Assembly (NCBI RefSeq): GCF_000819805.1
Contig: NZ_CDCE01000011.1
Span: forward strand, 66,890-101,730
Direction: 5' to 3'
From: Aeromonas diversa CDC 2478-85
Lineage (GTDB): Bacteria; Pseudomonadota; Gammaproteobacteria; Enterobacterales; Aeromonadaceae
DNA: 34,841 nt
In this document: positions 1 to 34,841 of the stretch, piece after piece
Layout of the letters: each line of letters starts with the position of its first letter
Numbering within the stretch: position 1 is the stretch's first letter
Notes under the pieces: generated by a model
The model's database searches: none
Told to the model about the DNA's origin: nothing
What the model saw: only the letters and a program-made list of their open reading frames with translations
Position numbers and translations under genes: made by a program

Positions 1-1132
1 GGGAGAGCACCTTGTCGAGCCGATACTGCAGGCGGCGGCGCACGGTTTCACGGCGGAAGGTGAGCCACTCGGTGAGTATGGTCTTGAGATCCTTGACCTG
101 GGGGCGGTTATCCAGCCCCAGGATGTTGAGGTTGACCCGATAGCTCTTCTCGAGATCCGTGCTGGCAAAGAGATGCGCCATCAGGCCGTCCACATCGATG
201 CGGTTGGAGCGCGGCACTATCACCAGACGGGTCGGGTTCTCGTGATCCGACTCGTCGCGCAGGTCGGTCACCATGGGCAGCTTCTTGGCGGTCATCTGCC
301 CGGCGATCTGCTCGAGGATCTTGGCGCCCGAGGCCTGGTGCGGCAAGGCTGTGATGACGATCTCGCCGTCTTCCAGCGCCCAGACGGCGCGCTGCTTGAT
401 AGAGCCCTTGCCGGTCTCGTAGATTTTGCGGATCTCATCGCGGGGCGTGATGATCTCGGCGTTGGTCGGGTAGTCCGGTCCCTGGATGTGGGCCATCAGG
501 GCATCGAGCCCGGCCTCGGGGTTATCGAGCAGCTCGGCGCAGGCGTGAGCCACCTCGCGGGCGTTATGGGGCGGAATGTCGGTCGCCATCCCCACCGCGA
601 TGCCGGTCACCCCGTTGAGCAGTATGTGGGGCAGGCGCGAGGGCAGCACCTTGGGCTCTTTCATGGTGCCGTCGAAGTTGGGGATCCAGTCGGCTGTGCC
701 CTGGCCGAGCTCGGAGAGCAAAATTTCCGAGAAGCGCGACAAGCGCGCCTCGGTGTAACGCATGGCGGCGAACGACTTGGGGTCGTCCGGCGCCCCCCAG
801 TTGCCCTGGCCGTCCACCAGGGGGTAGCGGTAGGAGAAGGGCTGGGCCATCAGCACCATGGCTTCATAGCAGGCGCTGTCCCCGTGGGGGTGGTACTTAC
901 CCAGCACGTCACCCACGGTACGGGCCGATTTCTTGTGCTTGGAGAGGGCCGAGAGTCCCAGCTCGCTCATGGCGTAGATGATGCGGCGCTGTACCGGCTT
1001 GAGACCGTCGCCGATGTGCGGCAGGGCGCGGTCCATGATGACGTACATGGAGTAGTCGAGGTAGGCCTTCTCGGTGAAGGCGTGCAGTGGCTGACGCTCC
1101 ACCCCGTCGAGGCTCTGCTCTAGGTCACTCAT
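1..1132 (-). CDS. parC: DNA topoisomerase IV subunit A (N-terminal part, cut by window edge)
   Basis: This is the DNA-cleaving and religating subunit of topoisomerase IV, which decatenates daughter chromosomes as a ParC2-ParE2 complex. About 377 codons are present from ATG at 1132; the C-terminal half lies beyond position 1. The start region ([19 protein letters not shown]) is followed by the conserved [16 protein letters not shown] segment, the quinolone-determining motif [14 protein letters not shown] and the RYTE motif with the active-site tyrosine. The Ser and Glu corresponding to E. coli Ser80 and Glu84 are both present (here Ser86 and Glu90, because the N-terminus is six residues longer), so the common quinolone-resistance changes are absent from ParC. 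It follows parE after 77 bp on the same strand, so the two subunits are probably co-transcribed. Confidence 0.97.
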
Positions 1133-1154
1133 GGGTTCTTCTCTTGGTTATAGG

Positions 1155-1201
1155 GGGCGGCACTGGCCGCCCGAATTCGGGGGCACGGCCCGGGCCGTGC
1201 C
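1155..1201. repeat. Two adjacent hairpins between parE and parC
   Basis: The parE-parC gap contains stem 1155-1161 / 1166-1172 (GGGCGGC, 4-base loop), the palindrome CCGAATTCGG at 1171-1180, and a perfect 20-bp palindrome at 1182-1201 (GGCACGGCCC and its complement, no loop). No T-run follows in the parE-to-parC direction. They look like mRNA-processing or stability elements rather than a terminator, though partial termination cannot be excluded. Confidence 0.6.
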
Positions 1202-1209
1202 GCTTGGAG

Positions 1210-3093
1210 TTACACCTCGGCGAGGTTGCCCTTCTCTTCGAGCCACTCGCGGCGATCGGAGGCACGCTTCTTGGCCAGCAGCATGTCCATCAGCTTCATG
1301 GTGGCCTCGGCGTCTTCCATGGTGAGCTGCACCAGGCGGCGGGTGTTGGGGTCCATGGTGGTCTCGCGCAGCTGCTTGGGGTTCATCTCACCCAGGCCCT
1401 TGAATCGGGTCACCATCACCTTGCCCTTCTTCTTCTCGGCCTCGACCCGCTCGAGCACGCCGTTCTTCTCGTCCTCGTCGAGGGCGTAGTAGACCTCCTT
1501 GCCGATATCGATGCGATAGAGGGGCGGCATGGCCACATAGACGTGGCCCTTCTCCACCAGGGTGCGGAAGTGCTTCACGAACAGGGCGCAGAGCAGGGTG
1601 GCAATGTGCAGACCGTCGGAGTCCGCATCGGCGAGGATGCACACCTTGCCGTAGCGAAGGCCGCTAAGATCGTCCGAGTCGGGATCGAGGCCGATGGCCA
1701 CCGAGATGTCGTGCACCTCCTGGGAGGCGAGCACCTGGCCTGCCTCGACCTCCCAGGTGTTCAGGATCTTGCCGCGCAGCGGCATGATGGCCTGAAACTC
1801 CCGGTCGCGCGCCTGCTTGGCGCTGCCGCCCGCCGAGTCACCCTCCACCAGGAACAGCTCCCCCTGCATGGGGTCGGCGCAGCCGCAGTCGGTGAGCTTG
1901 CCCGGCAGGGCCGGCCCCTGGGTGACCTTCTTGCGTACCACCGTCTTGGCGGCGCGCATGCGGCGCTGGGCGCTGGAGATGCAGAGCTCGGCGATCTGCT
2001 CGGCCAGCTCGGTGTTGGCATTCAAAAACAGGCTGAAGGCGTCTTTCACCACGCCCGATACAAATGCCGCGCACTGGCGCGACGACAGCCGCTCCTTGGT
2101 CTGGCCGGCGAACTGGGGATCCTGGATCTTGACCGAGAGGATGTAGGCGCAGCGATCCCAGATGTCTTCCGGGGTGAGCTTGACGCCACGCGGCAGAAGA
2201 TTGCGAAACTCGCAAAACTCGCGCATGGCGTCGAGCAGCCCCTGGCGCAGACCATTGACGTGGGTGCCGCCCAGCGCCGTGGGGATCAGGTTCACATAGG
2301 ATTCGGCGAGGCTCTCCCCCCCCTCGGGCAGCCAGCACAGGGCCCAGTCCGCCGCCGAGCTCTCGGTGGCAAAGGAGCCGACGAAGGGCTGCTCCGGCAG
2401 GCAGGGGACGTTCTTGACCGCGTCCACCAGGTAATCTTTCAGGCCATCTTCATAGCACCAGGCGAGCTTGATGCCGGTGTTCTTGTCGAGGAAGGTGATC
2501 GAGAGGCCGGGGCAGAGCACGGCCTTGGCCTTGAGCAGGTGCTCGAGCTTGGAGACCGAGAATCTGGGGGAGTCGAAGTAGTGGGCCTCGGGCCAGAAGC
2601 GCACCCGGGTGCCGGTGTTGCGCCGCCCGCAGGTGCCGGTGACCGCGAGCTCGGAGGCCTTCTCCCCCTTCTCGAAGGCGATCTCGTAGACCTGGCCGTC
2701 GCGGCGCACCGTCACCTCGACCCGGGTCGAGAGGGCGTTGACCACAGAGATCCCCACCCCGTGCAGACCGCCGGAGAACTGATAGTTCTTGCCCGAGAAC
2801 TTGCCCCCCGCGTGCAGCTTGCAGAGGATCAGCTCAACCCCCGAGACCCCCTCTTCCGGGTGGATATCCACCGGCATGCCACGGCCGTCGTCGATCACCT
2901 CGAGGGACTGATCCTCGTGCAGGATCACCTCGATGCTGCGGGCGTGGCCCGCCAAGGCCTCGTCGACGCTGTTGTCGATGACCTCCTGACCCAGGTGGTT
3001 GGGGCGGGTGGTGTCGGTGTACATGCCGGGGCGACGTCGCACCGGCTCCAGGCCATTAAGGACCTCAATGGCATCGGCATTGTATTGAGACAT
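1210..3093 (-). CDS. parE: DNA topoisomerase IV subunit B
   Basis: This is the ATPase subunit of topoisomerase IV and partner of ParC. The 627 residues match the usual length (about 630). The GHKL ATP-binding signatures are EVIDNSVDE (37-45), DDGRGMP (68-74) and GGLHGVG (108-114). The Toprim metal-binding part shows EGDSAGG (417-423) and DADSDG (489-494), with PLRGKILN between them. The C-terminal TRFKGLGEMNPKQL block is intact. The start at 3093 gives the MSQYNADAIEVL N-terminus typical of the family. It lies 98 bp downstream of ygfX on the same strand, and that gap holds an 8-bp inverted repeat (3134-3141 / 3167-3174) and a small CCCC-GCA-GGGG hairpin, so parE may have its own promoter there. 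Confidence 0.98.
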   Translation of the reverse strand: MSQYNADAIEVLNGLEPVRRRPGMYTDTTRPNHLGQEVIDNSVDEALAGHARSIEVILHEDQSLEVIDDGRGMPVDIHPEEGVSGVELILCKLHAGGKFSGKNYQFSGGLHGVGISVVNALSTRVEVTVRRDGQVYEIAFEKGEKASELAVTGTCGRRNTGTRVRFWPEAHYFDSPRFSVSKLEHLLKAKAVLCPGLSITFLDKNTGIKLAWCYEDGLKDYLVDAVKNVPCLPEQPFVGSFATESSAADWALCWLPEGGESLAESYVNLIPTALGGTHVNGLRQGLLDAMREFCEFRNLLPRGVKLTPEDIWDRCAYILSVKIQDPQFAGQTKERLSSRQCAAFVSGVVKDAFSLFLNANTELAEQIAELCISSAQRRMRAAKTVVRKKVTQGPALPGKLTDCGCADPMQGELFLVEGDSAGGSAKQARDREFQAIMPLRGKILNTWEVEAGQVLASQEVHDISVAIGLDPDSDDLSGLRYGKVCILADADSDGLHIATLLCALFVKHFRTLVEKGHVYVAMPPLYRIDIGKEVYYALDEDEKNGVLERVEAEKKKGKVMVTRFKGLGEMNPKQLRETTMDPNTRRLVQLTMEDAEATMKLMDMLLAKKRASDRREWLEEKGNLAEV

Positions 3094-3191
3094 GGATTCT
3101 CGGGTCTGGGCAAAAGAGAGTTGATGGGAATCTTAACCCCTCCCCCGCAGGGGAACAAACTATGGCAGGGGTTAGTCGCCGAAAAGGGGGC

Positions 3192-3554
3192 TCACGACAG
3201 ATGAATGGCGCGGGCCAGGGCGCGGTAATCCTTATCCTCGAGCTGATCGGCGAAGAGGGCAAGCCCACCTTGCTCGAAGCGAAGCCAGAGCAGGCCCGGC
3301 AAGACGCGGCAGCGCGCCGGCTGCCAGGGGTGCCCATCGCGCCAGAGCCGCTCTCCGTCCCAGGCCAGGATCGGTGCGGCGCGCCCCATGGCCAACCAGG
3401 ATCGCCACAGGGCCAGCCCCCAGAGGGGAGCAAACAGCCCCCACTGCCAGCCGTCAAGCCAGAAGGGGGTCGGGGCGAGCAGCAGGAGATAGAGCAGTAC
3501 GCTCACCCCCCGTCCCCGCCGCGACGGGCGCGGGTGCAGGGGGCTCAGGGTCAC
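3192..3554 (-). CDS. ygfX: YgfX/CptA-like inner-membrane protein
   Basis: This is a small membrane protein encoded directly after sdhE, the position of ygfX (cptA) in enterobacteria. The 120 residues have a basic N-terminus (PRPSRRGRG), a hydrophobic pair of helices at about 17-55, and a soluble tail ending in ADQLEDKDYRALARAIHL, which resembles the C-terminal pattern of YgfX. The start is GTG at 3554, overlapping the TGA of sdhE as GTGA, which implies translational coupling. YgfX was reported as the toxin half of a CptAB pair acting on FtsZ and MreB, but SdhE is now known as a flavinylation factor, so that role is disputed. Identification rests mainly on synteny, because the family diverges quickly. 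Confidence 0.75.
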   Translation of the reverse strand: MTLSPLHPRPSRRGRGVSVLLYLLLLAPTPFWLDGWQWGLFAPLWGLALWRSWLAMGRAAPILAWDGERLWRDGHPWQPARCRVLPGLLWLRFEQGGLALFADQLEDKDYRALARAIHLS

Positions 3555-3820
3555 AGCTTGGCGTCGTGGCGAGCCTGGTTGCGCTGCAGGATGAAGGGCA
3601 CCAGGGCGGCGAAGTCGGGGTCAGTGGGCACGCCGTGGCCCATGAACCACTTGAAGAGATCCGGGTCGTCGCAGGTGAGCAGGCGCTCGAAGGTCTTCTG
3701 CTGCTCCGGGGTGAGGGCGTCGTACTCGTGCTCGAAGAAGGGCATCACGATCACGTCCAGTTCCAGCATGCCACGGCGGCAGGCCCACTTGAGACGGGAT
3801 TTCTCGGCTGGGGTCAACAT
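3551..3820 (-). CDS. sdhE: FAD assembly factor SdhE
   Basis: SdhE helps attach FAD covalently to succinate dehydrogenase SdhA and fumarate reductase FrdA. The 89-residue product matches the family length, and the signature RRGMLELDVIVMPFF is complete, including the RGxxE core. It ends with FKWFMGHG and a polar tail. Two in-frame ATGs compete, at 3826 and 3820. The Shine-Dalgarno GGAG lies only 2 nt before the first but 8 nt before the second, so 3820 is preferred. It is divergent from ygfZ and overlaps ygfX, reproducing the enterobacterial ygfZ / sdhE-ygfX arrangement. Confidence 0.95.
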   Translation of the reverse strand: MLTPAEKSRLKWACRRGMLELDVIVMPFFEHEYDALTPEQQKTFERLLTCDDPDLFKWFMGHGVPTDPDFAALVPFILQRNQARHDAKL

Positions 3821-3936
3821 CGACATTACTCCAAGTGAAAACGGGGGGATGGTAGCAGCCCGATTTTCCGGCTGACAAATTTTCCTTCCATCTTTACCAT
3901 GACGGTCACATCTTTTGCCCCTGTCGGACACCCATC

Positions 3937-4848
3937 ATGAGTAGCCAACTGCCTGTTTTTCCAGCACAACCCACCCTCTATGCCCTGCCCGGTTTCGCCG
4001 CCATCCGGCTCACCGGTGAGGAGCGGGTCAAGTATCTGCAAGGTCAGGTCACCTGTGATGTGGCGGCACTGACCCCGGGCCAGCAGACCCTGGGGGGGCA
4101 CTGCGATCCCAAGGGCAAGCTGTGGAGCGACTTTCGCCTGCTCACCCTGGAGTCGGCCCTGCTGCTGGTGCTGCACCGCTCGGCCCTGGCCCGTGAGCTG
4201 CCCGAGCTGAAGAAGTTCGCGGTCTTCGCCAAGGTCGAGATCGTCGAGGCGCCCCACACATTGGCGGGCCTGGCCGGCACCGGGAGCGACGCCATGATGG
4301 CCGACAACTTCGGCCTCAGCGGCAGCGGCCTCATCCCGGGTGGCATGGCGGTGCGCCTCGAGGCCGACCGCTGGCTGCTGGCCAGCGAATCCCTGCCCGC
4401 TCTGGCCCTGCCCGAGGGGAGCGAGCGCGACTGGCTGGGCTTTGAGATCCTCGCCGGCCTGCCCCATCTCGAGGCGGCCCATCAGGGGGAGTACATTCCC
4501 CAGATGATCAACCTGCAGGCCCTGGGCGGCATCAGCTTCACCAAGGGGTGCTACATGGGCCAGGAGACGGTGGCCCGAGCCAAGTACCGCGGCGCCAACA
4601 ATCGCGCCCTGTTCCTGCTCGAAGGCAACGCCAGCCGCATTGTGTCGGCCGGCGATACCCTGGAGATCCGCCTCGGTGAGAACTGGCGCCGCAGCGGCAT
4701 GGTGCTGAACGTCTGGCAGGAAGGTGACGCCCTGCTGATGAGCGCCGTGCTGCCCAAGGACACCGAGGCCGACGCCGAGTTTCGCCTGAAAGAAGACGAG
4801 GGCTCGGCCCTGCGCCTGCGCCCCCTGCCCTACGAGCTGGTCGACTGA
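3937..4848 (+). CDS. ygfZ: Folate-binding Fe-S cluster repair protein YgfZ
   Basis: This GcvT-like folate-binding protein supports assembly or repair of certain Fe-S enzymes such as MiaB. The 303-residue protein carries the hallmark K-G-C-x-x-G-Q-E motif at about 203-210 (TKGCYMGQETVARAKYRG), which contains the conserved functional cysteine (Cys205). Upstream, YLQGQVTCDV and DPKGKLWSDFRL match the N-terminal folate-binding fold. The ATG at 3937 gives the expected N-terminus. It is divergently transcribed from sdhE across about 116 bp; both products serve cofactor loading in respiratory enzymes. Confidence 0.97.
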   Translation: MSSQLPVFPAQPTLYALPGFAAIRLTGEERVKYLQGQVTCDVAALTPGQQTLGGHCDPKGKLWSDFRLLTLESALLLVLHRSALARELPELKKFAVFAKVEIVEAPHTLAGLAGTGSDAMMADNFGLSGSGLIPGGMAVRLEADRWLLASESLPALALPEGSERDWLGFEILAGLPHLEAAHQGEYIPQMINLQALGGISFTKGCYMGQETVARAKYRGANNRALFLLEGNASRIVSAGDTLEIRLGENWRRSGMVLNVWQEGDALLMSAVLPKDTEADAEFRLKEDEGSALRLRPLPYELVD

Positions 4849-4888
4849 TAAGGGGCTAGCCCCTGCCGCTGAAGAAGCCGCGCCCCCG

Positions 4889-5782
4889 CTAGCCCGGCGA
4901 GCGGTGAGGGGTGCGCGCCTGCAGCGCCTCTTTCAACCAGCGCCCCGCCTGCCCGAGCGGGCGGGCGCGATGCCACGAGAGCTCCAGCCCCAGGGTCGGC
5001 TGCCCCATGAAATCCGGGGTAATGCAGACCAGCTCCCCGCGCGACAGGGGTCCCTGCAACAGAAAATCGGGCACTGACGCCCAGCCCAACCCCCGCTTGG
5101 CCATCTCCAGCACCCCCAGATCCCCCTCTATCCACCACACCTGAGAGGCGAGCCGAAAGCGGTGGCGCTCGGCCCCATCGCGCCGCCCGGTCACCATCAG
5201 CTGGCGTGCCCCTTGCAGATCGGCGCGGGTGACGTGCCCCTTGCGCGCCAGCGGATGGCCCGGCGCCACCACCAGCGGCATGGTGACCGGGCCCAGGGCG
5301 TGCAGCGCTATCTCGGGGTTGGGGTGTAGCTGCTGATAGCTCACCCCGAGCTGGGCCCGCCCCGAGAGCAGCATCTCGGTGAGATCCTCGAGCAGCGGAA
5401 ACAGCAACTCGAGCTCCACCGCCGGGTAGCGCTCGGCGAAGGCCTCGAGCAAGGGGCCGAGCCAGGGAAGCTGGGAGTCGTCGTCGATGGCCAGGGTCAG
5501 GCGCGGCTCGACCCCGGCGGCCAGCTCGCCGGCCATCGCCTCGAGGTGGGCGCACAGATCGAGCACCTGACGCGCCTCGGCCAGGATCCGCTCCCCCGTC
5601 GGGGTCAGGCGCGGCATCCGGCCGCTGCGATCGAACAGGGTGAGGCCGAGATCGATCTCAAGGTTGGCGATGGTGGTGCTCACCACCGACTGGGCCTTGC
5701 CGAGGCGGCGCGCGGCGGCGGAGAAGGAGCCGCTCTCGGCGGCGGCGCGCAGGGTACGCAGCTGTTCCAGATTGAGGTTCAT
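4889..5782 (-). CDS. LysR-family regulator, probable controller of the adjacent PACE pump
   Basis: This is a 297-residue LysR-type regulator. The N-terminal winged helix-turn-helix spans about 1-60 (LEQLRTLRAAAESGSFSAAARRLGKAQSVVS, then LFDRSGRMPRLTPTG), followed by the two-lobed effector domain from about residue 90. It is transcribed away from the PACE transporter gene with 91 bp between the start codons. This is the arrangement of AceR and AceI in Acinetobacter, where the LysR protein activates the pump in response to its substrate. The intergenic dyads begin two bases upstream of its own ATG, which suggests autoregulation. Family assignment is secure; the regulatory target is inferred. 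Confidence 0.92.
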   Translation of the reverse strand: MNLNLEQLRTLRAAAESGSFSAAARRLGKAQSVVSTTIANLEIDLGLTLFDRSGRMPRLTPTGERILAEARQVLDLCAHLEAMAGELAAGVEPRLTLAIDDDSQLPWLGPLLEAFAERYPAVELELLFPLLEDLTEMLLSGRAQLGVSYQQLHPNPEIALHALGPVTMPLVVAPGHPLARKGHVTRADLQGARQLMVTGRRDGAERHRFRLASQVWWIEGDLGVLEMAKRGLGWASVPDFLLQGPLSRGELVCITPDFMGQPTLGLELSWHRARPLGQAGRWLKEALQARTPHRSPG

Positions 5783-5783
5783 C

Positions 5784-5814
5784 TATCGCTTTAACCGATA
5801 CTTACTAACTTAGT
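5784..5814. promoter_or_regulatory. Two dyads between the LysR and PACE genes
   Basis: TATCG-N7-CGATA at 5784-5800 is a perfect inverted repeat with an internal T-N11-A, the LysR-type binding consensus. A second perfect dyad, ACTAA-C-TTAGT, lies at 5804-5814. Both are in the divergent promoter gap, the first touching the regulator's 5' end. They are candidate operators for autoregulation and pump activation. Confidence 0.6.
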
Positions 5815-5873
5815 CCCATAGTGAATGCTTGATAGATTGGGCGCAACCCTGCATCACCAATGAGGAATCCATC

Positions 5874-6293
5874 ATGAGAACCGGTCCCGACCGCCTGCGC
5901 CACGCGATCTGCTTCGAACTTATCGGCGTGGTCATCACCTCAGTCGGCGCGAGCTGGATCATGGGCATGGAGGTCACCCAGATGGGGGCCATGGCCATCA
6001 TGCTCGCGACCCTCGCCACCGCCTGGAACTATGTCTATAACCTGCTGGTCGACAAGCTGATGCTGCGCTACCTCGGCCGCCTCGAGAAGAGCTGGGGTGA
6101 GCGGGTGTGGCACGCCATCGGCTTCGAGGGGGGGCTGCTGCTGGTCGCCCTGCCGCTGGTGGCCTGGTGGCTGTCGGTCAGCCTGTGGGAGGCGCTGCTG
6201 CTGGATCTGGGCTTCGTGCTCTTCTTCCTGGTCTACGCCTTCGTCTACAACCTGGCCTACGACAAGATCTTCCCCATTCCCCAGACCGCCTGA
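5874..6293 (+). CDS. PACE-family antimicrobial efflux transporter
   Basis: This is a 139-residue inner-membrane protein of the proteobacterial antimicrobial compound efflux family, proton-driven pumps whose known substrates include chlorhexidine, acriflavine and short diamines. It has two tandem bacterial transmembrane pair domains. The first has RHAICFE at 9-15 and WNYVYNLLVD at 51-60; the second repeats WHAIGFE at 79-85 and YAFVYNLAYD at 121-130. Glu15 corresponds to the functionally essential acidic residue of AceI. Four transmembrane helices are evident. The ATG at 5874 is preceded by TGAGGA; an upstream in-frame ATG at 5829 would add 15 residues that do not fit the family. Substrate is unknown; diamines are plausible. 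Confidence 0.9.
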   Translation: MRTGPDRLRHAICFELIGVVITSVGASWIMGMEVTQMGAMAIMLATLATAWNYVYNLLVDKLMLRYLGRLEKSWGERVWHAIGFEGGLLLVALPLVAWWLSVSLWEALLLDLGFVLFFLVYAFVYNLAYDKIFPIPQTA

Positions 6294-6299
6294 ACGCAA

Positions 6300-6323
6300 A
6301 GAGGCCCGCAATCGCGGGCCTCT
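6300..6323. terminator. Bidirectional hairpin between the PACE gene and the symporter
   Basis: AGAGGCCCGC (6300-6309) pairs with GCGGGCCTCT (6314-6323) around an AATC loop. It lies 7 bp after the PACE stop and 20 bp before the convergent symporter stop, so it probably ends both transcripts. The T-tracts are short (TTTG on the minus side). Confidence 0.7.
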
Positions 6324-6342
6324 CTCATCTCGAACCGGGGGA

Positions 6343-7602
6343 TCAGGCGGCCGCCTGCTCCTGCTCGGCCACGGTCTCGATGCCGTTCTCGCTCTTGGCC
6401 ACCACCACGCAGACGGCGGTGTCGCCCACCACGTTGGAGGAGGTGCAGAACATGTCGTTGATGCGATCCACCGCCATGATGATGGCCAGGGCCTCCATCG
6501 GCAGGCCGAGCTGCATCAGCATCACGCCGATCATCACCACGCCGCCCCCCGGCACACCACCTGCACCGATGGAGAGGATCAGCACGGTGAAGCCGATGGC
6601 CAGCAGATCGCCGGTGTGGATGGTGGCGCCGGTGGCGTTGGCCACGAACAGGGTCGCCAGGGTGATGTAGATGGAGACACCGGACATGTTCATGGTGGCA
6701 CCGAGCGGCACGCCGAAGCCGGCGATGGACTTGGAGACACCAAACTTCTCAACCACGGTGCGCATGGTCACCGGGATGGTGGCGTTGGAGCTGGCGGTCG
6801 AGAGAGAGAAGAGCACCTGCTCGCGGGTCTTGCGGCGGAACTCGGAGGGTTTGACCCCGGCCATGGCCCACACCAGCAGGGGGTAGACCAGGAAGATCCA
6901 GACCACCAGCATGGCCACCACCAGCACCACGTAGCTGGCGACGGAGAGCAGAGTGCCCGCCTCCATGGTCGCACCCAGTTGCAGCATCAGGGCAAACACG
7001 CCGTAGGGGGCCAGCTTCATCACCAGGCCGACCAGCTTCATCATCACCTCGTTGGCAATCTTGAAGGTGTTGACCGCCGGGCCACCGCGGTGATCCAGGG
7101 CCTGGATCGCCAAACCGGTCAGGATCGCCATGAAGATGATCTGCAGCATGTCGCCGGAGGCAAACGCCTGGATCGGGTTGCTCGGCACGATATTCATGAT
7201 CATCTTGCCGATGTCCGGGGTGGTGGTGTCACCGATATCGACGGCCTGGGCGGCCAGCGGCAGGTGGGCACCCAGGCCCGGCTGCAGCAGCAGGCCGACG
7301 GTCAGGGCGGCGGTGATCGCCAGCACCGTATTGCCGATGTAGAGGAAGAAGGTCTTGGAGCCGAGGCGACCGAAGCTCGCCACGTCCTTGAGTTCGCACA
7401 CCCCGCACACGATGGAGATGTAGACCAGGGGAATGACCATCAGCTTGATGAGCGAGACGAACATGCCCCCCACACCGCTGGCGGTACCGACGACCCAGCC
7501 GTTCACCCACTCGTTACCCCCTAACAGGTATTGGATGGCGGAACCGAGTAATAGCCCCGCGAAGAGGCCGATGAATATCCGGGAGGAAAGCGACTTATCC
7601 AT
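6343..7602 (-). CDS. Dicarboxylate/amino acid:cation symporter (DAACS family)
   Basis: This is a 419-residue secondary transporter of the glutamate/C4-dicarboxylate:Na+ or H+ symporter family (GltP/DctA/SstT fold). It has multiple hydrophobic helices, the serine-rich re-entrant loop STASSNATIPVTMR (about 270-283) and the substrate/cation helix GATMNMSGVSIYITLATLFVAN that corresponds to the NMDGT region. Here NMSG replaces NMDG, so the usual cation-coordinating Asp is a Ser, and substrate or cation preference may differ from GltP. The ATG at 7602 is preceded by AGGAG at 9 nt. A perfect CRP-type palindrome lies about 145 bp upstream, consistent with catabolite control. The exact substrate cannot be read from sequence. 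Confidence 0.92.
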   Translation of the reverse strand: MDKSLSSRIFIGLFAGLLLGSAIQYLLGGNEWVNGWVVGTASGVGGMFVSLIKLMVIPLVYISIVCGVCELKDVASFGRLGSKTFFLYIGNTVLAITAALTVGLLLQPGLGAHLPLAAQAVDIGDTTTPDIGKMIMNIVPSNPIQAFASGDMLQIIFMAILTGLAIQALDHRGGPAVNTFKIANEVMMKLVGLVMKLAPYGVFALMLQLGATMEAGTLLSVASYVVLVVAMLVVWIFLVYPLLVWAMAGVKPSEFRRKTREQVLFSLSTASSNATIPVTMRTVVEKFGVSKSIAGFGVPLGATMNMSGVSIYITLATLFVANATGATIHTGDLLAIGFTVLILSIGAGGVPGGGVVMIGVMLMQLGLPMEALAIIMAVDRINDMFCTSSNVVGDTAVCVVVAKSENGIETVAEQEQAAA

Positions 7603-7745
7603 TATGAGAGACTCCTGCGTGTCTGTGTTTTCCGTGTCTGTCTGTTGTCGTTTTTTTAGCCTGCATCACCAGAATGGTGGCGCGACACAGATTTAACATC
7701 CATGAAACAATCTTTCCACTGGCAGCTAATATGACTAGCCTGACC

Positions 7746-7761
7746 TGTGAGTGGCCTCACA
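7746..7761. promoter_or_regulatory. Perfect CRP (cAMP receptor protein) consensus site
   Basis: TGTGA (7746-7750), a 6-bp spacer, then TCACA (7757-7761) matches the CRP consensus exactly in both half-sites. The only nearby start that fits is the symporter (ATG at 7602, minus strand), so cAMP-CRP probably activates it when preferred sugars are scarce. Confidence 0.75.
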
Positions 7762-7971
7762 ATAACAGCGTTAATCACCACATGGAACGGGTTGTGCAGC
7801 ACATAAACCCGATCGAACCCCATAAAGATTCAGCTGCAAGCACTGAGGGATTACGATTTTTTCAGAATATATCACTACGAAATTGCGATCAGTTGGTTTT
7901 AAAAACCGAAGAAAACGCAACATCACAGCAACAAAAAAGTTAAGGGAAGGGAGAAAAAAGCGGGCAGAGGT

Positions 7972-7991
7972 GGCCGGTTTGGCAACCGGCC
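7972..7991 (-). terminator. Hairpin after the small gene ending at 7999
   Basis: GGCCGGTT (7972-7979) pairs with AACCGGCC (7984-7991) around a 4-base loop, 8 bp past the stop. In the minus direction the T-run (CTTTTTT) follows only after about 12 bases, so it is a probable but not textbook terminator. Confidence 0.55.
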
Positions 7992-7998
7992 GGAGGGA

Positions 7999-8301
7999 TT
8001 AAGCGGGGTCATCCTCCATCTCGGACTCGACCAGGCGAGCCTCGACATCGGTCAACGCCTGCTGCAACAGGGTGCGCGCCGCCAGCAGGTCGCCCTTGTG
8101 CAACCGCTCGAAGAGATGCTGTTGGATCACCCTGTGGAGCTGCTCCACCGTGACCGGCTCGAGCGCCTCCTTCTCCAGTTCTTCGTTGAGTTCGTCTGTG
8201 GTACTACGCAGCAAACCGTGCAACTGAGCCAGCACGCGTCGCTCTCCGTCACGGATCAGGCTCAGTCTGCGAGTCTGGTGCTGCTCTATGGTGTGCGTCA
8301 T
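7999..8301 (-). CDS. Conserved-looking small protein of unknown function
   Basis: I do not recognise this 100-residue protein. It is soluble, strongly charged and largely helical, with heptad-like stretches (LHGLLRSTTDELNEELEKEAL, then VEQLHRVIQQHLFERLHKGDLLAARTLLQQALTDVEARL) and an acidic C-terminus (ESEMEDDPA), so a helical bundle or short coiled coil is likely. ATG at 8301 is chosen because AAGGAG lies 4 nt upstream; an upstream ATG at 8352 lacks a ribosome site. It is divergent from cutA, and no signal peptide or membrane segment is visible. Confidence 0.75.
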   Translation of the reverse strand: MTHTIEQHQTRRLSLIRDGERRVLAQLHGLLRSTTDELNEELEKEALEPVTVEQLHRVIQQHLFERLHKGDLLAARTLLQQALTDVEARLVESEMEDDPA

Positions 8302-8400
8302 AAAACTCCTTGTATCTTCGACACATGCCGAGTCGGCAGAGTGATTCTGCACCCGCCGGGTAATGGCCGTCTATCACCCAATGAGGAGAGAGTGTCACTA

Positions 8401-8429
8401 CTGTCATTTTTCCCCTCGGCTTGTATAGT
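8401..8429 (+). promoter_or_regulatory. Sigma-70-type promoter for cutA-dsbD
   Basis: CTGTCA (8401-8406) and TATAGT (8424-8429) are separated by exactly 17 bp, matching the -35 and -10 consensus at 4 and 5 of 6 positions. This predicts a start near 8436 and a leader of about 25 nt before the cutA ATG at 8461. Confidence 0.55.
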
Positions 8430-8460
8430 GGTGAACCGATTTCTCTGACCCGTTTGTGCC

Positions 8461-8778
8461 ATGACAGAAGCCATAGTGGTGCTCTGCACCTGTCCCGACG
8501 CCGCCAGCGCCGACCGCCTGTGCGAGGCGCTGCTGGACGCCCGTCTCGCCGCCTGCATCAACCAGCTTCCCGCCGTCACCTCGGTCTACCGCTGGGAAGG
8601 CAAGGTCGAGCGCGCCAGCGAGATCCAGCTGGTCATCAAGAGCGCGGCCCGCCACCAGGCTGCCATCACGGCCTGTATCCTGGCTCACCACCCCTATCAG
8701 GTGCCGGAGATCCTGACCCTGACGGTCAGCGGTGGCCACGCCCCCTATCTCGCCTGGCTGGACGAGGAGACCCGATGA
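8461..8778 (+). CDS. cutA: Divalent-cation tolerance protein CutA
   Basis: CutA is a small trimeric cytoplasmic protein linked to copper and other divalent-metal tolerance; its biochemical role is still unclear. The 105 residues match the family length. Motifs include the N-terminal VVLCTCPD strand, LAACINQLPAVTSVYRWEGKVE and HPYQVPEIL, the last two being the most conserved family blocks. The TGA overlaps the ATG of dsbD (ATGA), as in the E. coli cutA-dsbD pair, so the two are translationally coupled. Confidence 0.96.
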   Translation: MTEAIVVLCTCPDAASADRLCEALLDARLAACINQLPAVTSVYRWEGKVERASEIQLVIKSAARHQAAITACILAHHPYQVPEILTLTVSGGHAPYLAWLDEETR

Positions 8779-10523
8779 TCCGTCTGCTTCTGCTGCTCAC
8801 CTGCCTGCTGGGCACCGCCCTGCCGACCCACGCCGCCTCGAGCGATCTGCTCGGCGCCCTCGGCATCGAGCAGGCCCCTCGTTTTCTCAAGGTAGACGAG
8901 GCGTTTCGCCTGGAGAGCCACCAGGAGGGCAACCAGCTGCGGCTGACCCTGCACATCGCCGACGACTACTACCTCTATCGCCACCGCTTTTCCTTCAAGG
9001 GCGAGGGGGTGACCTTCGCCGAGCCCGAGCTCCCCGCCGGCCTCCCCCACGAGGATGACTTCTTCGGCAAGAGCGAGATCTACACCCACAGCGTCACCCT
9101 CCCCCTCACCCTGCTCGAGGCGAGCCAGGGAGCGACGCTGCGCCTCTCCTACCAGGGCTGCACCGAGGGGCTCTGCTATCCGCCAACCGACCAGCTGGTG
9201 ACCATAGCGCCCATCGCCGGCGCACCGCCCGTGCAGGACAGCGCCGCCCCGGCCAGCGAGCAGGAGCGGCTGGCCGCCTCCCTCGGCAGCCAGGGACAGT
9301 GGCTGAGCGTGGCCGCCTTCTTCGCCCTGGGGCTGGGACTCGCCTTCACCCCCTGCGTCTTCCCCATGTACCCGATCCTGACCGGCATCATCGCCGGGGC
9401 TGGGGCGCGCCTCTCCACCGGCCGCGCCTTCGCCCTCTCCATGGCCTATGTGCAGGGGATGGCGCTCACCTACACCCTGCTCGGGCTGGTGGTGGCCTCG
9501 GCGGGGCTGCAGTTCCAGGCCGCCTTGCAGGCGCCGGCCGTGCTCATCACCCTGTCAGTGCTGTTCGTGCTGCTCGCCCTCTCCATGTTCGGGGTCTACA
9601 CCCTGCAGCTCCCCTCGGCGCTGCAAACCCGCCTCGCGGGTCTGTCCAACCGCCAGCAGGGAGGGCGCCTGGCCGGCGTCACCCTGATGGGCATGATCTC
9701 GGGGCTGGTCTGCTCCCCCTGCACCACGGCCCCCCTCTCGGGCGCCCTGCTCTACGTAGCCCAGAGCGGCGATCTGCTGCTCGGGGGCGTCGCCCTCTAC
9801 GCCCTGTCGCTCGGCATGGGGCTGCCCCTGCTGCTGCTCGGCACCTCGGGCGGGCGCCTGCTGCCCAAGGCCGGCGCCTGGATGGACAGGGTCAAGCAGC
9901 TGTTTGGCTTCGCCCTGCTGGCGGTGCCCCTGCTGCTGCTCTCGCGCCTGTGGAGCGAGCAGATTGCCACCCTGGCCTGGATCGGCTGGGCCCTGCTGCT
10001 GTGCGGCTATCTCTATCACCACAACCAGCACGCCGCCGCGACCCCCTGGCGCAGCGTGCGCGGCTTCGTGCTGCTGCTCGCCATGATGGGCGCCGTGGTC
10101 ACCGCCCACGACACCTGGCGCGGTGCGCCGAGCAAGGTGGCCGCCCCCGAGGCACCGCAATTTGTGCGCATCAAGACCGCCGCCGATCTGGCGGCGCGCC
10201 TTGAAGCCGCCCGCGGCAAGCCGGTGCTGCTCGACCTGTATGCCGACTGGTGCGTGGCCTGCAAGGAGTTCGAGCACAAGACCTTCAGCGATCCGGCCGT
10301 GCGCCGCCGCTTCGCCGACATGGTGCTGCTGCAGGCAGACGTGACCGCCAACGACGATGACGACGTCACCCTGCTCAACGATCTCAAGGTGCTGGGTCTG
10401 CCGACCCTGATCCTCTACGACCGGGCGGGTCAGGAGGTGGCGGGCAGCCGTATCACCGGCTTTATGGAGCCAGCCCCGTTTGCCCAGCGCCTCGACCAGG
10501 TGATCATCAACCCATCGCCGTGA
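8775..10523 (+). CDS. dsbD: Thiol:disulfide interchange protein DsbD
   Basis: DsbD moves electrons from cytoplasmic thioredoxin across the inner membrane to DsbC, DsbG and CcmG, keeping them reduced. The 582-residue protein has a signal peptide (LLLLLTCLLGTALPTHA), a periplasmic alpha domain with Cys129 and Cys134 (CTEGLC), an eight-helix beta domain with FTPCVFPMYP (Cys194) and SPCTTAPLSG (Cys316), and a thioredoxin-like gamma domain with DWCVACKEFE (Cys493/Cys496). All six redox cysteines are present. An additional Cys313 gives VCSPC where E. coli has a hydrophobic residue. The start at 8775 overlaps the cutA stop and gives a clean signal peptide. Confidence 0.97.
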   Translation: MIRLLLLLTCLLGTALPTHAASSDLLGALGIEQAPRFLKVDEAFRLESHQEGNQLRLTLHIADDYYLYRHRFSFKGEGVTFAEPELPAGLPHEDDFFGKSEIYTHSVTLPLTLLEASQGATLRLSYQGCTEGLCYPPTDQLVTIAPIAGAPPVQDSAAPASEQERLAASLGSQGQWLSVAAFFALGLGLAFTPCVFPMYPILTGIIAGAGARLSTGRAFALSMAYVQGMALTYTLLGLVVASAGLQFQAALQAPAVLITLSVLFVLLALSMFGVYTLQLPSALQTRLAGLSNRQQGGRLAGVTLMGMISGLVCSPCTTAPLSGALLYVAQSGDLLLGGVALYALSLGMGLPLLLLGTSGGRLLPKAGAWMDRVKQLFGFALLAVPLLLLSRLWSEQIATLAWIGWALLLCGYLYHHNQHAAATPWRSVRGFVLLLAMMGAVVTAHDTWRGAPSKVAAPEAPQFVRIKTAADLAARLEAARGKPVLLDLYADWCVACKEFEHKTFSDPAVRRRFADMVLLQADVTANDDDDVTLLNDLKVLGLPTLILYDRAGQEVAGSRITGFMEPAPFAQRLDQVIINPSP

Positions 10524-10601
10524 CGGTGCGGCGAGGTTTCCCCTCGCCCTCCCCCGTGGCACAATCGCGCCTCCCGTTTCGCGCTGTATTCCGGAGTATC
10601 G

Positions 10602-11027
10602 ATGAAGAGATGGTTTTGGCTGCTTGCCCTGCTGCTCGGCGCGTGCAGCTCGGGGCCCAGTGAGGACGAGGTGAAGCGGCTGGTGCAGGCCCATCTGCAG
10701 GCCGAGCTCGGCAGCAGCCTGGTCGAGCCGGTTGAGCTGGCGATTGTGGAGAAAGAAGAGACCCAGGAAGGGCTTTACCGGGTGGCGGTGCGCTATCAGC
10801 TCCACTTCATGAAGGATTTTGCCGAGCTGGACACGACGAGCAACGACGATCTGGTCTACGACGGCAACGGCAAGTTTCATCAGGATCTGCCCCTGATGAC
10901 CCTGGAGTCCCGCTATGGGGAGTTCAAGGCCGGGGAGCGCCGCCCCCAGGAGAGCACCCTCTGGGTGGTCCACACCGAGCAGGGGTGGCGACTGGCCGAG
11001 CCGGTCGCAGCGCCACCTTTCCCATAA
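10602..11027 (+). CDS. Predicted lipoprotein of unknown function
   Basis: This 141-residue protein has a short signal peptide and a lipobox LLGAC (Cys at residue 15), followed by SSGPSEDE, so it should be lipid-modified. A serine rather than Asp follows the Cys, so outer-membrane sorting is expected. The mature part has an alternating pattern resembling DUF4878/NTF2-like lipoproteins (QEGLYRVAVRYQLHFMKDF, then WVVHTEQGWRLAEP), but I do not assign a family. ATG at 10602 has GGAG 6 nt upstream. It lies 78 bp after dsbD and ahead of a strong terminator, so it may be read with cutA-dsbD. Confidence 0.85.
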   Translation: MKRWFWLLALLLGACSSGPSEDEVKRLVQAHLQAELGSSLVEPVELAIVEKEETQEGLYRVAVRYQLHFMKDFAELDTTSNDDLVYDGNGKFHQDLPLMTLESRYGEFKAGERRPQESTLWVVHTEQGWRLAEPVAAPPFP

Positions 11028-11031
11028 AACC

Positions 11032-11054
11032 AAGGGCCCCGCAGGGCCCTTTTT
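11032..11054. terminator. Rho-independent terminator between the lipoprotein gene and hemE
   Basis: AAGGGCCC (11032-11039) pairs with GGGCCCTT (11044-11051) around CGCA and continues into a T-run ending at 11054. It lies between two convergent genes and may serve both, best for the plus strand. Confidence 0.85.
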
Positions 11055-11063
11055 GTTGCCTCA

Positions 11064-12131
11064 TCAGCCCCCGTGATAGGGGCGAGAGAGCTCGTGCACC
11101 GCGTCGACGAAGACGCCGGCGTGGGCCGGGTCCACATCCTGGTGGATGCCGTGACCCAGATTGAAGACGTGGCCCGTGCCCTCGCCGAAGCCGGCGAGTA
11201 TGGTGGCGACTTCCTCGCGGATGCGCGCGGGCGAGGCGTAGAGCATGGAGGGATCCATGTTGCCCTGCAACGCCACCTTGTCACCGACCCGGCGCTTGGC
11301 GTCCGCAATGTCGGTGGTCCAGTCCAGACCCAGGGCATCGCAGCCGGTGGCGGCAATCTGCTCGAGCCACTGGCCGCCGTTCTTGGTGAACAGGGTGACC
11401 GGCACGCAGCGACCGTCGTGCTCGCGGATGAGACCGTCGACGATCTTGTGCATGTAGTGCAGGGAGAACGCCAGATAGTCGCGCGGGGTCAGCACGCCAC
11501 CCCAGGTGTCGAACACCATCACCGACTGGGCGCCGGCGCGGATTTGGGCGTTGAGATAGAGGATGACGCTGTCGGCCAGCTTGTCGAGCAGCAGGTGCAG
11601 AGCCTGGGGATCGGCATACATCATCTGCTTGATCTTGGTGAACGCCTTGGAGCTGCCCCCCTCCACCATGTAGGTGGCCAGGGTCCAGGGGCTGCCGGAG
11701 AAACCGATGAGCGGCACCTCCCCCTTGAGCTCGCGGCGGATGGTGCGCACCGCATTCATCACGTAGCCGAGTTCATCCTCGGGATCCGGTACCGGCAGCG
11801 CCTGCACGTCGGCCAGGGAGCGCACCGGGCGCTCGAAGCGGGGGCCCTCGCCCTGCTCGAAGAAGAGGCCGAGCCCCATGGCATCCGGCACGGTGAGGAT
11901 GTCGGAGAAGAGGATCGCCGCGTCGAGCGGGTAGCGACGCAGGGGCTGCAGCGTCACCTCACAGGCCAGCTCGGCGTTGCGGCACAGGGACATGAAGTCG
12001 CCGGCCTGGGCGCGGGTTGCCTTGTACTCCGGCAGATAACGGCCGGCCTGGCGCATCATCCATACCGGGGTCATGTCGACCTCCTGGCGCAGCAGGGCGC
12101 GCAGGTAACGATCATTCTTCAGTTCACTCAT
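11064..12131 (-). CDS. hemE: Uroporphyrinogen decarboxylase
   Basis: HemE decarboxylates the four acetate side chains of uroporphyrinogen III to give coproporphyrinogen III in haem biosynthesis. The 355-residue protein is the expected length and collinear with the E. coli enzyme. Signatures include [15 protein letters not shown] near the N-terminus (with the substrate-binding Arg), [14 protein letters not shown] (with the catalytic Asp), [22 protein letters not shown], and [12 protein letters not shown] near the C-terminus. ATG at 12131 gives [16 protein letters not shown], matching the family; an ATG at 12143 would add four residues. It follows nudC after 87 bp, the conserved nudC-hemE order. 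Confidence 0.98.
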
Positions 12132-12218
12132 CCCTACATCCAATCAGGTATCGAAAGTGCAACATTGTACCATCCCGAGCCCGTGGGCGGGACCGTCAAA
12201 GTGTGAGAGAGCGCAAAC

Positions 12219-13007
12219 TCAGGAGGCCTCGCCCTCGATGGCCGCCAGGGTCAGCTCGATAAGCCGGCGGGCAATGGTGCCCCGGGGCGGCAGACGGGGC
12301 AGGGCCGCCGGAGTGAAGAAGCCCGCATCCACCAGCTCTTCTTCCTGCACCGTCAGCTCTCCGCTCTCGTAGTCGGCCATGAACCCCATCATCAGGCTGT
12401 GGGGGAAGGGCCAGGGCTGGCTCGCCACATAACGGATGTTGGTGACCCGGATGCCGCTCTCCTCGAACACCTCACGGGCCACACACTGCTCCAGGCTCTC
12501 GCCCGGCTCGGTGAACCCCGCCAGCACTGTGTACATAGGGTCCACCGGTTGATGGTGACGACGGTGGGCGGCAAGCAGGATCTCGGCGCCGCGGCGCACC
12601 GCCACTATGATGCAGGGGGAGAGGCGCGGATAGACGGTGTGCCCCTCGCGGCAGACCATGGCCCACTCCCGTGTGCTCGGGACCGAGGGGGCGCCGCAGC
12701 TGCCGCAGAAGCGGTGGGTGCGGCGAAAGTTCACCAGCTGCCAGGCGCGACCGGCGAGGCGAAAGGCCTCCTCGTCGCCGGCCTCCATCAGGGAACGCAG
12801 GGGGGCAAAGCCCTCTCCCGGCTCCCCTTCTCCCAGATCGAGCAGATAGCAGGGGCGCCCCTGCCAGTGGTCGAACAGCTCGCCCGGACGATCGACAACG
12901 CCGGGGGGCGTTCCCTCAGGCACACGGCCCGCCGCGAGCCATAGACGCGCCTCACCGCCAAGGATGAACCAGAATCCCGGCTCTCTATTCAACCCCATGA
13001 TCTGCAT
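12219..13007 (-). CDS. nudC: NAD(P)H pyrophosphatase / RNA NAD-decapping enzyme NudC
   Basis: NudC is a Nudix hydrolase that cleaves NADH and removes NAD caps from RNA. The 262-residue protein has a complete Nudix box beginning GFTEPGE near residue 164 and continuing AREVFEESGI, followed by the NADH-specificity motif SQPWPFPHS. The zinc ribbon is unusual: CGSC (Cys101, Cys104) and Cys119 are present, but the fourth ligand is not Cys; the segment reads VCREGHTVYP, so His123 may substitute. ATG at 13007 and an in-frame ATG at 12998 are both possible; neither has a decisive ribosome site. It is divergent from rsd, as in E. coli. Confidence 0.95.
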   Translation of the reverse strand: MQIMGLNREPGFWFILGGEARLWLAAGRVPEGTPPGVVDRPGELFDHWQGRPCYLLDLGEGEPGEGFAPLRSLMEAGDEEAFRLAGRAWQLVNFRRTHRFCGSCGAPSVPSTREWAMVCREGHTVYPRLSPCIIVAVRRGAEILLAAHRRHHQPVDPMYTVLAGFTEPGESLEQCVAREVFEESGIRVTNIRYVASQPWPFPHSLMMGFMADYESGELTVQEEELVDAGFFTPAALPRLPPRGTIARRLIELTLAAIEGEAS

Positions 13008-13156
13008 GCCTTTTACTGATGAACGACGAAGGAGTCATGGTACTCCCGCGGAGCCAGCCTGCATATCCTCTTCATCCGGCTATTGACGCTCGCAGGGAAT
13101 TTACATAGTTATAGATTTGTTAGAGTGCCGCATCGTGCATGCACCATGGAGGGGAT

Positions 13157-13639
13157 ATGCTGAGCAAACTGGAGCAGACCAGGCAGAAGTATGCGGGACA
13201 ACACCGCGCCATCGATGCCTTTCTCGACGCCCGCCAGACCCTGCTGGTGGAGTACATAAAACTGGCGGGACTATCCGGGCAACGTAACAAGAGCCGCCCC
13301 CTCCCCTGTTGCACCGCCATCTCGCAGTTTTGCGATCTGCTGGTGGACTATGTCAGCGCCGGGCACTTCGAAATCTACGACCACGTGATGCACGCCTACG
13401 AAAATGCCAAGGGTGATCAACTGGTTCTCGCTCAAAGCATCTACCCCAAGCTGCGCGCCTGCACCGACTTCGCCCTGCGCTTCAACGACAAGTACGCCGA
13501 GGCCCAAGAGGACGACTTGCTGAGCCTGGACGAGGATCTCAACCGCCTCGGCCCGGTACTGGAGGAGCGCTTTCGCCAGGAGGACCAGCTGGTCAATGCG
13601 TTGCAACTGCTCGATCAGTTGACGACCACGACTCAGTAG
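13157..13639 (+). CDS. rsd: Anti-sigma-70 factor Rsd (Rsd/AlgQ family)
   Basis: Rsd binds region 4 of the housekeeping sigma factor in stationary phase, freeing RNA polymerase for alternative sigma factors, and also interacts with SpoT and HPr in E. coli. The 160-residue, all-helical protein carries the family block GHFEIYDHVMHAYE and the preceding KSRPLPCCTAISQFCDLLVDYVSAGHF. ATG at 13157 is chosen because GGAGG lies just upstream; an ATG at 13139 is in frame but precedes that site. A TTGACG hexamer at 13083 could be part of its promoter, but no convincing -10 is at the right spacing. Confidence 0.94.
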   Translation: MLSKLEQTRQKYAGQHRAIDAFLDARQTLLVEYIKLAGLSGQRNKSRPLPCCTAISQFCDLLVDYVSAGHFEIYDHVMHAYENAKGDQLVLAQSIYPKLRACTDFALRFNDKYAEAQEDDLLSLDEDLNRLGPVLEERFRQEDQLVNALQLLDQLTTTTQ

Positions 13640-13731
13640 CCGCCGTTTTTACGAGTCAGCTCACTGCCTCCTCCCTCGTGCTGGATTACACTTGGCAATG
13701 AGATGAACGCTCAACTATCGAGGAGAGCCCC

Positions 13732-14112
13732 ATGTCCGAGCGCCGCCGCTTCTCGCGGATCCTCTACTCCACCCCGGCCCGATTGAGCCAGGGAGATCGC
13801 CATTGGCAGACCGAGGTCATCGACCTCTCCCTGCAGGGGGCCCTGATCCGCCGCCCGTCTGACTGGAGCCACGGAGAGAGCCTCGACTATCACCTCACCT
13901 TCCATCTCACCGGCAGCGAGATCGAGATCAAGATGGAGGTCGAGCTCTCCCATCTCGACGACCAGAAGCTGGGCTTCTACTGCCACCACCTGGATATCGA
14001 CAGCGCCACCCACCTGCGCCGCATGATAGAGCTCAACGTGGGCGACGAAGAGCTGCTGCACCGGGAGCTCGAAGAGCTGCTCGCCGAGCACCTCGAACAT
14101 CCGCACCCCTGA
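13732..14112 (+). CDS. Small PilZ-domain protein (probable c-di-GMP receptor)
   Basis: This 126-residue protein is almost entirely one PilZ domain. The N-terminal arginine motif (ERRRFSR, residues 3-9) and DLSLQGA (31-37), matching the D/N-x-S-x-x-G signature, together form the cyclic di-GMP binding site. A helical acidic tail (GDEELLHRELEELLAEHLEH) follows and could mediate contact with a partner. It lies 92 bp after rsd and ends with its own terminator, so it is probably a separate unit. Downstream target, such as motility or surface attachment, cannot be deduced. Confidence 0.9.
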   Translation: MSERRRFSRILYSTPARLSQGDRHWQTEVIDLSLQGALIRRPSDWSHGESLDYHLTFHLTGSEIEIKMEVELSHLDDQKLGFYCHHLDIDSATHLRRMIELNVGDEELLHRELEELLAEHLEHPHP

Positions 14113-14115
14113 TAC

Positions 14116-14145
14116 GCGGGGCCTCGGGGCCCCGCCTTCGTTTTT
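14116..14145 (+). terminator. Rho-independent terminator after the PilZ gene
   Basis: GCGGGGCC (14116-14123) pairs with GGCCCCGC (14128-14135) around TCGG; a run of five T follows at 14141-14145. Confidence 0.85.
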
Positions 14146-14211
14146 ACCGCCCCTGACAAGGCCCGTGGCGACCGTCACGCCGGGGGCAGCAACCCCGAGG
14201 CAGGACGCCCG

Positions 14212-15135
14212 ATGAACTTCACCTTTCGCCAGATCCGCTACTTCGTGGCGGTGGCCGATTGTCTCTCGGTCAGCCGCGCCGCCCAGGAGCTGCACATCTC
14301 CCAATCCGCCGTGACCGGCGCCATCCGCGAGCTCGAAGAGGGGGTCGGCGCCACCCTGTTCGAGCGGGGGCCGCGCGGCATGACCCTGACCCCCCAGGGA
14401 CACCAGTTCCTGCTGCACGCCCGCCGCATTCTCGGCGCCATGAGCGACGCCACTCACTCCCTCAAGGGGACGGCGAGCAAGGAAGAGGGCAGCCTCACCA
14501 TAGGCGTCACCAGCCTGGTGGCGGGCTACTACCTCTCCGATGCCCTGGGGCGCTTTCGCCGCCTGTTTCCCGGGGTGCACATCGAGGTGAAAGAGGATGA
14601 GCAGGCCTTTCTCGAGCACCAGATCGTCAACGGCGAGATCGACGTGGGGCTCTTGATGACCAACCGCACCATCCGCCACGAGGCGTTCGAGACCGAGCTG
14701 CTGACCCGCTCCCCCTTGCGTCTCTGGCTGCCGGCCAACCACCCCCTGTGCGCCCAACCCAGCCTCTCGCTCACCGAGCTGGCCGGGGAGCCCCTCATCG
14801 CCCTCACCGCCGATCAGATGGAGCAGGTGATCCAGGCGGGCCTGCGCCGCTACGGCCTGCGCCCGCGTATCGTGCTGCGTACCGGCTCGGTGGAGGCGGT
14901 GCGCAGCCTGGTCACCAGCCACCTGGGGCTGGCCCTGCTACCGGATTTTGCCTATCGCCCCTGGTCCCTGGAGCAGGAGCGGGTCGAGGCGCGCGAGATC
15001 AAGGAGCCAATCCCGGCCATCGATATCGGCCTGGTGTGGCGACGCGGCTCCCACCTGCCCTGGGAGGCCAGGGAATTTATCGAGATCGCCAAGGAGCAGG
15101 GGCGGCTGCGCGCCCGCCTCGCCCCCGGCCGCTAG
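14212..15135 (+). CDS. LysR-family regulator next to the ydcSTUV-patD operon
   Basis: This 307-residue LysR-type regulator has an N-terminal HTH (RQIRYFVAVADCLSVSRAAQELHISQSAVTGAIRELEE) and an effector-binding domain starting near residue 90 (LTIGVTSLVAGYYLSDALGRFRRLFPGV). It points the same way as the ABC operon, with 206 bp between its stop and ydcS. In E. coli the neighbour of ydcSTUV-patD is ydcR, a MocR/GntR-type regulator, so this is a different class in the same position. Control of polyamine or GABA-aldehyde genes is inferred from location. Its ATG at 14212 sits behind the PilZ terminator, so it has its own promoter. Confidence 0.93.
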   Translation: MNFTFRQIRYFVAVADCLSVSRAAQELHISQSAVTGAIRELEEGVGATLFERGPRGMTLTPQGHQFLLHARRILGAMSDATHSLKGTASKEEGSLTIGVTSLVAGYYLSDALGRFRRLFPGVHIEVKEDEQAFLEHQIVNGEIDVGLLMTNRTIRHEAFETELLTRSPLRLWLPANHPLCAQPSLSLTELAGEPLIALTADQMEQVIQAGLRRYGLRPRIVLRTGSVEAVRSLVTSHLGLALLPDFAYRPWSLEQERVEAREIKEPIPAIDIGLVWRRGSHLPWEAREFIEIAKEQGRLRARLAPGR

Positions 15136-15341
15136 GCGCGCAGACCGCAGCGCAAAGCGCCCGGTGCTTGGCAGCGGCCCGGCGTAGCGCCATACGCCCG
15201 TCATCAGCCTCACACGACGTCGATATCACTTTTCTCGATAGCTCCCCGCCTAAAAATTGAAATTCTCATCGCGCGCTCCCTCTCCTACGCTCATTCGAGC
15301 GTTAACAGGATGTTAAATCACTACTAAAGAAGGAGATCACC

Positions 15342-16469
15342 ATGAGGCTGACCGCACTCTGTCTCGGATTGCTGGCGTCGTCCCTGCCGCTGCACGCGGC
15401 GCAGCAGGGAGAAGGCCAGGTCGATATCGTCGCCTGGGCCGGCTACGTGGAGCGGGGCGAGACCGACAAGAACTACGACTGGGTCACCGGCTTCGAGAAG
15501 GCCACCGGTTGCAAGGTAACGGTCAAGACTGCCGCCACCTCGGACGAGATGGTGGCCCTGATGAACGAGGGGGGCTTCGATCTGGTGACCGCCTCGGGGG
15601 ATGCCAGCCTGCGCCTCATCGCCGGTGGCAAGGTGCAGCCCATCGATCTCTCGCGCATCCCGAGCTGGAACAAGATAGACCCGCGCCTGCAAAACGCCAC
15701 CTGGCACAAGGTGGGCGGCAAGCACTATGGGGTGCCCTACCAGTGGGGCTCCAACGTTTTGATGTACAACACCAAGGTGTTCCCCCAGGCACCCGACTCC
15801 TGGTCCGTGGTGTTCGAGCCCCAGACCCTGCCGGACGGCAAGCCCAACAAGGGGCGCATCCAGGCCTTCGACGGCCCCATCTACATCGCCGATGCCGCCC
15901 TCTACCTGATGACCCACAAGCCCGAGCTCGGTATCAAGGACCCCTATGAACTGAACGAGGACCAGTACAAGGCCAGCCTGGATCTGCTGCGCCAGCAGCG
16001 TCAGCTGGTGGGCCGCTACTGGCACGATGCCTTCGTGCAGATCGACGACTTCAAGAACGAAGGGGTGGTGGCGTCGAGCTCCTGGCCGTTCCAGGCCAAC
16101 GCCCTGATAGCCGAGAAGCAGCCCATCGCCACCATGGTGCCCAAGGAGGGGGTGACCGGCTGGGCCGACACCACCATGCTGCACAGCGAGGCCAAGCACC
16201 CGGTGTGCGCCTATCAGTGGCTCGAGCACTCCCTCAACCCCAAGTTGCAGGGGGATCTCGCCGCCTGGTTTGGCTCTGTGCCCGTGGTGCCCGCCGCCTG
16301 TCAGGGCAACGCCCTGCTCGGGGACAAGGGGTGTCAGACCAACGGCGCCGACAACTTCGACAAGGTGCACTTCTGGCGCACCCCCACCGCCCAATGTCAG
16401 ACCCAGGGCGCCTGCGTGCCTTACTACCGCTGGGTCTCCGACTACATCGCCGTGCTCGGCGGCCGCTGA
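15342..16469 (+). CDS. ydcS: Polyamine-type ABC transporter substrate-binding protein
   Basis: This 375-residue periplasmic solute-binding protein has a clear signal peptide (MRLTALCLGLLASSLPLHA) and the PotD/PotF-type fold, starting VDIVAWAGYVERG. It is the first gene of an operon whose order (binding protein, ATPase, two permeases, aldehyde dehydrogenase) equals E. coli ydcSTUV-patD, so YdcS is the best name. Putrescine is the likely ligand; E. coli YdcS was also reported to have polyhydroxybutyrate synthase activity. AAGGAG lies 7 nt before the ATG. The upstream gap has CGCTC-N4-GAGCG at 15288-15301, a possible regulator site. Six cysteines cluster in the C-terminal third, suggesting disulfides. 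Confidence 0.9.
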   Translation: MRLTALCLGLLASSLPLHAAQQGEGQVDIVAWAGYVERGETDKNYDWVTGFEKATGCKVTVKTAATSDEMVALMNEGGFDLVTASGDASLRLIAGGKVQPIDLSRIPSWNKIDPRLQNATWHKVGGKHYGVPYQWGSNVLMYNTKVFPQAPDSWSVVFEPQTLPDGKPNKGRIQAFDGPIYIADAALYLMTHKPELGIKDPYELNEDQYKASLDLLRQQRQLVGRYWHDAFVQIDDFKNEGVVASSSWPFQANALIAEKQPIATMVPKEGVTGWADTTMLHSEAKHPVCAYQWLEHSLNPKLQGDLAAWFGSVPVVPAACQGNALLGDKGCQTNGADNFDKVHFWRTPTAQCQTQGACVPYYRWVSDYIAVLGGR

Positions 16470-16476
16470 TCCTGCC

Positions 16477-16495
16477 GGGCCGGCCACGCCGGCCC
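16477..16495 (+). repeat. Intercistronic hairpin between ydcS and ydcT
   Basis: GGGCCGGC (16477-16484) pairs with GCCGGCCC (16488-16495) around a CAC loop, with no T-run. Hairpins directly after a binding-protein gene commonly protect that transcript segment and raise its level over the permease genes, as after malE. Confidence 0.65.
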
Positions 16496-16514
16496 CTCAC
16501 TTCGGAGTCAATCC

Positions 16515-17509
<995 letters not shown>

Positions 17510-17513
<4 letters not shown>

Positions 17514-18463
17514 ACAGTGCGAGCCTGACCATGCCAAGCCATGCCCCCCGCGCCCCCCTGCGCCGGCGCCTCTCGACCCTGCTCTACGGCCGCTCCGGCC
17601 TGCTGCTGGGGATCCTGCTCGGGCCCCCCCTCATCTGGCTCGGCCTCATCTATGCCGGCTCCCTCCTGATGCTGCTCTCCAACGCCTTCTTCGGCCTCGA
17701 CGAGTTCAGCGGCCAGATCCGTTATGCCTTCACCTGGCAGAACTTCATCGACCTGGCGCGTCCGGAGAACCGGGACGTGATCCTGCGCACCCTGACCATG
17801 TCCCTGCTGGTGACCCTGGCCTGCGCCCTGCTCGCCTTCCCCATCGCCTACTACATGGCGCGCTACACCCGGGGGCGGCAGCGGGCCTTCTTCTACATCG
17901 CCATCATGCTGCCGCTCTGGTCGAGCTATCTGGTGCGGGTCTACGCCTGGAAGCTGATCCTGGCCAAGGAGGGGGCCATCAACTGGCTGGCCGGTCAGCT
18001 CGGGCTGGACGGCGTGCTGCAAGCCCTGCTGAGCCTGCCGGCCATCGGCGGCCCGTCGCTCTCGTTCTCGCGCCTGGGCACCTTTATCGTCTTCGTCTAT
18101 GTCTGGCTCCCCTTCATGATCCTGCCGATCCAGGCGGCGGTGGAGCGGATCCCGGTCTCGCTCATCGAGGCGAGCGCCGATCTCGGCGCCACCCCGGGCC
18201 AGACCTTCCGCACCCTGCTGCTGCCCCTGGCGCTGCCCGGCGTGGTGGCGGGCTCCATCTTCACCTTCTCCCTGACCCTGGGGGACTACATCATCCCGGG
18301 CATCATCGGCAACTCCACCCTCTACATCGGGCAGGTGGTCTACATGCAGCAGGGCACGGCCGGCAACCTGCCGTTTGCCGCCGCCTTCTCCCTGGTGCAG
18401 ATCCTCATCATCGCCATCTACCTGACGGTGGCCAAACGTCTGGGGGCCTTCGATGCGCTTTGA
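17510..18463 (+). CDS. ydcU: ABC transporter permease, PotB-like
   Basis: This 317-residue inner-membrane permease belongs to the binding-protein-dependent transport family. About six membrane helices are visible, and the EAA loop reads [25 protein letters not shown] at about 220-244, the contact site for the ATPase. An N-terminal arginine-rich segment ([10 protein letters not shown]) precedes the first helix. Position, size and the overlap with ydcT identify it as the YdcU equivalent. It overlaps ydcV by 11 bp. Confidence 0.94.
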
Positions 18464-19250
18464 CCGAGCCGGGAGCGGATTGCGCCTCGCCGCCTATGGC
18501 GGGCTCGCCTTCCTGCACCTTCCCATGCTGTTTATCTTCCTCTATGCCTTCACCACCGAGAGCAAGAGCTACCAGTTCCCGCCCCCCGGCCTCACCCTGA
18601 AGTGGATCGGGGTCACCCTGGAGCGGCCCGACGTGTGGCGCGCCATCCGCCTGTCCCTCGAGGTGGCGAGCCTCGCCACCCTGGTGGCGCTGCTGCTCGG
18701 CACCCTGGCGGCGGCCGCCATCGCCCGCAGTCGCTTCTTCGGCCAGGAGGTGGTGTCGCTCCTGCTGATCCTGCCCATCGCCCTGCCGGGCATAGTCACC
18801 GGGCTGGCGCTGCGCTCGGCCTACGGGGTGCTGGAGATCCCCTTCAGCTTCTGGACCATCGTCATCGGCCACGCCACCTTCTGCGTGGTGGTGGTCTACA
18901 ACAACGCCCTGGCGCGCTTTCGCCGCACCCATAGATCCCTTATCGAGGCGTCAATGGATCTCGGGGCCGACGGCTTTCAGACCGTGCGTTACGTGATCCT
19001 GCCCAACATCGCCACGGCCCTGCTGGCCGGCGGCATGCTGGCGTTTGCCCTGAGCTTTGACGAGGTGATCGTCACCACCTTCACCGCAGGCCAGCAGACC
19101 ACCTTGCCCATCTGGATGTATCAGGAGCTGATCCGCCCGCGCGATCGGCCGGTCACCAACGTGGTCGCGCTCATCATAGTCGCGGTCACGACCGTGCCCA
19201 TCCTGCTCGCCTATTACCTGACGCGCGACGGCAACGACGCCGCTCGCTAA
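18453..19250 (+). CDS. ydcV: ABC transporter permease, PotC-like
   Basis: This is the second, 265-residue permease of the heterodimeric channel. Six helices are predicted, and the EAA loop is [22 protein letters not shown]. The ATG at 18453 lies inside the end of ydcU, so translation is coupled. It corresponds to YdcV/PotC. The stop is followed after 19 bp by patD, with a good ribosome site. Confidence 0.94.
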
Positions 19251-19269
19251 CCACCAAGGAAGGTTTTCT

Positions 19270-20700
19270 ATGAAGATATCGACCCAGCAGCTTATCGATG
19301 GCCAGTTCGTCACGGGAGAAGGCCAAAGCGAGCCCGTGCTCAACCCCGCCACCGGCGAGCTCATCGTCGCCCTGCCCGAGGCCTCCTTCGAGCAGGTGAG
19401 CCGCGCCGTCAACGCCGCCCAGCGCGCCTTCGGCAGCTGGCGCCACACCACGCCGGCCACCCGCAGCAACCTGCTGCTGCGCCTGGCCGCCGCCATCGAG
19501 GAGCACGCCGAGGAGCTGGCGGCGCTGGAATCCCTCAACTGCGGCAAACCTTACGCCGCCGTGCTCGGCGACGAGCTGCCAGCGGTGGTCGACTGCTTTC
19601 GCTTCTTTGCCGGCGCCGCCCGCTGCCTGCACGGCCCCCTGGCCGGCGAATACCTGGACGGTCACACCAGCATGATCCGCCGCGACCCCATCGGCGTGGT
19701 GGGCAGCATAGCCCCCTGGAACTACCCCCTGATGATGGCGGCCTGGAAGATGGCCCCCGTGCTCGCCGCCGGCAATACGGTGGTGCTCAAGCCCTCGGAG
19801 CAGACCCCGCTCACCGCCCTGCGCCTGGCGGAGCTGGCCAGCGAGATCTTCCCGCGCGGGGTGGTCAACGTCATCTGCGGTCGCGGCGAGAGCGTGGGGG
19901 CCCCCCTGGTGGAGCACCCCCTGGTGCGCATGGTGTCGCTCACCGGGGACATCGCCACCGGCCAGAAGATCTTGCAGAGCGCGGCGCGCACCATGAAGCG
20001 CACCCATCTCGAGCTCGGCGGCAAGGCGCCGGTGATCGTCTTCGACGACGCGGATCTCGAGGCCGTGGTGGCGGGCATCCGCACCTTCGGCTTCTACAAC
20101 GCGGGGCAGGACTGCACCGCCGCCTGCCGTATCTATGTGCAGAGCAGGCTGCACGACCGGTTTGTCGCCGCCATGAGCGACGCCGTGGCCTCGATCCGGG
20201 TAGGCAGCCAGCACGAGGAGGGGGTCGAGATGGGGCCGCTCATCTCGGATCGGCAGCGCCACCGGGTGGCCAGCTTCGTCGAGCGGGCCGTCTCGAGCGG
20301 CCACATGGAGGTGACCACGGGCGGGCGGATGCGCGCGGGCAACGGCTTTTTCTACGAGCCGACCCTGATCGTCGGCGCCCGTCAGGAGGACGAGATAGTG
20401 CGCCGCGAGGTGTTCGGTCCCGTGGTCTCGGTGACCCGCTTTAGCGACGCCGAGCAGGTGGTGCAGTGGGCCAACGACTCGGACTACGGCCTCGCCTCTT
20501 CGGTCTGGACCCGGGATCTGGGGCTGGCCCACAGGGTGGCCGCAGGCCTTCAGTACGGCTGCACCTGGATCAACACCCACTTTATGCTCGCCACCGAGAT
20601 GCCCCACGGGGGGATGAAGATGTCGGGCTACGGCAAGGATCTCTCCCTCTATGCGCTGGAGGACTACACGGTGCCGCGGCATATTATGGTGAAGTTGTAG
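19270..20700 (+). CDS. patD: Gamma-aminobutyraldehyde dehydrogenase
   Basis: PatD (YdcW) oxidises 4-aminobutanal to GABA with NAD, the second step of putrescine breakdown after the aminotransferase PatA. The 476-residue sequence is closely collinear with E. coli PatD. Catalytic residues are visible: Asn151 in PWNYP, Glu248 in LELGGKAP, and the nucleophile Cys282 in GQDCTAACR. The C-terminal [17 protein letters not shown] block is typical. AAGGAAGG precedes the ATG. It is the last gene of the ydcSTUV operon, tying import to catabolism. No patA lies in the window. No conventional terminator follows; the gene ends 13 bp before the first repeat unit. Confidence 0.95.
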
Positions 20701-20713
20701 CGACGCTCCGGGA

Positions 20714-20732
20714 GGCGCTCGGTCGAGCTCCT
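20714..20732 (+). repeat. Left outer 19-bp inverted repeat
   Basis: GGCGCTCGGTCGAGCTCCT starts 14 bp after the patD stop and is exactly complementary to 24214-24232. A related copy (AGGAGCTCGACTGAGCTCCT, itself a hairpin) lies at 24074-24093. Confidence 0.85.
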
Positions 20733-21106
20733 CACCTACGACGAGCATCACAATCCCTGCGGGATTGCCGCTACGCGGGGTTTCGCCCGCCCTGCGGGCT
20801 TTGGCGAGTGACTTTGGAAAGACCCAAAGTCACCAAAGGTCTTTTCCCCCGCCAACCCGACCGCTGCGCGGTTTCCCTCGGGTCGGTCACAAGGTCGGAC
20901 GGACCGCCGCAGATGGGGCATCCCTGCCCCGCTGCGGCTGCGCCATCATCCCTGATGGCGCTCCTGACCTTGCTTCCTCCCCTCGGCGGCTTGCAGGGGG
21001 TCAACAATACCGTGCCCGTCAGTAGCGAAGGCGGCTGGTGTCAGTTGTGGCGCTCAGAACGGCGCCCACTTCTGCAAGGGGGAAGAGTGGGTGTCCTAAT
21101 TTCCCA
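20714..21106 (+). repeat. Left structured repeat unit
   Basis: This is the non-coding stretch after patD, read on the plus strand in the order: 19-bp outer repeat; ACGACG; hairpin CAATCCC-TGC-GGGATTG (20751-20767); hairpin GTGACTTTGG / CCAAAGTCAC (20808-20817 / 20824-20833); hairpin GCGCCATCA-TCCC-TGATGGCGC (20940-20961); a CTCCCCTCGGCGGCTTGCAG block; CAATACCGTGCCC; CGCTCAGAACGG; and an end motif GGGTGTCCTAATTTCCCA. The same order reappears inverted at 23501-24232. Short open frames across it are not believed to be genes. Confidence 0.8.
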
Positions 21107-21144
21107 GGCACATCCAGCATGTTAGCCCGACAGGGGCCGAACAG

Positions 21145-22374
21145 TCAGCGTCTGTTGAGATCAGTTGTCGGGTAGAAATTTGCCCAGATCATCCAGTAAA
21201 TGCCGGCCTTCATGCTCTCGACACGCGGCAGCTTAGCGTCGGCCGTTACACCAAAGAAGTCGACATGTTCAATGGCGTGGCCGGTGTCATTGTAGAACGC
21301 CACCAGGCTCTGATAATCCTTGTCGTAACAGATCACGACGGCTCTGCCGCCAATGCTGGTATTGATGAGATTGCCGTGTTGACGCACAAAGTCTTCGGTA
21401 TAAGCCACATAATCATCCGCAACCGCTAATCCCCACACATGGGTCTTGTTGGCCAGACGATCATCCTTGTGCTTGATAGTCGGAAAGGTGGGCGAGTCTT
21501 TACTCGACTGATGTTTAATCGCCGTTGTGAAAATAAAATCCATGATGAAGTCATATACTGCCAGCACCGGATTTTTCCAAAAACTCACCCGCGTCTCTTT
21601 TGCCAGATAGTCATTGATGAACACTTCTCCGTTCGGATATGCCAGGGCAAACTTTTCAAATGGCATACGAAATGTGGGCCATTCACGCATCTTTGCATCA
21701 GAATTGGCAGAGTTAATGTCGCATTCCCGTTGCCCCCACAACTGCTGAATCGGCTCTCCCGAATTTTTGTCCCACATGACAAGGTTATTTTCCAGTTGAT
21801 TCATCGGAGCTAAATCGAGTGCAACCCCGTTGAGTTCAGGAGTATATGCCACGCCTAGGTTGGAGAGTCCGCAGTAGGTCATCACCACGTTCTCACCTCC
21901 GATCGGCCCCGCTCCTGCCACATGAGGGCGCAACAGATCTTTATCGGAGTGGGCGCGAGCCTCACCATTGACTTCAAGCACAATCACACTCTCATCGTCG
22001 GCATAATAGCGCCGTGCTGCATCCACAGACACAAACATGCCGTCTTTCATCCTAGCCCGCATCATGACATGCGGGTTGATGTAGCCACTGTAATAGAAAA
22101 GAATGATAGTTCCGCTGAGCAGAAGCAATACTGACAGAGGCATTACCTCCGGCTCGGCAATGTAAATGACCCACGACAAGAATAGTGCTATCAGCGTCAA
22201 CGCAGAATAACGGTGGCGATAATACCATACATGCATGGTCTTATTGCGCTCCGACTGGATGACCCACTGACTGATATCTGCCAACTCTTTAAACAGTAGA
22301 CCTGATGCGAACAGGGCAACCCCATTACACAGGAGAAACAAGATAAGGCCGATGCTTTCAACTATCGTATTCAT
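21145..22374 (-). CDS. Membrane-anchored DUF3179-like protein
   Basis: This 409-residue protein begins with three predicted membrane helices (about 7-27, 57-72 and 78-98), followed by a soluble domain resembling DUF3179: VIVLEVNGEARAHSDKDLLRPH, then NVVMTYCGLSNLGVAYTPELNG, and later GLAVADDYVAYTEDFV with GGRAVVICYD. Family members usually show a C-x-x-C after the MTY strand; here it is Cys168 followed by GLS, so the second Cys is missing. Function of the family is unknown. ATG at 22374 has AGG 8 nt upstream; one at 22398 has no ribosome site. Its GC content is far below the flanks, so it was probably acquired together with the LysR gene upstream. Confidence 0.75.
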   Translation of the reverse strand: MNTIVESIGLILFLLCNGVALFASGLLFKELADISQWVIQSERNKTMHVWYYRHRYSALTLIALFLSWVIYIAEPEVMPLSVLLLLSGTIILFYYSGYINPHVMMRARMKDGMFVSVDAARRYYADDESVIVLEVNGEARAHSDKDLLRPHVAGAGPIGGENVVMTYCGLSNLGVAYTPELNGVALDLAPMNQLENNLVMWDKNSGEPIQQLWGQRECDINSANSDAKMREWPTFRMPFEKFALAYPNGEVFINDYLAKETRVSFWKNPVLAVYDFIMDFIFTTAIKHQSSKDSPTFPTIKHKDDRLANKTHVWGLAVADDYVAYTEDFVRQHGNLINTSIGGRAVVICYDKDYQSLVAFYNDTGHAIEHVDFFGVTADAKLPRVESMKAGIYWMIWANFYPTTDLNRR

Positions 22375-22481
22375 GGTTTTTACCTGCTGCACAAACATGT
22401 GTTTAGCAGAGGATAAAAACAGCGAGGAAGAAGAAAAAGAGGGTTAGCAGCAATGCTCTGTTGCTGAAATTGGAACAATCA

Positions 22482-23366
22482 TCACGCCTCCAGCTGGGTC
22501 AACAGGACTGGAAGATGCTGACGGATGTCTTCAAGCAACAGTTTTACTTTGGCGGGAACGTAACGCCGAGAATGATAGACGCCATAAATCGTCTGCGCAA
22601 AGCGATACTTCCCATCGAATAACGCTTTTAACCTGCCCTGTTGAACTTCATGATTGGCAAATACCACGGGCAGACAACCAATGGCTTTGCCTTGTACGAC
22701 AATATTGGTTAACAGGCGTGGCGATTGGACGCTATAGCGGGGAGGACGTAGTAAAGGAAGCCTTGCATGTGGCCAGCATTGTTGCATCGACGTTTCCTGA
22801 ACTGCGATCGGCATATTGTTCAAAAGTGCCTCATCACTGAGTTGATGCCCATTTGTCCCCTCAACACCCATGTAAAGATCAAAATGCAGCTTCGCCAATG
22901 GCACGGCAATAAATGAAGAGTCGGGCTGTTCGCCCACCATCAGCATCAAATCAAAGCGTTTATCCATCAAATCCTGAGGGTTTTCAGGATATGAATGCAG
23001 TGTCAATGAAAGCGCCGGGTAACGCTCAAAAAAATCTGAAACTTGTTCGCTGCATAAATCGAAGAGATATTCGGCCCCATACAGGGTTAATGCCCCTGAA
23101 TACTCCCCCTGTGACTTGGTTATCTGACGATGCGTTTCTTCGACCTGCCGCAATATCTGTTGTGCTTGATGCAGAAATACCTCACCGACCTCGGTCAGGG
23201 TCAATGAGCGGGTAGTACGCTCAAGCAATCGCATCTCTAGTGAGTCCTCTAACGCCCGAATGCGCCGACTCACTGTAGATTTGGGCAGATCATTGACTTC
23301 TGCTGCGCGGGTAAAGCTTTTTAGCTCAACGACTTGAACGAAAAGAGCGAGGTCATCCAGATTCAT
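22482..23366 (-). CDS. LysR-family regulator inside the low-GC island
   Basis: This 294-residue LysR-type regulator carries the HTH at 1-60 (LDDLALFVQVVELKSFTRAAEVNDLPKSTVSRRIRALEDSL, then LLERTTRSLTLTEVG) of the CrgA/AaeR-like subgroup, with the effector domain from about residue 90. It is read in the same direction as the DUF3179-like gene, 107 bp upstream of it, rather than divergently. No strong Shine-Dalgarno precedes ATG at 23366. A sample line has 24 of 60 G+C, matching its neighbour and unlike the rest of the window. Regulation of the DUF3179-like gene is inferred from adjacency. Confidence 0.9.
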   Translation of the reverse strand: MNLDDLALFVQVVELKSFTRAAEVNDLPKSTVSRRIRALEDSLEMRLLERTTRSLTLTEVGEVFLHQAQQILRQVEETHRQITKSQGEYSGALTLYGAEYLFDLCSEQVSDFFERYPALSLTLHSYPENPQDLMDKRFDLMLMVGEQPDSSFIAVPLAKLHFDLYMGVEGTNGHQLSDEALLNNMPIAVQETSMQQCWPHARLPLLRPPRYSVQSPRLLTNIVVQGKAIGCLPVVFANHEVQQGRLKALFDGKYRFAQTIYGVYHSRRYVPAKVKLLLEDIRQHLPVLLTQLEA

Positions 23367-23954
23367 AATGGTGCATAGGTAAGCCGCAATAGATGCAGTA
23401 TTACTAGGTGCTTAGCGGCTGGCAAGCCTGGGTGCTTCCCCCAGTTGAGTGATGGTGGCGCATCCGAATCGACAGGCCCGCTTCTTTCCTCACCCCCACT
23501 GTAGTGAAATTGGAACACCCAAAATTTTGAGTGCCGCGTAGCGGCCAACAGAGCAGCAAACTACCAACCCAGTCGCAGTCTGGCACGGTATTGTCTACCC
23601 CCTCCAATCCGCCGAGGGGAGGAAACAAAGTCAGGAGCGCCATCAGGGATGATGGCGCAGCCAAATATTGGGACACCCACCGTTCTGAGCGCCGCGTAGC
23701 GAGCCCACTTAGCCGCCGTCGGGCACGGTATTGGCCCCCCTGCAAGTCGCCAAGGTGAGTTGAACGGGTCAGTAGCGCCGTCAGGGAGGACGGCGCAGCC
23801 GCAGGCGGCACAGGGATGTGCCGTGTGCGGCGGTACGGCCGACCCGATCGACGAGCCGAGGGCATCCGCGTAGCGGACGACTTGCCGGGGCTGGCCGCTC
23901 GATTGGTGACTTTTCTTTGGCCACGCAAAGAAAAGTCACTCGCCAAAGCCCAAA

Positions 23955-24232
23955 GGGCTGGCGAAAAACGTCGAGGGTAGAGCCCTCGCCCCTCACTCAC
24001 CCGATGCAATACGCCGCGCTGATTGCCCCCTCTCCCTATGCGGCAAAGCCGCATCGAGATCCCCGTCGTAGGCCAGGAGCTCGACTGAGCTCCTCCAGGT
24101 GGGCTGGCGAAAAACTTCGAGGGCAGAGCCCTCACTCACCCGGTGCAATGCGCCGCGCTGATTGCCCCCTCCCCCTGTGCGGCAAAGCCGCATCGAGATC
24201 CCCGTCGTAAGCCAGGAGCTCGACCGAGCGCC
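23955..24232. repeat. Direct tandem duplication inside the right unit
   Basis: A block of about 130-145 bp starting GGGCTGGCGAAAAAC occurs at 23955-24100 and again at 24101-24232. Both copies include GAGCCCTC, GCGCCGCGCTGATTGCCCCCT, the hairpin GCGGCAAAGCCGC and CGAGATCCCCGTCGTA. They differ by scattered substitutions and a few short indels, so the duplication is not brand new. Confidence 0.85.
24214..24232 (-). repeat. Right outer 19-bp inverted repeat
   Basis: This is the exact complement of 20714-20732, without mismatch. It ends 78 bp before the GNAT start codon. Confidence 0.85.
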
Positions 24233-24310
24233 GGCGGCCACACCCCGGTTGGGGATTGTCCCTCGCCTTATCCCAAGCCCCATAATGGCCGCTCATTGGA
24301 GGAGGCCTGC

Positions 24311-24934
24311 ATGTTTATCCTTGAGACCGAGCGCCTGAGGTTGCGCGATATGCGCCTCGACGACGAGGCGGCCTTCGTGGCCATCACCCAGGACGAGCGC
24401 TATCAGCGCTTCTATAGCGAGGAGGATGGCCGGGCGCAGAAGTACCGGGAGCTGACTCGACTGTTTGTCGAGCAGGCCGGCGAGCGCCCCCGGCGCGCCT
24501 ATCAGCTGGCGATAGAGCATAAGGCGACGAATGCCCTGATCGGCACAGTCTGCCTGCGTCTGGAGAGCGATCAGCAGGCCTCGATGGGGTGCGGCATGGC
24601 GTGCCACAGCCAGGGACGCGGACTGATGCAGGAGGCGGCCTCGGCCCTGGCGGGCTTTGGGTTTGCATCGCTCGGGGTGCACCGCATCTATGCCGAGACC
24701 CTGTCCCGGAACCGGGCAGCCATACGGCTCTGCTCCTCGCTCGGGATGCGCCAGGAGGCGCACTTTCGCGAGCATCGCTACTTCAAGGGGCTGTGGTGGG
24801 ACACAGTGGTGTTTGCCCTGCTGCGAAGCGAATGGTCCCATCAGGGCCGCGCGGCGCCTACTGAGCCGGCCACTTGCGGCTCACCCCATCCCCCAACCGG
24901 GCCGACTGATGAGTCGGCCGGCCCCCCACAGTGA
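24311..24934 (+). CDS. GNAT-family N-acetyltransferase (RimJ/RimL-like)
   Basis: This 207-residue protein starts with the RimJ-type strand FILETERLRLRDMRLDDEAAF and has the acetyl-CoA binding segment at SQGRGLMQEAASALAGFGF (Q/R-x-x-G-x-G/A), followed by HRIYAETLSRNRAAIRLCSSLGMRQEAHFREH, the usual beta5-alpha4 pattern. The substrate is unknown; family members acetylate protein N-termini, amino acids or antibiotics. GGAGG lies 5 nt before ATG at 24311. The catalytic fold ends near FALLRSEW; the last 32 or so residues are Pro/Thr/Gly-rich and are read through a perfect hairpin, so the tail looks like former non-coding DNA. Only 21 bp separate it from the next gene. Confidence 0.88.
   Translation: MFILETERLRLRDMRLDDEAAFVAITQDERYQRFYSEEDGRAQKYRELTRLFVEQAGERPRRAYQLAIEHKATNALIGTVCLRLESDQQASMGCGMACHSQGRGLMQEAASALAGFGFASLGVHRIYAETLSRNRAAIRLCSSLGMRQEAHFREHRYFKGLWWDTVVFALLRSEWSHQGRAAPTEPATCGSPHPPTGPTDESAGPPQ
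24900..24919 (+). repeat. Hairpin inside the 3' end of the GNAT gene
   Basis: GGCCGACT (24900-24907) pairs with AGTCGGCC (24912-24919) around GATG. It lies within the unusual C-terminal tail codons, with no T-run after it. Confidence 0.65.
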
Positions 24935-24955
24935 TGACCCACACAGGAAGATGAT

Positions 24956-25840
24956 ATGTTGAGCAACCGACACCTTGGCCTTCACGCGTTGAGGTCATCA
25001 GCGAGCCGACCCGTGCGCTGGCTGCTGTGGTCCAGCCTTGTAATGCTCTGCTGCCTCGCCGGCGAGGCCCAGAGCAAGGCGCCGGCCAATCTCGGCACCC
25101 CGCAAGACTACGCCCTTATCTACAACGGCCCGATCTCCGATCCGGACAGCAACGAGGCGATCGCCGCCGTGGTCAAGCAGGCCGGGCTCCCCGTGGTCTA
25201 TCTCGACAACCTGGACGATCTCCCCGCCAGACTGGCGGGCGCCCGTCTGTTTATCATCGGTGGCACCGAAGATGACGTAGAGCCCCTGGTTCATCGGTTC
25301 ACCCCGGCCATCGCCGGGGCGCTCAAACGCTACCTGCGCCAGGGCGGGCGCTATCTGGGGATCTGCGGCGGTGCCTTTGTCGCCTCGCTGGGCTGGGCCG
25401 ACGAGGGCAACCATGTGAAGGCGCTCGGCCTGGTGCCTGCCGAGTCAGACGACTATGACGGGGACTTCTCCCCCAAGATCTATGACATTCGCTGGCTCGG
25501 GGAGGTGCGCCGCATGTACTACCAGGCCGGCCCCACCTTCGCCCTGAAGCCAAGCACCGAACCGGTGCGCGAGCTGGCCTACTTCGACGATGGCCGGATC
25601 GCCGCGTTGATGAGCGCCTACGGCAAGGGCAAGGTGGCCGTCTCCGGGCCCCATCCGGAAGCCCCCGACACCTGGAAAGCCAATGCGCAAGATGGCGATA
25701 CCATGGAGTCCAATATCCACCTAGCCGTGGATCTGGTGCAGGCGCTGCTCTCCGATCGCCCCGTCCTTGCTCCCGCCCAGACAGGCCCGGTCAGCCTGAG
25801 TGCGGGGGCGTCAAACCCGCCGCCCACATCGCTTGAATAG
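24956..25840 (+). CDS. Exported class-I glutamine-amidotransferase-like protein (BPL_N domain)
   Basis: This 294-residue protein has an N-terminal hydrophobic export signal (WLLWSSLVMLCCLAGEAQS) after a long basic lead, then a domain resembling the N-terminal region of biotin-protein ligases. The nucleophile elbow is YLGICGGAF (Cys137), and GPHPEAPDTW supplies the expected His-x-Glu pair, so the triad appears complete. Beta strands YALIYNG and ARLFIIGGTEDDVEP fit the fold. Substrate and role are unknown; an exported hydrolase or amidotransferase is likely. It follows the GNAT gene after 21 bp, suggesting co-transcription, and ends at a strong terminator. Confidence 0.82.
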   Translation: MLSNRHLGLHALRSSASRPVRWLLWSSLVMLCCLAGEAQSKAPANLGTPQDYALIYNGPISDPDSNEAIAAVVKQAGLPVVYLDNLDDLPARLAGARLFIIGGTEDDVEPLVHRFTPAIAGALKRYLRQGGRYLGICGGAFVASLGWADEGNHVKALGLVPAESDDYDGDFSPKIYDIRWLGEVRRMYYQAGPTFALKPSTEPVRELAYFDDGRIAALMSAYGKGKVAVSGPHPEAPDTWKANAQDGDTMESNIHLAVDLVQALLSDRPVLAPAQTGPVSLSAGASNPPPTSLE

Positions 25841-25844
25841 CAAC

Positions 25845-25873
25845 AGGGAGGCCGATGGCCTCCCTGTTTTTTT
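25845..25873 (+). terminator. Rho-independent terminator after the amidotransferase-like gene
   Basis: AGGGAGGCC (25845-25853) pairs with GGCCTCCCT (25857-25865) around GAT, followed by G and seven T residues. Confidence 0.92.
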
Positions 25874-25909
25874 GTGCGGCACTCGGGCTCTCGGCCCGAG
25901 ACATCACCC

Positions 25910-26230
25910 TTAGCGCTGGCGACCGTCGCCCAGACCGAAGGGGATGCGATAGTCGCTGCTCTCGTCGCCCAGGCTGACGCTCAGGGTGCCCTGGGTGCGG
26001 GACGGCAGGGCAATCGACTGGGTGCCTGCGCTCTTGGCGGGCACGGCGGCCAGCAGCTCACCGGTGGCATCGCGCACTTCCAGCATGCCGGCGCCGTGTT
26101 GGACGGCATCGCCATGCCACTTCACAAACAGCACGCCCGGGGCGGCGCTGAAGTCGGCCGGCACGGCGGCGTGGGCAAGGCTGGTGGTCATCAGGCCTGC
26201 AACGGCCAGCATCTTGATGAGGGTTCTCAT
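25910..26230 (-). CDS. Small exported protein of unknown function
   Basis: This 106-residue protein has a textbook signal peptide (MRTLIKMLAVAGLMTTSLAHA, cleavage after AHA). The mature part of about 85 residues is beta-rich with no cysteines: FVKWHGDAVQHGAGMLEVRDATGELLAAVPAKS, suggestive of a small beta-sandwich. I do not recognise the family. ATG at 26230 is preceded by a GAGAG element. It is alone, convergent with the amidotransferase-like gene and shares no operon. Confidence 0.82.
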   Translation of the reverse strand: MRTLIKMLAVAGLMTTSLAHAAVPADFSAAPGVLFVKWHGDAVQHGAGMLEVRDATGELLAAVPAKSAGTQSIALPSRTQGTLSVSLGDESSDYRIPFGLGDGRQR

Positions 26231-26555
26231 GTTCGTTTCTCTCTATATGTGTATGTCATTGCCAAGGCCCCATGGGCCCGAATCAATGCATCCTTGCGAG
26301 AGGTCATTCAAATATTATGTTGCTCCTTCACATCCGCCACCGATTGAATTCTTGGGGTGCGCGTCTGTAACAACGGATTATTTGGCCACTTGGCACTCCG
26401 GCCTAAGCGATGAGTGCATGGTAACGGGGCACAGCCCCCATTGTTAGCGAGTTAATCTGGAACAGACATTCGAAATTTTTGAATTAGCTGTACATCCCGG
26501 ATTCAGAGAGCGCAGGCGGCCAACAGCAAGGGCAGGAAGCCCTGCCCTCGCGCCT
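26231..26555. other. Gap between the small exported-protein gene and maa
   Basis: These 325 bp are moderately AT-rich. They hold a short GGGGC-ACA-GCCCC hairpin at 26426-26438 and a GC-rich hairpin at 26529-26548 near the maa end. The side near 26230 should contain the promoter of the small exported-protein gene. I see no gene. Confidence 0.5.
26529..26548 (-). terminator. Weak terminator-like hairpin after maa
   Basis: AGGGCAGG (26529-26536) pairs with CCTGCCCT (26541-26548) around AAGC, 7 bp past the maa stop. On the minus strand TTGCTGTTGG follows rather than a T-run, so termination may be inefficient. Confidence 0.5.
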
Positions 26556-27161
26556 TTATGCGTCGCCCAGCTCTTCGGGCGTCATGGGCCGCAGCACCTT
26601 GCAGGGGTTGCCGGCCGCCACCACGCCCGCCGGCACATCCCTGGTCACCACGGAGCCGGCGCCGATCACGCTGTTGTCCCCAATGGTGACGCCGGGGCAG
26701 ATGACTGTGCTCCCGCCCACCCAGACGTTGTGGCCGATGCGCACCGGCTTGCCGAACTCCACCCCCTTGATGCGCGGCGCCACCGCCACCGGGTGAGCGG
26801 CGGTGTAGATCTGCACCCCGGGCGCCAGCAGCACGTTGTCGCCGATGTGCACCTCGCACACGTCGAGGATGGTGCAGCCCACGTTGGCGTAGAAGTTCTC
26901 GCCGACGAAGATGTTGGCCCCGTAGTCGCAAAAGAAGGGCGGGTTGATGGCGCACTCCTTGCCACGGCCGCCCAGCAGTTCATGGAGCAGGGCATCGCGC
27001 GCCGGTTTCTCCTGCCAGTGGGTGTTGAAGGTGTGATAGAGCCTGCGGCAGCGCTCGCGCGCCGCTTTGAGCTCGGGGTCGCCCGCATCATAGGGCTCCC
27101 CCGCCACCATCTTCTGCCACTCGGGGCTGCGCACCGCCGCCTTCATCATCACCTCGCTCAT
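26556..27161 (-). CDS. maa: Maltose/galactoside O-acetyltransferase family protein
   Basis: This 201-residue hexapeptide-repeat (left-handed beta-helix) acetyltransferase resembles E. coli Maa, which acetylates glucose and maltose with acetyl-CoA. An N-terminal Mac domain (KMVAGEPYDAGDPELKAARERCRRLYHTFN) is followed by the beta-helix with FFCDYGANIFVGENFYANVGCTILD, the catalytic-His segment IYTAAHPVAVAPR, and IGDNSVIGAGSVVTRDVP with GNPCKVLR. It starts only 3 bp after the treC stop on the same strand, so it is the last gene of the trehalose operon. A role in acetylating excess glucose released by TreC is inferred. nodL- or lacA-like specificity cannot be excluded. Confidence 0.9.
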   Translation of the reverse strand: MSEVMMKAAVRSPEWQKMVAGEPYDAGDPELKAARERCRRLYHTFNTHWQEKPARDALLHELLGGRGKECAINPPFFCDYGANIFVGENFYANVGCTILDVCEVHIGDNVLLAPGVQIYTAAHPVAVAPRIKGVEFGKPVRIGHNVWVGGSTVICPGVTIGDNSVIGAGSVVTRDVPAGVVAAGNPCKVLRPMTPEELGDA

Positions 27162-27164
27162 CGC

Positions 27165-28826
27165 CTACTCCACCAGCCAGATCAGGGATTCATAAGGGCG
27201 CAGCATACCCGATTGCGGCCGGGCCGGGCTATCTGGGTAGTTGCCAAGCAGCAGGCGCCCCTTGCCGGTGGCCAGCTCCTCCGGCAGGGCGAAGGTGGCC
27301 GGCTCGCCGTAGAAGTTGCTCACCACCAGCAGGGTCTGACCGTCGGCGCGGCGGGCATAGGCCCAGATCTGCGAATGCCCCGCCAGCAGCTCCTGATAAT
27401 CCCCCTGAGTGAAGATAGGATGGGCCTTGCGCAGGCGGATCAAATCCCGGTAGTGCCAGAACACCGAGTCGGTGTCGGCCAGCGCCGCCTCGGCATTGAT
27501 CATCAGGTAGTTGCCGGCGGGCTTGAGCCAGGGGGTGCCACTGGTGAAGCCCGCATTGGCCGCAGCGCTCCACTGCATGGGCGTGCGGGAGTTGTCACGG
27601 GACTTGGCGCCGAGGATGGCCAGGATCTCGGCCTCGCTCACGCCTTCAGCCTGCTTGATGGCGAAGATGTTGCGGCTCTCCACGTCCTGATAGTCATCGA
27701 TGCACTGATAGCCGGGGTTGGTCATGCCGATCTCCTCCCCCTGATAGATGTAGGGGGTGCCCTGCAAGCCGTGCAGTGTGCTGGCCAGCATCTTGGCGGC
27801 AACCACGCGATGTTCGCCCTCGTCACCGAAGCGGGAGACGATGCGCGGCTGATCGTGGTTGCACCAGAACAGGGCCGACCACCCCTTGCCGTGCATGCCG
27901 CTCTGCCAGTGGTTGAAGATGCGCTTGAGCTCGAGGAAATCGAACGGCGCCTTGGTCCACTTGTCGCCATTGGGGTAGTCCACCTTCAGATGGTGGAAGT
28001 TGAACACCATGGAGAGCTCGGAGCCATCCAGCGCGCCATAGCGCTGGCAGTGCTCCAGCGAAGTAGAGGACATCTCCCCCACCGTCATGGCGCCGACCGG
28101 GGCAAAGACGTCGCGACTCACGTCCTGCAAAAATTCGTGGATGCGCGGCCCGTCGGTGTAGAAGCGGCGGCCATCGCCACTGTCGTCGCTCGGGAACGCT
28201 TGATCCTTGGAGATGAGGTTGATGACGTCGAGCCGGAAACCGTCCACCCCCTTCTTGGCCCAGAAGTGGATGATGTTTTTCACCTCGGCGCGTACCGCCG
28301 GGTTTTCCCAGTTGAGATCCGCCTGCTCGCGGGCAAACAGGTGCAGGTAGTACTGACCGGTGAGCTCATCGAGCTCCCAGGCGCTGCCGCCAAATTTGGA
28401 TTGCCAGTTGTTGGGCACACCGCCATCCACCGGATCGCGCCAGATGTAGTAGTCGCGGTAGGGGCTGTTTTTATCCCCCAGCGCCGACTTGAACCAGGCG
28501 TGCTCGGTGGAGGTGTGGTTGACGACGATGTCCATCACGATGCGGATGTCGCGCGCGTGGGCGGCGGCCAAGAGTGCCTCGAAATCGGCCATGGTGCCGT
28601 AGGCAGGGTCGATGGCAAGGTAGTCGGCAATGTCGTAGCCGTTGTCCACCTGCGGGGAGACGTAAACCGGGGTCAGCCAGAGGGCATCGACACCGAGGGT
28701 CTTGAGATAGTCGAGGCGGGCCATGATCCCCTTGAGATCGCCGGTGCCACGGGCAGCGGAATCCTGAAAGCTCTTGGGGTAAATCTGGTAAATCACGGCG
28801 CTCTGCCACCAGGGTGTTTGGCTCAT
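27165..28826 (-). CDS. treC: Trehalose-6-phosphate hydrolase
   Basis: TreC splits trehalose 6-phosphate into glucose and glucose 6-phosphate in the cytoplasm. The 553-residue GH13 enzyme is of family length. Conserved regions are visible: DIVVNHTS (region I), [10 protein letters not shown] with the nucleophile Asp (II), VGEMSS with the general-acid Glu (III) and FWCNHDQPR with the transition-state Asp (IV); [20 protein letters not shown] is typical of the oligo-1,6-glucosidase/TreC group. ATG at 28826 gives [20 protein letters not shown]. It follows treB after 68 bp, with a strong hairpin between, and precedes maa by 3 bp. Confidence 0.95.
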
Positions 28827-28859
28827 GGGTCTTGCTCTTGTCTCGAATGAAAAAGGGAG

Positions 28860-28883
28860 AGGGCGACCCCTGCGGGTCGCCCT
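28860..28883 (-). terminator. Hairpin between treB and treC (possible partial terminator)
   Basis: AGGGCGACCC (28860-28869) pairs with GGGTCGCCCT (28874-28883) around CTGC; on the minus strand CTCCCTTTTTC follows. This 10-bp stem with a trailing T-run could stop some transcripts after treB, or protect its 3' end. Confidence 0.65.
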
Positions 28884-28894
28884 GATGTGTGGAG

Positions 28895-30325
28895 TCAAGC
28901 GCTGGCCTTAGCCAGCTTGCCGGCCGCCTGTTGGCGCTGGTAAACCAGCAGAGTCAGCACGATAGGCACGACGATGGCCACCAGCATGGCGATGGCATAG
29001 ACGGCCCAGTATTGCGGCTGGATGGAGAGGATGCCCGGCAGGCCCCCTACCCCGATGCCGTTGGCCATCACTCCGGCGAAGCCGCAGATGAGGGCCGCGA
29101 GGCTGGAGCCCACCATGGCGCACAGCATGGGGAACTTGTACTTGAGGTTGATGCCGTACATGGCCGGCTCGGTCACCCCCAGATAGGCGGAGATGGCGGC
29201 AGGCACCGAGATCTCCCGCTCGTTCTCCTTGCGGCTGATGAGGATGATGCCGACCACGGCAGAGGCCTGGGCGATATTGGAGAGGGCGATCAGCGGCCAG
29301 ATCGGGGTGCCCCCCATGCTCTGCATCAGCTGCAGATCCACCGCGTTGGTGGTGTGGTGGATGCCGGTGATGACCAGGGGCGCATAGAGGAAGCCAAACA
29401 GGGCGGCACCGATGGGGGCAAAGGAGCCGGTCATGGCGGCCTTGGCGGCAAAGCCGACGCCGTCACCCAGCCAGCGCCCGAACGGACCGATAAAGGCGTG
29501 GGCCACGATCACCGCCAGCAGCAGAGAAACGAACGGCACAATCACCAGATAGAGGTAGGCCGGAATGATGCGCTTCAAGTTGGTCTCCACCCAGGCGAGG
29601 AAGACGCCCGCCAGCAGGGCCGGGATGACCTGCGCCTGATAACCCACCTTCTGGATCACGAACAGACCGAAGTCCCACACCTCGGGAGTCTGCTGGCCGA
29701 TGCCGTAGGCGTTCATCAGCTGGGGCGACACCAGCGTGATACCGAGCACGATACCCAGGATCTCGGAGCCGCCCATCTTCTTGACCGCAGACCAGCAGAC
29801 GCCCACCGGCAGGAAGTGGAAGATGGCCTCACCCAGCAGCCAGAGGAAGGCGTGCACCTGAGCCCAGAACTGGCTGATCTCGGTGAGGGTGTGGGTGCCA
29901 TCGTCGAACATCTTGATGTCGCCGATGACGTTGCGAAAGCCCAGGATCAGACCGCCGGTGATGATGGCCGGCAGCAGGGGCACGAAGATCTCCGCCAGGT
30001 GGGAGATGCCCCGCTCCAGCGGATTCATGTTCTGGCGCGCCGCCTGCTTGGCGACCTCCTTGCTACCGCCGCTGACGCCGATCTCTTCGGTCAGCGCCTT
30101 GTACCACTGCTCCACCTCGTTGCCGATGACCACCTGGAACTGGCCGCCCTGAGTGAAGCTTCCCTTCACCGCAGGTATGGTCTCGATGGCCTTGCTGTCG
30201 GCCTTGGTCGGATCGTTCAGGACGAAGCGCAGCCGGGTCAGGCAGTGGCTGACGGTTGCGATGTTCTCCTTGCCACCGATCTTGTCGATGAGCGTGGCCA
30301 GGTGCTGAGTGTTGATCTTGGTCAT
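28895..30325 (-). CDS. treB: PTS trehalose transporter subunit IIBC
   Basis: TreB imports trehalose and phosphorylates it to trehalose 6-phosphate. The 476-residue protein has an N-terminal EIIB domain with the phosphocysteine at Cys28 (ATVSHCLTRLRF) and a C-terminal EIIC membrane domain from about residue 100 (ERGISHLAEIFVPLLPAIITGG) including GITEP-like YLGVTEPAMYGINL. No EIIA domain is fused, so it must borrow the glucose EIIA (Crr), as in E. coli. ATG at 30325 begins MTKINTQHLATLID. The 163 bp between treR and treB contain two operator palindromes. It is first gene of treB-treC-maa. Confidence 0.96.
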   Translation of the reverse strand: MTKINTQHLATLIDKIGGKENIATVSHCLTRLRFVLNDPTKADSKAIETIPAVKGSFTQGGQFQVVIGNEVEQWYKALTEEIGVSGGSKEVAKQAARQNMNPLERGISHLAEIFVPLLPAIITGGLILGFRNVIGDIKMFDDGTHTLTEISQFWAQVHAFLWLLGEAIFHFLPVGVCWSAVKKMGGSEILGIVLGITLVSPQLMNAYGIGQQTPEVWDFGLFVIQKVGYQAQVIPALLAGVFLAWVETNLKRIIPAYLYLVIVPFVSLLLAVIVAHAFIGPFGRWLGDGVGFAAKAAMTGSFAPIGAALFGFLYAPLVITGIHHTTNAVDLQLMQSMGGTPIWPLIALSNIAQASAVVGIILISRKENEREISVPAAISAYLGVTEPAMYGINLKYKFPMLCAMVGSSLAALICGFAGVMANGIGVGGLPGILSIQPQYWAVYAIAMLVAIVVPIVLTLLVYQRQQAAGKLAKASA

Positions 30326-30377
30326 CGGGTCTTCCCTCTGTGACGCCGCATGGTGTGCATTACCCTGTGGGCTGGTT

Positions 30378-30393
30378 TTGGAATCGTTCCCAA
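30378..30393. promoter_or_regulatory. TreR operator, proximal (imperfect)
   Basis: TTGGAATCGTTCCCAA has the right half and CG centre of the perfect site at 30425-30438 but differs at two left-half positions. It lies 53 bp upstream of the treB start. The spacing between the two centres is 46 bp. Confidence 0.75.
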
Positions 30394-30424
30394 ACAAGAT
30401 GAAACAGAAGTCACCGCGCAGCAA

Positions 30425-30438
30425 TGGGAACGTTCCCA
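30425..30438. promoter_or_regulatory. TreR operator, distal (perfect palindrome)
   Basis: TGGGAACGTTCCCA is a perfect 14-bp palindrome with the central CG typical of LacI/GalR operators, about 100 bp upstream of treB. It is almost certainly bound by the TreR encoded next door. Confidence 0.85.
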
Positions 30439-30488
30439 ATTTGGGGTTGTGGTCACAAAAAGCGCAGCCTGCCCTGCTGGTATCAAGG

Positions 30489-31433
30489 CTAGGTCAGGCT
30501 GGGGGCTATGGTGGCTTGGGGGGGGTGACCAGACTCGATCTGTCCCAGCAGCTGGCGCGCGGCCTGCACGCCGGCACCCTTGTAGCCGAGATCCAGGCTC
30601 TGTGCGTTGGGAAACAGGAAACCGAGCAGGGGGTTGTTACCAAGGCCGGTGACCCGCACCTCGCTGCGTCCCTGCTCCTGCAGGTACTTGGCGGCGCCGA
30701 TGGCCAGGGTGTCGCTGGCGCAGACCAGGGCCCGGGTGGCCGGGGTGAGCAGCTCGGCGGCCAGGCGATAGCCGCTCTGGTGGGAGAGATCCCCGAGCGC
30801 CAGCCGAGGGGTCAGGCCGTGTTCGGCGCAACAACTCAGGTAGGCATCGCGCCGCCGCGCTCCGGTGGTGAGATCCGCCTCGTCCACCCCCAGATAGGCT
30901 ATCTCACGCACGCCGTCGGCAAGCAAGCCTCCCATCATGGTGCGGATGGCCCCCTCGTCGTCGAAGCAGACCGAGGAGAAGCCCGGCGCCTCGCGCGCCA
31001 CCAGCACCAACTTATCCCGATACGGGCTCATGGCGGCGTAGTCGAGATCGTTGAAGGCAAACAGAATGATGCCATCCACCCCGCGCCGCTCCAGCACCGC
31101 CAGATGCTCCTCGACCTTGGCGGGGGAGAACTTGCTCTCCATCAGCACGGCGTCGTACCCCTCGCCGTAGAGGGTCTCGAGCATGCCGCGCACCGCCTGG
31201 TTCTCCGAGCCCGAGTCGAGCCGCGAGACTATGATGCCGACCACCCTCTGACTCTGGCTGCGCATGGCGCGTGCTGACTTGCACGGGGTGAAGCCGTGCT
31301 GGTCGATCACCTGCTCGACCCGCACCCGGGTCTCCTCCTTGACTCTGGGATCGCGGTTCAATACCCGAGAGACGGTCGACTTGCCGACCCCACAGAGGCG
31401 GGCGATATCGAGGATGGTGAGCTTCTTTTCCAT
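30489..31433 (-). CDS. treR: Trehalose operon repressor (LacI family)
   Basis: TreR represses the tre genes and is relieved by trehalose 6-phosphate. The 314-residue protein has the LacI HTH (LTILDIARLCGVGKSTVSRVLN), the hinge region HGFTPCKSARAMR, and a periplasmic-binding-like core closely collinear with E. coli TreR (SENQAVRGMLETLYGEGYDAVLMESKFSP, then FSSVCFDDEGAI and YLGVDEADLTTGARRRDAYL). ATG at 31433 is used. It is transcribed in the same direction as treB, 163 bp upstream, with the operators between them, and divergent from the AEC transporter. Confidence 0.96.
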   Translation of the reverse strand: MEKKLTILDIARLCGVGKSTVSRVLNRDPRVKEETRVRVEQVIDQHGFTPCKSARAMRSQSQRVVGIIVSRLDSGSENQAVRGMLETLYGEGYDAVLMESKFSPAKVEEHLAVLERRGVDGIILFAFNDLDYAAMSPYRDKLVLVAREAPGFSSVCFDDEGAIRTMMGGLLADGVREIAYLGVDEADLTTGARRRDAYLSCCAEHGLTPRLALGDLSHQSGYRLAAELLTPATRALVCASDTLAIGAAKYLQEQGRSEVRVTGLGNNPLLGFLFPNAQSLDLGYKGAGVQAARQLLGQIESGHPPQATIAPSLT

Positions 31434-31538
31434 GGGCAGCACTGACGCGAGGGGAAGGGCCCTATTGTTGTGATTTGCCCCCACAAAAACAAGCCGTTGG
31501 AGTTAGAATGGCCGCCTCTTCCTCTCAAGGACAGGACG

Positions 31539-32489
31539 ATGGATCTGCTCGCCAGTCTGAACTTCTCCCTCTCCATTACCGGCCCCATCTGCCTGGTGCT
31601 GCTGCTCGGCATCGCCCTCAAGCGGCTGGGGCTGCTGCCCGAGAGCTTCATCGAGTCGGCCTCGCGCCTGGTGTTCCAGGTCACCCTGCCGGCGCTTCTG
31701 TTCCTCAGCATGGTGCGCACCGATTTTGCGACCATGCCAAGCCCCTGGCTCATCGTCTACGGCCTGCTCGGCACCCTCGCCGGCTTCCTGCTGCTGGAGT
31801 GGCTGGCGGCGCGCTGCATCGCCGCACGCGCCCTGCGCGGCATCTTCGTGCAGGGGAGCTTTCGCGGCAACATGGGGATCATGGGGCTGGCCTTCGTGCA
31901 AAACGCCTACGGACCCGAGGGGATCGGCGCCGCCGCCCTCTATGTGGGGGCGGTCACCGTGCTCTATAACATCCTCGCCGTCATTACCCTGACCCGCAGC
32001 CTGGGGGGCGGGCGCGGCACTCGCTCCATCCTCAAGGGGATCGCCAAAAACCCCCTTATCATCGCCATCGTTGCGGCGTTACCGTTTGGCCTGCTCGGGG
32101 TCCAGCTGCCGCCCCTGCTGCTCACCACCGGCAACTACTTTGCCAACATGACCCTGCCGCTGGCCCTGCTCTGCACCGGCGCCAGCCTCAACCTGCAGGC
32201 CCTGCGCGGCGGGGCCTTGCTCACCGGCTGGGCCACCGCCAACCGCCTGCTGCTGTTCCCCCTGCTGATGGTGAGCGGCGCCGCCCTGCTCGGTTTCAAC
32301 CATCAGGCTCTCGGCATCCTGTTTCTGGTGAGCTCAACCCCGACCGCCGCCGCCAGCTATGTGATGACTCGCGCCATGGGCGGCGACAGCGCCCTGGCCG
32401 CCAGCATCATCGCCGTCACCACCCTGGGCTCGCTGGTCACCACCAGCCTGGGGGCCGCCCTGATGAACTATCTGGGGCTGATGGCTTGA
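31539..32489 (+). CDS. AEC-family transporter (auxin efflux carrier superfamily)
   Basis: This 316-residue protein has about ten hydrophobic helices in two five-helix halves. Family features include the N-terminal ICLVLLLGIALKRLGLLPESF, the conserved FRGNMGIMGLAF in the first half, and a C-terminal half with SSTPTAAASYVMTRAMGGD. Bacterial members move organic acids such as malate or malonate, or are of unknown substrate. ATG at 31539 lies behind AAGGACAGGA. It is divergent from treR across 105 bp and is followed after 55 bp by the HMA-domain gene. Confidence 0.9.
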   Translation: MDLLASLNFSLSITGPICLVLLLGIALKRLGLLPESFIESASRLVFQVTLPALLFLSMVRTDFATMPSPWLIVYGLLGTLAGFLLLEWLAARCIAARALRGIFVQGSFRGNMGIMGLAFVQNAYGPEGIGAAALYVGAVTVLYNILAVITLTRSLGGGRGTRSILKGIAKNPLIIAIVAALPFGLLGVQLPPLLLTTGNYFANMTLPLALLCTGASLNLQALRGGALLTGWATANRLLLFPLLMVSGAALLGFNHQALGILFLVSSTPTAAASYVMTRAMGGDSALAASIIAVTTLGSLVTTSLGAALMNYLGLMA

Positions 32490-32544
32490 CCTTGCCCCGA
32501 CCGGCAGGAAGAGGATGACCGGGTTACCCACAGGAGGAAGCACG

Positions 32545-32751
32545 ATGATCGAACTGAAGGTTGAGGGGATGTCTTGCGGTGGCTGCGCCGCCTCTCTCGA
32601 GCGGGCCCTGGGCGCCCAGCCCGGCGTCACCGCCGTGAAGGTGGATTTTGCCAGCGCCACCGCCCGCATCGAGGGCGAGGTCGAGCGTGCGGCCCTGATC
32701 GCCCTCATCGAGGCCCAGGGATTTCACGCCAACTTAAACACCACTTTATAG
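32545..32751 (+). CDS. Stand-alone heavy-metal-associated (HMA) domain protein
   Basis: This 68-residue cytoplasmic protein is a single HMA domain with the metal-binding motif GMSCGGC (C-x-x-C) and ferredoxin-like beta-alpha-beta spacing through GVTAVKVDFASATARIEGEVERAALIALIEAQGF. It resembles the CopZ copper chaperones. AGGAGG lies 7 nt upstream of ATG at 32545. No copper ATPase or CueR-type regulator is adjacent; its neighbours are an AEC transporter and an asparaginase, so its metal partner must be elsewhere. Confidence 0.9.
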   Translation: MIELKVEGMSCGGCAASLERALGAQPGVTAVKVDFASATARIEGEVERAALIALIEAQGFHANLNTTL

Positions 32752-32790
32752 GTATAAAATAGGTTAAAGTTCTGTATCAACCTGTTTTTT

Positions 32791-32806
32791 GGTGAGTTCA
32801 ATCACA
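32791..32806 (+). promoter_or_regulatory. Probable CRP site upstream of asparaginase
   Basis: GGTGA-N6-TCACA differs from the CRP consensus at one base. It lies about 70 bp before the ansB ATG. E. coli ansB is controlled by CRP and FNR, so the site fits; I found no convincing complete FNR site here. Confidence 0.6.
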
Positions 32807-32868
32807 ACGAACCGGGGATTAATGAGAAAAAATGCTGCGGTCTACCATCACAATAAGGAAGTCGCAGC

Positions 32869-33927
32869 ATGTCCCTACCCCTTCGCAAGAGCCTGATCGC
32901 CGCCGTCCTCGGCATGACCCTCTCCCCTCTGGCCTTCGCCCTGCCGAGCGTGCACATCCTGGCCACCGGCGGCACCATCGCCGGCGCCGGCCAGTCCGCC
33001 ACCCAGTCCAACTACGAGGCGGGTAAGGTCGCCATCGACACCCTGATCGCCGCCGTGCCCGAGATGAAGAAGGTGGCCGACGTGCAGGGAGAGCAGGTGG
33101 TCAAGATCGGCTCCCAGGACATGAACGACCAGGTGTGGCTCACGCTCGCCAAGCGGGTCAACGAGCTGCTGGCCAAGGATGACGTTGACGGCATCGTCAT
33201 CACCCACGGCACCGACACCATGGAAGAGACCGCCTACTTCCTGAACCTCACCGTCAAGAGCGACAAGCCGGTGGTGCTGGTCGGCGCCATGCGCCCCTCC
33301 ACCGCCATGAGTGCCGACGGCCCCATGAACCTCTACAACGCCGTGGTCACCGCCTCCGACCCCGCCTCCAAGGGGCGCGGCGTCATGGTCGCCATGAACG
33401 ACACCGTGCTCGACGCCCGTGACGTCACCAAGACCAACACCACAGGGGTGCAGACCTTCGCCTCCCCCAACTTCGGGCCCCTTGGCTACATCCACAACGG
33501 CAAGATCGACTATCAGCGCAGCCCGGCTCGCCAGCACACCAGCCAGACCCCGTTTGACGTGAGCAAGCTCGACAAGCTGCCCCAGGTCGGCATCGTCTAC
33601 AGCTATGCCAACGCCTCAGAGCTGCCGGCCAAGGCTCTGGTGGATGCCAAGTTTGACGGCATCGTCAGCGCCGGGGTGGGCAACGGAAACCTCTACCACA
33701 CCCTGTTCGACACCCTGGCCAAGGCCAGCGAGAAGGGGATCCGTGTGGTACGTTCCGCCCGCGTGCCGACCGGCTCCACCACCCTGGATGCCGAGATCGA
33801 TGACGCCAAGTACGGCTTCGTCGCCGCCGAGAGCCTCAACCCGCAGAAGGCGCGGGTGCTGCTGATGCTCTCCCTCACCCAGACCAAGGATCCCAAGCAG
33901 ATCCAGCAGTACTTCCAGCAGTACTGA
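32869..33927 (+). CDS. ansB: Periplasmic L-asparaginase, type II
   Basis: AnsB hydrolyses asparagine to aspartate and ammonia in the periplasm. The 352-residue protein has a signal peptide ending near SPLAFA, then the two catalytic threonine motifs: ATGGTIAG (nucleophile Thr36) and THGTDTMEET (Thr115-Asp116). VGAMRPSTAMSADGP is typical of the periplasmic high-affinity class. AAGGAAG precedes the ATG. A CRP-like site upstream and a hairpin downstream suggest a single-gene unit. The product can feed anaerobic respiration through aspartate and fumarate. Confidence 0.96.
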   Translation: MSLPLRKSLIAAVLGMTLSPLAFALPSVHILATGGTIAGAGQSATQSNYEAGKVAIDTLIAAVPEMKKVADVQGEQVVKIGSQDMNDQVWLTLAKRVNELLAKDDVDGIVITHGTDTMEETAYFLNLTVKSDKPVVLVGAMRPSTAMSADGPMNLYNAVVTASDPASKGRGVMVAMNDTVLDARDVTKTNTTGVQTFASPNFGPLGYIHNGKIDYQRSPARQHTSQTPFDVSKLDKLPQVGIVYSYANASELPAKALVDAKFDGIVSAGVGNGNLYHTLFDTLAKASEKGIRVVRSARVPTGSTTLDAEIDDAKYGFVAAESLNPQKARVLLMLSLTQTKDPKQIQQYFQQY

Positions 33928-33942
33928 TCGGCCAACCGGCGC

Positions 33943-33965
33943 GAGGGCGGGCCTGTCCCGCCCTC
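33943..33965 (+). terminator. Terminator after ansB
   Basis: GAGGGCGGG (33943-33951) pairs with CCCGCCCTC (33957-33965) around CCTGT, followed by TCTCTTT. Confidence 0.75.
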
Positions 33966-34044
33966 TCTCTTTGGTGTGTCAAAAACAAATTGGCACACCC
34001 TTTGCTGTAATGGGTCCAGGTGCCATCGTTTGGAAGGAAAAGAG

Positions 34045-34632
34045 ATGAGACGCTGGATCCAACATTTTCATCAACTGGTTCAACTCAACTGGATCATGAC
34101 CTGGCTGTTGCTCACCTGCAGCCTGATCCTGATCTTTCCAGAAGGGGTGATGAACGGCGCAATAAGCCGCTGGGGCGAGGCCTACGCCGGCTGGCTGGGG
34201 GTGGGCATGCTGATTGCCCTCTCCTATTTCGCCAGCCAGGGGCTGCTCATCGCTTGGGAATATCTGTGCGAGGAGTGGCAGGAGCGCCGCCAGCACAGCA
34301 ACATGGAGCAGACCATCGCCTTCCTCGACTTCAACGAGAAGGCGGTACTGCGCGAGTTCGTGCTGCAGCGCAAGAGCGTCATTAATCTGCCGATCACCGA
34401 GCCGGCCGTCAAAAACCTGATGGACGCCGGGATCCTCACCTTCGCCTATGGCAAGCCCAATCGGGAGAAGGATGATGAGAACCAGATCCGCGCCCTGATG
34501 ATCGCCCTGCCGGCACGCCCCCTGCTCACTTACAAGGTGCTGGGACTGTCGCGCGGCAAGATGAGCGAGGAGCAGGTGGAGCAGATCATGAGCGCCCGCC
34601 CCAAGTTTGCCCAGAAGGGGCTCTCACGCTAA
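34045..34632 (+). CDS. SieB-like (superinfection exclusion B) membrane protein
   Basis: This 195-residue protein has two membrane helices (about 16-32 and 49-71), then a charged cytoplasmic domain whose pattern (IAFLDFNEKAVLREFVLQRKSVINLPITEPAVKNLMDAGILTF) resembles the SieB family named after the P22/lambda exclusion protein that aborts infection by related phages. Chromosomal members away from prophages are common and their role is unknown. ATG at 34045 has GGAAG upstream; an in-frame ATG at 33976 lacks one. No phage genes are near. Family placement is from pattern memory only. Confidence 0.65.
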   Translation: MRRWIQHFHQLVQLNWIMTWLLLTCSLILIFPEGVMNGAISRWGEAYAGWLGVGMLIALSYFASQGLLIAWEYLCEEWQERRQHSNMEQTIAFLDFNEKAVLREFVLQRKSVINLPITEPAVKNLMDAGILTFAYGKPNREKDDENQIRALMIALPARPLLTYKVLGLSRGKMSEEQVEQIMSARPKFAQKGLSR

Positions 34633-34642
34633 TCCCTCATGC

Positions 34643-34678
34643 AAAAAAGCCGACACCCAAAGGTGTCGGCTTTTTTTT
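34643..34678. terminator. Strong bidirectional terminator
   Basis: GCCGACACC (34649-34657) pairs with GGTGTCGGC (34662-34670) around CAAA, preceded by six A and followed by eight T, so it can end transcripts from both the SieB-like gene and the convergent gene at 34692. Confidence 0.95.
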
Positions 34679-34691
34679 GTCTTCATCCGGA

Positions 34692-34841
34692 CTAGTTGAG
34701 TCCCTTTGAGCTGAACAGGGCCGCCTTGCCGGCGATAAACCCCACCCGGACCTGCCTCTGCTCATCACCCCACACACAGTCCGAGGCGCCGAGCGCCTCG
34801 TCACAACGCTCCGCCTTGCCCAGCACGGCGCTCACCTCTTC
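34692..34841 (-). CDS. C-terminal end of an unknown protein (cut by window edge)
   Basis: The last 49 codons of a minus-strand gene are present, ending in TAG at 34692. The fragment contains VLGKAERCD, a Cys-x-Trp-Gly (DCVWGDE) and ends VRVGFIAGKAALFSSKGLN. The pattern of a short beta sheet with CVWG is reminiscent of BamE/SmpA-like small lipoproteins, but too little is visible to assign it. The terminator at 34643-34678 supports a real gene end here. Confidence 0.6.
   Translation of the reverse strand, partial: EEVSAVLGKAERCDEALGASDCVWGDEQRQVRVGFIAGKAALFSSKGLN

What the first reader, a model, noticed from the sequence alone, without database searches (positions are those of the whole stretch)
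20751..20961. Three hairpins in the repeat units keep pairing although their sequence changes
Hairpin 1 is CAATCCC-TGC-GGGATTG at 20751-20767, but in the right unit the same position holds an ATGCGGC / GCCGCAT stem (24038-24054). Hairpin 2 is a 10-bp stem at 20808-20833 but a 14-bp stem at 23906-23939, with the extra bases in both arms. Hairpin 3 is GCGCCATCA / TGATGGCGC (20940-20961 and 23637-23658) but GCGCCGTC / GACGGCGC at 23775-23796, where an A-T pair is replaced by G-C. Compensatory change points to selection on the folded form, as RNA or single-stranded DNA.
Basis: seen in the sequence. Interest (0 to 1): 0.8.

Follow-up and report, generated by a model that had tools for sequence, protein, structure and literature searches.

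The report
Folded-RNA brackets around phage-defence genes
The hairpins belong to a repeated element of Aeromonas whose core matches a known structured-RNA family (TwoAYGGAY), likely a binding site for the global regulator CsrA; copies sit in inverted pairs around blocks of low-GC genes, many of them predicted anti-phage defence systems, so the element would link gene islands to a global regulator.

Summary
All quoted hairpins are present. They are modules of one mosaic element, order A-B-C-D: hairpin 1 in A, hairpin 2 in B, hairpin 3 in C. Read on the opposite strand, C matches Rfam TwoAYGGAY, which shares a clan with CsrB. Across 40 Aeromonas copies C folds as a three-way junction: 95.1% of cells paired, 122 two-sided changes (shuffles 35; slid controls at most 13). 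Hairpin 3 is compensatory; hairpin 1 varies by allele swap, hairpin 2 by stem-length alleles. Loop GGA is kept in 40 of 40 (P2) and 34 of 40 (P3) copies, and 31 of 61 B-type outer hairpins in other genomes have a GGA-loop hairpin inside on the same strand. In the window's genome neighbouring units face inward 8 times, outward never. Cargo is low in GC; 22 of 36 tested loci with a C-bearing unit have a PADLOC hit, the window's own cargo (DUF3179 + LysR) none. C modules group by chromosomal site while cargo differs. CsrA binding of TwoAYGGAY was already predicted in print; I found no paper describing it as a border of defence cargo in the searches listed. Transcription, CsrA binding and cargo exchange are not shown. 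A DNA-level role of the bracket ends is the main rival.

The parts
20708..21110 (-). left bracket unit, modules A-B-C-D (RNA sense is the minus strand)
   Evidence: inverted copy at 23509-24240
20751..20767 (.). hairpin 1 in module A, CAATCCC allele
20808..20833 (-). hairpin 2 = outer hairpin of module B, 10-bp allele
20860..20872 (-). P4 hairpin of module C (ACCGC/GCGGT here; CTGGC/GCCAG, CCCGC/GCGGG in other copies)
   Evidence: 100% of cells paired, 3 of 5 pairs with two-sided changes
20885..20966 (-). Rfam RF01731 TwoAYGGAY match, 47.7 bits (gathering 43), model 43-129 of 168
20889..20973 (-). three-way junction closed by stem P1 (20966-20973 with 20889-20896)
   Evidence: 5 of 8 P1 pairs with two-sided changes
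20906..20938 (-). P3 hairpin, loop A-GGGA-T; GGA loop in 34 of 40 copies
20940..20961 (-). hairpin 3 of the finding = P2, loop A-GGGA-T; GGA loop in 40 of 40 copies
21145..22398 (-). cargo gene, DUF3179 protein (PF11376)
   Evidence: no PADLOC hit
22482..23366 (-). cargo gene, LysR-type regulator
   Evidence: no PADLOC hit
23509..24240 (+). right bracket unit, inverted: D-C(part)-D-C-B-A-A (RNA sense is the plus strand)
23637..23658 (+). P2 hairpin of the partial C copy
23775..23796 (+). P2 hairpin of the full right C copy, A-T to G-C variant, loop AGGGAG
23806..23823 (+). P3 apex of the right C copy, CGGCACA-GGGA-TGTGCCG
23906..23939 (+). hairpin 2, 14-bp allele in module B
24038..24054 (.). 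hairpin 1, ATGCGGC allele in module A

Best explanation
The hairpins are modules of a repeated Aeromonas element whose core matches the TwoAYGGAY RNA family and is predicted to be transcribed, to fold as a three-way junction and to present two GGA loops that likely bind the regulator CsrA. Shown by calls: the family match, the covarying stems, the conserved loops, and the placing of units as inward-facing inverted pairs around low-GC cargo. Inferred: the RNA is made outward from each bracket unit, by read-through from the cargo operon or from its own start; one CsrA dimer clamps P2 and P3; the outer B hairpin protects the 3' part of the transcript; expression of the acquired cargo is thereby tied to, or feeds back on, the Csr system. 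Also inferred: the paired brackets, being alike at many places, serve as homology arms through which cargo is exchanged while the bracket stays at its site.
For: RF01731 match on the minus strand; 14 matches in the genome at E <= 0.001, 8 over the cut-off; CsrB of this genome carries the same clan label CL00106. Stem covariation, tree-aware test. P2 loop is ANGGA in 40 of 40, P3 in 34 of 40; the loop with its closing pairs resembles the SELEX consensus RUACARGGAUGU (PMC7652899, passages). A scan that used hairpin B alone: of 61 hairpins with enough sequence on both sides, 31 have an ANGGA-loop hairpin inside on the sense strand, against 7 inside antisense, 4 outside sense, 4 outside antisense. 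Free pair in 96 distinct B hairpins: standard or G-U on the sense strand in 91, on the other strand in 38. csrA present once, CsrB twice over cut-off. Inverted pairs: own-genome pattern scan, neighbours within 10 kb, +- 8, -+ 0, ++ 1, -- 3. Cargo lower in GC than flanks. C modules group by site. CsrA binding of TwoAYGGAY was predicted by motif match (PMC4333381, passages).
Against: No transcript is shown. G-U (17) and A-C (27) cells are not biased to the RNA strand in the Aeromonas alignment. Only one pair passes the all-pairs tree-aware test, and the number of further pair types is not above the shuffles. C lies 3' of the nearest low-GC cargo gene in sense in 15 of 15 evaluable cases at the cysS site (18 in all), but elsewhere 15 sense against 18 antisense (L058 counted once), so a 3'-UTR role is not general. 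Stems are 7-9 bp, whereas most SELEX hairpins had four or fewer contiguous pairs. Six of 40 copies, all in the window's genome, have lost GGA in P3. Outside Aeromonas the inside is only slightly poorer in GC (median -1.7 points, lower in 37 of 57).
Confidence: 0.5

Rival explanations
1. The units are DNA-level ends of a non-autonomous mobile or exchange element (MITE- or REPIN-like); a recombinase acting in trans would recognise the hairpins, perhaps as single strands, and the RNA fold is a by-product.
For: Inverted pairs; multi-copy mosaic; close inverted pairs without cargo in other genera: 12 neighbouring TwoAYGGAY pairs in 11 loci of four genomes (two genera) are minus-plus 10, plus-minus 1, minus-minus 1, ten of them 100-350 bp apart (some loci were fetched because one search already showed a pair); two Aeromonas genomes lack unit and low-GC cargo at the cysS site; the A. 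caviae record has a bracket with 558 bp inside; no sense preference outside the cysS site.
Against: No transposase or integrase domain among 36 distinct cargo proteins scanned with Pfam (not all cargo ORFs were scanned); no clean target-site duplication found; CsrB-clan RNA match; loop GGA is strand-specific and independent of stems.
Confidence: 0.34
2. The hairpins are RNA processing signals only: REP-like 3' ends or transcription terminators that mark the border between cargo and core genes.
For: Units lie between genes, at the cysS site always 3' of cargo genes; in L103 terminator-like sites exceed the shuffles (10 against 4.9 +/- 2.5) and one weak site lies in the unit at 4853-4876.
Against: In the window terminator-like sites are near the shuffled number (5 against 3.5 +/- 1.8) and do not coincide with hairpins 2 or 3; a terminator does not need fixed GGA loops.
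Confidence: 0.09
3. The pairing is kept by mutation, not selection: template switching between the arms corrects imperfect palindromes, and gene conversion spreads alleles.
For: Hairpins 1 and 2 vary as whole alleles, as expected of template switching.
Against: Two-sided changes also occur in stem P1, whose arms lie about 70 bases apart; loops stay fixed while stems change in other genera; the free pair of hairpin B is G-U on the sense strand in 54 of 96 distinct hairpins, which correction would remove.
Confidence: 0.07

Closest known systems
TwoAYGGAY RNA (Rfam RF01731; Weinberg et al. 2010, PMC2864571, passages read)
   Same: Module C matches above the gathering score on one strand; three relatives match over all 168 positions.
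   Different: The table entry read lists it as probable RNA, not cis-regulatory, of the human gut, gamma-Proteobacteria and Clostridiales; the passages read say nothing of inverted pairs, an outer B hairpin or cargo.
CsrB / RsmY-type CsrA-binding sRNAs (CsrB in Rfam clan CL00106)
   Same: Same Rfam clan as CsrB; hairpins with GGA in the loop; CsrA binding predicted for TwoAYGGAY (PMC4333381, passages).
   Different: About two GGA hairpins per C module instead of many; many dispersed copies at island borders; no promoter or transcript shown.
MITEs, REPINs and similar repeats (recalled; PMC10969869 and PMC2718517 seen in a search listing only)
   Same: Multi-copy, intergenic, inverted, palindromic.
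   Different: Here the arms often enclose kilobases of unrelated cargo, and bracket sequence follows the chromosomal site; no clean target duplication seen.
Core defence hotspots (P. aeruginosa, PMC10250203; seen in a search listing only)
   Same: Variable defence systems beside fixed core genes: cysS, thiH-like and uvrD sites here.
   Different: Here the edges of many islands carry the structured RNA repeat.

Membership tests
TwoAYGGAY RNA (RF01731) | score above the curated gathering score | tested here: met
   47.7 against 43 bits in the window; 8 of 14 own-genome matches over the cut-off; full-length matches in L103, L108, L121 of nine loci scanned
TwoAYGGAY RNA (RF01731) | two adjacent hairpins with AYGGAY-type loops | tested here: met
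   P2 and P3; the commonest loop in Aeromonas is AGGGAT, which is not strictly AYGGAY; ATGGAC/ATGGAT also occur
CsrA-binding RNA | GGA in hairpin loops with a SELEX-like context | tested here: met
   consensus from PMC7652899; stems are longer than in most SELEX ligands
CsrA-binding RNA | the RNA is made and binds CsrA | not testable with these tools
   no RNA-seq or binding data; csrA gene present
CsrB-type sRNA gene (RF00018) | match to the CsrB model | tested here: not met
   Rfam scan of the window gives only RF01731 over its cut-off; CsrB lies elsewhere in the genome
MITE / non-autonomous transposon | inverted repeats at the ends | tested here: met
MITE / non-autonomous transposon | target-site duplication at a precise insertion point | tested here: inconclusive
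   a roughly 25-bp palindromic stretch matches at both edges of the cysS insertion in some genomes, but it recurs elsewhere as well
Integron gene cassette | integrase and attC arrays | not tested
   no integrase or attC model was run on the whole genome

The most novel reading that the evidence does not exclude
Aeromonas keeps resident docking sites whose edges are CsrA-clan RNA brackets. Foreign genes, above all anti-phage systems, are swapped in and out between the brackets, and every captured island comes under, or feeds back on, the Csr global regulator through the bracket RNA. The same outer hairpin plus GGA-loop hairpins recurs across gamma-Proteobacteria and may reach Clostridia.
Probability: 0.28. 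Interest if true: 0.87.

Novelty: new variant of a known kind. Interest (0 to 1): 0.63.

Why it matters
In the papers seen, TwoAYGGAY is listed in 2010 without a function and in 2014/15 as a family of unknown function with predicted CsrA sites. If it borders exchangeable defence islands, two open questions become testable together: what the RNA is for, and how defence genes are exchanged at fixed chromosomal sites without an obvious recombinase. It would also give a sequence handle for finding new defence genes: look between the brackets.

Tried and rejected
Rfam gave no other family over its cut-off in the window, and ARAGORN no tRNA gene. Phage records hold no similar DNA at the sensitivity used; one A. 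caviae record matches. GNAT orthologues in G005, G028, G033, G021 and G019 first looked like empty sites, but none of the three neighbouring window genes tested matches there, so they were dropped. Only G008 was shown to share both flanks of the window's site; the aldehyde dehydrogenase gene itself was not searched in the other genomes, and the gene at 24956 has DNA matches of 68-69% in four further genomes that were not followed. A 3'-UTR-only reading fitted the cysS site (15 of 15) but failed elsewhere (15 against 18), so it was not made the main claim; the cysS cases are not independent, since cargo there faces the same way in the loci seen, with or without a unit. A general low-GC cargo pattern outside Aeromonas was weak. 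The promoter scans were at chance level.

Rows dropped before counts: of 52 C units, 9 split copies, one short copy, one duplicate and one mosaic copy (L045:7716) were left out of the 40-row alignment. One of the 9 split copies, in the window, is two C copies with D between, not an insert. Loci L101-L111 were chosen because they already showed +/- pairs, so the 28 of 36 is biased; the count used here is the pattern scan of the own genome. The genus DNA search scored only the best 18 or fewer candidates per genome, so its copy numbers are lower bounds. For PADLOC I gave mostly the larger ORFs: 60 cargo proteins (39 hit) against 10 window proteins outside the cargo (0 hit, a small control). Some hits are weak (L153, L159, L045:9935-10918) and AAA or restriction models are broad. 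In many of the 36 loci only one bracket edge lies in the stretch fetched. Of 27 cysS-site cargos tested 21 have a hit; 12 of the 27 have no C module on the cysS side, and 10 of these 12 hit, so defence cargo there does not depend on the bracket. I first read the P3 insert as adding two GGA hairpins; a recount found one with a stem of 4 or more in 7 of 8. After this check the odds of the best explanation were lowered slightly.

The claim that nothing was found in print rests in an open-access library only; no preprints, and most subscription papers are missing.

Full report
What is there. The three hairpins lie in one intergenic unit, 20708-21110, with modules in the order A-B-C-D; an inverted, partly tandem copy lies at 23509-24240. 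Between them are a DUF3179 gene and a LysR-type gene, 49% GC against 67% in the flanks. All quoted hairpins are at the stated places.

The RNA family. Module C, read on the minus strand in the left unit, matches Rfam TwoAYGGAY over the cut-off; the right unit is also found on the plus strand, 41.7 bits, just under it (C11:90659-90726). The own genome holds 14 matches at E <= 0.001, 8 of them over the cut-off. In three of nine related loci scanned the match runs over all 168 model positions. CsrB of the same genome, found twice over its cut-off, carries the same Rfam clan label. That TwoAYGGAY binds CsrA was predicted by motif match in PMC4333381 (passages), so that idea is not new.

Covariation. 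I aligned 40 distinct Aeromonas copies. The fold is a three-way junction: closing stem P1, P2 (hairpin 3 of the finding) and P3, followed by a small hairpin P4. Of 1,435 cells, 95.1% are paired (shuffled 86.5 +/- 0.4); 14 of 36 pairs have two-sided changes (1 of 500 shuffles as high); 122 cells have two-sided changes (shuffled 34.9 +/- 5.0; slid partners 2 to 13). The count of further pair types is not above the shuffles (30 against 29.5). With a null that respects the tree (100 simulated alignments), one column pair of 7,875 has E < 0.05, and it is a structure pair (47-58); counted over the 36 proposed pairs alone, 47-58, 103-117, 48-57 and 4-83 pass (my rescaling of the values). So covariation is real, but the genus-level alignment is shallow. 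Hairpin 1 varies by allele and hairpin 2 by stem-length allele; these two are not evidence of stepwise compensation.

Loops and strand. P2 loops are ANGGA in 40 of 40, P3 in 34 of 40; the six losses are all in the window's genome. Eight of 52 C copies have an insert in the tip of P3; in 7 of the 8 it brings a GGA-loop hairpin with a stem of at least 4 (GAACA-NGGA type), and it replaces the usual P3 tip. Of 61 such hairpins in the 80 listed loci with enough sequence on both sides, 31 have an ANGGA-loop hairpin inside on the sense strand, against 7 inside antisense, 4 outside sense and 4 outside antisense. The stems of these hairpins differ widely. One pair of hairpin B was left free in the search pattern: on the sense strand it is standard or G-U in 131 of 136 hairpins, on the other strand in 44 (counted from the table); among 96 distinct hairpins 91 against 38. 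These hairpins share ancestry, so this is one strong consensus and not many independent events. In the Aeromonas stems the same test shows no strand bias (17 G-U, 27 A-C); in the other genera's GGA hairpins and inner B stems the lean is slight (12 against 8, 15 against 7).

Brackets and cargo. An exact pattern scan of the own genome gives 26 oriented B hairpins; neighbours within 10 kb are inward-facing 8 times, outward-facing never, same-way 4 times (P = 0.0028 against one quarter). With few exceptions (for example L046 11030-12021) module order puts C and D inside. Of 28 stretches between neighbouring units, 27 have 34-52% GC with flanks of 58-67%; the other, in L046, is core-like (L101-L111 were chosen as pairs). 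In PADLOC, 22 of 36 loci with a C-bearing unit and at least one cargo protein tested have a hit, among them Lamassu, Gabija, Septu PtuA, Hachiman-like HamB, DarTG, DRT, a retron-type RT and restriction systems; the window's own cargo has none; ten window proteins outside the cargo have none. Three recurrent sites lie beside cysS, a thiH-like gene and uvrD. At the cysS site two genomes, G035 and G013, have neither unit nor low-GC cargo, and the A. caviae record has a bracket with 558 bp inside. Thirteen further genomes hold low-GC genes at the cysS site without a C module; nine of them have only a lone inverted B on the far side and four no module at all. So the bracket is not needed for cargo to be there.

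Brackets stay, cargo changes. In a tree of 41 C modules labelled cysS site, thiH site, uvrD site and other, the four labels need three changes, the least possible, against 21 in shuffles; support is high only for the uvrD site (100/100), weak for the other two. The window's site is shared with G008, with bracket units kept and a different cargo. This fits cargo exchange inside resident brackets, by homologous recombination or by an unknown recombinase; neither is shown.

Wider range. RF01731 is found in 24 of 369 class genomes, 22 of 272 genera, over the cut-off in 16 (strict filters; 0 of 14 control genomes). In eleven loci from four genomes (two genera) there are twelve neighbouring pairs, ten of them minus then plus, the same outward reading as in Aeromonas, one plus-minus and one minus-minus; ten are 100-350 bp apart and so have no cargo. 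In the two read in full, L196 and L212, an outer B-like hairpin stands at both ends.

Mechanism. I commit to an RNA-level function: a folded RNA, read outward from each bracket, that likely binds CsrA. The steps from transcription onward are inferred. The strongest rival is a DNA-level end of a mobile or exchange element. Both can be true at once.

Noticed in passing
L101, L131, L126 (sites beside cysS, thiH-like gene, uvrD): Three recurrent insertion sites across the Aeromonas species searched; at the cysS site 21 of 27 tested cargos have a PADLOC hit and the systems differ widely between species.
   Followed up: yes
window 21145-23366: The window's cargo is DUF3179 plus a LysR-type gene, without a PADLOC hit; such unhit cargo between brackets is a place to look for new functions.
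   Followed up: partly
L058, L060, L104, L105, L110, L111, L147, L157 (C copies with an insert in P3): The insert replaces the P3 tip and in 7 of 8 brings a GGA-loop hairpin of its own; a shorter GCC-ANGGAT-GGC one is seen by eye in most.
   Followed up: partly
L154 and L156, about 120-260 bases after cysS: The empty cysS site carries a C/T-rich palindrome and a second repeat with CGATTAGCGAAGCGTAATCG-like core; the former also matches at insertion edges.
   Followed up: partly
L060 (NZ_AP026896.1): A 4.94-Mb Aeromonas caviae record is filed as a plasmid in PLSDB with 18 annotated features; it looks like a chromosome.
   Followed up: no
L285 4712-4796: A C4 antisense RNA lies about 350 bases from a TwoAYGGAY match in a Pseudomonas genome, a hint of a prophage or satellite nearby.
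   Followed up: no
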